The position numbers and the translations under genes are program-made. Of a stretch of 55,501 nt of DNA, positions 1 through 55,501 are shown piece by piece; the stretch's first letter is position 1; every line of letters starts with the position of its first letter. Where the stretch lies: NCBI GenBank assembly GCA_013002865.1, contig JABDLU010000163.1:1-55501 (forward strand). Reading direction: 5' to 3'. This stretch comes from Acidimicrobiia bacterium. GTDB taxonomy: Bacteria; Actinomycetota; Acidimicrobiia; Spongiisociales; SHLN01. Under the pieces are notes generated by a model that searched no databases, had not been told where the DNA came from, and was given only the letters and a program-made list of their open reading frames with translations.

Positions 1-90
1 AGCGATCTGGGCGTCGGTGGCGGTATCGAAGAACTCATCAGCGTGCTCACCCGCCAGGCTCTCGATCCCTCGTTCCGTTGTATCGAACAT
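1..90 (-). CDS. N-terminus of a leftward gene, possibly 13E12/DUF222 HNH family (partial)
   Basis: An open frame runs leftward from an ATG at 90 to the window edge and encodes 30 residues starting MFDTTERGIESLAGEHADEF. Its start codon sits inside a LexA-type palindrome. In mycobacteria several SOS-boxed genes belong to the 13E12 (DUF222/HNH endonuclease) repeat family, whose N-termini are acidic and poorly conserved like this one. The family assignment therefore rests on context and general character, not on a recognised domain; the catalytic HNH part would lie outside the window. Confidence 0.45.
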   Translation of the reverse strand, partial: MFDTTERGIESLAGEHADEFFDTATDAQIA

Positions 91-98
91 ATGTTCGT
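83..98. promoter_or_regulatory. LexA/SOS box
   Basis: TCGAACATATGTTCGT matches the actinobacterial SOS box TCGAAC-N4-GTTCGA at 11 of 12 fixed positions and is a near-perfect palindrome. It covers the start codon of the leftward gene beginning at 90, so bound LexA would block that gene. The rightward ABC operon starts about 90 bases away and is less likely to be controlled by it. Confidence 0.65.
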
Positions 99-151
99 AC
101 CGTATCAGACCCCTCCGACACAAACCAGACCCCTGCGCCCCCAACCAGCTG

Positions 152-157
152 TAGAGT
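152..157 (+). promoter_or_regulatory. Probable -10 element of the ABC-2/TetR operon
   Basis: TAGAGT lies in an AT-rich patch ahead of the permease gene. It resembles the TAGNNT hexamers found before many genes here. A start site near 164 would give a short leader containing the AGGAG ribosome site at 181-185. Confidence 0.35.
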
Positions 158-190
158 ATTAATTCAACAACTGATGAAATAGGAGTGGCC

Positions 191-1210
191 ATGAAGGCGA
201 TGATCCTCAAGGAGTTCCGGCAGATGCGCCGGGACCGGCGGACGGTGGCGCTGATGGTGGGGCTCCCCTTGATGATGCTGATCATCTTCGGCTACGCCGC
301 CCGGTTCGACGTCGTTGAAATCGAGACTGCGGTACTCGGCCCCGGCGCCGACATCGCCGCCGGCCAGCTGGACGACGCGTTCACCGTCGTCGAGCAGGAC
401 CCGGCCGGAACGGCCGAAGACGCCCGGCAGCTCCTGGCCGACTCCCGAGCCGCCGTGGCCATCGTCACCGGAGCGGAGCCCACGATCTACGTAGACGGCA
501 CTGAGCTGTTCGTCGCCCAGTCGGCGCTGCGGCGGGGGGACTCGCTCCCGGCCGGCGTCGAAGGCGAGATCCTGTTCAATCCCGATCTCAGCACCGCGGC
601 CGTTATGGTGCCCTCGCTCATCGGCCTGATCCTCCTGTTCATCGGCACCGTTATCACCAGCCTGGGGGTGGTGCGGGAGCGCGAGCAGGGCACCCTCGAG
701 CAGCTGGCGGTCACTCCGCTGCGGCCCAGCGACGTGATCGTCGGCAAGATCGCCCCCTACTTCGTCGTGGCCCTCATCGACATGGTGATCATCACGCTGG
801 CCGGGATCCTGATCTTCGATGTGCCGTTCCGGGGCTCGTTGTTCCTGTTCGCCGTCTTCGGGCTGGTCTACCTGTTCGTGGTGCTCGGCCTCGGCGTTCT
901 GATCTCCACCGTCTCCCGCAGCCAGGGCGAGGCCATCCAGCTCGCCATCATGGTGCTGCTTCCCCAGGTGATGCTGTCCGGGATGATCTTCCCGCTCAAG
1001 TCGATGGCCGAGGGAGTCCGGTGGATTGGCTACCTGCTGCCGCTCACCTACTTCGTTGAGGCCATGCGGGGCATCTTCCTGAAGGCGTCTTCCTTCGGAG
1101 CGCTGGTGCAACCGCTCGTCATCCTGGTGCTGATGGCCGTGGCCGTGTTCGGGCTGGCGGTGTGGCGGTTCCGGCGCGACGTGGCCCCCCGGGCCGCAGC
1201 CACATCATGA
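191..1210 (+). CDS. ABC-2 type transporter permease
   Basis: Integral membrane subunit of an ABC-2 exporter, about 339 residues. The layout is typical: a cytoplasmic N-terminus followed by a first membrane helix (about residues 20-40), a long extracytoplasmic loop (about 45-135), then five more hydrophobic helices. The stretch RERGTLEQL-like (REREQGTLEQLAVTPL) after the second helix is the conserved cytoplasmic coupling region of this family. An in-frame GTG at 185 overlaps the AGGAG ribosome site at 181-185, so the ATG at 191 is preferred. The gene overlaps the first ATPase by ATGA. Only one permease is encoded, so it probably acts as a homodimer. The arrangement with a TetR gene recalls the ybhFSR/cecR drug-efflux loci of enterobacteria, but no HlyD-type adaptor is present; the substrate is unknown. 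Confidence 0.85.
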   Translation: MKAMILKEFRQMRRDRRTVALMVGLPLMMLIIFGYAARFDVVEIETAVLGPGADIAAGQLDDAFTVVEQDPAGTAEDARQLLADSRAAVAIVTGAEPTIYVDGTELFVAQSALRRGDSLPAGVEGEILFNPDLSTAAVMVPSLIGLILLFIGTVITSLGVVREREQGTLEQLAVTPLRPSDVIVGKIAPYFVVALIDMVIITLAGILIFDVPFRGSLFLFAVFGLVYLFVVLGLGVLISTVSRSQGEAIQLAIMVLLPQVMLSGMIFPLKSMAEGVRWIGYLLPLTYFVEAMRGIFLKASSFGALVQPLVILVLMAVAVFGLAVWRFRRDVAPRAAATS

Positions 1211-2010
1211 CCTGGGGCGCCGACCGCCTGACGGTCAGGTACGGGTCCGGGCCGGCACTCACTGAGGTGAGTGTCGACTGTGTGCCCGGGGAAATCCTGG
1301 CGGTGGTCGGCGGGGATGGCGCCGGCAAGAGCACCCTGCTCCGGGCTCTCGCCAACATCGGCCCTCCCTCCACCGGAACGCTGCGGTTGCCGCCCCCCGG
1401 CCACACCGGCTATGTGCCGGCCGACGGGGGCGTGTTCCCGGATCTCACCATCGACGAGCATCTCGATTTCGTTTCGGCCGCCTACGACCTGTCTGGCTGG
1501 CAGACCCGGGCCGACGAGCTCCTGACCCGCACCGACCTGAGCCCATTCGGAGACCGGCTGGCCGGCAACCTGTCCGGCGGTCAGCGCCGCAAGCTGGCGG
1601 CTGCCATGGCGCTCCTCCCCCGCCCTGAGCTACTGATCCTCGATGAGGTCACCACCGGCGTCGACCCGGTCAGCCGAATGGGCTTGTGGCGGCTGATCGC
1701 CGGTGCCGCCGCCGAGGGGGCGGCGGTGGTCTTCGCCACCAGCTACCTGGATGAAGCCGAACGCGCCACGACCGTAGCTCTCCTCCATCGGGGACGGATT
1801 CTCGCCTACGGGCCACCGGGCGCCATCACCGCAGACGTCCCCGGCACCGTAACCAACGGACCGACGGCCGGAACGACGGGGAGAGCATGGCGGCGGGGGC
1901 GCACCTGGCGCCAGTGGGATCCCGGGGCGACCCGCCTGGTGACCGACGAGATCAGCCTGGAGGACGCCGCCATCATCGCCGAGCTCCAGGCGGAAGGGGA
2001 ATCCCGGTGA
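1207..2010 (+). CDS. ABC transporter ATP-binding protein, H-loop and Q-loop changed
   Basis: First of two consecutive ATPases, about 267 residues, starting at the ATG that overlaps the permease stop. It has a good Walker A (GGDGAGKST), an intact signature (LSGGQRRK), and Walker B with the catalytic Glu (LLILDEVTTGVDP). However the Q-loop reads YVPADGG, with Ala in place of Gln, and the switch reads FATSYLDEAE, with Ser in place of the usual His. These losses are complementary to those in the next gene, which suggests a heterodimer with one active and one degenerate ATP site. It acts at the cytoplasmic face with the permease at 191-1210. Confidence 0.88.
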   Translation: MTWGADRLTVRYGSGPALTEVSVDCVPGEILAVVGGDGAGKSTLLRALANIGPPSTGTLRLPPPGHTGYVPADGGVFPDLTIDEHLDFVSAAYDLSGWQTRADELLTRTDLSPFGDRLAGNLSGGQRRKLAAAMALLPRPELLILDEVTTGVDPVSRMGLWRLIAGAAAEGAAVVFATSYLDEAERATTVALLHRGRILAYGPPGAITADVPGTVTNGPTAGTTGRAWRRGRTWRQWDPGATRLVTDEISLEDAAIIAELQAEGESR

Positions 2011-2843
2011 ACGCCATCGACGTCAGGCGTGTCACCCGGCAATTCGGCAGCTTTACGGCCGTCGACTCGGTCGACCTAACGGTTGCGCACGGCGAGGTGG
2101 TCGGACTCGTCGGAGCCAACGGAGCAGGCAAGACCACCTTGATCCGCATGATCCTCGGCCTGCTCGCTCCGACCGCCGGTCGCGTCGATGTGCTCGGCGC
2201 CCCGCCGTCTCGCCAGGGCAGGCGCCGGGTGGGCTACGTGCCCCAGAATCTCGGGCTGTATCGAGACCTGACGGCGCTCGAGAACCTGGAGTTCCGTGCC
2301 GAAGCCTTCGGCAGCACCCGCCATCCGGTGCCGTTCGACGGCGATGCCCTCGTCGGCCGGCTCCCGCTCGGCTTGCAGCGTCGGGCGGCGTTCGTCGCCG
2401 CCACCCAGCACGACCCAGCCGTGCTCATCCTCGACGAGCCCACGTCCGGAGTCTCTCCCCTCGCCCGCTCCCACCTGTGGAATCTGATACGCGAGCAAGC
2501 CGACGGCGGGAGCGCCGTGCTGGTGTCCACCCACTACATGGACGAGGCCGAACAGGCCGATCGCCTCGTGCTCATGTCACAGGGCCGGGTTGCCGGGACC
2601 GGGACGCTGGCCGACATCATCGGACCGCTCACCGCCGTCGAAGTCACCGCCGAGCGGTGGCAGCAGGCTTTCGAGCTGCTGGACGGCACCGGCCCTCCCG
2701 TCACCCTCTCCGGCCGCACCATCCGGGTGCTGGGGGCCGACCAGGCGGTGGTTGAGACGGCACTGGCTCAGGGGCCGGTCCGGGCCCGGGTGCGCTCCGT
2801 GCCTGCCACGCTGGACGAGGCCATGGTCTTGCTCGACTCATGA
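2007..2843 (+). CDS. ABC transporter ATP-binding protein, degenerate signature motif
   Basis: Second ATPase of the exporter, about 278 residues. The GTG at 2007 is chosen because it overlaps the previous stop (GTGA) and follows the purine-rich GGAAGGGGA at 1992-2000. Walker A (GANGAGKTT), Q-loop (YVPQNLG), Walker B (VLILDEPT) and H-loop (VSTHYMDEAEQ) are intact. The signature motif is LPLGLQRR instead of LSGGQ, and the D-loop is SGVSPLAR instead of SGLDP. It overlaps the TetR gene by ATGA, so all four genes are translationally coupled. Confidence 0.88.
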   Translation: MNAIDVRRVTRQFGSFTAVDSVDLTVAHGEVVGLVGANGAGKTTLIRMILGLLAPTAGRVDVLGAPPSRQGRRRVGYVPQNLGLYRDLTALENLEFRAEAFGSTRHPVPFDGDALVGRLPLGLQRRAAFVAATQHDPAVLILDEPTSGVSPLARSHLWNLIREQADGGSAVLVSTHYMDEAEQADRLVLMSQGRVAGTGTLADIIGPLTAVEVTAERWQQAFELLDGTGPPVTLSGRTIRVLGADQAVVETALAQGPVRARVRSVPATLDEAMVLLDS

Positions 2844-3427
2844 GCCCGGCACGACCCCCGGGCCGGCGGCCTGGCGACGCCGACGTCACCCGCCACCAGA
2901 TCCTCGAGGCGGCCCGCGCCACCTTTGCAGAAGCCGGGTTCGAGCGGGCAACGATGCGGGCCATCGCCGGGCGGGCCGGTGTCGACCCTGCCCTGATTCA
3001 CCATCACTTCGGGGCCAAGGAATCGCTGTTTGCGGCGGCCCACCGCCTGCCCGATCCCCGCGCCGCACTCGAGCCGATCTTGACCGGACCCGCCCCGGGG
3101 ATGGGCGAGCGCCTGGCCCGGTTCTATCTGCAGCTCGCCACCACACCGGATTCGCCCGTTGTATCCCTGTTCCGGGCCGCCGCCACCAACGACGCCGCCG
3201 CCCGCATGCTGCGCGAGTTCATCGAGCACGGCTTGCTGGGGACGGCCGAGGACGTGCTGCCATACGACCGGCCCCGGCTGCGGCTGGCGCTCTGTGCCAC
3301 CCACCTGATCGGTGTCGTGTTCGGACGCTCGATCGTCGCCGTGCCGGAGATGACCGAGCCCGACGTTGAGGAGCTGGTCGCGCTGCTCGCCCCCGCGCTG
3401 GAGCGCTACCTAACCGAACCGCTCTAG
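2840..3427 (+). CDS. TetR family transcriptional regulator
   Basis: A 195-residue protein with the TetR N-terminal helix-turn-helix (about residues 14-60): RHQILEAARATFAEAGFERA, then TMRAIAGRAGVDPALIHHHF, which is the classic family pattern. The C-terminal ligand-binding half is helical and not assignable to a known effector class. As last gene of the exporter operon it is likely to repress its own operon in response to the transported compound. The gene ends in TAG and shares the bases CTAG with the stop of the convergent GTPase gene. Confidence 0.9.
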   Translation: MSPARPPGRRPGDADVTRHQILEAARATFAEAGFERATMRAIAGRAGVDPALIHHHFGAKESLFAAAHRLPDPRAALEPILTGPAPGMGERLARFYLQLATTPDSPVVSLFRAAATNDAAARMLREFIEHGLLGTAEDVLPYDRPRLRLALCATHLIGVVFGRSIVAVPEMTEPDVEELVALLAPALERYLTEPL

Positions 3428-4671
3428 CGGCGCTCGGCAAGCCGGGCTTCGATCTCGACTTCGGCGAGGGTGGCGGCAAACACACCCCGATCCCACAGGA
3501 GCTGGAACAGGCCGTGCCCGAAGCGAGACTCGATACCGGACGCCAGGGCGGTGACGCTCTCGGTCGGGGCGCGCTGATCGGGCCCGAACCACAGCAGGTG
3601 CAGTGCCGTGCTGAGCTTGCCCCGCTCTACCCGGGCAACCGGCTGGAAGCCGGAGTTGTCGATGGCGGTTCGCAGCTCCTCTTCGATGCGGGCGTTGTCG
3701 TACTCGTTGCGAACCCGAATGCCGAACCGGCCGCCGGTCTCGACCGACAACGCGGTTACGAAATCACTGATCCGGCATACTGCATCGTCGAACCCGACAC
3801 CGTCGACCATGGCTTCCACCGCCGAACTGCGCACCGACGGCCAGCGGTCTTCGAATCCGACCCCGGCCCCGCGGTCGAGCCCGGCGGCGACGCGGAGCTG
3901 CCGGCCGGCCCGCCGAATGTCGCCGAGAAGCTTGCCGGTGGTGACGGCCTTGGCATCCAGCTGCTCACCGAGAAAGTGCCGGAACGGCTCGATGTTGATC
4001 GGGGCGACCCCCGGCGGGTCGGCCGCCAGCTCGAACAGCCGGGGCTCGGAGACACCGTCTTCGCGCAGCGAGGCCAGCAGGTCGGCCCGGATGTCGGCGA
4101 GATCCTGCTGGCCGACCAGGTCCACCTGGTTGAGGACGAACAGGAACTGGTCCTGGTATTCGAGGAGCCGGGAGATGTAGTCGTCGTGAATGAGCGGGTC
4201 GCGGTACTTCTGGGGATCAAACACCCACACGACCGCATCGACCTCAGGGAGCAGACGATCGACGATCTGCTGATGCTGCAACACGATGCTGTCGTGGTCG
4301 GGCAGGTCGATGATGGCTACACCGCGCAATGAGTGCTGTTCGAATCGGCCCTCGATTTCCAGCCGGTCGAGCAGCGCCACCACGCCCGGTTCCGGATCGG
4401 CCGGGATCCAGGCCAGCGCTCGCTCGGTGGTGGGACGGAGGACTCCGGTCTCGGCGATCCGGCGCCCGGCGATGGCATTCAGGAGGCTCGACTTGCCCGA
4501 GCCGGTCCCACCCGCCAGGGCGATCACCAGGGTGTCACCCAGAAAGCCGCGCCGATCCCTGACCTGCTCGGCCACGGTCCTGGCCGACTTCAGGTCGGCG
4601 TCGTCGACGATGCCGGCGCCGCGCCCGATGGCGAGTTCCAGCGTCTCGAGCGCACTGATCACATCACTCAT
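3424..4671 (-). CDS. Dynamin/YfjP-like GTPase, paralogue of its upstream neighbour
   Basis: A 415-residue soluble GTPase. G1 is GGTGSGKSSLLN (about residues 54-65), a GVLRPTT motif follows in the switch I/G2 region (about 77-82), G3 is DLPD (122-125), and G4 is NQVD (181-184). The rest is helical without membrane segments. It resembles the YfjP/dynamin-related GTPases found in pairs in actinobacteria, whose roles are not settled (membrane or cell-envelope stress is one possibility). It overlaps the upstream GTPase gene by ATGA, so the two are co-translated. Function is not otherwise known. Confidence 0.75.
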   Translation of the reverse strand: MSDVISALETLELAIGRGAGIVDDADLKSARTVAEQVRDRRGFLGDTLVIALAGGTGSGKSSLLNAIAGRRIAETGVLRPTTERALAWIPADPEPGVVALLDRLEIEGRFEQHSLRGVAIIDLPDHDSIVLQHQQIVDRLLPEVDAVVWVFDPQKYRDPLIHDDYISRLLEYQDQFLFVLNQVDLVGQQDLADIRADLLASLREDGVSEPRLFELAADPPGVAPINIEPFRHFLGEQLDAKAVTTGKLLGDIRRAGRQLRVAAGLDRGAGVGFEDRWPSVRSSAVEAMVDGVGFDDAVCRISDFVTALSVETGGRFGIRVRNEYDNARIEEELRTAIDNSGFQPVARVERGKLSTALHLLWFGPDQRAPTESVTALASGIESRFGHGLFQLLWDRGVFAATLAEVEIEARLAERR

Positions 4672-6209
4672 GCGTAGAACTGCCCCGCCTTGTCGGACAC
4701 CGCCGCCGTCAGGCTACGAATGGTCTGCGGCAAGCCCTCGGAAATCTCCATCCGACCGGCGAGGACGAGGAACCGGTCGGCGTCAACGGCCAGCACCGAG
4801 GCAAGCCGATCCTCCAGATTGGCCAAGACACCACCCCGCCACCGCTCGTCGTTGGCCAGTTCGGCGGCCGCTCCCTCCACCGGCTGGCCCTCGCCCGTGA
4901 GGAGCGTCCTGGCCAGGAGCGCCGACGCCTTGCGGCGCGGCCCGGCCCGCCTGATTGCCCCGGCGAGCGCCTCATCCAGAGTGTCGAGCCAAGCGGCCGC
5001 CTCCTGCTCGGCCAGGGCGGGGGTCTCGGGCCCGTGGCGCCACAGGGTCTCGTCGACGGCAAGCAGCGCATTGCCTTCGCCGGTGGCATCCCAGGCAGCC
5101 GCGGCTTCCCGGGCAGCGACCCCGGCCCGGCGCGACAGCGCCGACGCCAGCTCCCGCTCGATCCCGATGCGGTCCCCGGTTGCTCCCGGAGCGACCAGGC
5201 TGCGGTTGGCGATCAGCGCCTTGGCGTCTAACAGCTCGGCGGCGTAGGCCTCCTCGGCCATCGTCATCAGCGTCTGCACGATGCCCCGATCGGTCTCAAT
5301 GCCCTGGGCCATCACGCCGGCCCGATCGATCACCTCGGCCACCGCACCTTCGGTCGATTGACGAACAACTGCCCGGCGCAGCGCCGGGTCGGAGATGAGC
5401 GCCAGCTCGCGGCGAATCGCCGCCACGGCGTCGGCGTGCAGGCCGCCGTTGCGGGGGTACACGACCTGTTCGGAGAGATCGAAGATGAGCGACGGGTCGG
5501 CCTCGAGGAGCAGGTCGCGGTCTTTGAGCAGGGCGGCGAAGTCTCCGAGGATCATCTTGCGAGTCTCCGGATCAGGCCCGAGCCGGTTGAGCACGAAGAG
5601 AATGGGCAGGCCCCGCTGGCGAATCTGGTCGAGGAACTCCCAGGCGGCGGCGTCCGCATAGCGCAGCGCACTGGCGACGAAGATGCACAGGTCGGCGACC
5701 GCCAGCACCTGTTCGCCAACCACCCGGCTCTCCGAGTAGACCGATTCGAAATCGGGGGCGTCGATCACGGTCAGCTGCTCGGTGAGGGGATCCTCCCCGG
5801 TGACCGCTCCGCCCTCCGAATCGGCCAGGTCGGTGAGGAGCTGGCGGTAGCGCCGCACATGGCGGCGGTGGGCCCACACCACCGGTGAGCGGGTGGTGGG
5901 ACGGAGCGCGCCCGGCTTGCTGACCACCTCCTGTGCCAGCGAGTTCAATACCACCGACTTGCCGCTGCCGGTCGGGCCGACCAGCACGGCCACCACCGGC
6001 GCCTCGGGATCGTCCAGCCGGGGCAGCAGATACTCGCGAATGGACCGGACCAGTTCGACCCGGCCCCGCTCCCTCGTCGCCTGCTCACCGCCCGGAACGG
6101 CAAACTGAAAGCTCTCCAGGACGGAGGCGAGGTCCTCGAGGGACGTGCGAAGGGCGTGGGCGGCGGTCATTTGAGGGCCGATTGTGGCACCCGGAGGCGT
6201 TTCTGTCAT
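4668..6209 (-). CDS. Dynamin/YfjP-like GTPase, larger partner
   Basis: A 513-residue GTPase with G1 GPTGSGKSVVLN (about residues 78-89), a GALRPTT switch motif (100-106) matching that of the next gene, G3 DAPD (150-153) and an altered G4, NRLG (208-211) in place of NKxD. The altered G4 suggests relaxed guanine specificity or a more structural role. The C-terminal half is long, Ala-rich and helical. An internal ATG (residue 14) is an alternative start. First gene of the two-gene operon, divergent from the PD-(D/E)XK gene at 6233 with only 23 bases between the start codons. Confidence 0.72.
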   Translation of the reverse strand: MTETPPGATIGPQMTAAHALRTSLEDLASVLESFQFAVPGGEQATRERGRVELVRSIREYLLPRLDDPEAPVVAVLVGPTGSGKSVVLNSLAQEVVSKPGALRPTTRSPVVWAHRRHVRRYRQLLTDLADSEGGAVTGEDPLTEQLTVIDAPDFESVYSESRVVGEQVLAVADLCIFVASALRYADAAAWEFLDQIRQRGLPILFVLNRLGPDPETRKMILGDFAALLKDRDLLLEADPSLIFDLSEQVVYPRNGGLHADAVAAIRRELALISDPALRRAVVRQSTEGAVAEVIDRAGVMAQGIETDRGIVQTLMTMAEEAYAAELLDAKALIANRSLVAPGATGDRIGIERELASALSRRAGVAAREAAAAWDATGEGNALLAVDETLWRHGPETPALAEQEAAAWLDTLDEALAGAIRRAGPRRKASALLARTLLTGEGQPVEGAAAELANDERWRGGVLANLEDRLASVLAVDADRFLVLAGRMEISEGLPQTIRSLTAAVSDKAGQFYA

Positions 6210-6219
6210 AGCCGGCCCC

Positions 6220-6225
6220 TACATT
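6220..6225 (+). promoter_or_regulatory. -10 element, leaderless type
   Basis: TACATT stands 7 bases before the ATG at 6233 with no ribosome site between, as expected for a leaderless mRNA. On the other strand TAGGGG stands 6 bases before the divergent GTPase ATG. Confidence 0.5.
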
Positions 6226-6232
6226 CAATCCC

Positions 6233-7444
6233 ATGGCACATGTCACATCAGACGGACAGATCACCAAGATCGATGGCCTGGTCTGTGAAGAGCGGGCCCT
6301 GGCCACCTTGCTAAGCGCGCACCCGGAGCCGGATTGGCCGGGGCTCGTCGAGCGGGCGTTGTCGGTTGGGGCCCACGGCCTGGTCACGATGGGGCTCGAC
6401 GTTGGTCTGGGCGAGGTGCGGGAGCAGGTCCGACGGGAGGTCGAAGAGGCCACCGGCCAGGCCGAGGCCCGGGTCGCCGCCATGCTGGAAGCCGCCCGGC
6501 TGGCCTATCAGGAGCAGCTCGATCCTGAGGTGCGATCGTCGCTGTTGTCTCGCTCCCTGCGTGACTTCCACCGCTGGCAGGAAGCCTTCTTCAGCGGGAT
6601 GGACGTCGACCAGGCGGGCAGCATCGGTGGTCGGCTCGTCACCCGCCTCGAGGGCCTGGTCGGACGGGGCGGCACGCTCGAGAGTCAGCTGGCGGCCGCG
6701 CTCGATCCCGCCACCGATGGCTCGGCGCTGGCGCGGCTGCGCGATGAGGTGGTGGCGGAGATCCGACAGCTGCGCGATGCCGTCCACGTCGACCTCGGGA
6801 AGCGCACCGAGGCCGAAATGGGCACCAGGAAGGGCTTTGAGTTCGAAGACACCGTCGAGGAGCGGGTGCGGGCGTGGGCGGCCGGCATCGGCGGCTGTGT
6901 CGTCGAGCGAACCTCCACGACCGGCGGCGCCCTCGGTCGGGAGGCGCTGGTAGGTGACGTGGTCGTCGAGCTCCCCGACGGTGGCCGCATCGTGCTGGAA
7001 GTCAAGAACGTGTCCCGGATCGGCCTGGGCGGCAACGGGATCCTCGCCGAGCTCGACCGGGCGATGGCGAACCGGAGGGCGGATGCCGCTATCTGTGTCT
7101 CCGCCGGCGACGCCTATCCCGCCGAGGTGGGGTCCTTCGGCGTGTACGGGGCTCGCATCCTCGCCGTCGATGAGGGACCGCTGCTGGATGTGGCGCTGCG
7201 GGTAGCTTCCTTGCAGCTGGCGGCCCGGCCGGCCAATGCCGACGCCGTCGACCGGGCGGCTCTGCTCGATCAGCTCGATCGCATCGGTCAGCTTGCCAAG
7301 CGGTTTTCGAGCACCAAGCGGACGTTGACCGAGGCTCAGAATTCGATCGAGCTGGCCAAGGATGGGCTCGATTGCCTCCGGTCGGATCTGGTCGACCTCA
7401 CCGAAGCGGCCGCCGGGCAACTGCGCGGGATCGAAGCTGCCTAG
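6233..7444 (+). CDS. Coiled-coil protein with PD-(D/E)XK nuclease-like domain
   Basis: A 403-residue protein. The first 200 residues are Glu/Arg-rich helices, probably coiled coil (REQVRREVEEATGQAEARVA region and onward). Residues about 200-300 look like a restriction-endonuclease-like fold: GFEFEDTVEERV (an N-terminal Glu helix), then GDVVVELPDGGRIVLEVKN, giving D242, E256 and K258 of the D-x13-E-x-K motif. A further coiled-coil segment closes the protein. This resembles DUF2130/RmuC-like proteins, which act on DNA, but the exact family is not recognised. It starts 23 bases from the divergent GTPase pair, suggesting shared control. It ends by sharing CTAG with the convergent mca gene. Confidence 0.65.
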   Translation: MAHVTSDGQITKIDGLVCEERALATLLSAHPEPDWPGLVERALSVGAHGLVTMGLDVGLGEVREQVRREVEEATGQAEARVAAMLEAARLAYQEQLDPEVRSSLLSRSLRDFHRWQEAFFSGMDVDQAGSIGGRLVTRLEGLVGRGGTLESQLAAALDPATDGSALARLRDEVVAEIRQLRDAVHVDLGKRTEAEMGTRKGFEFEDTVEERVRAWAAGIGGCVVERTSTTGGALGREALVGDVVVELPDGGRIVLEVKNVSRIGLGGNGILAELDRAMANRRADAAICVSAGDAYPAEVGSFGVYGARILAVDEGPLLDVALRVASLQLAARPANADAVDRAALLDQLDRIGQLAKRFSSTKRTLTEAQNSIELAKDGLDCLRSDLVDLTEAAAGQLRGIEAA

Positions 7445-8298
7445 AGGCCACCAAACAGATCGTGCGGGTCGAGGCCGTCGGTGCCCTCCAGCCCGTCTGT
7501 GCGCTCGAGCAACGTGAAGTCCTCCCAGGGGTAGACCTCGATGACCACGTCCTCGGGAATTTGAAACCAGAAACCGTCCGGATCGACCTGAGTGGCGTGG
7601 GCCCGTAGCGCATCGCGCGCGCGGCTCAGAGTCGAGGCAATCGGAACCCGCACGTCGACGTGGGAATCGTCGGCGTCCTCGGGAATCCGCTCCAGCCATC
7701 GCCCAAGCGGTGACTCGAGGTCGCGAGCCACCATGGCCTCGTGCAGCTTGACGAGCCGATCTCGAGAAAAGACCGGGGCGAAGAGGCGGTCGACCCGCCA
7801 CGGCGGGCCTGCCGCCGGGTAGCGATCGGGGTCGGCGGCGGCGTGCAAGGCCTTGAGCGCCAGGTCGTGCACTCGCAGATGGTCGGGATGGGGGTAGTAC
7901 TCATGGTCGTCGTAGCCGAGGATGACCTGCGGCCGCACCGTCCGGATCACCGACACCATCGCCGCCAAGGCGACCTCCTCCTCGATGTTGGTAAAGGCGT
8001 CGGGGCGGTGGTTTGCCTCCGAGTCGGGCATGCCCGAGTCCCGATAGCCCAGGCGGTAGATCTCGGTATAGCCCAGAATGGCCGCCGCCTTGTCCAGTTC
8101 CTCCATCCGGATGGCGCGGAGGTTGGCGGCAACCTCGGGGCGGTCCATCGCCGGGTTGAGAATGTCGCCTTCCTCGCCGCCGGTCGCCACCACCAGCGTG
8201 CAGCGCACTCCCAGGTCGGAGTAGTGAATGACCGTGCCGGCTCCCTTGGAGCTCTCGTCGTCGGGATGGGCGTGGATGGCGAGCAGGCGGCGGTCCAT
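7441..8298 (-). CDS. mca: Mycothiol S-conjugate amidase
   Basis: Zinc amidase that splits mycothiol S-conjugates into glucosaminyl-inositol and a mercapturic acid that is exported, detoxifying electrophiles in the cytoplasm. The 285 residues match the LmbE/PIG-L fold: HAHPDDESSKGA at 9-20 (zinc ligands H11 and D14, general base D13) and HPDH at 137-140 (third ligand H140). The DDESSKGA form, ILNPAMD and the late ALRAHATQVDP are typical of Mca, as opposed to MshB, and length agrees. Its presence implies mycothiol and an actinobacterial host. A TACGCT element 6 bases upstream suggests a leaderless transcript. Confidence 0.88.
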   Translation of the reverse strand: MDRRLLAIHAHPDDESSKGAGTVIHYSDLGVRCTLVVATGGEEGDILNPAMDRPEVAANLRAIRMEELDKAAAILGYTEIYRLGYRDSGMPDSEANHRPDAFTNIEEEVALAAMVSVIRTVRPQVILGYDDHEYYPHPDHLRVHDLALKALHAAADPDRYPAAGPPWRVDRLFAPVFSRDRLVKLHEAMVARDLESPLGRWLERIPEDADDSHVDVRVPIASTLSRARDALRAHATQVDPDGFWFQIPEDVVIEVYPWEDFTLLERTDGLEGTDGLDPHDLFGGL

Positions 8299-8304
8299 GG
8301 CGGC

Positions 8305-8310
8305 AGCGTA
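8305..8310 (-). promoter_or_regulatory. -10 element of mca, leaderless type
   Basis: TACGCT on the minus strand, 6 bases before the mca ATG at 8298, without an intervening ribosome site. Confidence 0.5.
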
Positions 8311-8331
8311 CCGCAGGGCATTCCGAGCTCG

Positions 8332-9210
8332 TTAGCCCTGCGCCATCACAGTGGCGGCTGCCCGGCCCTCCGAGCAGCCATCGAGCAACGGACAGTAGGT
8401 GCACCACGGTCCCCCGACCCTGGCGAAGGCCTCCCCGGAATCCCAGCCGGCGCGCAGCGCCGTCACCATGGCGGCGATCCGGGTGACGAGCGCCTGCAGG
8501 TCCGCCTCGGATGGTTCGGTCCGGTGGCGTTCGCCGGTCTTGACCGAGACGGCTTCAACTGCCACCGGGAGCTCGGTGCGGTCCAGCACCCACAACAACG
8601 CATAAAACCCGAGCTGGTCATCCGCCTCGAAAATCCGGCCGGTCTTCCAGTCGACCAGGCGGGGGCGCCCATCCTCGTCGAACACGGCATCGACCCGCCC
8701 CTGCAGCACGACGTCGGGCTGGGGCTCGACCTCCACCGACACCTCAGCGCCCCGGAATCCCTCGGTCGGGAATCGGACGAACCGGTCGTACAGTGCCTGG
8801 GTCTCCGAGACGATCCCGGACAGCTGGCTGGGTTTCAGCCCCAGCTCGCCCATCCGGAAGTTGAGAGCCGGGGCACTACCGATCTCCTCGCGGCACACCT
8901 GGTTGAACTGGTCGGCCCCGATCGGACCATCCTGCAAATGGCGGGCGAAGATCCGGTGCGCCAGCCCCCCGACGAACGCCGGCCGGGACGGCGGGCCGTA
9001 CTCCTGGCGGTAGCGGGCGTTGGCCTTTTCGGGGCACTGCTCGTAAGCCACGAACGACGACGCTGAGACGACGATGCGCTCTCCGGCGGGGACGGCGGGA
9101 AACTCGATCACCGGCCCATCGTATTGGACGGGCGTCCGAGCGGCGCGCATCGCCGACTTTTTCCTGGTGGGGCTCGCGGCTGCCAAAACCGTCATCAGGG
9201 CCTGACCCAT
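8332..9210 (-). CDS. RecB-like PD-(D/E)XK nuclease with 4Fe-4S cluster motif
   Basis: A 292-residue stand-alone nuclease of the RecB/AddB/Cas4 type. GRVDAVFDEDGRPRLVDWKTG carries the D...DxK active site, and DQLGFYALLW is the QxxxY motif. A cysteine at 58 (YEQCPEK) and three near the C-terminus (C270, C273, C279 in CTYCPLLDGC) form the one-plus-three arrangement that binds a 4Fe-4S cluster in AddB and Cas4. No helicase domain or cas gene accompanies it, so the role is probably DNA repair. The start is uncertain: the ATG at 9153 (MRAART) follows a weak AGGA and would remove 19 residues of low-quality N-terminus. Confidence 0.8.
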   Translation of the reverse strand: MGQALMTVLAAASPTRKKSAMRAARTPVQYDGPVIEFPAVPAGERIVVSASSFVAYEQCPEKANARYRQEYGPPSRPAFVGGLAHRIFARHLQDGPIGADQFNQVCREEIGSAPALNFRMGELGLKPSQLSGIVSETQALYDRFVRFPTEGFRGAEVSVEVEPQPDVVLQGRVDAVFDEDGRPRLVDWKTGRIFEADDQLGFYALLWVLDRTELPVAVEAVSVKTGERHRTEPSEADLQALVTRIAAMVTALRAGWDSGEAFARVGGPWCTYCPLLDGCSEGRAAATVMAQG

Positions 9211-9231
9211 CGTCTAGGCGGCCCCGGCCGG

Positions 9232-9237
9232 TACGCT
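9232..9237 (+). promoter_or_regulatory. -10 element of the VanW gene, leaderless type
   Basis: TACGCT lies 8 bases before the ATG at 9246; no ribosome site is visible between them. Confidence 0.5.
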
Positions 9238-9245
9238 GCGCATCC

Positions 9246-11096
9246 ATGACCTGGCCGCGAAAAGCCTCCCTCGCCCTGTTCGGCCTCGTTGTGGTCGGAC
9301 TGGCCGCCTTCACCGTGCGCTCCATCGTCCGGGACGGTGAGGTGCTGCCCGGCGTGTCGGTCGCCGGAGTCGACCTCGGTCGCCTTGGTCGGGAAGATGC
9401 CATGCAGGCCGTCCTGGCGCTCGAAGACGAGCTGGCGACGTCACCGGCGACGGTCGCCATTGAAGGCACCAGCTTCCCGTTCGATCCGGCCCAGGTCGAG
9501 TTCGTGCTGGATTCGGAAGCCATCGTTGCGGCCGCCCTCGACGCCGGACGCCGCTCGGGCTTCACGCAATTCGCCGACTGGGTGACCGGCCGCGACTACG
9601 AGATCCTGCCAGAAGGGCGGATCAACACCCAGGCGGTAGTACAACTCGTCGACGGATGGGAGGAAGCCGCCGCGATCGAGCCGCCCTTCAATGGTGCGGT
9701 CCGCTACGACGGCGGCAGGGTGGTTGCCGACCTGCCCCGGACCGGCCGGCAGGTCGACCGCGACTCCGCACCCGATCGGATCCTGGCCGCTCTGCTGAGC
9801 CGAACGGACCGGCGGGCGGTGCTGGACGTCATCGAAGCAACTCCCGCCGTAACCGCCGCCCAGGCAGCCGATGCGGCCCAGCGGGCCGAAGAGCTGATCG
9901 AGTCCCCGATCACCCTGCAAGGCGGCCTGCCTCCCCTCGAAGTCGAGTTCACAACCAACGACCTGGGGAGAGCCCTCATCTCGACGGTCGTGCTGGATCC
10001 GGAGCCGGACCTCACCGTCGGCTTCGATCCGGAAGCCGTTGCCGACCGCATGGCGCCGGTGGTGGCCGCCCTGGAAGCGCCGCCCCGCAACGCCGAGTTC
10101 GCGGTTACCGGCGACGACGAGGTGATCATCGTGCCGGGCCGCTCCGGAACGGTCATCGACCCAGAGCTGATCGCCGCCGAGCTGGCCGTGGCCGCCTACC
10201 TGCCGGGACGCCGCGCCGCCCTGCCGTTCGCGACCGGCGTCGAACCGGAGTTCAGCACGACCGACGCCGAGGCCCTCGGCATTGCCGGCAAGGTGTCTGA
10301 ATTCACGACGTTCCACCCCTGCTGCCAGCCCCGCGTGACCAATATCCAGCGGATGGCCGACCTGGTCGACGGGGTGATCGTCCTGCCCGGCGAGGAGTTC
10401 TCTCTCAACGAGCACGTCGGCATGCGCACCATCGAGAACGGGTTCGTTGAAGCCCCGATGATCCTGCGAGGCGAGTTCGTCCCCTCGGTGGGCGGGGGCG
10501 TCAGCCAGTTCGCCACCACCCTCTTCAACGCCATGTTCTTCGGCGGGTACGAAGACGTTTACCACCAGCCCCACAGCTACTACTTCAGCCGCTACCCGGA
10601 GGGGCGGGAAGCGACGGTCTCGTTTCCCAATCCCGAGCTGATCTTCCGCAACGACACCGCCGCCGCCATCCTCATCAAGACCGAATACACCGATGAGTCG
10701 ATCACCGTCAAGTTCTTCGGCGACAACGAGGGGCGGCAAGTCTCCGACAGCCTCTCGCCCCGGCGCAACGAGCGCGGCCCCGCGACAGACTATGTAGCCG
10801 ACGCCAGCGTGACTCCCGGTTCTCAAGTGGTCATCGATCGCGGGACCACGGGCTGGACCGTGACGGTAGGGCGCACCATCACCTATGAGGACGGATCGGA
10901 GCGGACCGAAGAGTGGGATTGGACATACCGCCCACAACCCCGGGTGGTGCGCGTCCACCCGTGCGAGGTCCCCGGCAGCGCGGTGAGCTGCCCGACCACT
11001 ACGACACTTCCCCCACCGACAACGACCACGACGACCCCGTCAACCACCACAACCGTTCCAGAGTCGACCACGACCACCAGCACGACAGCGCCGTAA
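9246..11096 (+). CDS. VanW family cell-wall protein with peptidoglycan-binding repeats
   Basis: A 616-residue exported protein. Residues about 7-25 form an N-terminal signal or membrane anchor. Residues about 30-340 contain two PG_binding_4-type repeats (each with the VLPGVSVAGVDLG or similar opening and D/G-rich sheets). The VanW domain follows (about 350-510): TNIQRMADLVDG, VLPGEEFSLNEHVG, GGGVSQFATTLFNA, HPHSY-like QPHSYYFSRYPEGREATVSF. A G5-like stretch and a Thr/Pro-rich tail (TTTTLPPPTTTTTTP type) end the protein without a sorting signal. Such proteins sit at the cell wall; the VanW activity itself is not defined biochemically. The position of the usual Cys in GGGVCQ is Ser here. Confidence 0.87.
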   Translation: MTWPRKASLALFGLVVVGLAAFTVRSIVRDGEVLPGVSVAGVDLGRLGREDAMQAVLALEDELATSPATVAIEGTSFPFDPAQVEFVLDSEAIVAAALDAGRRSGFTQFADWVTGRDYEILPEGRINTQAVVQLVDGWEEAAAIEPPFNGAVRYDGGRVVADLPRTGRQVDRDSAPDRILAALLSRTDRRAVLDVIEATPAVTAAQAADAAQRAEELIESPITLQGGLPPLEVEFTTNDLGRALISTVVLDPEPDLTVGFDPEAVADRMAPVVAALEAPPRNAEFAVTGDDEVIIVPGRSGTVIDPELIAAELAVAAYLPGRRAALPFATGVEPEFSTTDAEALGIAGKVSEFTTFHPCCQPRVTNIQRMADLVDGVIVLPGEEFSLNEHVGMRTIENGFVEAPMILRGEFVPSVGGGVSQFATTLFNAMFFGGYEDVYHQPHSYYFSRYPEGREATVSFPNPELIFRNDTAAAILIKTEYTDESITVKFFGDNEGRQVSDSLSPRRNERGPATDYVADASVTPGSQVVIDRGTTGWTVTVGRTITYEDGSERTEEWDWTYRPQPRVVRVHPCEVPGSAVSCPTTTTLPPPTTTTTTPSTTTTVPESTTTTSTTAP

Positions 11097-11101
11097 GCGG
11101 C

Positions 11102-11398
11102 TCAGTCGTCGTAGAAGACGAAGAAGTCCTCGATGACCGAGCCGATGCGGTCGACCTCGGTGTCGCTCCAGGAATTGGCGCGATGCACGACGATGCCGTT
11201 CGAGCCGACGAACACGCCGGTGACCCCGGTGTCGGCGTCGAACAGGCGGGCGGCGAGTTGGGCCGGGAACGTGGCGTCCCCGGACGGGTCCGGCCGGGAG
11301 CCGAACGATTCCCCGTCTTGTCCAGACAGGCTGCGGTCGGCTTCGAAAATGGCTGTGGCGCCGAGGACGGTGCCGGCGACGCTGATGCTTTGACCCAT
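11102..11398 (-). CDS. Stand-alone Nfu/NifU N-terminal-like domain protein
   Basis: A 98-residue protein. The second half, FPAQLAARLFDADTGVTGVF, then VGSNGIVVHRANSWSD and IGSVIEDFF, follows the pattern of the Nfu N-terminal domain (aliphatic LAxxLFxxxGVxxVFxGxxxIxVxK, then a helix ending near the C-terminus). In Nfu proteins this domain precedes the cluster-carrying NifU C-domain; here it is alone, and a separate C-domain protein is encoded at 50857-51213. A role in iron-sulfur assembly is inferred from the domain only. The -10 element TAGGCT begins with the stop codon of pyk. Confidence 0.6.
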   Translation of the reverse strand: MGQSISVAGTVLGATAIFEADRSLSGQDGESFGSRPDPSGDATFPAQLAARLFDADTGVTGVFVGSNGIVVHRANSWSDTEVDRIGSVIEDFFVFYDD

Positions 11399-11406
11399 GG
11401 CGAGCC

Positions 11407-11412
11407 AGCCTA
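11407..11412 (-). promoter_or_regulatory. -10 element overlapping the pyk stop codon
   Basis: TAGGCT on the minus strand, 8 bases before the ATG at 11398. Its first three bases are the TAG stop of pyruvate kinase. Confidence 0.45.
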
Positions 11413-12834
11413 CTTGTTCCGCTTGAGGCCCGAGCCCACCCGGTGGATCTGTACCAGGTTGGTCTGAGCTCCCTGGTTCGGCGGGATCCCGGCCACCATC
11501 ACGACGTGTTCGCCCGGCTCGACGATGCCTTCGGCGATCAATGCATCACCAGCGGCGATGATCAAGTCGTCCGTGGTGTCGTGGCGGCCGATCAGGCGGG
11601 GCTGCACACCCCAGTAGGCAGCCATTCTCCGGAACGTCGTCTCGTGGTTGGTGAATGCCATGATGTCGGCTTCCGGCCGGTACTTGGAGAGCAGCCGGGC
11701 GGTGCTGCCGGTCTCGGTGAAACATGCCAGGTTGGGAATGCCGAGATTGTGCGACACCTCAACGGCTGCCTTGGCGATGGCCGAGGGGAAGCGGGCGGCA
11801 TGCGCGATGAAGCGGTCCTCGGTCAACAGGTGCAGCTCGGGACTCTTCTCGGCTTCCTGGCAGATGAATTTCATGACCTCGACCGACCGGATCGGGTATT
11901 TGCCGACCGCCGTCTCGGCACTCAGCATGACGGCGTCGGTCCCGTCGAACACCGCGTTGGCGACGTCGGTGACCTCGGCCCGGGTCGGGCGGAAGCTCTC
12001 CTTCATCGATTCGAGCATCTCGGTGGCCGTGATCGAGATCTTCCCGCCGGCGTTGGTGCGGGCAATGATGTCCTTCTGGACCCGGGGTAGCGCCGCCCAC
12101 GACAGCTCAACCCCGAGGTCGCCCCGTGCCACCATGACGCCGTCGGCGGCCCGGATGATCTCGTCGAGAGAACGGTATCCGATCGCCCGCTCGAGCTTGG
12201 CGATGACGGGGACGTCCCCGGCCAGTTTGCGGACCTCCTCCACGTCGCCGGCCGTCCCGACGAACGAGGCCGCAACGGCATCGACGCCCATCTCCGCCCC
12301 CGCTTCGAGGTCGGCACGATCCTTCTCGGTGATGGCGGGCAAGTCAACGCTGAGGCCGGGAAAGGCGGCGCCCTGCTTGTTGCGCAGCTCGCCACCCTGA
12401 ATGACCGTCGCCTTGATCCCGGTGGAGGTCGAGGCGATCTCGACGCTGATCCGGCCGTCCTGGAGCTGAATCAGATCACCCGACGCCAGGTTCTCGACCC
12501 GATCCAGATACTTGATGTAGATCTCGCCCGACGCCGCCTCTTCCTCCCCGGGGAGCAGCTCAACCGAGTCACCCGGCTCGAGGCTGATGGAACCGTCCGG
12601 GAAGGTCCCGACCCGGATCTTGGGCCCCTGAATGTCCTGCAGGACTGCGATGGCCCGGCCGTGTTTCTCGGAGGCTTCGTGGACCCACGCAAGGTTCTGC
12701 TCATGGTCGGCCCGCGAACCGTGCGAGAAGTTGAGACGGGCCACATCCATGCCGGCCTCGACCAGCCGGCTGATGCTGTAGGCGTCGGCAACGGCCGGGC
12801 CGAGGGTGGCGATGATCTTGGTTTTGCGCCTCAC
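11410..12834 (-). CDS. pyk: Pyruvate kinase
   Basis: Last step of glycolysis: phosphoenolpyruvate plus ADP to pyruvate plus ATP, cytoplasmic tetramer. The 474 residues cover the whole protein: N-terminal TKIIATLGPA, ARLNFSHGS (K+/ATP site), LQDIQGPKIRVG, the B-domain (about 70-170), AKLERAIGY, MVARGDLGVE, and ITATEMLESM, where Glu replaces the more common Gln of ATQML. The C-terminal regulatory domain follows (TETGSTARLLSKYRPEADIMAFT). The GTG start at 12834 is supported by the family N-terminus and a TAGGGT -10 element 7 bases upstream. Probably transcribed alone or with the small Nfu-like gene downstream. Confidence 0.96.
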   Translation of the reverse strand: MRRKTKIIATLGPAVADAYSISRLVEAGMDVARLNFSHGSRADHEQNLAWVHEASEKHGRAIAVLQDIQGPKIRVGTFPDGSISLEPGDSVELLPGEEEAASGEIYIKYLDRVENLASGDLIQLQDGRISVEIASTSTGIKATVIQGGELRNKQGAAFPGLSVDLPAITEKDRADLEAGAEMGVDAVAASFVGTAGDVEEVRKLAGDVPVIAKLERAIGYRSLDEIIRAADGVMVARGDLGVELSWAALPRVQKDIIARTNAGGKISITATEMLESMKESFRPTRAEVTDVANAVFDGTDAVMLSAETAVGKYPIRSVEVMKFICQEAEKSPELHLLTEDRFIAHAARFPSAIAKAAVEVSHNLGIPNLACFTETGSTARLLSKYRPEADIMAFTNHETTFRRMAAYWGVQPRLIGRHDTTDDLIIAAGDALIAEGIVEPGEHVVMVAGIPPNQGAQTNLVQIHRVGSGLKRNK

Positions 12835-12841
12835 GGGGAAG

Positions 12842-12847
12842 ACCCTA
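12842..12847 (-). promoter_or_regulatory. -10 element of pyk, leaderless type
   Basis: TAGGGT on the minus strand, 7 bases before the GTG start at 12834. Confidence 0.5.
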
Positions 12848-12878
12848 CCGAGTCACACCGTCGGGGCGTCGAACCGGC

Positions 12879-13862
12879 CTATGAGAACGCCGGAATCACC
12901 TCACGGGCGAACAGCTCGAGGCCGCGCCGGTCGTAGGCCGCTTGCGGAAAGTAGACGATCGCATATTCCATCCCGGCCTGCGCCCACGGCCGGAGCCGTT
13001 CCACGATCTGCTCGGGGGTACCCGCCATCGGACGCACCATCGCCTCGATCCCGTCGAGCCTGTCTTCGTCCACGAACGGGCGATAGCGGTCTCGAATCGC
13101 CGCGATGGTTTCCTCGACCTCCGCCTCCGAGCCGGCGCAGACAACGTTGAAGTTGGTCGAGCGGGTGATCGCATCGAAATCGGTGCCGACATCCTCGCAG
13201 TGCCCGCGCAGGATGTCGGATTTGCGAGCGAACTCCTCAACCGACGCCCCGCCGAAGTTGGTATAGGCGGCGTAGCGGGCGGCCACGTTGAGGGTGAGCT
13301 TCTCTCCCCCACCGGCGATCCAGAAGGGGATGTGCGGCTCCTGGACGGGACGGGGCGAGCAGATGGCACCGTCCAGGCGGTAGTAGGTCCCCTCGAAGGA
13401 GACCTCCTCCTCGGTCCACAACCTCCGCATGATCTCGACCGCTTCACGCAGCATGCCGATGCGGACGGAGGGTTTGGGGAAGTCGTAGCCGTAGCCCTGG
13501 TATTCGTGCTCATACCAGCCGGCGCCGATCCCCATCTCGACCCGCCCACCGCTGATGACGTCGATTCCGGCGGCAACTTTGGCGAGGTAGGCAGGCGGCC
13601 GGTACGAGTTGCACGTGCACATCTGACCGAGCCGCACCCGGCTGGTCACCGCCGCCAGTGCCGCCATCAGCGACCAGGCTTCGTAGGTGACCTCCTGAGT
13701 GGCGACCGGCACGGTGTGGAAGTGGTCGTACACCCACAACGACTCATATCCGGCGGCTTCGATGGCCTGCGCCACCCCGGCCATCGTCTCCCAGTGGTCG
13801 GCAACCGGTATGTCGACCAGATCGAGCCGCCATCCCTGCGGCACAAACGCCCCGAACCTCAT
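12879..13862 (-). CDS. Luciferase-like, probably F420-dependent oxidoreductase
   Basis: A 327-residue (beta/alpha)8 flavin/F420 oxidoreductase of the LLM class. Supporting stretches are MRFGAFVPQGW at the N-terminus, DHFHTVP (position of the F420/flavin-binding segment), TSRVRLGQMCTCNSYRPPAYLAK, GRVEMGIGAGWYEHEYQGYG, and the late AGTPEQIVERL. In actinobacteria this subfamily normally uses reduced F420, and the adjacent divergent gene (13932) makes a step of F420 biosynthesis, which supports that cofactor. Substrate unknown. A TAGCGT -10 element at 13892-13897 would give a leader of about 20 bases that contains AGGGGAG. Confidence 0.85.
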   Translation of the reverse strand: MRFGAFVPQGWRLDLVDIPVADHWETMAGVAQAIEAAGYESLWVYDHFHTVPVATQEVTYEAWSLMAALAAVTSRVRLGQMCTCNSYRPPAYLAKVAAGIDVISGGRVEMGIGAGWYEHEYQGYGYDFPKPSVRIGMLREAVEIMRRLWTEEEVSFEGTYYRLDGAICSPRPVQEPHIPFWIAGGGEKLTLNVAARYAAYTNFGGASVEEFARKSDILRGHCEDVGTDFDAITRSTNFNVVCAGSEAEVEETIAAIRDRYRPFVDEDRLDGIEAMVRPMAGTPEQIVERLRPWAQAGMEYAIVYFPQAAYDRRGLELFAREVIPAFS

Positions 13863-13917
13863 CTACTCACACTCCCCTGCTCGGTGGGGCCACGCTAGCT
13901 CCCACCAGCCCGGCCGG

Positions 13918-13923
13918 TAGTCT
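13918..13923 (+). promoter_or_regulatory. -10 element of cofC, leaderless type
   Basis: TAGTCT stands 8 bases before the GTG at 13932. Confidence 0.45.
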
Positions 13924-13931
13924 GTCGACCC

Positions 13932-14516
13932 GTGCTCATCGCCATCCCCGTCAAGCCGTTCGGTGTCGCCAAGGCGCGCCTCAGCCCGGTGCTGAACGCC
14001 GCCGGGCGGTCTCGGCTCGGGCGGGCCGTTGCCGCTCACACCGTCGGCACGGCTCTCATGACTGGAGAACGGGTGGCCGTGGTGACCGGCGATGACGGGG
14101 TAGCGGCGTGGGCCCGGAGGCTCGGCGCCGAGGTGATCCGGGAGACTGCCGGCGGTGGGCTCAACGGGGCAGCCGACGCGGCCGTCGCCGGGGCCGGGGG
14201 CGGCGACTGGCTGATCCTGCACGCCGACCTCCCTGGAGTCGCCCCGGCCGACATCGAGGCGGCCCGGCACCTGCGTCAGTCCGCCGACTACGTCCTTGCG
14301 CCCTCATACGACGGCGGCACCTCACTGATCGCCGGCCGGGGGTCCTTTCCGTTCGCCTACGGCGCGGGCAGCTTCCACCGGCACCTGCGGGCTGCCGGGG
14401 GCCGGGCCCGGGCACTCGTGCGGACGGGACTGGCGCTCGATCTCGACACTCCCCGTGACCTGGATCTGGCGCGCTCACTGTTTGCCGGCACCGGCTTTCC
14501 GGGGATTCCGGTGTGA
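13932..14516 (+). CDS. cofC: Phospholactate/PEP guanylyltransferase (F420 biosynthesis)
   Basis: Nucleotidyltransferase of the CofC/FbiD family, 194 residues. It activates 2-phospholactate or phosphoenolpyruvate with GTP to give the precursor that FbiA/CofD joins to the deazaflavin in coenzyme F420 synthesis. Seen: IPVKPFGVAKARLSPVL (the GTP-binding KxxxxAKxRL segment), VVTGDDGVAAWARRLGAEVI, GGLNGAADAA, LHADLPGVAPADIE (metal-binding DLP) and APSYDGGTSLI. The GTG at 13932 gives a standard N-terminus. It overlaps the PIG-L deacetylase gene by GTGA. Neighbouring LLM oxidoreductase fits F420 use. In actinobacteria the name fbiD is also used. Confidence 0.85.
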   Translation: MLIAIPVKPFGVAKARLSPVLNAAGRSRLGRAVAAHTVGTALMTGERVAVVTGDDGVAAWARRLGAEVIRETAGGGLNGAADAAVAGAGGGDWLILHADLPGVAPADIEAARHLRQSADYVLAPSYDGGTSLIAGRGSFPFAYGAGSFHRHLRAAGGRARALVRTGLALDLDTPRDLDLARSLFAGTGFPGIPV

Positions 14517-15226
14517 CGACCCTGGCAGTTCCCGGGCGCGCCCTTGCCATTGGTGCGCATCCCGACGACATCGAATTTGGTGCCGGCGGGACCCTCGCCG
14601 GCTGGGCGTCGCGAGGCTGCGAGGTCGTCATGGCCGTCATGACCGACGGCTCGAAGGGCTCGTGGGACCCGGAAGAAATCCCAGCGGCTCTGGTGGCACG
14701 GCGGGCGGACGAGCAGCGCAACGCGGCGCGCATCCTGGGTGCGTCTCGCGTTGAGAAGCTCGGCCACGTCGACGGGGAACTGGTAAACACGCTCGAGGTG
14801 CGCCGGCAGGTGGCGGGCCTGATTCGCACCCACCGGCCCGATGTCGTGTTGTCGCACGACCCGTGGGCACCGTACGAGCTCCATCCCGATCACCGCGCCA
14901 CCGGCTGGGCCGTCGTCGACGGAGCGGTGGCGGCTCGCGACCATTTGTTTTACCCCGACGAGCCGCTCAACCATCACCGGCCGGAGCTCCTGCTGCTGTG
15001 GCGAGCCGCCCAGCCCGATCATTGGCAGGACATCAACGCAACCTTCGAGATCAAGCTCGCCGCCCTGCTCGCTCACGAGTCACAGCACCAGACCACGATG
15101 GCCAACGCCGGCGCCGGGGAAACCGAACGCGAAGCGTTTGCGGCTCAGGTTCGGGCACGGGCCGCCCAAGAGGGAGTAGCCGGCGGCCTGGCGCTGGCCG
15201 AGGCGTTCAAGCAGCTGGCGCTGTAG
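14513..15226 (+). CDS. PIG-L/LmbE family deacetylase
   Basis: A 237-residue zinc-dependent N-acetyl-sugar deacetylase-like protein. AIGAHPDDIEFGAGG gives H16, D18 and D19, and ELHPDHRATG gives the third zinc ligand H127. It is shorter than Mca and MshB and closer in outline to BshB/DUF LmbE proteins. A role in mycothiol or another glycan is possible, since Mca occurs in the same window, but the co-translation with cofC (GTGA overlap) gives no direct substrate hint. The stop is 3 bases from the stop of the convergent ABC ATPase gene. Confidence 0.85.
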   Translation: MTTLAVPGRALAIGAHPDDIEFGAGGTLAGWASRGCEVVMAVMTDGSKGSWDPEEIPAALVARRADEQRNAARILGASRVEKLGHVDGELVNTLEVRRQVAGLIRTHRPDVVLSHDPWAPYELHPDHRATGWAVVDGAVAARDHLFYPDEPLNHHRPELLLLWRAAQPDHWQDINATFEIKLAALLAHESQHQTTMANAGAGETEREAFAAQVRARAAQEGVAGGLALAEAFKQLAL

Positions 15227-15229
15227 CCC

Positions 15230-16417
<1,188 letters not shown>

Positions 16418-16462
16418 GAACAGCCTCCCTGTTTTGATCCGCCCCGACACTATCACTTGCGC

Positions 16463-16468
16463 GATAAT
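16463..16468 (+). promoter_or_regulatory. -10 element of the SDR gene, leaderless type
   Basis: GATAAT, close to the TATAAT consensus, 8 bases before the ATG at 16477; no ribosome site lies between. Confidence 0.5.
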
Positions 16469-16476
16469 CGTGTCTA

Positions 16477-17178
16477 ATGAAAACAGCAATCGTCACGGGT
16501 GGCACCGGCGGCCTGGGCCGCGCCCTCGCTCCCCGGCTCATCGCCCAGGATTATCGGCTCGCCATCACCTATCTCATCCCCGAGGAGGCCGAGACGCTCG
16601 AGAGTCAGCTCGCCCCCGACCCCGAACAGGTCTTTCTCCGGCGGGTAGATTCGTCCGACCCCGAGGCGGTGACGGCCTTTGTAAAGGATGCGGCCGACCG
16701 GTTCGGGTCGGTGGATGCGCTGGTCGCCCTGGTCGGTGGCTGGGCAGGCGGCAAGGATGTCGAGGAAACCGACGATGTGCGCTTCGAGCGGATGATCGAC
16801 CTCAACCTGCGGTCGACGTTCTATGCGGTCCGGGCGGTGCTGCCGATCCTGCGAGCCGCCGGCCGGGGGCGGATCGTCACGGTCGGGAGCCGGGCGGCGG
16901 TCGACAACCCCTCCGGCCAGGCGGCGTTCAACCTCGCCAAGGCCGCCGTGGTGAGCCTGACCAAGTCGGTCGCCAACGAGCTGCGCGGCACCGAGATCAC
17001 TGCGAACGCCCTGCTTCCCTCGCTCATCAACACACCGGCGACCCGGGAAGCCATGCCGTACTCCGACTATGTCGACTGGCCCTCGCCCGAGGAAATCGCC
17101 GCCGTTATCGACTTTATGCTGTCCGACGACTCGGCTGTGCTCAACGGCGCGACGGTCCCGGTGTACGGCAACACGTAG
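16477..17178 (+). CDS. SDR family protein with Phe at the catalytic Tyr position
   Basis: A 233-residue short-chain dehydrogenase/reductase fold. The nucleotide site is [12 protein letters not shown] (about residues 7-18), the NNAG-like position reads LVGGWAGG, and the Ser strand is [10 protein letters not shown]. Where the family has YxxxK the sequence reads [10 protein letters not shown], so Tyr is Phe while Lys is kept. The DNA (GCGTTCAACCTCGCCAAG) confirms this. The protein may be a non-catalytic SDR, or use another acid. Divergent from the sugar ABC ATPase with about 59 bases between. The substrate is not known. Confidence 0.85.
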
Positions 17179-17183
17179 CGGCG

Positions 17184-18839
17184 CTACCCGGTCTGGCGCA
17201 CGTCGCGACGCTCGAACAGAACCACCGAGCCGGCGATCAACCCGGCCGAGAGTGCCACCAGCAGCGCGGCATGCCCCCATGGCATGCCGTTGAGGAGCGG
17301 ATCGCTCCCGAGGTAGTAGTAGAACGGCGACAGCTTCGCCCAGCCGGCGATGCCGGCGTTGATCGATAGCAGCGCGTTCATGACATGGAACACCAGGGCC
17401 AGCCCGGCCGGGATCCACACCGCCGCCTTGATCCGCCCGGTGGCGGCGCTCACAGCCAGGGCAAGCGCTCCGAAGAGGATCCCGATCAGGGGGGCGAGCG
17501 TCGAGGTGGCTGCGATGTTGCTCACGCTCATGTCGAGGCCGCCGAGAGTTGCCCCGAGGGCGACACCGATAAAGATGCCGACGCCAACCGCAGCCCCATG
17601 CAGGACGAGGGCGGCGGCTTTCTCGAGCACGACGACTGAACGCCGGATCGGATTTGTCAGCAGCAAATCCATGGTGTGGGCGGCTTCCTCCCCGGCCAGG
17701 GCGCGCGCCCCGATGGCGATCGTCGCCACCATGACGGCGATGGGCGCCATCAGACCGTACGTCTCGACCTGGTAGAAGCCCTCCGGCGTCGACATGTCGC
17801 CGCCCCCGAACAGCGCCAGCATCGTCTCGGGGAACTGGTCGGCGAGGTCGATCAGCGGCTCGTCCAACAAGCTGTACATGGGGCCGATCAGCAGGCCCAT
17901 CGAGAGCATCACCCCGGCAGTCACCACCAGCAGCCCCTGCTGCTCCGACGCCGTCTTGACCCAGACCCGCGAGACCCGGGTCGAGCCGGCCAGGCGATCG
18001 AACACGTTCCGGGTCATCGGATTGGCCCGCAGCCGATCGATCAGGGTCACACCGACGGCCTGGTTGCGTAGGTCACGCCGGTTCACACCGACCAGCGCCA
18101 CGCCGGCGAACACGGCGATACCCGCCCCCAGCACCACCATGTCCGCCCAGCTGACGCCGTTGATGATCGGCTCGCCGGACTGGAAGTAGTACCAGGGGAA
18201 AGCCCGGGCGACGTCCTCGTATCCGGATACCAGCGGCAGGAGCCCGGCGGCGATGAACGAGACCACCATGACGGCCACCGTGGCGCCCGAGGCCAGCACG
18301 GTCTTGCCGGTCCATGCCCCGATGGCCATAGCAAGGAAGCCGTAGAACAGCGTGTTGAAGAACATGTGGATGACCAGCGCTCCGACGTCGACGCCGCCGA
18401 CGTCGACGCCGAGCACCATCGGTGCCAGCAGGCCGCCGCCCCACAGGATCCCGGCGCCCAGTGTGGTGAGCAGCACCATCGAGGCGGCCTTGGAAGCGAC
18501 GATATGGGTGCGGCTTCGCGGATTGCCGAGCAAAATCCCGAGCGTGCCAAACCGCTCCTCCCGGGCCACTGCGGCCGAGCCGGCCGATATGCCGAGGCCG
18601 GCCAGGGTGAGTGCGCCGTACGAGGCGTAGATAGCTCCGTAGGCCAGGCCCCCGATATCGGCGTTTTCGGGAATGCCGACCAGGGAGCGATAGGCGTCGG
18701 GCAGCTCGTTGTAGAAGCTGATGTCGATGTCCTGATAGACGGCCATCCCCATGAGCAGGAGGAGCGCCAGCGTCCCGCCCCCGATGACGTAGCCCAGCCA
18801 TCGGTCGCGAATGGTCTTGGTCAGCACCGAGGCGAGCAT
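17184..18839 (-). CDS. ABC-2 type exporter permease, large form
   Basis: A 551-residue membrane protein with about twelve hydrophobic segments in two similar halves (residues about 1-265 and 285-551), each beginning with a cytoplasmic arm and ending with paired helices. Motifs near EERFGTLGILLGNP and EEAAHTMDLLLTNP, in equivalent positions of the halves, are the coupling segments of this class and show an internal duplication. It follows its ATPase with a one-base TGATG overlap. Large two-half permeases of this kind are known among antibiotic or lipid exporters of actinobacteria; the substrate here is unknown. Confidence 0.85.
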   Translation of the reverse strand: MLASVLTKTIRDRWLGYVIGGGTLALLLLMGMAVYQDIDISFYNELPDAYRSLVGIPENADIGGLAYGAIYASYGALTLAGLGISAGSAAVAREERFGTLGILLGNPRSRTHIVASKAASMVLLTTLGAGILWGGGLLAPMVLGVDVGGVDVGALVIHMFFNTLFYGFLAMAIGAWTGKTVLASGATVAVMVVSFIAAGLLPLVSGYEDVARAFPWYYFQSGEPIINGVSWADMVVLGAGIAVFAGVALVGVNRRDLRNQAVGVTLIDRLRANPMTRNVFDRLAGSTRVSRVWVKTASEQQGLLVVTAGVMLSMGLLIGPMYSLLDEPLIDLADQFPETMLALFGGGDMSTPEGFYQVETYGLMAPIAVMVATIAIGARALAGEEAAHTMDLLLTNPIRRSVVVLEKAAALVLHGAAVGVGIFIGVALGATLGGLDMSVSNIAATSTLAPLIGILFGALALAVSAATGRIKAAVWIPAGLALVFHVMNALLSINAGIAGWAKLSPFYYYLGSDPLLNGMPWGHAALLVALSAGLIAGSVVLFERRDVRQTG

Positions 18840-19738
18840 CAGCCGGCCCCGTCCCGGTAGTAGGTGAGGAAGATCTCCTCGAGATCGGCTTCGTCGGTGG
18901 CGATGTCGACCAGGTGGTGGCGCTCGGTGGCGGCCTTGAGCAGCATCTCCATCTGCCCATCGAAGGACATGGTGACGTGGTGGTCCTCGACGACGACGTC
19001 GCGTACGCCGGGGATCGCCTCGAACACGGACGACTCGACGGGCCCTTCGAAGAAGAGGCTGACCGTGCGGATCGCCTTTGATCGCAGGCTGGCGACACCC
19101 TCTACCGCAATCAGCACCCCGTGGCGAATGATCCCGACCCGATCGGCCACTCGCTGCACCTCAGACAGCGTGTGGCTGGAGAGAAACACCGTCCGACCCT
19201 CGGCCGCCACCTCGCGCATCATCGCCTGAAACTCTCGCTGGACCAGCGGATCGAGCCCCGAACTGGGCTCGTCCATGATGAGAACGCGGGGCCGGTTCAT
19301 GAACGCCTGGATCAGCCCCACCTTCTGCCGGTTGCCCGACGACAGGTCGCCCACCTTCTTGGACAGGTCGGCATCCAGCCGCCCGGCCAGCTCGTCGACG
19401 TAGTCCCAGTCGACGCCGCCTCGCAGATTCGCAAAGTAGGTGAGGGTGTCCCGCCCGGTGAGGCTGGGATACAGCGCCAGGTCGCCCGGGACGTACCCGA
19501 TGTGGCGCCGTATCTCCACCGACTGCTCGTGGGTGTCGAGGCCGAGTATCCACGCCCGCCCCGAGCTGGGCCGGATCAGATCGAGGATGGTGCGGATCAT
19601 CGTCGTCTTGCCCGCCCCGTTCGGCCCCAGGAAGCCGAATATCTCGCCCGGCTCGATGCTCAAGTCGAGGTCGACTAGCGCCTTGACGTCCCCGTAGTGC
19701 TTGGTCAGCTTCTCAGTCTTGATGGCGGGATCGGCCAT
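18839..19738 (-). CDS. ABC transporter ATP-binding protein (ABC-2 exporter)
   Basis: A 299-residue ATPase, partner of the large permease downstream. Walker A is GPNGAGKTT (about residues 38-46), the Q-loop reads IGYVPGDLALYP (Gly at the Gln position, common in this subfamily), the signature is LSSGNRQKVGL, Walker B is VLIMDEPSSGLDP and the H-loop is LSSHTLSEVQ. The C-terminal 80 residues match the extra domain of DrrA/CcmA-type drug exporters. A TAGCCT element 6 bases upstream would make it leaderless; that element starts with the stop codon of the small gene before it. Confidence 0.9.
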   Translation of the reverse strand: MADPAIKTEKLTKHYGDVKALVDLDLSIEPGEIFGFLGPNGAGKTTMIRTILDLIRPSSGRAWILGLDTHEQSVEIRRHIGYVPGDLALYPSLTGRDTLTYFANLRGGVDWDYVDELAGRLDADLSKKVGDLSSGNRQKVGLIQAFMNRPRVLIMDEPSSGLDPLVQREFQAMMREVAAEGRTVFLSSHTLSEVQRVADRVGIIRHGVLIAVEGVASLRSKAIRTVSLFFEGPVESSVFEAIPGVRDVVVEDHHVTMSFDGQMEMLLKAATERHHLVDIATDEADLEEIFLTYYRDGAG

Positions 19739-19744
19739 CTCCCA

Positions 19745-19750
19745 AGGCTA
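19745..19750 (-). promoter_or_regulatory. -10 element overlapping the upstream stop codon
   Basis: TAGCCT on the minus strand, 6 bases before the ATG at 19738. Its TAG is the stop of the gene ending at 19748. Confidence 0.45.
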
Positions 19751-20059
19751 CGACGGCGGGTCGATATTCCGGGGGGCTGTCGGTTTGGCTCGCGCCACGA
19801 TGACGATTGCGACGACCGACGCGGCAAGGCCGAAGGCCCACATCGTCTCGTACACGGCGAACGGGAACCCGGGCACCGTGCACCGGGCCAGCTCGCCATC
19901 GGCCAAGCGGAGCTCTACACCACCCTGGTCACGAAGGAGATCGTCACAGTGAAGGTATTTGGCGTACCAAACCCACAGCGTCCACAGCGCGAACAGCAAG
20001 ACCGAAATGGCGAGTGCCACGGGACGGCGACGGACCAGGGTGCGCATGATCATCATCAT
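19748..20059 (-). CDS. Small membrane protein, unknown function
   Basis: About 103 residues with two hydrophobic segments: ALAISVLLFALWTLWVWY near the N-terminus and MWAFGLAASVVAIVIVA near the C-terminus. Between them is a short loop with two cysteines (LHCDDLL and ARCTVPG) that could form a disulfide outside the cell. An in-frame TTG at 20083 exists, but the run of ATGs at 20059-20047 is a better start and follows an AGGGC. No family recognised. It precedes the ABC-2 exporter genes on the same strand. Confidence 0.6.
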   Translation of the reverse strand: MMMIMRTLVRRRPVALAISVLLFALWTLWVWYAKYLHCDDLLRDQGGVELRLADGELARCTVPGFPFAVYETMWAFGLAASVVAIVIVARAKPTAPRNIDPPS

Positions 20060-20083
20060 CGGCCCTGATCGACGAGACGACAA

Positions 20084-20170
20084 GCGAGCGTCCGCTAGGG
20101 ATCGCCGGGGCCGGGGAGAACGACGCAGTCAGGAACACAGGAACGCGCCCAGCAACCCGCTGACGCTCGC
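20084..20170. repeat. Imperfect inverted repeat flanking a 63-base spacer
   Basis: GCGAGCGTCCGC at 20084-20095 and GCTGACGCTCGC at 20159-20170 are complementary at 11 of 12 positions. The arms are at the left edge of the structured non-coding region beside the tRNA genes. No coding frame was assigned between them. Confidence 0.6.
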
Positions 20171-20179
20171 AGGGGAGGT

Positions 20180-20262
20180 ACCAGATTTGAATTGGCATGT
20201 GCATCGCAGCGAGCGCAGCGAGCGGCGGCGATGCACCAAAAATACTGTTGCCTTGAGAGGCC
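20180..20262 (-). pseudogene. Broken tRNA-Glu copy interrupted by a hairpin
   Basis: Read on the minus strand, 20262-20248 (GGCCTCTCAAGGCAAC) repeats the anticodon arm of the intact tRNA-Glu with one base missing, and 20196-20180 (GCCAATTCAAATCTGGT) repeats its T-arm with one change. Between them, in place of the variable loop, lies an insert holding a hairpin with 9-bp arms GTGCATCGC/GCGATGCAC (20199-20236) and two copies of CAGCGAGCG in its loop. The D-arm and both acceptor strands are missing, so it cannot be a working tRNA. It is 96 bases downstream of the real gene. Confidence 0.6.
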
Positions 20263-20263
20263 G

Positions 20264-20355
20264 GGAACGCCTGCGGCGTTCCTTGGGAGTTGCTCCGCAA
20301 CTCCATGAGCGAGGGAGCAGTTGCGAAGCAACTGCCAAGCAACCCGAAGGGTTGC
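20264..20355. repeat. Array of four perfect short hairpins with 3-base loops
   Basis: Four palindromes follow each other: 20264-20282 (GGAACGCC-TGC-GGCGTTCC), 20286-20304 (GGAGTTGC-TCC-GCAACTCC), 20317-20335 (GCAGTTGC-GAA-GCAACTGC) and 20339-20355 (GCAACCC-GAA-GGGTTGC). The last three share a GTTGC/GCAAC core. The last ends 2 bases from the mature 3' end of tRNA-Glu. On the tRNA strand a TTTTT run occurs only after the first hairpin and the pseudo-anticodon arm (20238-20242), so the array could end transcription or steer tRNA 3' processing, but it does not look like an ordinary terminator. Confidence 0.75.
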
Positions 20356-20357
20356 CG

Positions 20358-20430
20358 TAGCCCCGACCAGATTTGAACTGGCGTTACTGCCTTGAGAGGG
20401 CAGCGTCCTAGGCCGCTAGACGACGGGGCC
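20358..20430 (-). tRNA. tRNA-Glu (anticodon CUC)
   Basis: A 73-base gene without encoded CCA. The acceptor stem pairs GGCCCCG with CGGGGCT (one G-U at the end), discriminator A; the anticodon loop is CCTCTCAAGG, anticodon CTC; the T-arm is CCAGTTCAAATCTGG. It follows tRNA-Gln with 23 bases between, so the two are probably one transcript. Charged by the GltX encoded just upstream (20930-22372). Confidence 0.95.
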
Positions 20431-20453
20431 GTATGGGTAGCGCAACGCTACAG

Positions 20454-20525
20454 CTCGGGGGGAAGGACTCGAACCCTCAACGACAGGACCAGAACCTGCT
20501 GTGTTACCTATTACACCACCCCCGA
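20454..20525 (-). tRNA. tRNA-Gln (anticodon CUG)
   Basis: A 72-base gene without encoded CCA. The acceptor stem is TCGGGGG paired with CCCCCGA, discriminator G; the anticodon loop contains TTCTGGT, anticodon CTG; the T-arm is GAGGGTTCGAGTCCTTC with wobble pairs. No glutaminyl-tRNA synthetase is seen in the window, while gatCAB and gltX are, so it is probably mischarged with Glu and then amidated. Confidence 0.93.
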
Positions 20526-20538
20526 ATGGTGGGGCGTC

Positions 20539-20566
20539 AGGATACAAACCCGTCAAGCGTCTGCAA
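20539..20566 (-). promoter_or_regulatory. Probable promoter of the tRNA-Gln/tRNA-Glu pair
   Basis: On the minus strand TTGCAG (20566-20561), a 16-base spacer and TATCCT (20544-20539) precede the mature tRNA-Gln 5' end at 20525 by 13 bases. The element spans the stop codon of the VOC gene, so the tRNAs can be made independently of, or together with, the gltX operon. Confidence 0.5.
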
Positions 20567-20933
20567 CCTTCCAGGTGGGATCGTCGAAACGCTGGACTTC
20601 GAACCGGTTGCCGTCGGGGTCTTCCGCGAAGAAGTTGTAGATCTTGAACGTCTCGTTGTGGGCGGGCTCGGTGAGGATGGTGGCGCCGTCTTCGACCAGC
20701 CGCTGGTACCAGATGTCGACGTCTTCGGTGACGAAGGTGACGAGGGCCCCGGCCACTCCGACCTGTTCGGGACGGAGCGTGCAGGCGCCGAGGAACGATG
20801 TCGGCGTGACCCGGAAGATCAGGCATCCGCCCTGGTCGAGCACCTGTTCGAGCCCGATCACATTCCCGTAGAACCGGGCGGCTTGTTCGAGATCCGAGAC
20901 ATAGATGAAGGTGATCTGATCGTCGACTCTCAT
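20553..20933 (-). CDS. VOC (glyoxalase/bleomycin-resistance) family protein
   Basis: A 126-residue single-domain VOC fold protein with paired beta-alpha-beta modules: ITFIYVSDLEQAARFYGNVI at the N-terminus, LVTFVTEDVDIWYQRLVEDG in the middle and FFAEDPDGNRFEVQRF at the C-terminus, where the Glu is a usual metal ligand. Substrate not predictable; such proteins include isomerases, dioxygenases and binding proteins. It overlaps gltX by ATGA as the last protein gene of that operon. Confidence 0.85.
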   Translation of the reverse strand: MRVDDQITFIYVSDLEQAARFYGNVIGLEQVLDQGGCLIFRVTPTSFLGACTLRPEQVGVAGALVTFVTEDVDIWYQRLVEDGATILTEPAHNETFKIYNFFAEDPDGNRFEVQRFDDPTWKVADA

Positions 20934-22372
20934 AGGCGCTCGAGCACTCCCCGAAGGCGTTTCAGGCTGGCTTCCCGACCGAGCGCGGCCAGCGACTCGA
21001 ACAGCGGTGGGCTCACCGACGAGCCGGTGGCCGCCACCCGCAGCGGCTGCAAGCCCTTGCGAGCGTTCAGTTGGAGCTCGGCGAGCATCTCCCGGAGCGT
21101 GCCCTCAATGGGATCGGTCGCCCACTCCTCCACCGCCTCGAGGCGCGTGGTGGCGGCTTCGACGGCGCGGCGGGAATCCGGCTTGGTCATCACCTTCTCC
21201 CAGGAGGCCGGGTCGTACGACACCTCGTCGACCAGCAGGAACCGGGCCTGTTCAGGGGCTTCGGTCAGGAGACGCATGCGCTCCTGGATGAGCGGCGCGA
21301 TCTCCCGGTAAGCGTCGCGTTCGGCGTCCTCGAGCGGGCGGCCCAGGTCGGCCTCGAGCAGCGGCTCGGTCCGGGCCAGGAAGTCATCAAACGCCAGGTC
21401 CCGGATGTAGACCCCGTTCATCCACTCGAGCTTCTCGTTGTCGAAGATGGCCGGGTTCTTCTGGACATCGGAGAGATCGAAACGGGCCACCATCTCATCC
21501 CGGGTGAACACGCTCTCGTCATCCCCAAAGTTCCATCCCAGCAGTGCCACATAGTTGACGAACGCCTCCGGAAGGAAGCCACCGGCCCGGTAGGCGTGCA
21601 ATGCGGTGTCACCGTGTCGCTTGGAGAGCTTTTTGCCGTCCGGGCCCATCAGCAGCGACAGGTGGGCGTACTGAGGCGGCTCGGCCCCCATCGCCAGGGC
21701 GATGAGTATGTGCTTGGGGGTCGACGACAGCAGGTCCTCGCCGCGAATCACGTGGGTGATGGCGAAATCGACGTCATCGATGGTGCTGGCCAGGTGATAG
21801 GTAGGCGAACCGTTCGATCGCATGAGCACAAAATCCTCGACGTTGGCGTGATCGAAGGCGACCTCACCCCGCACGATGTCCTCGAACACGGTTTCCCCCG
21901 GCCGGGGAATGGCCAGCCGCAGCACCGCAGCCTCGCCGGAGTCGCGCCGTTCCGAAGCGGCGGTCGGCTCGATCGTCCGGCAGCGGCCGTCGTAGCCGGG
22001 CGGACGGCCTGCCGCCCGGGCCTCATCGCGACGGGCGGAGAGCTCGTCCGGCGTGCAGAAGCACAGGTAGGCACTCCCGGCTTTTCGCAGCTCCTCGGCA
22101 ACCTCGCCGTACCGGGTCAGGCGCTCACTCTGTCGATACGACCCGTGCGGGCCCCCGACTTCGATGCCCTCGTCCCAGTCGAGGCCCAGCCAGCGCAGGC
22201 CATCAATCACGTCCCGGTAGTACTCCTCGGAGCCGCGCTCCCGGTCGGTGTCGTCGCTGCGCAGCACCAGCTCCCCGCCGGCGTTGCGCACCGCCAGCCA
22301 GTTGAACAGCGCCGTGCGGGCGCTCCCGACGTGCAGATAGCCGGTCGGGGACGGCGCGAACCGGGCCCTCAT
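20930..22372 (-). CDS. gltX: Glutamyl-tRNA synthetase
   Basis: Class I synthetase, 480 residues, charging tRNA-Glu, and probably also tRNA-Gln. The HIGH-type motif is APSPTGYLHVGSARTALFNW (about residues 6-25), the KMSKS-type loop is GKKLSKRHGD, and the C-terminal helical anticodon-binding domain is present in full. The tRNA-Glu and tRNA-Gln genes lie just downstream and GatCAB is encoded in the same window, so a non-discriminating enzyme is likely; this is inference from gene content. It overlaps the FAH-family gene upstream by ATGA. Confidence 0.96.
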   Translation of the reverse strand: MRARFAPSPTGYLHVGSARTALFNWLAVRNAGGELVLRSDDTDRERGSEEYYRDVIDGLRWLGLDWDEGIEVGGPHGSYRQSERLTRYGEVAEELRKAGSAYLCFCTPDELSARRDEARAAGRPPGYDGRCRTIEPTAASERRDSGEAAVLRLAIPRPGETVFEDIVRGEVAFDHANVEDFVLMRSNGSPTYHLASTIDDVDFAITHVIRGEDLLSSTPKHILIALAMGAEPPQYAHLSLLMGPDGKKLSKRHGDTALHAYRAGGFLPEAFVNYVALLGWNFGDDESVFTRDEMVARFDLSDVQKNPAIFDNEKLEWMNGVYIRDLAFDDFLARTEPLLEADLGRPLEDAERDAYREIAPLIQERMRLLTEAPEQARFLLVDEVSYDPASWEKVMTKPDSRRAVEAATTRLEAVEEWATDPIEGTLREMLAELQLNARKGLQPLRVAATGSSVSPPLFESLAALGREASLKRLRGVLERL

Positions 22373-23130
22373 TCGCTCACCGGGTTGCGCAGCAAGCCGA
22401 GGCCCTCGACTTCGGTTTCGAGCAGGTCACCGTCCTGCAGGGGGCCGATGCCCTCCGGGGTGCCGGTCAGGATGACATCACCCGGCAGGAGCGTCATCAC
22501 ACCGGTGACGAACGCAATCAACTCGGCCGGGCCGAACACCATGTCCGAGACCACGCCGTCCTGGCGCACTTCGTCGTTGACCCGGCACACGATGCGCTGG
22601 CCCTCCTGGGGATCGAACTCGGTCTCGATCGCCGGTCCGAGCGGGCAGAACGTGTCGAACCCCTTGCCCCGGGTCCATTGGCCGTCGCGATGCTGGAGAT
22701 CGCGGGCCGTGATGTCCTGGCCGACGGTGTAGCCGAGCACGTAACCGGCGGCGTCTTCGACGGGAACGTTGCGGGCAACCCGGCCGATCACGATGGCGAG
22801 CTCGGCTTCGTGTTCGACCCGCCGGGAGTGGGGCGGGATCCGCACCGTGGCGGCCGGCCCGATGACCGAGGTCGACGGTTTGATGAAGATGATCGGCTCG
22901 TCGGGGACGACGGCGTCACGTTCGGCGGCGTGGGCTGCGTAGTTGCGGCCGATGGCAACCACCTTGGTCGGGATGGTGGGCGATAGCAGCTGGGTCTCCT
23001 CGAAGGGCACAACCACCTCGGTTGGCTCCCAGGCAACGAACGGGGTTCCGCGATAGAGCCGGATTCCCTCCGGCTCAACGCCGCCGTAGGTGATGTCATC
23101 GGCCGAGGATCGAGTCCGGACGATCTTCAT
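22369..23130 (-). CDS. Fumarylacetoacetate hydrolase family protein
   Basis: A 253-residue protein of the FAH superfamily (acylpyruvases, oxaloacetate decarboxylases, HpcE-type isomerases). Seen: VVAIGRNYAAHA, IFIKPSTSVIG, then the metal-binding VEHEAELAIVIG, VLGYTVGQDITARDLQ and GKGFDTFCPLGP, and the late GDVILTGTPEGIGPL. The HEAEL Glu pair and the Asp in GQDITARD are the metal ligands. The exact substrate cannot be told from sequence. Located in an ilvE-to-gltX operon with 4-base overlaps on both sides. Confidence 0.9.
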   Translation of the reverse strand: MKIVRTRSSADDITYGGVEPEGIRLYRGTPFVAWEPTEVVVPFEETQLLSPTIPTKVVAIGRNYAAHAAERDAVVPDEPIIFIKPSTSVIGPAATVRIPPHSRRVEHEAELAIVIGRVARNVPVEDAAGYVLGYTVGQDITARDLQHRDGQWTRGKGFDTFCPLGPAIETEFDPQEGQRIVCRVNDEVRQDGVVSDMVFGPAELIAFVTGVMTLLPGDVILTGTPEGIGPLQDGDLLETEVEGLGLLRNPVSE

Positions 23131-23657
23131 GCAGGGGCGGCCAGGGGCATCTCGCCAAGCGACAGCCGGTGGCGCAGATCGGCGCTCGACTGGCTGAGCA
23201 GGGCCGGGGTGAGCATCGACCCGAACGCGGCATCGGCCGCCTTACTGTGCGGGACTCGCAGGGCCCAATGGCGACGCGACTCGGCCAGCCGGGTGCGGGC
23301 CGCGTCGGGCACCTCCACGCGATGGTCCAAACCGAGCAGTAGGAGCGCGAAGCTCAGGTCGTCGGCGCTGGGAGCCTTGCCGAACAGCGAGGCCCGTGCC
23401 CCCATGATCAGCAAGAGGAGGTGTTCGACATTGGAGCGGCTCTCGCCCTCCCCGAGCTCGAACTCAGCACCGGAGGTCAGCTTGAGGGCGTACCCGGTGT
23501 CGGGTCCCGGCGTTCCGAAGGCACCTCCCCACGGGACATCCTCGGGCCGGTGCAGGTCGCCCGGCCGGGTCGCTTTCCACCGGCGGGCGGGAGCCGGCTC
23601 CAGCTCGGTCCGAGGCAGGTCCTCGGACGGGATCTCGACTTTCGGTTCCTGGCCCAC
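23127..23657 (-). CDS. Unknown protein in the ilvE-gltX operon
   Basis: A 176-residue protein starting at GTG 23657, overlapping the ilvE stop by one base. No signal peptide or membrane helix. The first 40 residues are charged and Pro-rich; then WGGAFGTPGPDTGYALKLTS leads into a helical region rich in Leu and Ala (LLLLIMGARASLFGKAPSAD, then FALLLLGLDHR). No domain is recognised. Its position between ilvE and an FAH-family gene, with overlaps on both sides, indicates co-translation, but does not reveal function. Confidence 0.65.
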   Translation of the reverse strand: MGQEPKVEIPSEDLPRTELEPAPARRWKATRPGDLHRPEDVPWGGAFGTPGPDTGYALKLTSGAEFELGEGESRSNVEHLLLLIMGARASLFGKAPSADDLSFALLLLGLDHRVEVPDAARTRLAESRRHWALRVPHSKAADAAFGSMLTPALLSQSSADLRHRLSLGEMPLAAPA

Positions 23658-24571
23658 TAGATGTATTCGAGCCAGTGGCGGTAGTCGTCCAGCCGGCCCG
23701 TCACCGCATTCATGAACAGCTCCTGGGCCCGCTTGGTAACGGGGCCGGGGGTGCCGGGACCGATGGTGCGATGGTCGACCTCACGGATGGGCGTGACTTC
23801 GGCCGCCGTGCCGGTGAAGAAGGCCTCGTCGGCGTAGTACACGTCTGAGCGAGTCAGGTTCGTCTCCTCGACGACGGCGCCGTCGTCACGCAGCAACTCG
23901 ATGACCGACTGGCGGGTGATGCCGTCCAACGCACCGGCCTGGGGCGGCGGGGTACGAACGACCCCATTACGCACCAGGAAGAGATTCTCGCCGCTCCCCT
24001 CGGCGACGTAACCGTCGAGGTTGAGCAACAGGGCCTCGTCGAAGCCCGCCGCGTTTGCCTCGAGGCGGGCCAGGATGCTGTTGATGTAGCCACCGGTGCC
24101 CTTGGCATCGGGGATGAACATCGTCTGGTGCAGCCGGCGCCACGAGGAGACCCCGACGCGGATCCCGTTGCGGAGGCCTTCGTCACCGAGGTAGGCCCCC
24201 CACCGCCAGGCGGCGATGGCGACGTGCGTTTTGGCCCCGGCCGGGTTGAGGCCCATGCTGCCGGTGCCGAGAAACACCAGCGGCCGGATGTAGCACGCGC
24301 CGAGCTCGTTGGTGGCGATGACCTCGCGCGCCGCCTTGGTCAGCTCGTCGGCGCCGTACGACAGTGCTATCTGATAGGCGGCCGCGCCCCGGGTCAGGCG
24401 CTCCATGTGCTCGGTGAGGCGGAATACGGCCGGACCGCTCTCGGTGTCGTAGGCCCGGATGCCCTCGAAGACCCCGGTGCCGTAGTGCAGCGCATGGGAA
24501 AGGACGTGGACGGTGGCGTCCTCCCATGCGACGAGCTCGCCGTCCATCCAGATGTAGGTGACCGGTTCCAT
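23657..24571 (-). CDS. ilvE: Branched-chain amino acid aminotransferase
   Basis: PLP enzyme (fold type IV) that interconverts Val, Leu and Ile with their 2-oxoacids; 304 residues. YIWMDGELVAWEDATVHVLS and LHYGTGVFEGIRAY match the N-terminal domain; PDAKGTGGYINSIL carries the PLP lysine; EGSGENLFLVRNG and the late FFTGTAAEVTPI are the conserved cofactor-phosphate and substrate segments. First gene of the leftward operon ilvE - unknown - FAH - gltX - VOC; divergent from pgpA with about 60 bases between. Confidence 0.93.
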   Translation of the reverse strand: MEPVTYIWMDGELVAWEDATVHVLSHALHYGTGVFEGIRAYDTESGPAVFRLTEHMERLTRGAAAYQIALSYGADELTKAAREVIATNELGACYIRPLVFLGTGSMGLNPAGAKTHVAIAAWRWGAYLGDEGLRNGIRVGVSSWRRLHQTMFIPDAKGTGGYINSILARLEANAAGFDEALLLNLDGYVAEGSGENLFLVRNGVVRTPPPQAGALDGITRQSVIELLRDDGAVVEETNLTRSDVYYADEAFFTGTAAEVTPIREVDHRTIGPGTPGPVTKRAQELFMNAVTGRLDDYRHWLEYI

Positions 24572-24619
24572 GCCCCTATGTTGGCAGGTTCTCGGCGGTC
24601 GCGGAACCGCGACCGGGGC

Positions 24620-24625
24620 TAGCGT
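24620..24625 (+). promoter_or_regulatory. -10 element of pgpA, leaderless type
   Basis: TAGCGT stands 6 bases before the ATG at 24632. Confidence 0.45.
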
Positions 24626-24631
24626 GGCCCG

Positions 24632-25066
24632 ATGCGGCGCATCCTGGCGAGTGGACTCGGTCTCGGCCTGATCCCCGGACGGGTGCGAGGCAGCGACGCC
24701 GGAGCAGGCACCTTCGGAGCCGCGCTCGCCGTTCCCCTGGCCCTCGCGGTTGAGAGCCCCGCCGTCGAGCTGGCGCTGGTGGCTGGTGTGACCGTGCTGG
24801 GCTGGTGGGCGGCCCGGCCCTTCTCTTCGGGCGATCCGGGATGGGTCGTGATCGACGAGACCGCCGGCGCCTGGTTGGCCATGGTCGGCCTCACCGGCTG
24901 GCCACTAGTGGCCGGCTGGCTGGTCGCACGGGCGGCCGACATCACCAAACGGCCCCCGGGGGTCCGGGCCGCCGAGCGCCTTCCGGGAGCATCCGGTGTG
25001 ATGGCCGACGACCTGGTGGCAGGGCTCTACGGCCTCGCCACCGGCGTCCTTCTGACCGTCATCTGA
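24632..25066 (+). CDS. pgpA: Phosphatidylglycerophosphatase A
   Basis: Membrane phosphatase that converts phosphatidylglycerophosphate to phosphatidylglycerol; 144 residues. GSDAGAGTFGAALAVPLAL, DPGWVVIDETAGAWL and the C-terminal ITKRPPGVRAAERLPGASGV followed by MADDLVAGLY are the three conserved blocks of the PgpA family. Three or four hydrophobic segments give a membrane protein of normal family length (about 150-170). Transcribed alone on this strand with a short leader or none. Confidence 0.88.
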   Translation: MRRILASGLGLGLIPGRVRGSDAGAGTFGAALAVPLALAVESPAVELALVAGVTVLGWWAARPFSSGDPGWVVIDETAGAWLAMVGLTGWPLVAGWLVARAADITKRPPGVRAAERLPGASGVMADDLVAGLYGLATGVLLTVI

Positions 25067-25151
25067 GCGCGAAACATTTGCGCGAGCCGAATGCCGGGGA
25101 CGGATTCGGCCGGTGCTATCGTCCGCGAAGGAGTGAGGGGAAGAGATACCG

Positions 25152-26603
25152 ATGCGTAAATTGGCGGTGGTGCTGCCACTGCTGGTCCTGGGATTTTTCG
25201 CGATCCCGTTCGGCGCGGGCGCAACCGGCACCGGCAACAGCCAGACGACCCCCGACTGTCCGCTCCCCCTTGCCGCCGGAGCCTTCGTCGTCGACATCAG
25301 CACCAGCCAGCTGCTGGCGTGGGAGACCGCCCGGGCCACCGCCGGGCCGGTTCCGTTCACCCTGCCGGCCGGAAACTGGGACGTGTACCTGACCTCGTAC
25401 GACCCGCACAGCACCAAGACCCATCAGATGCAGCTCGAAGAGCAGTGGTATTTGGTCGGGGGGAACTCGGGCGGCGCCGTCTTTGCGACCCCGCCCACGC
25501 CGGACCTCCCTGAGAGCACGGACCTGCAGTCGTGGATGGTCGGCTCGATCACCACGACGGCCGCCATCGATCATGTCATCGCCGCCCACTACGCATACCC
25601 CGACGCCTTTGAGCCTCATTCGGTGGTGCCCCTGTGTGCGGGGTTCTACCCGTCGGGAACCGCTCCGACCGGGGCCGCCGCCTGCCCCTTCCCGCCGGGC
25701 CCCAACGTCGTGATCATCAGCAGCGAATTGATGCTGGCTAACGACGCCGCCCGGTCGACGGCCGGCCCGGTGGCGTTCACCCTGGCGGCCGGCACGTGGG
25801 ATGCCTACCTCGTGTCATACGACGCCCACAGCGCCAAGCCCGATCAGGTTCAGACCGACGAGCGCTGGTACTTGCAGGGCTTGAGCGGCGGCTCACCGGT
25901 GTTCGCCACCGGAGCCACCCAGGACCTGCCCGAAAACCTCGATCTCGCCATCTACGCCATTCCCGGCGTGTCCGTGCCCGCACCGATCGATCAGGTCAAA
26001 GCGATACACACCGCATTCCCCGACGATGAGCCCCATTCGGTCGCCCCGCTCTGTGCGGCATTTGTCCCCGCAGGCGGTGAGCCACCGGGCGGCGGAACCA
26101 GCGGCACCACTGTCACCACCGGCGGCGGCACAACGGGCAGCACCACCGCGACGACCGGCGGCACCAGGGGCAGCACAACGGTCACGACGGGCGGAGGGGG
26201 CACCAGCGGCACCTCCGTAACGACTGGCAGCACCACGGCGACCACGGGCGGCGGAGGCACCAGCGGGACCACCGCCACGACCGCCGGCGGGACAACCGGT
26301 AGTACGACCGCCACGACGGCCGGAGGGACGACCGGCGGTAGCAGCGCAACCACCGCGGGTACCACCGGGGGCGGCAGTGCCGGGAGCACGTCGACCACCG
26401 GTGGAACCGAGGTCAAAGGCATTACGGCCGGAACCGAGGCCCAGTCGCTCCAGCAGCTCCCCCTCACCGGGGTCGAGCTCGAGACCGCGTTCCTCGCCAT
26501 CGTCGCCTTGATGTGCGGCGTGGTGCTCGTCCGCCGGGCCCGTGATTGGCAATCTCGCCTCGACCGCCGGGCGGCCCGGGTTTGGAGACGTCCGCTCTCC
26601 TGA
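25152..26603 (+). CDS. Secreted protein with duplicated domain and LPLTG wall-sorting signal
   Basis: A 483-residue exported protein. A signal peptide (residues 1-24) is followed by two copies of a domain of about 125 residues. Both have a Cys-Pro start, a variant of RSTAGPVAFTLAAGTWDAYL, a SYDAHSAKPDQVQ-type segment, an ERWYLQG-type strand, a DLPENLDL-type turn and a PHSVAPLCA end, so each may hold a disulfide. A long Thr/Gly/Ser low-complexity stalk (about 320-415) leads to LPLTG at 436-440, a hydrophobic helix and an Arg-rich tail, the class of signal cut by sortase. The function of the repeated domain is not recognised. A TATCGT element lies upstream near 25114. Confidence 0.75.
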   Translation: MRKLAVVLPLLVLGFFAIPFGAGATGTGNSQTTPDCPLPLAAGAFVVDISTSQLLAWETARATAGPVPFTLPAGNWDVYLTSYDPHSTKTHQMQLEEQWYLVGGNSGGAVFATPPTPDLPESTDLQSWMVGSITTTAAIDHVIAAHYAYPDAFEPHSVVPLCAGFYPSGTAPTGAAACPFPPGPNVVIISSELMLANDAARSTAGPVAFTLAAGTWDAYLVSYDAHSAKPDQVQTDERWYLQGLSGGSPVFATGATQDLPENLDLAIYAIPGVSVPAPIDQVKAIHTAFPDDEPHSVAPLCAAFVPAGGEPPGGGTSGTTVTTGGGTTGSTTATTGGTRGSTTVTTGGGGTSGTSVTTGSTTATTGGGGTSGTTATTAGGTTGSTTATTAGGTTGGSSATTAGTTGGGSAGSTSTTGGTEVKGITAGTEAQSLQQLPLTGVELETAFLAIVALMCGVVLVRRARDWQSRLDRRAARVWRRPLS

Positions 26604-26651
26604 CCGGGCGCACTAGCGTCAAGGGTGACGGCCCCAATCCAAGGAGAGGCA

Positions 26652-27095
26652 ATGGAACCCTGGTCTCCCAACGTGATCGTGGCGGCCACCGACGGCTCCG
26701 ACCAGAGCCTGCGAGCGGCCAACGCGGCAGCAGCCCTGGCACGAACCAACGACGCCCAACTGTTCATCGTGACCGTCGTGCGGCCACCGGAGGGATGGTG
26801 GGGCATCGTCGGGGCACCACCACCGGCCGAGTCGCTCGGAAATGCCCTCGCCGACGCCCAGCGAGTCGTGCTCGAAAAGACGGTACAGGCGGTCGACCTG
26901 GCCGGTGTGAGGTACGAGACGATCGAGGAGGTGGGTGACCCGGCCAACCAGCTGGCCGCCTTCGCCGAATCTCGCAATGCCGATCTGCTGGTCATCGGCC
27001 AGCGCGGAGCCGGGCTGGTCGAGCGCATCATGGTCGGATCGGTGGCGGATCGGCTGCTGCACATCGCCAAGACGCCGGTGCTCGTCGTCCCCTAG
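26652..27095 (+). CDS. Universal stress protein (UspA family)
   Basis: A 147-residue UspA-type ATP-binding protein. VIVAATDGSDQSLRAA is the first strand-helix; GQRGAGLVERIMVGSVADRL fits the ATP-binding G-x2-G-x9-G-S/T pattern; the C-terminal strand is TPVLVVP. The frame is open from 26625, but the ATG at 26652 has AAGGAG at 26639-26644 and gives the family N-terminus. A TAGCGT -10 element lies at 26614-26619. The stop codon directly adjoins the serA ATG, so it may be the first gene of the serine operon. Confidence 0.9.
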   Translation: MEPWSPNVIVAATDGSDQSLRAANAAAALARTNDAQLFIVTVVRPPEGWWGIVGAPPPAESLGNALADAQRVVLEKTVQAVDLAGVRYETIEEVGDPANQLAAFAESRNADLLVIGQRGAGLVERIMVGSVADRLLHIAKTPVLVVP

Positions 27096-28295
27096 ATGCG
27101 GATCCTCGTCGCAGACAAGTTCCCGGAGCCGGGGCTACAGCAGCTGCGGGACGGCGGTCACACCGTTGAGTTCCAACCCGACCTCAGCGGCGAAACGCTG
27201 CCCGGTGCGGTGGCGGGACACGAAGTTCTGGTCGTGCGTTCGACCGAGGTCGACGCCGCAGTCATCGATGCGGCTACCGACCTGGCCCTGATCGTGCGAG
27301 CCGGAGCCGGCACCAACACAATCGACAAGAAAGCTGCCGCCGCCCGCGCCATCCATGTCTCAAACGTGCCGGGCCGCAACGCCGTTGCGGTTGCCGAGCT
27401 CACCCTCGGTCTGATCCTGGCGATCGACCGGCGCATCGCCGACAACGTCCGGGACCTGCGGGCCGGCGCATGGGACAAGAAGACCTATAGCCAGGGCCGG
27501 GGGTTGATGGGCCGCCGTCTCGGCATCGTCGGCATCGGATCGATCGGGCTGGCGGTTGCCTCGCGAGCGGCCGCGTTCGGGCTGCATCTGCACGGCATCG
27601 CCAAACCGCGCCGCGCCGAGGTCGAAGAGCGCCTCGACGAGCTCGAGTTCACGATGCACCAATCCGTGGCCGACCTGGCGGCCGCCGTCGACATCCTCAG
27701 CTTCCATGTGCCGGCCACCGCCGAGACCCGCCGCCTCCTCGACCGCGACCTCCTCGAGCGTCTCAAGCCGGGGGCGGTCATCATCAACACCTCGCGCGCT
27801 GACGTCGTGGACGAGGCCGCTCTACTCGAAGTCATCGACCAGAAGGAGTTATGGGTGGGGGCGGACGTGTTCGACGATGAGCCGGCGGCAGGTCAGGGCG
27901 AGATCACCTCGGTGCTCGCCGGCCATCCCCGGGTGTATGGCACGCATCACATCGGAGCCTCGACCGAACAAGCCCAGGACGCCGTGGCGGTCGGAACGCT
28001 CGATGTGATCGAGGCCTTCGCAGCGGGGACGGTCATCAACTGCGTCAATCTGCAGCCCCGGGTCCCGGACACCACCAGCATCACGGTCCGGCATCGCGAC
28101 GAAGTCGGCGTGCTCGCCGGCGTGCTCACCCTCATTCGCGACGCCGGGATCAACGTCGAGCACATGAACAACCTGGTGTTCGACGGGGCGACGGCAGCCA
28201 GCGCCACCCTCGACCTGAAGGGGGCCGTCACCGAATCACTGATGGACCGACTGCGGGAGCTCCCCGCGGTCATCCATGCCCGGGTGAATACATGA
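27096..28295 (+). CDS. serA: D-3-phosphoglycerate dehydrogenase, short form
   Basis: First enzyme of serine biosynthesis: oxidises 3-phosphoglycerate with NAD+. 399 residues: a substrate domain with LIVRAGAGTNTIDKKAA, a NAD domain with GIVGIGSIG, the catalytic Arg (NTSRADVVDEAAL), Glu (DDEPAAGQ) and His (THHIGASTEQAQ), and a C-terminal ACT domain (about 325-399). It lacks the ASB domain of the long mycobacterial SerA. The serC gene overlaps its end by ATGA, confirming the pathway. Confidence 0.92.
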   Translation: MRILVADKFPEPGLQQLRDGGHTVEFQPDLSGETLPGAVAGHEVLVVRSTEVDAAVIDAATDLALIVRAGAGTNTIDKKAAAARAIHVSNVPGRNAVAVAELTLGLILAIDRRIADNVRDLRAGAWDKKTYSQGRGLMGRRLGIVGIGSIGLAVASRAAAFGLHLHGIAKPRRAEVEERLDELEFTMHQSVADLAAAVDILSFHVPATAETRRLLDRDLLERLKPGAVIINTSRADVVDEAALLEVIDQKELWVGADVFDDEPAAGQGEITSVLAGHPRVYGTHHIGASTEQAQDAVAVGTLDVIEAFAAGTVINCVNLQPRVPDTTSITVRHRDEVGVLAGVLTLIRDAGINVEHMNNLVFDGATAASATLDLKGAVTESLMDRLRELPAVIHARVNT

Positions 28296-29359
28296 GGGCC
28301 GTCAACTTCTGCGCAGGGCCCTGCACGCTCCCGCTCCCCGCCCTCCAGGAAGCCCAGGCCGAGTTCGTCGACTTCAAGGACAGCGGCATGTCGCTCATCG
28401 AGATGAGCCACCGGTCCCCCGAGTACGAAGCCGTTCATACCGACGCCATCGACCGGCTGCGGCGGCTGCTGTCGGTCCCCGACGAGTTCGAGGTGCTCTT
28501 GCTGCAAGGCGGCGCCAGCCTGCAGTTCGCCATGGTTCCGCTCAACCTCCTGGAGGGCGAAACGCCCGCCGGATACGTCGTGTCAGGATCCTGGGGCAAG
28601 AAGGCGCTCGCCGACGCAACCCATCACGGCGGCGCCTATGCGGCCTGGGACGGAGCGAGCCACTCATTCACGAGGATGCCGGCGTCTGATGAAATCGACG
28701 TGTGGCCGGGCTCCCGCTATCTCCACGTGACCTCGAACGAGACCATCCACGGTGTCCGGATGGTGGAGTGGCCCGACACCGACGTCCCGCTCGTCGGCGA
28801 CATGTCGTCTGACTACATGTCCCGCCCCATCCCGTGGGAGCGCTTCGACGTCGTGTACGGCGGCGCCCAGAAGAACCTCGGCCCGGCCGGCCTCACCGTG
28901 GTGTTCGTGCGGCGAGCGACACTCGAGGGAACCCGCCGGGACCTGGCGGCCTATCTGCGGTGGGACATCCACGCCGACAAGAACTCCCTCTACAACACCC
29001 CTCCCGTGTTCGCTATCTACATGATGGGCAAGGTGCTCGCCTGGGTGGAAAGCGAAGGCGGCCTGCCCGCCATGGAAAACGCAGCTCGGGCGAGAGCCGA
29101 CCGCATCTTCCGGGTAATCGACGAGAGCGACGGGTACTACCGGAGCCCGGTCGACCCGGCCAGCCGATCCCTGATGAATGTCGTCTTCCGGCTGCCCGAC
29201 GAGGACAGCGAGGCCCGATTCCTCACCGAAGCCGAGCAGCGCGGCTTTCTCAACCTCAAGGGCCATCGCTCGGTCGGCGGGATCCGGGCCAGCATGTACA
29301 ACGCCATGCCGATGTCGGGGGTGGAAGCGCTCGCTTCCTTCATGGACAGTTTTCGGTGA
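28292..29359 (+). CDS. serC: Phosphoserine aminotransferase
   Basis: PLP enzyme (class V fold) of 355 residues that converts 3-phosphohydroxypyruvate and glutamate to phosphoserine and 2-oxoglutarate. NFCAGPCTLPLPAL at the N-terminus, LLQGGASLQFAMVPLNLL, GGAQKNLGPAGLTVV with the PLP lysine, and the C-terminal LKGHRSVGGIRASMYNAMP are diagnostic. Overlaps serA (ATGA) and the DUF1015 gene (GTGA). No serB is present in the window. Confidence 0.95.
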   Translation: MRAVNFCAGPCTLPLPALQEAQAEFVDFKDSGMSLIEMSHRSPEYEAVHTDAIDRLRRLLSVPDEFEVLLLQGGASLQFAMVPLNLLEGETPAGYVVSGSWGKKALADATHHGGAYAAWDGASHSFTRMPASDEIDVWPGSRYLHVTSNETIHGVRMVEWPDTDVPLVGDMSSDYMSRPIPWERFDVVYGGAQKNLGPAGLTVVFVRRATLEGTRRDLAAYLRWDIHADKNSLYNTPPVFAIYMMGKVLAWVESEGGLPAMENAARARADRIFRVIDESDGYYRSPVDPASRSLMNVVFRLPDEDSEARFLTEAEQRGFLNLKGHRSVGGIRASMYNAMPMSGVEALASFMDSFR

Positions 29360-30519
29360 TCCGGGCTCTCCACGGCTTCGTGGTCGATCCGGCGATGGCC
29401 GACCGGGTGGTCGCCCCCGTCGCCGAAAAGCTGTCGGGCGACGACCGGACCCGCATCCTCAGCGAGAACCCCGACAACAGCCTCCGCCTGCTGGCCGAAA
29501 CCCCGGCCGATCGGGCCGATGCCCGGGCCTATCTGGACCGGGTCATCCAGGACGGGACGTATCACCCCACCGAGGGCTGGTGGGCGTACCGGATCACCGA
29601 CGGAGATCACCGCCAGACCGGCGTCATCGCCGAAGTAGCCGTCGAGGCCTACGAATCCAATCGCATCCGGCGTCACGAGAACACCGTCGCCGAGGTGGCC
29701 ACCCATGTTGCCGACACGCTCGAGCAGGTCAGAGGATCATCCCACCCGGTATCGCTGCTGTATCGGCGGCTGCCGGCCGTCGAGGAGATCATCGGTCCGG
29801 CCACAGTGCAAGCACCGGCCATCCGGGTCGAGCGCGGCAGCCGCATTCAGGAGGCCTGGCCGCTGCCGGACTCCGCCGCTCTTCAAGAGGCGCTCGAGTC
29901 GATCCCGACGCTGTACATCGCCGACGGCCATCACCGCACATCGGGAGCGGCCGCACTGGCGAGCCGACGGGGTGCGTCCGCCCCCGACCACGCCGCCTAT
30001 TTCCTGGCGGCGCTCTTTCCCGCCGACCAGATGCGCACGCTGAGCTACCACCGGTGTCTGCACCTGCCAGACCACTCGCCAGGCGAGATCCTCGCTGTGA
30101 TCGCACGCCACTTCACGCTGGAGCCGATTCCCCTGCCGCCCGGGCCTCACGGTGTTCCCGATCCGGGGCACGTGTGGGTCCACGGCGACGGTTCGTGGTA
30201 CGACCTGGAGCTGGCGCACGGCCCCGACGCCGGACCCACCGCCGGGCTCGATCCCTCCCGGCTCCAATATCAGATCCTGGGCCCGATCTGCGATGTGGCC
30301 GATCCCCGGACCGACCCACGCCTCAACTACATCCCCGGCACGGTCCCGTTCGCCGAGTTGGCCGGACGGTGCAGCGAGCAGTCGGGGATCACCTTTGTGA
30401 CGCGACCGCCGACGGTCGACGATGTCATCGCGGTGTCGGACGCTGGTGGGGTGATGCCACCGAAGTCAACCTGGTTCACTCCGAAACTGGGAGCCGGGAT
30501 CTTCTTGCGAGTCCTCTAA
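29356..30519 (+). CDS. DUF1015 family protein
   Basis: About 387 residues. The frame is open further upstream, but the GTG at 29356 overlapping the serC stop is preferred and gives the family start IRALHGFVVDPAMADRVVAP. Conserved blocks are YRITDGDHRQTGVIAEVAVE, RRHENT (RHE motif), LYIADGHHRTSGAAAL, and LNYIPGT near the C-terminus. DUF1015 genes are often found next to serA/serC in bacteria, which suggests a link to serine metabolism, but no activity is established. It shares CTAA with the stop of the convergent pepN gene. Confidence 0.85.
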   Translation: MIRALHGFVVDPAMADRVVAPVAEKLSGDDRTRILSENPDNSLRLLAETPADRADARAYLDRVIQDGTYHPTEGWWAYRITDGDHRQTGVIAEVAVEAYESNRIRRHENTVAEVATHVADTLEQVRGSSHPVSLLYRRLPAVEEIIGPATVQAPAIRVERGSRIQEAWPLPDSAALQEALESIPTLYIADGHHRTSGAAALASRRGASAPDHAAYFLAALFPADQMRTLSYHRCLHLPDHSPGEILAVIARHFTLEPIPLPPGPHGVPDPGHVWVHGDGSWYDLELAHGPDAGPTAGLDPSRLQYQILGPICDVADPRTDPRLNYIPGTVPFAELAGRCSEQSGITFVTRPPTVDDVIAVSDAGGVMPPKSTWFTPKLGAGIFLRVL

Positions 30520-33044
30520 CCGGCCGCAAACGCCCGGACTGAGATGGCGCGTTCCAGCCGGTCGATCGCCTCGGTGAGGAGCCGGACCAGCGGTGGCGGG
30601 CCCTCGACGGCAGCCAGCGTTGTGCGAGCCAGGCGCAGCGCTTCCTCATCCACCCGATAGGTGGGGTAGAACGAGCGGAAATAGGCACCGGCGGCCTCGT
30701 GCTCGCGGGTGTCGAACACTTCGGCGAGACCGGTGAAGAACGGCTCGACGAAGGGGGCGAGCAGGTCGGCCTGATTCGGCCAGTTGAAGCCCGCCATGGC
30801 GGCCCGGTCGAGCTGCAATGACCCGTACCCGTCTCCGTGAATGCGGCCCCAGGCCCGCTCCTTGGCGTCCGGCTCGGGGACGGCCGTCTCGATGGTGACC
30901 AGCGACCGCTTGCCCCGGTCACTCTCGTCGCGCTGCGCCTCACCGGCGGCCCGCCGCTCGGCGGCTTCCATGCCCGAGGCGGTAAAGCGAATGGCCAGCG
31001 CCCAGCGCATGTCCTGGTCGATGGCCAGACCGTCGGGTGGGTCATCGATGAGGGCGGCGGACTGCGCCAGATCCTGAGGTGTCTCCGCCACCCGCACGAG
31101 CGCCCGCACCCAGTGGACCCGCGGGTCACCGGGTGGAGCCAGATGAGAAGCCTGGATGGCCGTCGCCACGAACCGGCTGCTTTCCGCGACACGGTCCGGT
31201 TCCGGCACGTACCGGTGGATGGCCGAGGTGGCCGTGCCCGTGATGATCTTGATGATGTGGGTGTTGGCCTCGTTGAGCAGCTTGGACTCGACGAGCTTGA
31301 GGTAATCGAGCGACGAGAACTGCTGATCGCGCACCATCTGCCACAGCGAGGTCCACAGCTGCTGGCGAAGCAGCGGGTCGGTGATCTCCTCCAGGCGGGT
31401 CTCTGCGAACTGGAGGGAAGACGGGTCGAGAGTGACCTTGGCGTAGGTGTGATCGTTGTGATTGGGATAGACCAGGAGCGGCGTCGGCGAGCCGACGACA
31501 CCTTCGACCGGCACCGGGCCTTCCTCCACCGACAGGCGGTGGGACTCTATGGCCACCATGCCGCCTCTGTCGCGCACCACGGCCACATCCACCATGTGCG
31601 GCCGGACGGTGTCGTCGCCCGGCGGGCCGGTACGAACCAGCTCCATTGAGTCGATCATCCCGCCTGAGGCTTCCCACCGGACCGCCAGCGTGTCGAGCGA
31701 CGGAGCCTCCAACCAGGCGTTCGACCAGGCATGCAAATCGGTGCCCGAGCCCTCTGCCACCGCCGTGAGAAGATCGCTCAGGGTTGCGTTGCCAAATGCG
31801 AAGCGCTCGAAATAGCTTTGTACACCAGCGCGAAACACATCCTCGCCCACCGCGGCGACGAGCTGCTTGAGCGCCGAGGCGCCCTTGCCATAGGTGATGC
31901 CGTCGAAGTTCAAGAACGTCTCGTCGGTACTGGGGATGTCGTCGGCCACCCGGTGGGTGGTCGGCAACTGGTCCTCTTCCATCGCCCACAGCTTCATGTC
32001 GGCTTGAAAGTCCTGCCAGCCGTCGGAGAACTCGGTCGCCCGCTCCAGTCCGAGGTAGGCCATGTACGTCGCGAAGCTCTCGTTGAGCCACACATCGTTC
32101 CACCACCGCATGGTGACGAGATCGCCGAACCACTGGTGGGCCAGCTCGTGGAGGAATACCTCGGCCCGCCCCAACCGCTGCGTCTCGGTAGGAGGATCCC
32201 GGAACAGATAGCGATCGGAGTAGGTCACGTTGGCGACGTTCTCCATCCCGCCCCAGTTGAACTCGGGCACGAAGATCTGGTCATACTTCGTGAACGGATA
32301 TGGGTGCCCGAAGAAGTCGGCGAAGAAGTCGATCCCGGCGGTGGTAAAACTGAAGAGCTCGTCGGCGTCGAGATGCTCGACGAACGATGCCCGGCAGTAC
32401 AGGCCGAGCGGGATCCCGCGATGTTCCGCTACAACCGACTCATAGGGGCCTGCCACCACCGACAGCAGGTACGTGCTGAACGGCGCCGTTTGCTCGTAGA
32501 CCCGGCGAACCCTGCCATCGGCCTCCGACTCTTCCCCGACGATGCGGGAGGCAGACAGAACCACCCAGGCGGCGGGGGCGGTGATCGCCACGGCATAGGT
32601 GGCTTTCAGGTCCGGCTGGTCGAAGCACGGGAACATGCGGTGGGCGGCGAAGGGCTCGAACTGCGTGTAGAGATACTCGGCGTCGTCCTCGGGATCGATG
32701 AACTGGTGGAAGCCCTCCCCCGAATGGTCATAGGTGTTCTCGTACACGACCCGGACCTCATTGGCCTGGTCGAGCCATTCCGGCTGCAGCGCCAGCCGGT
32801 TGTCGTGCCAGCGGGGCTCGCGGTCGATGCCGTTGATGCTGAGCCGCTCGATCACCGACCCGGTGAAGTCCAAAAAGGTCGGCTCCTCGCCGGCAAAGGC
32901 GAACCGGATGGTGCAGTCACCCCGATAGGTCTTCGAACCGGCCTCCAGATCCAGGTGGAGGTCGTAGCTCACCGCCGAAACCTGCCCGGCCCGGCGTTCG
33001 GCCTCTGCCTGGGTGAGCCGGTCCCGCTGGAGCGCTACGTCCAT
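30516..33044 (-). CDS. pepN: Aminopeptidase N (M1 family)
   Basis: An 842-residue zinc aminopeptidase that removes N-terminal residues from peptides in the cytoplasm. WGGMENVANVTYSD is the exopeptidase GAMEN-type motif (GGMEN here), HELAHQWFGDLVT is the zinc HExxH motif with the third ligand Glu in NESFATYMA. The N-terminal beta domain (VSAVSYDLHLDLEAGSKTYR) and the long C-terminal helical domain are complete. Length fits the actinobacterial PepN (about 850). It begins 4 bases after gatB ends, so it may belong to the gatCAB transcript. Confidence 0.95.
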   Translation of the reverse strand: MDVALQRDRLTQAEAERRAGQVSAVSYDLHLDLEAGSKTYRGDCTIRFAFAGEEPTFLDFTGSVIERLSINGIDREPRWHDNRLALQPEWLDQANEVRVVYENTYDHSGEGFHQFIDPEDDAEYLYTQFEPFAAHRMFPCFDQPDLKATYAVAITAPAAWVVLSASRIVGEESEADGRVRRVYEQTAPFSTYLLSVVAGPYESVVAEHRGIPLGLYCRASFVEHLDADELFSFTTAGIDFFADFFGHPYPFTKYDQIFVPEFNWGGMENVANVTYSDRYLFRDPPTETQRLGRAEVFLHELAHQWFGDLVTMRWWNDVWLNESFATYMAYLGLERATEFSDGWQDFQADMKLWAMEEDQLPTTHRVADDIPSTDETFLNFDGITYGKGASALKQLVAAVGEDVFRAGVQSYFERFAFGNATLSDLLTAVAEGSGTDLHAWSNAWLEAPSLDTLAVRWEASGGMIDSMELVRTGPPGDDTVRPHMVDVAVVRDRGGMVAIESHRLSVEEGPVPVEGVVGSPTPLLVYPNHNDHTYAKVTLDPSSLQFAETRLEEITDPLLRQQLWTSLWQMVRDQQFSSLDYLKLVESKLLNEANTHIIKIITGTATSAIHRYVPEPDRVAESSRFVATAIQASHLAPPGDPRVHWVRALVRVAETPQDLAQSAALIDDPPDGLAIDQDMRWALAIRFTASGMEAAERRAAGEAQRDESDRGKRSLVTIETAVPEPDAKERAWGRIHGDGYGSLQLDRAAMAGFNWPNQADLLAPFVEPFFTGLAEVFDTREHEAAGAYFRSFYPTYRVDEEALRLARTTLAAVEGPPPLVRLLTEAIDRLERAISVRAFAAG

Positions 33045-33048
33045 GGCG

Positions 33049-34491
33049 TCAGGCGGACTTGCCGCGCAGAATCGCCGTCACGGCTGCTGGATCGGCCTTG
33101 CCGCCGGTGGCCCGCATGACCTGACCGATCAGGAAGCCAATCACCTTGCCATCCCCTTCGTGGAGCTTGGCCACCGCATCAGGATTGGCAGCGAGTACCT
33201 CCTCGACAACCGGCTCGAGCGCCGATACGTCCGACACCTGGATCAAATCGCGCTCGGCGGCGATCGACTCGGGATTGCCTTCGCCGGCTACGACGCCGGC
33301 CAGGACCTCTTTGGCGGCCGAGGCCGAGAGCCGGCCGTCGTCCACCATCTCTGCCAGCTCAGCCAGGCCGGCTCCGGTAACGCCACTCTGCTCGAGCGAC
33401 AGATCCTGACGGCGCAACAACGCGGTCACTTCCCCGGTGAGCCAGTTGGCAACCGTTTGCGCATCGGCCCCGGCCGCCGTCGCCTCTTCGAATATCGTCC
33501 CCGCTGCCGGGTCGCGGGAAACTAGATCGGCCGCCACGGGATCGAGCCCGGCGGACGCATACCGGGCGCGGGCCTGAGCAGGGAGCTCGGGGAGCGCGCC
33601 GGCTACCCGCTCCCGCCACGCGTCGTCGACCTCGACCGGCACGAGGTCGGGCTCCGGGAAGTAGCGATAGTCGAACGCCTCCTCCTTGGACCGCATCCCG
33701 GACGTGGTGCCCGCATCCTCGTTCCAGTGCCGGGTCTCCTGCACCACCGGTTCGCCGGCGTCGAGCAGCGCCTGCTGGCGCTCGACCTCGTGCTCGAGCG
33801 CTCGCTGCAGGGATCGGAGCGAGTTCATGTTCTTGACTTCGACCTTGGTGCCGAACTCCGTCGAGCCGGACGGTCTCAGCGAGACGTTGGCGTCGAACCG
33901 CATGCTGCCCTCTTCGAGCTTGGCATCCGAAACGCCGAGCCGGAGGATCACCCCCCGCAGCTCGGCCACGAAGGCGCGCGCCTGCTCCGGCGAGCGGAGG
34001 TCGGGCTCGGAGACGATTTCCATGAGCGGCACCCCCGCCCGGTTGAAGTCGAGCAGTGAATGGCTGGCGGCCTGGATGCGGCCGCCGTCGCCGACGTGGG
34101 TGCTCTTTCCCGTGTCTTCCTCCATGTGCACCCGGGTGATGCCGATCCGGGCAACCTCGCCGTCGGTGTCGACATCGAGATGCCCGGCGACGCACAGCGG
34201 CTCGTCGTACTGGGAAATCTGGTAGTTCTTCGGCATGTCCGGATAGAAGTAGTTCTTGCGGGCAAACACCGAATGAGGGGCGATCGAGCAGTTGAGCGCC
34301 AGCCCAATGGTCATGGCGTACTCGACGGCCCGGCCATTTACGACCGGCAGCGCACCGGGCAGCCCCAGGCACACCGGGCACACGTTGGTGTTTGGCGGGG
34401 CACCGAAATCGACCGGGCAGCCGCAAAACATCTTGGAGGCGGTGGTGAGCTCAACGTGCGTTTCGATACCGATCACCGTCTCCCAGGTCAT
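33049..34491 (-). CDS. gatB: Asp/Glu-tRNA amidotransferase subunit B
   Basis: tRNA-binding kinase-like subunit of GatCAB, 480 residues. WETVIGIETHVELTTASKMFCGCP with the zinc cysteines (CGC and VCPVCLG), FARKNYFYPDMPKNYQISQYDEPL, HMEEDTGKSTH, and LLDFNRAGVPLMEIVSEPD are diagnostic (here given in pieces of the full motif). The C-terminal YqeY-like tail domain is complete. With GatA and GatC it amidates Glu-tRNA(Gln) and Asp-tRNA(Asn). Overlaps gatA by one base. Confidence 0.96.
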   Translation of the reverse strand: MTWETVIGIETHVELTTASKMFCGCPVDFGAPPNTNVCPVCLGLPGALPVVNGRAVEYAMTIGLALNCSIAPHSVFARKNYFYPDMPKNYQISQYDEPLCVAGHLDVDTDGEVARIGITRVHMEEDTGKSTHVGDGGRIQAASHSLLDFNRAGVPLMEIVSEPDLRSPEQARAFVAELRGVILRLGVSDAKLEEGSMRFDANVSLRPSGSTEFGTKVEVKNMNSLRSLQRALEHEVERQQALLDAGEPVVQETRHWNEDAGTTSGMRSKEEAFDYRYFPEPDLVPVEVDDAWRERVAGALPELPAQARARYASAGLDPVAADLVSRDPAAGTIFEEATAAGADAQTVANWLTGEVTALLRRQDLSLEQSGVTGAGLAELAEMVDDGRLSASAAKEVLAGVVAGEGNPESIAAERDLIQVSDVSALEPVVEEVLAANPDAVAKLHEGDGKVIGFLIGQVMRATGGKADPAAVTAILRGKSA

Positions 34492-35966
34492 CAGCCGACC
34501 TCCGAGGTGGCGAGGCGGGCGCGAGCGGTGAAGCCGGCTTGGCGCTCCACCTCGGCGGCGACCCGCATCATGACCGGCTCGCCGAGCGCCGGGGCCATGA
34601 TCTGAAAGCCGACCGGCAACCCGTTCTCATCGACGCCGACCGGTACCGATATCGCCGGGTCCCCGGACATGTTGGACGGAATGGTGCACACGTCGGACAG
34701 ATACATCGAGAGCGGATCCTCGGTCCGGGCCCCCAAGGGGAAGGCGGTGGTGGGGCTGGTGGGCGACACGAGCACATCGGCTTGCTCGTAGGCGTCTGCG
34801 AAGTCCTGGATGATGAGGGTGCGAACCCGCTGGGCCTGCCCGTAGAAGGCGTCGTAGTACCCGGCCGACAGGGCGTAGGTGCCGAGCAGGATCCGGCGAG
34901 TCACTTCGGGCCCGAATCCTTCCCCCCGCGTGGTGGACATCATCTCCTCGACCGTCTCGCCGTGGCGGCGCAACCCGTATCGAACGCCGTCGAAGCGGGC
35001 AAGGTTGGCCGAGCACTCGGCGGGAGCGATCAGGTAATAGGCCGAGAGGGCATACGCAACCGAGGGCAGCGAGACCGGGACCACGGTGGCACCGGCCCGC
35101 TCGAGTCCGGCGACGGTCTCATCGACGGCCGCCTGCACGGCCGGGTCGATGCCGGCGCCGTTCAGTTCGGCGACCACGCCGATCCGGAGGCCGGACACCC
35201 CCGCCTCGAGGCCGGACCGCATATCGGGGAAGGACCCCGGATAGCTGGTCGAATCCGCCGGGTCGTGGCCACCAACTACTTCGAGAGCGGCTACGGCGTC
35301 CTCGACCGTGCGGGTCAGGGGACCGATCTGATCGAGGGATGAGGCGAAAGCAATCAACCCGTAGCGGCTGACCAGGCCGTAGGTGGGTTTGACGCCGACG
35401 ATGCCGCAGAGTGCGGCCGGCTGACGGATCGAGCCGCCGGTGTCGCTCCCGTAAGCGATCATGGCCGAGCCGGCCGCCACGGCGGCGGCCGATCCGCCCG
35501 AGCTGCCGCCCGGCACGCGCTCGGGATCCCACGGGTTGCGGGTCGGCCCATAGGCAGAGTTCTCGGTGGATGAGCCCATGGCGAACTCGTCGAGATTGGT
35601 CTTGCCGAAGATGACGGCTCCCCCGGCCCGCAATCGGCTCACCGCCGTCCCGTCGTACGGCGGCCGGTACCCGGACAGGATCTTCGAGGAACACGTCGTC
35701 TCGACCCCGCGGGTGACCATGTTGTCTTTCAGGGCAACCGGTATGCCGAGCAGCGGCCCCGGGTCGTCGGCGGCCCGCAGTGCCGAATCGGCCGCGACCG
35801 CCGCCCGGGCGGCGCCGTCGCGATCGATGGTCAAATAGGCGTGCAGCTCGGCTTCGGTGACCGCGGCCCGGCGATGAACGGCTTCGAGCAGCTCGACGGC
35901 GGTGAATTCGCCCGCCCGCAGGCCGGCGGCCGCTCCGCCGACGGAGAGGTCGGCGAGATCACTCAT
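34491..35966 (-). CDS. gatA: Asp/Glu-tRNA amidotransferase subunit A
   Basis: Glutaminase (amidase-signature) subunit of GatCAB, 491 residues. The catalytic triad is the Lys in [10 protein letters not shown], the cis-Ser in [14 protein letters not shown] and the nucleophile Ser in the same block; [16 protein letters not shown] is the signature. A TTG three bases upstream (35969) is open, but ATG 35966 is preferred. Overlaps the end of gatC by 8 bases. Confidence 0.96.
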
Positions 35967-36246
35967 CAAGAATGCGAGGCACTAGGAAATAGTCGCCGTC
36001 GCGGTCGGGCGCCGCCGCCAGCACCTCTTCGCGATCGAGGCACTCGGCCACCTCGTCTTCCCGGAACACATTTGTGCGGGGCAGCGGGTGTGACGTCGGC
36101 GCCACCCCCTCGGTAGGGAGCGCCTGCACCCGGGCGGCGTGCTCGAGCACGACCTCACACTGCACCCGGTAGCGCTCGAGCTGTTCGTCGGTCAAAGACA
36201 GCCGGGCGAGGCGCGCAACTTTGGCGATATCGATCTCAACGGGCAT
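35959..36246 (-). CDS. gatC: Asp/Glu-tRNA amidotransferase subunit C
   Basis: The 95-residue belt subunit that holds GatA and GatB together. [20 protein letters not shown] at the N-terminus and [19 protein letters not shown] in the middle are the family pattern. First gene of gatCAB (possibly with pepN). A TACCAT -10 element 8 bases before the ATG suggests a leaderless transcript. Confidence 0.94.
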
Positions 36247-36254
36247 GGGCCGAA

Positions 36255-36260
36255 ATGGTA
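36255..36260 (-). promoter_or_regulatory. -10 element of gatCAB, leaderless type
   Basis: TACCAT on the minus strand, 8 bases before the gatC ATG at 36246. Confidence 0.45.
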
Positions 36261-36306
36261 GTGCTCCGCCCTGCGGCTTCCTCGAGATTGCCCAGGCGGC
36301 CCCCGG

Positions 36307-37359
36307 CTAGCCGCCGAGGAAGAACTCCCGCAGGTATCCCCAGGCCGCATCGAGGTTGTCGACCGGAACGGACTCGTCGACCTTGTGCGCCTGGGGAACC
36401 TCGCCGGGACCGTAGTTGATCGCCGGAATCCCCCGGGCCGACAGCCGGGCGGCGTCGGTCCAGCCCTGCTTGGGATGCTCCTCGGCACCGGTGATACGGG
36501 CCAGCCGCTCCACGTGGTGGTTGTGGGCCTCGACCCGGCCGGCCGGGGCGGCATCGGTCACGACGTAGTCGTCGACCCCATCGAGAGCCTCGGCCAGTCG
36601 CTGCTCGGCCTCTTCGATCGTCTTGTCCGGAGCGAACCGGTAATTCACGTTGCACTCGAAGAGGGCCGGAATGATGTTGTTGGCGATGCCGCCGTCGGCG
36701 CGGGTGACCGACATCACCTCCTTGAAGACGAGGCCGTCGATGTCGACCGGCTCCGGCTCCCTCGCTCCCATTGCGGCCAGCCACGGGGCGGCCTTGGTCA
36801 CCGCGTTCTCTCCCAGCCAGGGCCGGGCGCTGTGGGCGCTGGTTCCGCGGAAGCTGACCCGGGCGTTGAGGACTCCCTGGCATCCCAGTTCGAGGTTGAG
36901 GTTGGTGGGCTCGAGGATGATCCCAAGCTCGGACTCATCGAGCCAGGCGGCGTTCTCGAAGACCGCTTCGAGCTCGTTTCCCTCCTGCGGCCCCTCTTCT
37001 CCGGCATAGAACACCCCGACCACATCGAAGGCGGAATCCCGCACGGCGTCGTCCTCGAGCACGTGAAGCATCACGGCCAGCCCCGCCTTCATATCCGAGG
37101 TGCCCAGCCCGTGCATCCGCCCGTCGGCGATATAGGCAGGCGGTTGGCCCTGCGACGGCACGGTGTCGGTATGCCCGTACAGGGAGATCAGGGGATGGCC
37201 GCTGCGGTGCCCCACCACCAGACTGTTGCCGATGCGCTCTACTCCCTGCGGTCCGTACCGGGGCAACAGCCGTTCGGCGATGGCGGTCCCGATCCGGCCT
37301 TCCTGGCCGGTCTCCGACGGGATATCGACCAGCCAGGCCAGCGTTTCAGCCAGTGTCAC
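36307..37359 (-). CDS. dapE: Succinyl-diaminopimelate desuccinylase
   Basis: Zinc hydrolase (M20 family) of about 350 residues that frees LL-diaminopimelate from its succinyl form in the lysine and peptidoglycan pathway. SLYGHTDTVPSQG supplies the first His and Asp, GLGTSDMKAGLAVML the bridging Asp, and FYAGEEGPQEGNELE the catalytic Glu pair. The open frame runs further upstream into dapD, but the GTG at 37359, overlapping the dapD stop (GTGA), gives the family N-terminus TLAETLAWLVDIPSETG. Last of the three dap genes. Confidence 0.9.
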   Translation of the reverse strand: MTLAETLAWLVDIPSETGQEGRIGTAIAERLLPRYGPQGVERIGNSLVVGHRSGHPLISLYGHTDTVPSQGQPPAYIADGRMHGLGTSDMKAGLAVMLHVLEDDAVRDSAFDVVGVFYAGEEGPQEGNELEAVFENAAWLDESELGIILEPTNLNLELGCQGVLNARVSFRGTSAHSARPWLGENAVTKAAPWLAAMGAREPEPVDIDGLVFKEVMSVTRADGGIANNIIPALFECNVNYRFAPDKTIEEAEQRLAEALDGVDDYVVTDAAPAGRVEAHNHHVERLARITGAEEHPKQGWTDAARLSARGIPAINYGPGEVPQAHKVDESVPVDNLDAAWGYLREFFLGG

Positions 37360-38162
37360 ACCGGCACCTCGAACGTGCGCAGCGCATCGTTCAACGACGT
37401 TTTCCGGTCGGTCGACGCCGACCGCTTCCCGACGATCAGGGCACACTGAAGGTCGTAGGTTCCGGCCGGGAACTGCTTGGGGCGGGTGCCCGGCAGCACC
37501 ACCGAGCCGGCCGGAACCCGGCCCCGCATCTCGACGGGCTCGTCTCCGGTCACATCGATGATCGGCGTGCTGGCCGTGATGGTGGTGTTCGCCCCGAGCA
37601 CCGCACCCTCCTCGATGAGGACGCCTTCGACCACGATGGAGCGACTCCCGATAAAGGCGCCGTCCTCGATGATGACGGGCCGGGCACCCGGCGGCTCGAG
37701 CACGCCCCCGATGCCGACACCACCGGACAGGTGCACGTCGCGGCCGATCTGCGCGCAGGAGCCAACCGTGGCCCACGTGTCGACCATGGTCCCGGCACCG
37801 ACCCGGGCGCCGATATTGACATAGCCGGGCATGACCACGACACCCGGCTCACAGAACGCCCCGTAGCGGACCGTCCCGGGCGGAACGACCCGAAACCCCG
37901 CCGATGCCAGGCCGGTCTTGGTGGGGATCTTGTCGTAGTACTGGAAGGGCCCCGCCTGCATCGGTTCGAGCTCGGAAAGGCGGAAGTACAGCGAGATCGC
38001 CTCCTTGATCCAGGCGTTGACGACCCACTCACCGTCGCGTTTCTCCGCCACTCGCAGCTCGCCCGCGTCGAGGCCGGCGATGGTGCGAGCCACCGCGTCG
38101 GCGGCAGATCCGATGCGATCGAGATCGGCGTAGGCGGCCTCGATGAGCTCCCGATCGCTCAC
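37356..38162 (-). CDS. dapD: Tetrahydrodipicolinate N-succinyltransferase
   Basis: Left-handed beta-helix acyltransferase of 268 residues using succinyl-CoA. Hexapeptide repeats cover about residues 95-220 (CEPGVVVMPGYVNIGARVGA, GTMVDTWATVGSCAQIG, GRDVHLSGGVGIGG). FRVVPPGTVRYG is the entry to the helix. It is the short proteobacterial-like DapD form, not the longer mycobacterial form. Overlaps dapC (ATGA) and dapE (GTGA), so the succinylase branch of lysine synthesis is one operon. Confidence 0.94.
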   Translation of the reverse strand: MSDRELIEAAYADLDRIGSAADAVARTIAGLDAGELRVAEKRDGEWVVNAWIKEAISLYFRLSELEPMQAGPFQYYDKIPTKTGLASAGFRVVPPGTVRYGAFCEPGVVVMPGYVNIGARVGAGTMVDTWATVGSCAQIGRDVHLSGGVGIGGVLEPPGARPVIIEDGAFIGSRSIVVEGVLIEEGAVLGANTTITASTPIIDVTGDEPVEMRGRVPAGSVVLPGTRPKQFPAGTYDLQCALIVGKRSASTDRKTSLNDALRTFEVPV

Positions 38163-39301
38163 GATTGCAGTGTCTCCACGAGAACCTCAACAGCCTGCTC
38201 GCATTCGGCGAGCGTTGGGACAAGGGCGAGACGAATATAGCCCTCCCCTCCCGCACCGAACGCCCGGCCGGGTGAAACCACCACCCCGTGCTCCAGCAGC
38301 CGGGTGGTGATGGCGAGGTCGTCGTCGACCGCCACCCACAGATACAGGGCCGCGGTAGACCCGACCACCGTCAATCCCACCTGGTCGAAGGCCGCCCGCA
38401 GGATGTCCCGCTTGGCGTTGAAGATCGACCGGCGCTCCGCGGCGTGATCGTCGTCGGCCCAGGCGGCGGCCGCCGCCGCCTGCACGAACTCGGGAGTGGC
38501 AACGCCGGCGCTGGCCCGGACATCGACCAGGGCGGCGATGGCCGCGGCATCACCGACGATGGCGCCACTGCGGTATCCGGTCATGCCGGATCGCTTGGAA
38601 CAGCTGAAATAGGCCAGCAGGCCGGTGAGGTCGCCGCCCGCCACCTCGAGCACCGAGGCGGGGGGCTCACCTTCGTAGAGATCCAGGTAGCACTCATCGG
38701 AAAGAAACAGCGCATCCTCCGCCCGGGACCGCGCCAGCAGGCCGGCCAGATCCCCGGCCGAGGTCACGGCTCCCGTCGGGTTGTGGGGCGAGCACGACCA
38801 CACCAGCCGGGCCCGATCCCACACCTCGTCTGGAATGTCGCCGGCCCGCAGGACGAAGTCGCCGTGCAGCCGGATGGCATCGATGCGGGCCCCGGCGAAG
38901 CGGGCACCGCGCTCATAGACGGGGTAGGCCGGGGTCCCGAATACCACGCTGTCGTCGCTCCCGGGATCGACGAACGCAAACGGGGTGTGAAAGATGCCTT
39001 CTTTGGATCCCGTGGTCGGGATGATCTCGGAGGCGGGATCGACCGTGACGCCGAGCCGCCGGTGCAGGTATCCGGCGATGGCCTCACGGAGCTCGGCCAA
39101 GCCGGCCGTCGTGGGGTACTGGGACACCTCGGGCACGGCATCGCGCAGCGCGGCGCGAATGAACGGTGGGGTCGGCTCGCGCGGGTCCCCGATCGAGAAG
39201 TCGATGAGCGGACGGCCGGCTTCTCGGAGGTGGCGGGCCCGCATCTGAATCTCCGCCAGCGGATAAGCACCAAGTGCCGCGAGGACCGGATTGAGCCGCA
39301 T
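38159..39301 (-). CDS. dapC: Succinyldiaminopimelate transaminase
   Basis: Class I/II PLP aminotransferase, 380 residues. DFSIGDPREPTPPFIRAAL, SQYPTTAGLAELREAIAGYL, TTGSKEGIF, WSCSPHNPTGAV, LSDECYLDLYEGE and SCSKRSGMTGYRSG (PLP lysine) follow the DapC pattern, and the gene leads dapD and dapE. It makes N-succinyl-LL-diaminopimelate from the keto form. A TAACGT element stands 6 bases before the ATG. Confidence 0.9.
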   Translation of the reverse strand: MRLNPVLAALGAYPLAEIQMRARHLREAGRPLIDFSIGDPREPTPPFIRAALRDAVPEVSQYPTTAGLAELREAIAGYLHRRLGVTVDPASEIIPTTGSKEGIFHTPFAFVDPGSDDSVVFGTPAYPVYERGARFAGARIDAIRLHGDFVLRAGDIPDEVWDRARLVWSCSPHNPTGAVTSAGDLAGLLARSRAEDALFLSDECYLDLYEGEPPASVLEVAGGDLTGLLAYFSCSKRSGMTGYRSGAIVGDAAAIAALVDVRASAGVATPEFVQAAAAAAWADDDHAAERRSIFNAKRDILRAAFDQVGLTVVGSTAALYLWVAVDDDLAITTRLLEHGVVVSPGRAFGAGGEGYIRLALVPTLAECEQAVEVLVETLQS

Positions 39302-39307
39302 ACCGGC

Positions 39308-39313
39308 ACGTTA
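39308..39313 (-). promoter_or_regulatory. -10 element of dapCDE, leaderless type
   Basis: TAACGT on the minus strand, 6 bases before the dapC ATG at 39301. Confidence 0.45.
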
Positions 39314-39340
39314 CCGTCGACCGCAACCCAGGCGGCTCCG

Positions 39341-39346
39341 TATTAT
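39341..39346 (+). promoter_or_regulatory. -10 element of the Ig-like/Nfo-PrimPol transcript
   Basis: TATTAT stands 9 bases before the ATG at 39356. It is the closest match to TATAAT among the promoters noted here and probably drives the four-gene rightward run to 43885. Confidence 0.5.
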
Positions 39347-39355
39347 CCGTGAACG

Positions 39356-39757
39356 ATGAACTCGACCACCTATCGCCTGATCTATGCCGCCCTCGGCCTC
39401 GCCCTGATTGCCGTTGCCGGCTTCGCCATTGCGCTCAACCCGAGCGGAAACGAGGCCGAGCTGCCCGACCCGGTTGAGCGAGTGTTCCCGCGCCCCAACG
39501 ACTCGGTGGTTCGCCAGACGGTCATCGAGGTCGACCTGCAGGTGGGATACGAGCTGACGCTGTTCGTGGACGGCATCCGGATCGCACCCGGCGAAATCGA
39601 CATTCAGGCAGGCACCAACCTGCACGTTTGGCAGCCGGCGCCGGGCCGCTTTCTGGAGGATTGGGCACCGGGTCCGCACGAGATCCGGATCGAGTGGCAG
39701 CGAACCACCGGCTTGCCCGATCCCGGCTCCTTCAGCTGGACGTTCCGGGTGCAGTGA
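39356..39757 (+). CDS. Membrane-anchored Ig-like domain protein
   Basis: A 133-residue protein: one N-terminal membrane helix (YRLIYAALGLALIAVAGFAI, about residues 6-25) and an outside beta-sandwich of about 95 residues with VFPRPNDSVVRQTVIEVDL, LTLFVDGIRIAP, HVWQPAPGRFLEDWAPGPHE and WTFRVQ. The pattern is that of bacterial Ig-like or carbohydrate-free sandwich folds seen in envelope proteins. No function recognised. The stop overlaps the start of the Nfo-PrimPol fusion by GTGA, an odd pairing of an envelope protein and a DNA-repair enzyme. Confidence 0.7.
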   Translation: MNSTTYRLIYAALGLALIAVAGFAIALNPSGNEAELPDPVERVFPRPNDSVVRQTVIEVDLQVGYELTLFVDGIRIAPGEIDIQAGTNLHVWQPAPGRFLEDWAPGPHEIRIEWQRTTGLPDPGSFSWTFRVQ

Positions 39758-41562
39758 CGGTCGCCTTCGGAATCTCCGGGCTGCCCCCGAGCGAAACCGG
39801 CGACGACGCCTTCCTCGACGGCCTCGCCGCCGAAGGCCACACCGCCCTCGAACTGGCGTTCACCAAGGGCTTTCCCTGGAAGGAGGCCCGCTGCCAACAG
39901 TTCGGCCGGCGCGCCGCCGATGCCGGAATCCGACTTTCGGTGCACGCCCCGTACTTCGCCATGCTGACCATCGACGAGCCCGATCGGCACGCCAGGACCC
40001 GGGCCGCCGTTGAGCACTCCATGAAGCTGGCCGGACACCTGGGCGCCGCGGTGGTCGTCGTCCACCCCGGTCATGACCGGGAGCGGACCTCCGACCAGTT
40101 GCTGGAGACGGCGCTCGAGGCGCTGGGCGCCATCGAGCCGAAAGTACGCCACCTCGGGGTGTCACTCGGCCTCGAAACCACCGGAACGGCCAACGCGTTC
40201 GGGAATCTGGGGGACATCTCGCTGATGGCGGCCGAGTTCCCGTGGGTTCGGCCGGTGGTCGACTGGGCCCATGTGCACGCCATCACCGACGGGCGGCTGA
40301 CCGACCTCGAAGCGGTGCGCTCGGTGTTCCACTTCCTCTTCGACCAGTTTCCGGCCTGGAAGCTCCAGCCACTGCATTGCCACTACAGCCACAATGCCTT
40401 CGGGCCCGGGGGCGAGATCAAGCACGTCCCGTACGGTGACGGCACAAACCCGGTCGAGCCGGTCGTAGCGGCGGCAGCCGAATTGGACGTCGACCTCACG
40501 CTGGTGTCCGAGTCACGCGACGCCGCCAGCCACCGGGCGGTGTGGAAGGACGTGTCGGCGGTGCTCGAGGAGATCGATCGGCCGGTCGCCGGTGCCCGTC
40601 CCCTCGCATCCGGCGCAATCGACTTCCCGGATCCAATCGAGATCGTCGCCGACGCCGGGGGGTTTCACCCGACGCGGCTGCGACGCCCACTGCGCCTGTC
40701 GAACCCCGACAAGCTGTTCTTTCCGGACGGCTACACCAAGGGAGACCTCGTGCAGTACTACGCCTCTATCTCCCGGACCCTGCTCCCCCATCTGGCCGGG
40801 CGGGCCATCGTCATGGCGCGCTTTCCGGACGGGGCCGACGGTGACTTCTTCTACGAGAAGCAGGCCCCGGCTCACAAGCCCGACTGGATGCCGGTTGCAC
40901 CCATTCATTCCGACGGGCGAGGCGGGCTGATCGAGTTCTGCACGGCACCTGATCGCCCATCGCTCATGTGGTTCGCCAACATGGGATGCATCGAGATCCA
41001 CCCCTGGTTGTCCCGACTGGCCACGGTCGGTCAACCCGACTTCGCCATCTTCGATCTCGACCCCGCCGAGGGAGCCAGCTGGGAACAGGTGGTGGACACC
41101 GCCCTCCACATCCGGGTGGCGCTCGACAGCCTCGGGCTCCGCTCCTACCCCAAGACATCGGGGGCCAGCGGGCTCCACATCTATGTCCCGCTCGATCCGG
41201 TCCACGATTACGCCCGGGTGCGCAAGTTCGTCGAAACGGTCGGCCGGCTCATGGTCGCCGCCGACCCCGACAATGTGACGATGGAGTGGGACATCCCATC
41301 GCGCCACGGCATGGTGTTCATCGACCACAACCAGAACGTCGGCGGCAAGACGATCGCCTCGGTATACGCGGTGCGGCCGCGGGCCGGTGCGCCGGTTTCG
41401 ACCCCCCTCGCCTGGGAGGAGGTGCCGGCGGTGCGTCCGGAGGACTTCACGATCGCCACGATCTGGGATCGAATCGACCGGGTCGGTGATCCCTTTGCCC
41501 CGGTGCTGGCCGGAGGTCAGACTCTGGATGCTGCCGAAGCGGCGCTAGGACTAACGACATGA
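39754..41562 (+). CDS. Endonuclease IV-like domain fused to LigD-type primase-polymerase domain
   Basis: About 602 residues from the GTG at 39754 (GTGA overlap; the frame is open to 39628, but the earlier part only shadows the upstream gene). Residues about 1-280 are a TIM-barrel AP endonuclease (Nfo/xylose-isomerase-like): likely metal ligands H64 (SVHAPY), H104 (VVVHPGHD), E141 (LGLETTG), D170 and H173 (VVDWAHVH), H208 or H210 (LHCHYSH), H224 (KHVPYGDG) and E253 (VSESRD). Residues about 300-602 are a LigD polymerase domain: LSNPDKLFFPDGYTKGDLVQ carries the residues that bind a 5'-phosphate in PolDom (N317, K320, K329); FDLDP (D434, D436) and VFIDHNQN (D524) are the metal-binding aspartates, and SGASGLHIYVPL the nucleotide motif. 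Predicted to cut abasic DNA and fill short gaps. No Ku and no ATP ligase adjoin it; ligA is 3 kb away. Confidence 0.87.
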   Translation: MTVAFGISGLPPSETGDDAFLDGLAAEGHTALELAFTKGFPWKEARCQQFGRRAADAGIRLSVHAPYFAMLTIDEPDRHARTRAAVEHSMKLAGHLGAAVVVVHPGHDRERTSDQLLETALEALGAIEPKVRHLGVSLGLETTGTANAFGNLGDISLMAAEFPWVRPVVDWAHVHAITDGRLTDLEAVRSVFHFLFDQFPAWKLQPLHCHYSHNAFGPGGEIKHVPYGDGTNPVEPVVAAAAELDVDLTLVSESRDAASHRAVWKDVSAVLEEIDRPVAGARPLASGAIDFPDPIEIVADAGGFHPTRLRRPLRLSNPDKLFFPDGYTKGDLVQYYASISRTLLPHLAGRAIVMARFPDGADGDFFYEKQAPAHKPDWMPVAPIHSDGRGGLIEFCTAPDRPSLMWFANMGCIEIHPWLSRLATVGQPDFAIFDLDPAEGASWEQVVDTALHIRVALDSLGLRSYPKTSGASGLHIYVPLDPVHDYARVRKFVETVGRLMVAADPDNVTMEWDIPSRHGMVFIDHNQNVGGKTIASVYAVRPRAGAPVSTPLAWEEVPAVRPEDFTIATIWDRIDRVGDPFAPVLAGGQTLDAAEAALGLTT

Positions 41563-42425
41563 GACGGATCTCTGCCAACGGCATCCACCTCGCCGTCGAG
41601 GAGGCCGGTTCGGGCTATCCGGTGGTTCTGCTGCACGGCTTTCCGGAGCTGGCCTACTCGTGGCGCCACCAGCTGCCCGCCCTGGCCGGAGCCGGTTTCC
41701 ATGCCATCGCTCCCGACCTGCGCGGATACGGTTCGTCCGACAAACCGGACGCGATCGACGAGTACCGGCTCACCACGCTGGTCGCCGATATCACCGGCCT
41801 GCTCGACGCCCTCGACCTGGAGCGGGTTGCCCTCGTTGGGCACGATTGGGGATCGATTGTTGCCTGGACGATGGCTCTCCTGCACCCCGAGCGCATAGAG
41901 CGGCTCGTGTCTCTCAACGTGCCGTACCGCGGACACTGCAACAGCTTCCCGTCCACCGACTACATCACCGAGCACCTCAGCGATCGGTTCGGCTACGTGC
42001 TCATGCTGCAGGAGCCCGGAGTTGCAGAGGCCTGGTTCGGGTCCGACCCGGCCGGCAAGCTGCGCGCCATGTATGCGCGGGCGGCCGCCGAGCCCGGCTT
42101 TCTGAGCGAGGCCGAGTTTCAGACCTACCTGGCGGCCTTCACAGCCGGCGGGATCACCGGCCCCGCCAACTACTACCGCAACATCGACCGCAACGAGCGC
42201 GACACCGCCCGGCTCGCCGACGCGCCGATCACGATGCCGACCCTGATGGTCGCCGCCGACCGGGATCCAGTGCTTCCCGCCGCCCTGACCGAGGGCATGG
42301 AGCGCTGGGTCCCCGACCTCCGGGTCCGCGTCATCGAGAACTGCGGTCACTGGACCCAGCAGGAGCAACCGGACGCATTATCCGCCGCCCTCGTAGACTT
42401 CCTGCACGATCTGCCGGGGTCCTGA
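41559..42425 (+). CDS. Alpha/beta hydrolase, epoxide-hydrolase-like
   Basis: A 288-residue alpha/beta hydrolase. HGFPELAYSWRHQLPAL carries the oxyanion HGFPE motif, DLRGYGSSDKP the conserved turn, GHDWGSIVAW an Asp nucleophile (D in GHDWG, not Ser), and NCGHWTQQEQP the catalytic His. An Asp nucleophile with HGFPE points to epoxide hydrolases (or, less likely, dehalogenases); the lid tyrosines probably lie near ANYYRNIDR. Overlaps the Nfo-PrimPol gene by ATGA, so both are co-translated, with no obvious functional link. Confidence 0.88.
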   Translation: MRRISANGIHLAVEEAGSGYPVVLLHGFPELAYSWRHQLPALAGAGFHAIAPDLRGYGSSDKPDAIDEYRLTTLVADITGLLDALDLERVALVGHDWGSIVAWTMALLHPERIERLVSLNVPYRGHCNSFPSTDYITEHLSDRFGYVLMLQEPGVAEAWFGSDPAGKLRAMYARAAAEPGFLSEAEFQTYLAAFTAGGITGPANYYRNIDRNERDTARLADAPITMPTLMVAADRDPVLPAALTEGMERWVPDLRVRVIENCGHWTQQEQPDALSAALVDFLHDLPGS

Positions 42426-42442
42426 CGGCAGCCGGGGGTGCC

Positions 42443-43867
42443 GTGACGGTTCTCACACCGAAACTAACGACGACGTCGCGCCGAACACGCTGGGCGCTGA
42501 TCGTGTGGGCGGGAACCGCCCTGTTTGCCGGGCTGCACTCGGCGTTGATCGTGTCGCGCTTCCATCGATTCGGGGTCTACACGTTCGATTTCGGGATCTT
42601 CGACCAGGGATTGTGGCTGTTGAGCCGGTTCGAAGACCCGTTCGTGACGCTGCGCGGCCTCAATCTGTTCGCCGATCATTCCTCGTACATCATGGTGCTG
42701 CTCACACCGCTGTACTGGCTGTGGGCCGACCCCCGGGTCCTGCTGGTGTTCACCGTGGTCGCCCTGGCGGCCGCGGCCCCGCTGCTGTTTGCGATCGGAA
42801 CCCGGCTCGGGGTCCGTCCCGGCCTGGCCGCCCTGATTTCCGTGGCATTTCTCGCCCACCCGGCGCTGCGGTGGGCAGCGTGGGACAACTTCCACCCCGA
42901 ATACCTCGTCATGCCCCTGGTGCTGGGAGCCACCTTGTTCGTCTTGCAGGACCGTCCGTGGTGGGCGGTCGGGCTGTCGGCCCTCGCTCTCACCGCCAAA
43001 GAGGACGTCGCCCTGCTGATCGTGCCGTTCGGCGCGTGGGTGGCCTGGCGGCATCGGCACGTGGCGGCCGGCACCGTCATAGCCGTGCTGGGCGCAACGG
43101 CCTTCCTGGCCAACTTTCTGGTGCTGCTCCCGTTCTTCTCCCCGACCGATGCCGTGCTCTACACCGGGCGATACACCGAGTACGGCTCGAGCGCCCTGGG
43201 AATCATGGCCGGGGTCGTCACCCAGCCCGGAGCGGTGCTGTCGGACGTGACCCGGCCCGATGCGCTGCGCTACCTGCGCGACATGGTGCTCCTCGCTCCG
43301 GCGGGGCTTGCGGCCCCGGCGGTGCTCGTCCTCGGGGTGCCGATCACACTGGCCAACATGCTCTCCACCCACTTCTACCAGATCGACATCCGGTATCACT
43401 ACACGATCTACCTGCTCACGGTCATCGGACTGGCAGCCATGTTCGGGGCGGCGCGCCTGCAGCACCGGTTCGGGCTCCGGGGGGCCCGGGCGCTCGGGAT
43501 CGTGGTTGTGGCTGCCGCGCTGCTCGGTCTCGGGCCCGGCCCGGGGCGGGCGGCCTGGGGCGGGATCGAGGACGGCGGCGAGATCGAGGCCGCCCTCGCC
43601 CTCATCGGCCCGGATGATGCGGTGGCGGCGGAGAGCACGCTCGCCGTGCACCTGGCGCACCGGCAGGTGGTGTATCGCTTCCCCAACCCCTTCCGCGAGC
43701 TCGACTACGGGGCTCCCGACCTGGCCTACGATCCGCCGGTCGAGGACCTCGAGTGGATCGCGATCGATCCGCAGCGGATCACCAACTTCGCCTATGCCGC
43801 CGAGGCGCTCGAGGCGGTGCGGCGCAGTGGTGAGTGGACGACCGTCGTCGACGCGGACCGCATCCTG

Positions 43868-43885
<18 letters not shown>
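42443..43885 (+). CDS. DUF2079 polytopic membrane protein
   Basis: About 480 residues with roughly nine membrane helices. YTFDFGIFDQGLWLLSRFED, FADHSSYIMVLLTPLYWLWA and WAAWDNFHPEYLVMPLVLGA are the conserved N-terminal segments of DUF2079; LTAKEDVALLIVPFGAWVAW and STHFYQIDIRYHYTIYLL come later. DUF2079 proteins resemble membrane glycosyltransferases of the GT-C type, with acidic residues in the first loop, but no substrate is known. The frame is open far upstream; GTG 42443 is the first start after the hydrolase stop. Its 3' end overlaps the convergent HAD gene by 18 bases. Confidence 0.82.
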
Positions 43886-47542
<3,657 letters not shown>

Positions 47543-47546
<4 letters not shown>

Positions 47547-48676
47547 GCCAGATCCTCCAGCACGCCGGTGACGATCTTGACGGCCAGCTCGGCGTCGCCC
47601 GGCTGGGTCGTCCAGCCGAAGCTGAACCGGATGGCGGCGGCCGCCGCCGCCTCATCGAACCCCATGGCGGCCAGCACATGAGACACCTCGACCGCTCCGC
47701 TCTGGCAGGCCGAACCGGCCGCCGCTGCCAGCCCGGCCTGGTCGAACCGGATCAACAGGGTTTCCGAGCTGCGTCCCGGGAAGCCGAGATGGGCGTGCTG
47801 CACCAGGCGCCGGTCGGGCGGGCCATTGACCTCCGCTTCGGGGACCGCCGCCGCCAGCAGGCGTTCGAAGGTGTCGCGGTAGCCGCCCACCCGGGCCCGA
47901 AAAGACGTGCGGTCGGCGACGGTCTCTTCCATCGCCGCAACCATCCCGGCGACTCCCATCGGGTTGTGCGTGCCGGCCCGCCTCCCCCGCTCCTGGCTCC
48001 CACCATGCAGCACCGGTTCGAGCCGGACGCCGTCGCGGACATAGAGCAGCCCAACGCCTTTGGGCCCGCCGAACTTGTGGGCGGCCAGTGACAACAGGTC
48101 GACGCCGAGGGCGACGACGTCGACCGGCTCAGAAATGAACGCCTGCACGGCATCGGTGTGGACGAGCGTGGCCGAGTTCTTTTCCCGGACCGCCTCGACG
48201 ATCGCCCCCACCGACTGCAGCGCACCGGTTTCGTTGTTGGCCAGCATCGTGGAAACCACCGCCGTGTCCGGCCCGACGGCGTCGGCAACAGCCCCCGGGT
48301 CGATGAGCCCGCGGCCGTCGACCGGCACGATGTCGACCCGGCCGCCCAGACGCCCAATGAACGCGGCCGATTCCAGCACCGCCTTGTGCTCGACTGCACT
48401 GACCACGACGTCTCCGGGGGAACCGCCGGCAAGCGCGGCGCCGGCAACGGCCAGGTTGTCGGCTTCGGTGCCGCCGGCGGTGAAGACGATCTCGTCGGAG
48501 CGGGCTGCTCCGAGCAAGCCGGCGGCCCGTTCCCGGGCGGCCTCGAGGGCGTTCTTGGCCGACCGCGAGATCTCATGGACCCCCGACGGGTTGCCGAACG
48601 TGTGGCGGAACGACTCCAGGGCCGCCCAGGCGGACGGGCGCAGCGGCGTGGTGGCAGCGTGGTCGAGATACAGCAC
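47543..48676 (-). CDS. Cysteine desulfurase (NifS/IscS type)
   Basis: PLP enzyme, 377 residues, that takes sulfur from cysteine for tRNA thiolation and iron-sulfur clusters. YLDHAATTPLRPSAW at the N-terminus, HTDAVQAF, AAHKFGGPKGVG with the PLP lysine and AAAGSACQSGAVEVSH with the active Cys on a longer loop (IscS/NifS class I). Starts at GTG 48676. Downstream mnmA is the likely main sulfur acceptor; the separate NifU C-domain protein (50857) could also use it. Confidence 0.94.
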
Positions 48677-48682
48677 CGGATG

Positions 48683-48688
48683 ATCCTA
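48683..48688 (-). promoter_or_regulatory. -10 element of the desulfurase-mnmA-ligA operon, leaderless type
   Basis: TAGGAT on the minus strand, 6 bases before the GTG start at 48676. Confidence 0.45.
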
Positions 48689-48711
48689 TGTGACAAACGC
48701 GGCGAGCGGGA

Positions 48712-49101
48712 TCAGTCCTCGCCGAGCGCCGCTTCCGCCGCCCGGGTGCCGACCACCCCGGCGGCGAGGATCCATCCGAGCATCCAGCCGATTCCCGCAA
48801 ACACGATGGCGGCCCCCACACCGTTGCTCGGATGGGTCAGCATGAGCGGACCGGTCAGCAGGGGACCGAAGCCGGCAACCGACAGGAGATGACCGCCGGC
48901 CAGGTGGGCGGCATCCCACGCCTCGTCCGAGTTGAGCGTCAGCGTGGTGCGGATACCGATGAAGTGATTGCGGCGCAGCCTGCCCTCCCGGGCCCGTCGC
49001 CCACCGACGATCAGGAGCACACCGACCGCAGGCAGGGCGATGGAGAGGAGCACGGCCATGCCCCACGGCATGGGATCGCCGGCGCCGCCGCTGCGGAACA
49101 T
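48712..49101 (-). CDS. SdpI family membrane protein
   Basis: About 129 residues with three membrane helices. NHFIGIRTTLTLNSDEAWDAAH is the SdpI-type motif (xGxRTxxTLxSxExWxxxH). SdpI itself is an immunity protein for a killing factor in Bacillus, but most family members have unknown roles. The frame is open to 49155; the ATG at 49101 is chosen because it lies just after the stop of the upstream enoyl-CoA hydratase gene (49106). A start at 49071 is also possible. Confidence 0.75.
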   Translation of the reverse strand: MFRSGGAGDPMPWGMAVLLSIALPAVGVLLIVGGRRAREGRLRRNHFIGIRTTLTLNSDEAWDAAHLAGGHLLSVAGFGPLLTGPLMLTHPSNGVGAAIVFAGIGWMLGWILAAGVVGTRAAEAALGED

Positions 49102-49105
49102 CCGC

Positions 49106-49864
49106 TCAGGTCCCCGTGAAGTCGGGGCGTCGCTTCTCGATGAACGCGGTGACACCCTCCCGGGCGTCGACGCTGTCGAAGAGCGCTTTGAACTCAGCCA
49201 GCTCGGCGTCGAGGCCGGCCTCCACCCGGTAACCGGCCAGCATGGCCCGCTTGGCGGCCGCCAGAGCGCGAGTCGGCCCGGCCGCCCACTCCTCGGCTTC
49301 GGCCCGGGCCGTTTCCATGAGCTCCCCCGCAGGAACCACCCGGTCGGCCAGGCCGATGGCCAGCGCCTCGTCGGCGGGCACCGATCTCCCCGACATCACC
49401 AGCCGCTTGGCCGTCTGCCAGCCGACCACCCGCGCCAACCGCTGAGTCCCGCCCGCGCCCGGAATCAGACCGAGCTTGATTTCGGGCTGGCCCACCTGAG
49501 CGTCGTCGGCCAGGATCCGAAAGTCGGCCCCGAGGGCCAATTCCAGGCCGCCCCCGAGCGCATACCCCGAGACGGCGGCGACGGTGGGCTTGTCGAGCTG
49601 CTCGAACCGGGAAACGACCAGGCCGAGCGCCGCCGCCAGCTCGTCGTCGGCGTCCGAGTCGAACACTTCGCCGAACTCCGTGATGTCGGCCCCGGCGGCG
49701 AAGTGCTGCCCGCCGGCGACGAGCACTGATCGCAACGCGGGATGGCCCGCCTCACCGACAGCGTCGCCGATCTCGGACACGAATTCCCGGCTGAGCGCAT
49801 TGACCGGCGGACGGTCCAGGGTGATGACGCCGACGGCACCGCTGGTTTCGAATCGAACGCTCAT
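49106..49864 (-). CDS. Enoyl-CoA hydratase/isomerase family protein
   Basis: A 252-residue crotonase-fold enzyme. ITLDRPPVNALSREFVSEIG at the N-terminus, AGADITEFGEVF as first oxyanion segment, GYALGGGLELALGADFRI as second, and QPEIKLGLIPGAGGTQRLARVVG with the Glu pair used for hydration. Typical fatty acid beta-oxidation hydratase; substrate length not predictable. The TAGCCT -10 element begins with the stop codon of meaB. Confidence 0.9.
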   Translation of the reverse strand: MSVRFETSGAVGVITLDRPPVNALSREFVSEIGDAVGEAGHPALRSVLVAGGQHFAAGADITEFGEVFDSDADDELAAALGLVVSRFEQLDKPTVAAVSGYALGGGLELALGADFRILADDAQVGQPEIKLGLIPGAGGTQRLARVVGWQTAKRLVMSGRSVPADEALAIGLADRVVPAGELMETARAEAEEWAAGPTRALAAAKRAMLAGYRVEAGLDAELAEFKALFDSVDAREGVTAFIEKRRPDFTGT

Positions 49865-49871
49865 GCCCGGA

Positions 49872-49877
49872 AGGCTA
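49872..49877 (-). promoter_or_regulatory. -10 element overlapping the meaB stop codon
   Basis: TAGCCT on the minus strand, 7 bases before the ATG at 49864. Its TAG is the meaB stop. Confidence 0.45.
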
Positions 49878-50810
49878 CCCGGAGCCCATCAGCCGGCCGG
49901 CCGCCGTCCACGGATCGGTGCGCCGGGCTACCACCCCATCAACTGCCTCGGCGAGGGCGGCATCATCGATCTGCTCACGGGCGCGACGCTCGAGCAGCTC
50001 GGAGATGGCGCGGCGGATCTCCCGGTCGGCCCGGCGGGCGGCCAGCCGGTCGGCCTCGTCACCGGTTAGGAACGCCCGGTGGTCGTCAATTGCGTCCCAC
50101 AGACCGGCAATTCCCTCGCTGCGGGTGGCGACCGTGCTCAGCACGGGAGGCGTCCACGCCCGCTCTGGCCCGTCGTGCAGCATGTGGTTCAGGTCGGCAA
50201 CCGTCGACTCGACACCCGCTCGATCGGCCTTGTTGACGACGAACACATCGCCGATCTCGAGCAAGCCGGCCTTGGCAGCCTGAATGCTGTCTCCCCAGCC
50301 CGGGTTGAGCACCACCAGGGTGGTGTGGGCACTCTCCACGATGTCGACCTCGGCCTGGCCGACCCCGACGGTTTCGAGCAGCACGACGGGGAAGCCGACG
50401 GCGTCGAGGACGACGACGGCCTTGGGGGCGGCTTCGGATATCCCACCGAGCTGGCCCCGGCTCGCCATCGAGCGGGCATACACCCCGGTGTCGGAAACCC
50501 GGTCCTGCATGCGGATCCGATCTCCCAGGATCGCTCCGCCGCTGAACGGACTGGATGGGTCGACGAGCAGGGCGGCTACCTGATGATCGTGGGCGCGGGC
50601 CTGCCCGATCAGCTCGTTGACCAGGGTGCTCTTGCCGGCTCCGGGAGGACCGGTGATGCCTATCACATGCGCCTGCCCCCCGCGAGGGAACAGTTCGGCG
50701 AGCAGCTGGTACGTTTCGGCGCTGCCCCGTTCGACGATGCTCAGCAGCTTGGCCAGGGCGCGACGGTCGCCGTCGAGGGCATGCGGTATGAGATCTCTGA
50801 AGCCGGACAC
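49875..50810 (-). CDS. meaB: Methylmalonyl-CoA mutase-associated GTPase
   Basis: G3E-class GTPase, 311 residues, that loads and protects adenosylcobalamin on methylmalonyl-CoA mutase or a related acyl-CoA mutase. HVIGITGPPGAGKSTLVNEL is G1, VDPSSPFSGGAILGDRIRM the family signature, ETVGVGQAEVDIVESAHT the G3 region and NKAD the G4. The mutase genes are not in the window. An enoyl-CoA hydratase follows downstream, in keeping with acyl-CoA catabolism. Starts at GTG 50810. Confidence 0.93.
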   Translation of the reverse strand: MSGFRDLIPHALDGDRRALAKLLSIVERGSAETYQLLAELFPRGGQAHVIGITGPPGAGKSTLVNELIGQARAHDHQVAALLVDPSSPFSGGAILGDRIRMQDRVSDTGVYARSMASRGQLGGISEAAPKAVVVLDAVGFPVVLLETVGVGQAEVDIVESAHTTLVVLNPGWGDSIQAAKAGLLEIGDVFVVNKADRAGVESTVADLNHMLHDGPERAWTPPVLSTVATRSEGIAGLWDAIDDHRAFLTGDEADRLAARRADREIRRAISELLERRAREQIDDAALAEAVDGVVARRTDPWTAAGRLMGSG

Positions 50811-50819
50811 GACCAGGTG

Positions 50820-50825
50820 ACACTA
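50820..50825 (-). promoter_or_regulatory. -10 element of meaB, leaderless type
   Basis: TAGTGT on the minus strand, 9 bases before the GTG at 50810. Confidence 0.4.
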
Positions 50826-50856
50826 CCGGTGCGTCCGGGCATGACCCGGCGATCGG

Positions 50857-51213
50857 CTAGATGGCGTTGACTTCGGTCACCCCGGCCACGCGATCGAACA
50901 TGATGCGCTCGATCCCGGCCTTGAGGGTCATCATCGACATCGGACAGCCACCGCACGCGCCGACCATCTGGAGGTTTACCGTGCCGCCGTCTACACCGAG
51001 CAACACCAGGTCTCCACCGTCGGCCTGCAGGGCGGGGCGAATGTACTCAATGGTCTCGAGAAGCGCGTCCATATCAACGGCCTCCGGTGCGGCGGGCGCG
51101 TCCGTCGGACCGCCCTGGGAGCCGTTGGCCGGCACCGTGTCGTTCGTATCGGCGTCGTTCGGATCGTCCACCCGTTCGTCGGTGGATTCGTGCGCGAGGG
51201 TTGGTTCATTCAT
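50857..51213 (-). CDS. NifU-like C-terminal domain protein (Nfu scaffold)
   Basis: About 118 residues from ATG 51213 (the open frame extends to 51402 but that part overlaps the divergent gene start). An acidic, disordered N-terminus of about 45 residues precedes the NifU C-domain: IEYIRPALQADGGDLVLLGV and VGACGGCPMSMMTLKAGIE, where CxxC can hold a 4Fe-4S cluster between two subunits. Carries clusters to target proteins. The N-domain usually fused to it may be the separate protein at 11102. Confidence 0.85.
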   Translation of the reverse strand: MNEPTLAHESTDERVDDPNDADTNDTVPANGSQGGPTDAPAAPEAVDMDALLETIEYIRPALQADGGDLVLLGVDGGTVNLQMVGACGGCPMSMMTLKAGIERIMFDRVAGVTEVNAI

Positions 51214-51309
51214 CAGTGAAGTAAACGTCCTGATCGGGGGATCTGTTCCACCAGTGTAGGCGGGACCCGGTTTCTTCCCGCGCAGTAGCGTGGCGTCGGG
51301 AGGTGGATC

Positions 51310-52506
51310 ATGGACGGCAATCCCGTCATCGAGATGCTGGGGAGGCGCCTTCGGCTCGGCGTGATCGGCGGCGGTCCGGGCAGTTTCATCGGCGCCATGC
51401 ACCGAACTGCGGCTCGGCTGGATGACCGCTACGAGCTGGCGGCGGCGGCGATGTCGTCAGACCCGGATCGGTCCCGGGCGGCCGCCGAGCAGCTCGGTGT
51501 GCCGCGTGCCTACGGTGGGGGCCATGATCTGCTGGCCGGCGAGGCCGGCCATGAAGCCGGGGCCGATGTGGTGGCCATCATGACCCCGAACGACACCCAC
51601 CACGAGTACGCGATGGCCGCGCTGGATCTCGGCTTCGACGTGATCGCCGACAAGCCGCTCACCAACACCATGGCCGAAGCGCGCAAGGTGGTCGACAAGG
51701 TCGCCGAGACCGGCCTCGTGTTCTGCCTGACCCACAACTACACCGGCTATCCCATGGTGCGCCAGGCCCGGGCCATGGTTGCGGAGGGACAACTCGGCGA
51801 GCTCCGGCTGGTTCAGGTCGAGTACGTCCAGGGCGGCAAGGCCACCGAGGACGACCCCGATCCGTCCGACGGACTTCCGTGGCGCTATGACCCGGTGCGG
51901 GGTGGGCCTTCGCTGGTCATGGGGGACATCGGAACCCACGCTCACAACCTCGTGCGATTCATCACCGGGCTCGAAGTGGCGGAAGTGGCCGCCGAGGTGG
52001 GACATATCGTGCCCAACCGGCTGGTCGACGATTACGCCGGCGCCCTGCTGCGGTTCGACAACGGAGCCCGCGGCACGTTCTGGGTGACCCAGGCGGCAGC
52101 CGGTGTCGAGAACTGCCTGCGGATACGGGTCTCGGGCACCCGGGGAAGCCTGGAGTGGATGCAGGAACAACCGACCGCGCTCACCGTCAAGCCAATCGAC
52201 GGCCCCGTCGAGCTGCGCACGCCAAATGGGCCGGGCACCCTGCCCCTGGCCGCCCGGGCGAGCCGGATCGTCGCCGGACATCCGGAAGGGTTTCACGAAG
52301 GCTTCGCCAACCTGTACTCCGATGCGGCCGAGGCAATCGCCGCTCGCCGCAGCGGCCGGACGGCTGATCCGCTCGCCCTCCATTTCCCAACCGCGTACGA
52401 CGGGGCGCTCGGCGTGCGTTTCGTCGAGGCGGCAATGACGTCCAGCGCCGCCAACGGTGCCTGGACCGACGCAACGTACGAGGAGGCCACCGATGGCACG
52501 CTCTGA
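51310..52506 (+). CDS. Gfo/Idh/MocA family oxidoreductase
   Basis: A 398-residue NAD(P)-dependent sugar or inositol dehydrogenase-like protein. RLGVIGGGPGSFIGAMHRTA is the Rossmann start, ADVVAIMTPNDTHHEYAMAA and DVIADKPLTNTMAEA (catalytic-site DKPL in place of EKP) follow, and GDIGTHAHNLVRFITG holds the catalytic Asp/His. A GGGAGGTGG ribosome site and a TAGCGT -10 element (51286-51291) precede it. It overlaps the GlcG-like gene by 14 bases; a second family member follows. Confidence 0.9.
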   Translation: MDGNPVIEMLGRRLRLGVIGGGPGSFIGAMHRTAARLDDRYELAAAAMSSDPDRSRAAAEQLGVPRAYGGGHDLLAGEAGHEAGADVVAIMTPNDTHHEYAMAALDLGFDVIADKPLTNTMAEARKVVDKVAETGLVFCLTHNYTGYPMVRQARAMVAEGQLGELRLVQVEYVQGGKATEDDPDPSDGLPWRYDPVRGGPSLVMGDIGTHAHNLVRFITGLEVAEVAAEVGHIVPNRLVDDYAGALLRFDNGARGTFWVTQAAAGVENCLRIRVSGTRGSLEWMQEQPTALTVKPIDGPVELRTPNGPGTLPLAARASRIVAGHPEGFHEGFANLYSDAAEAIAARRSGRTADPLALHFPTAYDGALGVRFVEAAMTSSAANGAWTDATYEEATDGTL

Positions 52507-52900
52507 AATCTCCCACCGCCACGCCGCGGCCGTGATTGCCGCCGTGCAGGCTGAGCTCGAAGCGCGCGACGGCGCAGCCGCCGTTGCGGTGGTTGACCCG
52601 CACGGTGAGCTGGTCGGGTTCCTCCGGACCGACGGCTGTCCGCTCGCCTCAATCAACAATGCGATCAACAAGGCATTCACCGCTGCCCGGGAACGGGTGG
52701 AATCGGCCGAGATCGGCGCCCGCTCCCGGGCCGACGGCTTCCCGATGACGAACTTCGGCGACCTGCGCTACACCGGCTGGGGTGGCGGTGTGCCCCTTCT
52801 GTCCGGCGATGCCGTGATCGGCGCCGTTGGGGTCAGCGGGCTCCCCGAGGACGAGGACATCGAATTGGCCCGTCTCGGGGCGGCGGTGCCTGCACCATGA
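52493..52900 (+). CDS. GlcG/HbpS-like heme-binding family protein
   Basis: A 135-residue protein from ATG 52493, which has AGGAGG upstream. AVVDPHGELVGFLRTDGCPL, INNAINKAFTAARERVE, and a C-terminal GGGVPLLSGDAVIGAVGVSG follow the PF03928 pattern (GlcG, HbpS, PduO-C). Members bind heme or corrinoids, or have unknown catabolic roles. Placed between, and overlapping, two sugar-type dehydrogenase genes, which suggests a catabolic function. Confidence 0.82.
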   Translation: MARSEISHRHAAAVIAAVQAELEARDGAAAVAVVDPHGELVGFLRTDGCPLASINNAINKAFTAARERVESAEIGARSRADGFPMTNFGDLRYTGWGGGVPLLSGDAVIGAVGVSGLPEDEDIELARLGAAVPAP

Positions 52901-53874
52901 GCAGCGTTCGCTGGGGGATTCTCAGCACCGCCAAGATCGGCATGGAGAAAGTGACACCGGCAATCCAGGCCGCGCCCAACTGCGAGGTGGTGGCGATCGC
53001 CTCCCGCAGCATCGACGCGGCGGCGGCAGCCGCCGAACGGCTCGGCATCCCCGCCGCGTACGGGACTTACGAGGAACTGCTCGAGTCCGACGTCGATGCC
53101 GTTTACATCCCGCTGCCAAACGACATGCATCGGACGTGGACGCTGCGAGCCGCCGCCGCCGGCAAGCACATCCTGTGCGAGAAGCCCCTGGCCATGTCGG
53201 TCGCGGAAGCACAGGAGATGGCCGATGCCTGCCGGGAGGCCGGTGTGCTCCTCGGCGAGGCCTTTATGTACCGGCACCATCCCAGCTGGGTGGAAGCGGT
53301 CCGGCTGGTCCGCGGCGGTGCGATCGGTGAGCTGAAAGCGGTCCAGAGCCGCTTCAGCTACTACAACGACGATCCGGGAAACATTCGCAACCGGGTCGAT
53401 AACGGCGGCGGGGCCATCATGGACATCGGGTGCTACAACATCAACCTGTCGCGGATGCTCTTCGACGCCGAACCGACCCGCGTCGCGGCAGCCGTCACCC
53501 GCGACCCCGTCATGGCGGTCGACACGCTCAGCTCAGCCGTTCTCGAGTTCCCCGGCGGCGGCCAGGCGACCTTCACTTGCTCGACGCGGGCCGAGCCCGA
53601 CCAGCGGGTGCACATCCTCGGGACCGACGGCCGTATCGAGATCGAGATCCCGTTCAACATCCCACCTGATCGGCCCACCCGGATCTTTGTGACCGGCGGT
53701 GGGGACCCGCCGGTGGCGCCGGCCACCGACACTGTGACGTTCGAGCCGGCCGATCAGTACGCGATCCAGGCCGAGCTGTTCGCCCGAGCCGTATTGGACG
53801 GCACCCCGCTCCCGGTACCTATTGACGATGCGATCGCCAACATGGCCGTCATCGAAGCGGTACTGACCGGCTAG
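52897..53874 (+). CDS. Gfo/Idh/MocA family oxidoreductase
   Basis: A 325-residue dehydrogenase of the same superfamily as the gene at 51310, but only distantly similar to it. VRWGILSTAKIGMEKVTPAI is the Rossmann start; YIPLPNDMHRTWTLRAA, HILCEKPLAMSVAEAQ (catalytic Lys in EKP) and AIMDIGCYNINLSRMLF (catalytic region) are conserved. It resembles D-xylose/trans-dihydrobenzenediol-type dehydrogenases. Overlaps the GlcG gene by ATGA. Its TAG stop abuts the TAG of the convergent SDR gene. Confidence 0.9.
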   Translation: MSSVRWGILSTAKIGMEKVTPAIQAAPNCEVVAIASRSIDAAAAAAERLGIPAAYGTYEELLESDVDAVYIPLPNDMHRTWTLRAAAAGKHILCEKPLAMSVAEAQEMADACREAGVLLGEAFMYRHHPSWVEAVRLVRGGAIGELKAVQSRFSYYNDDPGNIRNRVDNGGGAIMDIGCYNINLSRMLFDAEPTRVAAAVTRDPVMAVDTLSSAVLEFPGGGQATFTCSTRAEPDQRVHILGTDGRIEIEIPFNIPPDRPTRIFVTGGGDPPVAPATDTVTFEPADQYAIQAELFARAVLDGTPLPVPIDDAIANMAVIEAVLTG

Positions 53875-54594
53875 CTAATCAGCCTCGTGGATGCTGCGCA
53901 TCGACCAGACGAGCGTGCGCATGGAAGGGGGCTGCTCGAGCACTGAAACGACGGCGGCCGCCACATCTTCGGGCCGGAGCATCTCCTCGAGGCCTGGCAT
54001 GTCCGGCGTGCGGCCGGTGCCCATGGCGAACTCCGTGGCCACTCCCCCGGGGGCGATCACGGTCACCCGGATCCCCTTGGAGCGGAGCTCGCGATCGAGC
54101 CCGCCAGCCAGCCCGACCTGGGCAAACTTGGTAGCGGCGTACACCGCCTCGTCTCCGGCACCGCGCAGTCCGGCCACCGAGGCGACGATGACGATGTCCC
54201 CTCCCCCGGCTTCGACCATGCCGGGGACGGCCGACCGGATCGGCCAGATAGTCCCGGCCACATTGGTGTCGATCATCGCCGCCACCTGGTCGTCGGTCTG
54301 ATCGAGGATCCCCCCGTACACCCCGATCCCCGCATTCGGCACCAGGACATCGAGCCGGCCCCACTGCTGCCGGGCGGCATCGACGAGCCGGGCCCCGTCG
54401 GCGGGCTCGCGCACGTCCATCTCCACCGGCAGGAACCCGTCGCCGAGCTCGGCTCTGAGCTCCTCCAGCCGATCCGCCCGCCGTCCCCCGCCGGCAATCT
54501 TCATGCCCCTGGCAACCAGTGCCCGGGCTGTGGCCCGGCCGATTCCCGCCGTGACGCCGGTGATCGCTCCTACCAATCCGTCCAGATCCCTCAT
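53875..54594 (-). CDS. SDR family NAD(P)-dependent oxidoreductase
   Basis: About 239 residues from ATG 54594, chosen over the upstream start at 54624 because of the GGAGG-like site just before it. GAITGVTAGIGRATARALV is the coenzyme loop, NAGIGVYG the NNAG-type motif, VASVAGLRG the Ser strand and VYAATKFAQVG the YxxxK motif. A classical SDR, probably NADP-dependent; substrate unknown. Confidence 0.9.
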   Translation of the reverse strand: MRDLDGLVGAITGVTAGIGRATARALVARGMKIAGGGRRADRLEELRAELGDGFLPVEMDVREPADGARLVDAARQQWGRLDVLVPNAGIGVYGGILDQTDDQVAAMIDTNVAGTIWPIRSAVPGMVEAGGGDIVIVASVAGLRGAGDEAVYAATKFAQVGLAGGLDRELRSKGIRVTVIAPGGVATEFAMGTGRTPDMPGLEEMLRPEDVAAAVVSVLEQPPSMRTLVWSMRSIHEAD

Positions 54595-54662
54595 CTCCGC
54601 CTCCTTCGCCCCCGACGCTATCAACCGGCGGGCTAGATTCCGAAGCCACCACCAGGAGCTCC

Positions 54663-55103
54663 ATGACTGCCACGGCCAACATCCTCGTCCCGCTCGATGG
54701 GTCAGAGATCGCCGAGGGCGCCATCGACGTCGCCATCGACATTGCTCGCCCTGCCGGGGGCAGGATCACGCTGCTCGTCGCCGCCGAACCGGAGGCTGCG
54801 GCCGCTCTGCGCGAGTTCGCCGAATCGGAGGAGATCACCCGGGCGATGGCGACCACCGCCTACCTGGAACAGGTGGCCGAGCGGGTCCGGGAACGTGGCG
54901 TTCAGGCTACGGCCACCTCGAGCGACGGCACCAATGTCGCAGCCGAGATCATCGAGCGGGCCGGGACAGACGGCGCCACCATGATCGTCATGTCGAGCCA
55001 CGGCCGATCGGGGATCGGACGGTGGCTGCTCGGCAGCGTGGCCGACAAGGTTGCCCGGTCGGCCCCCGTCCCGGTTGTGATCGTCCCCGCCCCTGGTCGC
55101 TGA
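54663..55103 (+). CDS. Universal stress protein (UspA family)
   Basis: A 146-residue UspA-type protein. ANILVPLDGSEIAEGAIDVA is the first strand-helix; SSHGRSGIGRWLLGSVADKV is the ATP-binding G-x2-G-x9-G-S pattern; the last strand is VPVVIVP. A TAGATT -10 element (54635-54640) and CAGGAG precede the ATG. Separate from, and not closely similar to, the stress protein at 26652. Confidence 0.9.
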   Translation: MTATANILVPLDGSEIAEGAIDVAIDIARPAGGRITLLVAAEPEAAAALREFAESEEITRAMATTAYLEQVAERVRERGVQATATSSDGTNVAAEIIERAGTDGATMIVMSSHGRSGIGRWLLGSVADKVARSAPVPVVIVPAPGR

Positions 55104-55234
55104 GGTCGCGAAAACTGTTCCTACCGGTGGGCAAACTGCTGGAACCGGCATAGGATGCCGCTATCACGGGGCCGCATTCTTCTTCAACTGTGGGAACCGA
55201 TCGACCCCGTTCTCTTATTAGGAGGACCTTGTAC
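55104..55234 (+). other. Upstream region of the lipoprotein gene
   Basis: 131 bases without a gene. It contains TAGGAT at 55151-55156, a possible -10 element that would give a leader of about 75 bases, and AGGAGG at 55220-55225. No clear operator palindrome was seen. Confidence 0.35.
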
Positions 55235-55501
55235 ATGAAAATCAGAGGTAAGAGCTTCGTATGGGTGGCCCTGTTGCTGGCGCTTGCGCTGGTAGCCGCC
55301 GCCTGTGGAGGCGACGACAGCGGTGATGACACCACCACGACCGCCGGCGGCGGCGGGAGCGGAGCCGAAATTGACGGCCCGATTTGGGTGTTGTTGCCTG
55401 ATAGTGCGTCTTCGGATCGCTGGGAGTTCGACGATCGTCGTTTCTTCAAGGAGCAGTTCGAGGATGCCGGCCTGGTCGAGGGTGAGGACTTCACCATCGT
55501 C
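55235..55501 (+). CDS. Sugar ABC transporter substrate-binding lipoprotein (partial)
   Basis: The first 89 residues of a rightward gene cut by the window edge. The N-terminus is MKIRGKSFVWVALLLALALV followed by the lipobox VAAACGG, so it is a lipoprotein, then an acidic Thr/Gly-rich linker (DDSGDDTTTTAGGGGSG), then IWVLLPDSASSDRWEFDDRR, the start of a periplasmic-binding-protein type 1 domain like those for xylose or other sugars (XylF/ChvE group). The ATG at 55235 follows AGGAGG. Permease genes, if any, lie beyond the window; the orphan ATPase at 15230 could serve such a system. Confidence 0.82.
   Translation, partial: MKIRGKSFVWVALLLALALVAAACGGDDSGDDTTTTAGGGGSGAEIDGPIWVLLPDSASSDRWEFDDRRFFKEQFEDAGLVEGEDFTIV

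Follow-up and report, generated by a model that had tools for sequence, protein, structure and literature searches.

Several described systems couple the processing of damaged DNA ends to the filling of short gaps. Ligase D (PE-LIG-POL) provides 3'-end healing and fill-in with one protein, and the B. subtilis LigD has dRP lyase (PMC4770248). In M. smegmatis, EndoIV is the best 3'-processing partner for the gap repair of oxidised bases by Prim-PolC and LigC, and LigC was co-purified by EndoIV (PMC5663958). The 5'-phosphate pocket of Prim-PolC consists of N20, K23, Y25, K35 and P65 (PMC7442782). Bacterial PolX, a Pol beta-like enzyme with a C-terminal PHP domain, is a single chain that fills gaps and also acts as AP-endonuclease, 3'-phosphatase and 3'-diesterase (PMC9226535). 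In this study, a gene joining an endonuclease IV-like TIM barrel to a LigD-type polymerase domain (PolDom) was analyzed in a 55,501-nucleotide stretch of DNA from an Acidimicrobiia bacterium (contig JABDLU010000163.1; the whole stretch is referred to as the window), focusing on its domains, distribution, genomic company and probable function.

The mycobacterial LigC/Prim-PolC/EndoIV complex (PMC5663958, PMC7442782) likewise couples Endo IV-type 3'-end processing to the subsequent filling of short gaps by a polymerase of the LigD family whose 5'-phosphate pocket is the same, but it is built from separate proteins with a true Nfo, whereas the fusion is one chain with a barrel of another subfamily and has a separate Prim-PolC orthologue in its genome. 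PolX is the nearest functional analogue, although its X family polymerase fold and PHP nuclease fold are both unrelated to those of the fusion. The polymerase domain of Ligase D is homologous, but Ligase D has a ligase and a PE domain, neither of which was found by Pfam within the 602 aa of the fusion, and the processing part of the latter is an Endo IV-type TIM barrel instead. A protein of Actinobacteria bacterium SURF_21 (locus L032, 5464-6993, + strand, 509 aa) has its PE domain fused straight to a PolDom with no ligase; it thus resembles the fusion in carrying a 3'-processing domain on a PolDom, but has the PE fold where the fusion has a TIM barrel. No published description of the fusion was found in open-access full texts, including those on LigD, NHEJ evolution and primase-polymerase reviews, which agrees with a preliminary description of this DNA, made from the sequence alone, in which the fusion was not recognized as a described system.

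The coordinates of the gene, its domains and its neighbours are listed in Table 1. The GTG start codon and the stop of the ORF upstream overlap; this start is supported by the alignment, in which homologues begin at residues 1-5. The barrel scored 99.7 bits against PF01261 (cut-off 31.1) and covered profile positions 4-247 of 249, while the polymerase half scored 289 bits against PF21686 (cut-off 27.4) and also passed the cut-off of the NCBIfam model ligD_pol (TIGR02778; 235 vs 214.7 bits), the domain being complete. An AlphaFold2 model of the fusion, built with 26 homologues in the alignment, contained two confident domains (pLDDT 88, pTM 0.87). The single uninterrupted frame joining an Nfo-like barrel to a LigD polymerase, as read in the preliminary description, was thus confirmed, and the residues it had singled out (H64, H104, E141, D170, H173, E253, N317, K320, K329, D434, D436 and D524) lie where it had placed them and are invariant in the 26 homologues.

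Table 1. Features of the fusion gene and its flanks (positions in the window)
Feature	Position	Strand	Basis or remark
Upstream ORF, 133 aa, without Pfam match	39356..39757	+	Stop overlaps fusion GTG; kept only within genus
Fusion gene, TIM barrel plus LigD-type polymerase domain	39754..41562 (stop included; coding 39754-41559)	+	Single open frame, 602 aa, full-length homologues
AP_endonuc_2 (PF01261) TIM barrel, residues 24-272	39823..40569	+	Pfam E 2.9e-28; AF2 model; Foldseek
Predicted metal-ligand positions H64, H104, E141, D170, H173, H208/H210, E221, H224, E253	39943..40515	+	Alignment to E. coli Nfo
Interdomain linker, about residues 275-311	40576..40686	+	Low conservation; between both Pfam domains
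Predicted 5'-phosphate pocket N317, K320, F322, K329	40702..40740	+	Aligned to Prim-PolC; P358 further on
LigD_Prim-Pol (PF21686), residues 328-581	40735..41496	+	Pfam E 4.1e-86; PDB matches 5dmu, Prim-PolC 5op0/6sa0
Predicted catalytic aspartates D434, D436, D524	41053..41325	+	Invariant in 26 homologues
Alpha/beta hydrolase, downstream	41559..42425	+	Start overlaps fusion stop; context variable across order

The probability that the fusion is a chimera created by an assembly join or an annotation artefact is negligible. Most of the genomes are MAGs, and some copies are broken at the end of a contig, at N runs or by a frameshift (G313 and G638), but the identical junction was observed in dozens of independent assemblies and the fusion is intact in low-contig genomes. 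Full-length fusions in independent assemblies, at 49-79% identity, led us to reject an assembly chimera and also rule out a frameshift or join near residue 285, which the preliminary description had allowed for. The split copy of G313 was attributed to scaffolding, since both of its halves adjoin N runs, and the frameshift of G638 was discounted, the neighbouring genomes G599 and G462 carrying an intact 600-aa ORF in which the polymerase precedes the barrel.

When each GTDB species was represented by one genome, scanning identified 30 loci with a whole or partial fusion, mostly of full length and within the same range of identity. The fusion is present in about 89 of the 138 sampled genomes of the window's order, which was placed in Acidimicrobiia by record titles, and within the class, of which 395 genomes were sampled, the full-length fusion was restricted to this order, the rest of the class giving strong matches to the polymerase half only. 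A search with the barrel profile, conducted within Actinomycetota, found the same barrel subfamily in other actinobacterial families, among which f93 and f96 again have the barrel N-terminal to a PolDom; homologues with the same domain order, on which the interpretation of the preliminary description depended, are therefore found inside and outside the order. In family f89 (G462 and G599) the order is reversed, with the PolDom at residues 12-294 and the barrel at about 326-599 of 600 aa, and dozens of genomes of family f97 encode the barrel as a gene by itself. No viral copies of the fusion were found, and the search for plasmid copies gave only PolDoms of other LigD proteins.

A single clade for the TIM-linked PolDoms of both orders was not rejected (p-AU 0.40), and one polymerase lineage with swapped order and two separate fusions are both possible. 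In two further genomes (G168 and G219) only the PolDom is present (L080 3439-4446 and L081 5936-7270, both on the - strand); since these copies are nested inside the fusion clade in the tree and keep a remnant of the linker, they were read as having apparently lost their barrel secondarily. The conservation of the fusion and its occurrence in both orders argue for a functional link rather than chance joining, and the joining in both orders is the strongest indication from sequence that the activities of barrel and polymerase belong together. The reversed fusions (L147 2691-4493 and L148 6193-7995, both on the - strand) come from low-GC actinobacterial genomes in which they are the sole PolDom, and which also carry a cluster of Ku, phosphoribosyltransferase-like and ATP-ligase genes. 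Stand-alone f97 barrels were observed at loci L149, L150 and L151 (about 7.5-8.5 kb), and, as read by eye, the L150 copy and the beginning of a putative phosphomannomutase gene overlap.

The barrel shares with endonuclease IV the TIM fold and most of the metal-ligand positions. In an alignment with E. coli and actinobacterial Nfo, residues H69, H109, E145, D179, H182, H231 and E261 of Nfo correspond to H64, H104, E141, D170, H173, H224 and E253 of the barrel, each of which is retained in 79-80 of about 80 sequences. In the same sequences Nfo D229 is replaced, with a shift of one residue, by an invariant glutamate (E221), and Nfo H216 corresponds to H208/H210, a position of His or Gln. Of the two Nfo residues that recognize the abasic site, Y72 matches Y67 in 72 of 80, but R37 is replaced by F40 in the polymerase-fused barrel; the R37 loop is missing, and the H7 position is also replaced. 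The barrel is outside the Nfo family as curated, since its score against the nfo model was 27.1 bits against a cut-off of 129.65, so that the likeness to Nfo proposed in the preliminary description extends to the fold and ligands and not to membership of the family proper; NCBIfam nfo models matched the fusion at E about 1e-6, far under the curated cut-offs, and the best member of the barrel family reached about 57 bits. Profile-profile comparison of the barrel with Nfo gave a probability of 97%. A separate, ordinary Nfo is encoded in the genome of the window and in almost every genome of the order.

In the AF2 model of the barrel alone (pLDDT 91), the predicted ligands lie where the strands of the barrel end C-terminally, which is the location of the Endo IV cluster. 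Foldseek returned Endo IV as the best match of this model (TM 0.77-0.79), at sequence identities of only 16-20%, with sugar epimerases just behind (TM 0.59-0.75). Because AP_endonuc_2 is a mixed superfamily, the barrel might instead be epimerase- or isomerase-like, or a degenerate TIM barrel, with a small metabolite as its substrate or a scaffolding role for the polymerase, and would then not be a DNA nuclease. The low nfo score, the Gln found at the H216 equivalent in some of the family, and the stand-alone f97 copies, which are not evidently close to repair genes and one of which adjoins the putative phosphomannomutase gene, are in keeping with such a role. We nevertheless regard it as improbable, because the remaining Endo IV ligand positions are invariant, including those absent from two E. 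coli controls (hydroxypyruvate isomerase and fructoselysine epimerase, neither with the full ligand set), and because it would be hard to explain why a sugar enzyme should be fused to either side of a DNA polymerase. The barrel most probably works like an Endo IV-type phosphodiesterase, whose substrate may differ from that of Endo IV.

The polymerase of the fusion is apparently intact. Alignment with M. smegmatis Prim-PolC placed N317, K320, F322, K329 and P358 at the positions of the pocket residues given above, D434, D436 and D524 at those of the metal-binding aspartates (D140, D142 and D231), and F366/Y367 at that of the gap-splaying wedge (I73/Y74); all of these positions except 322 are invariant in the 26 homologues. 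Besides the fusion, the genome of the window encodes two more PolDoms, of which one is the Prim-PolC orthologue (E 1e-88) and the other is nearest to the Methanocella NHEJ polymerase 5dmu (E 8e-69), and in the tree the PolDom of the fusion forms a clade apart from both. With those two places filled by other genes, the fusion represents a third, distinct polymerase lineage, and its identification as the Prim-PolC orthologue was rejected.

The company of Ku, ligases and LigD bears on the pathway in which the fusion may act. Among genomes at least 90% complete, and with kinship ignored in the counts, 56 of the 60 that carry the fusion also have Ku and the other four lack it, compared with Ku in 6 of the 18 without the fusion. 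PE-Lig-Pol LigD was found in 0 of 89 fusion genomes and in 8 of 44 others, again with kinship ignored, and all eight belong to family f3, where one event may explain them. In the genome of the window, in which no PE domain was detected, Ku has a small ATP-dependent ligase as its neighbour; at this locus (L093, 2275-4386) the Ku gene is convergent with that of the ligase (314 aa), and the two make up a split NHEJ pair containing neither a PE nor a polymerase domain. These patterns would fit a fusion that provides end processing and fill-in to a split NHEJ system, in which the barrel replaces the PE domain of LigD, the PolDom fills, and bridging and sealing are left to Ku and an ATP ligase that is a protein of its own. 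The f89 fusion, which is the only PolDom of genomes with a Ku/ATP-ligase cluster, and the direct joining of PE and PolDom in SURF_21 point the same way. We consider an NHEJ function of this kind the main rival reading but a less likely one, since G038 (100% complete) and G062 (95%) retain the fusion as their sole PolDom with neither Ku nor ATP-dependent ligase detected, which indicates that it can be kept without NHEJ, and since the fusion adjoins Ku or a ligase in none of the loci that were read. The other PolDom nearer to NHEJ polymerases in the window's own genome and the separate PE-bearing ORF in eleven fusion genomes also speak against it, as does the disregard of phylogeny in the counts.

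On balance, the sequence comparisons lead us to read the fusion as a two-headed short-gap repair enzyme that would combine 3'-end cleaning with gap filling and act mainly on single-strand damage, a reading favoured by the mycobacterial EndoIV precedent (PMC5663958). The barrel would be a divalent-metal phosphodiesterase or phosphatase that produces a usable 3'-OH from a damaged strand end or from a lesion that has been incised. The polymerase domain would hold the 5'-phosphate across the same gap and add one or a few nucleotides, probably ribonucleotides as judged from the family, and the nick would be sealed by a separate ligase, which may be LigA or the ATP-dependent enzyme encoded next to Ku. 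The fusion would thus be a covalent version of the mycobacterial EndoIV/Prim-PolC partnership in base excision repair. More tentatively, it may be a one-protein excision-repair machine independent of Ku and LigD, in which an undescribed metallo-phosphodiesterase subfamily of the Endo IV superfamily, joined to the polymerase in both domain orders, incises or heals the lesion and passes its 3'-OH directly to a LigD-type polymerase.

As the activity of the barrel, 3'-end cleaning appears somewhat favoured over AP-site incision. The score below the Nfo cut-off, the absence of the R37 loop and the ordinary Nfo in the genome make cleaning at least as likely as incision, and, since Nfo is present nearly throughout the order, there is no obvious need for a further AP endonuclease. 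The proposal of the preliminary description that incision and gap filling are performed in one chain thus held for the conserved fusion of an Endo IV-type barrel to an intact-looking LigD-type polymerase in both orders, while its AP-site incision did not find the same support. The link to excision repair that it had drawn is plausible by the precedent of EndoIV, LigC and Prim-PolC but not unique, because the fusion occurs together with Ku and a split ATP ligase and excludes PE-LigD, a pattern that fits end joining as well.

If active, the fusion would covalently couple 3'-end processing (or AP-site incision) to gap filling by a LigD-family polymerase, and the EndoIV/Prim-PolC partnership would become testable with one purified protein. 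Its barrel would also be a novel processing domain, possibly a substitute for the phosphoesterase of LigD, and the genomes with and without Ku provide natural material to separate the excision repair and end-joining roles of LigD-family polymerases.

The flanks of the fusion gene showed little conservation outside the genus. In many families of the order the fusion is followed by a HisA-like gene (PF00977) whose product is extended at the C terminus (L009, 5857-6930, + strand, and 21 other loci), which has no evident link to repair. With variable flanks and a HisA-like neighbour that is uninformative on repair, gene neighbourhood was given up as a clue to function. In this genus the gene of the NAD-dependent DNA ligase LigA lies at positions 44455-46485 of the window, about 3 kb downstream of the fusion gene and on the opposite (-) strand.
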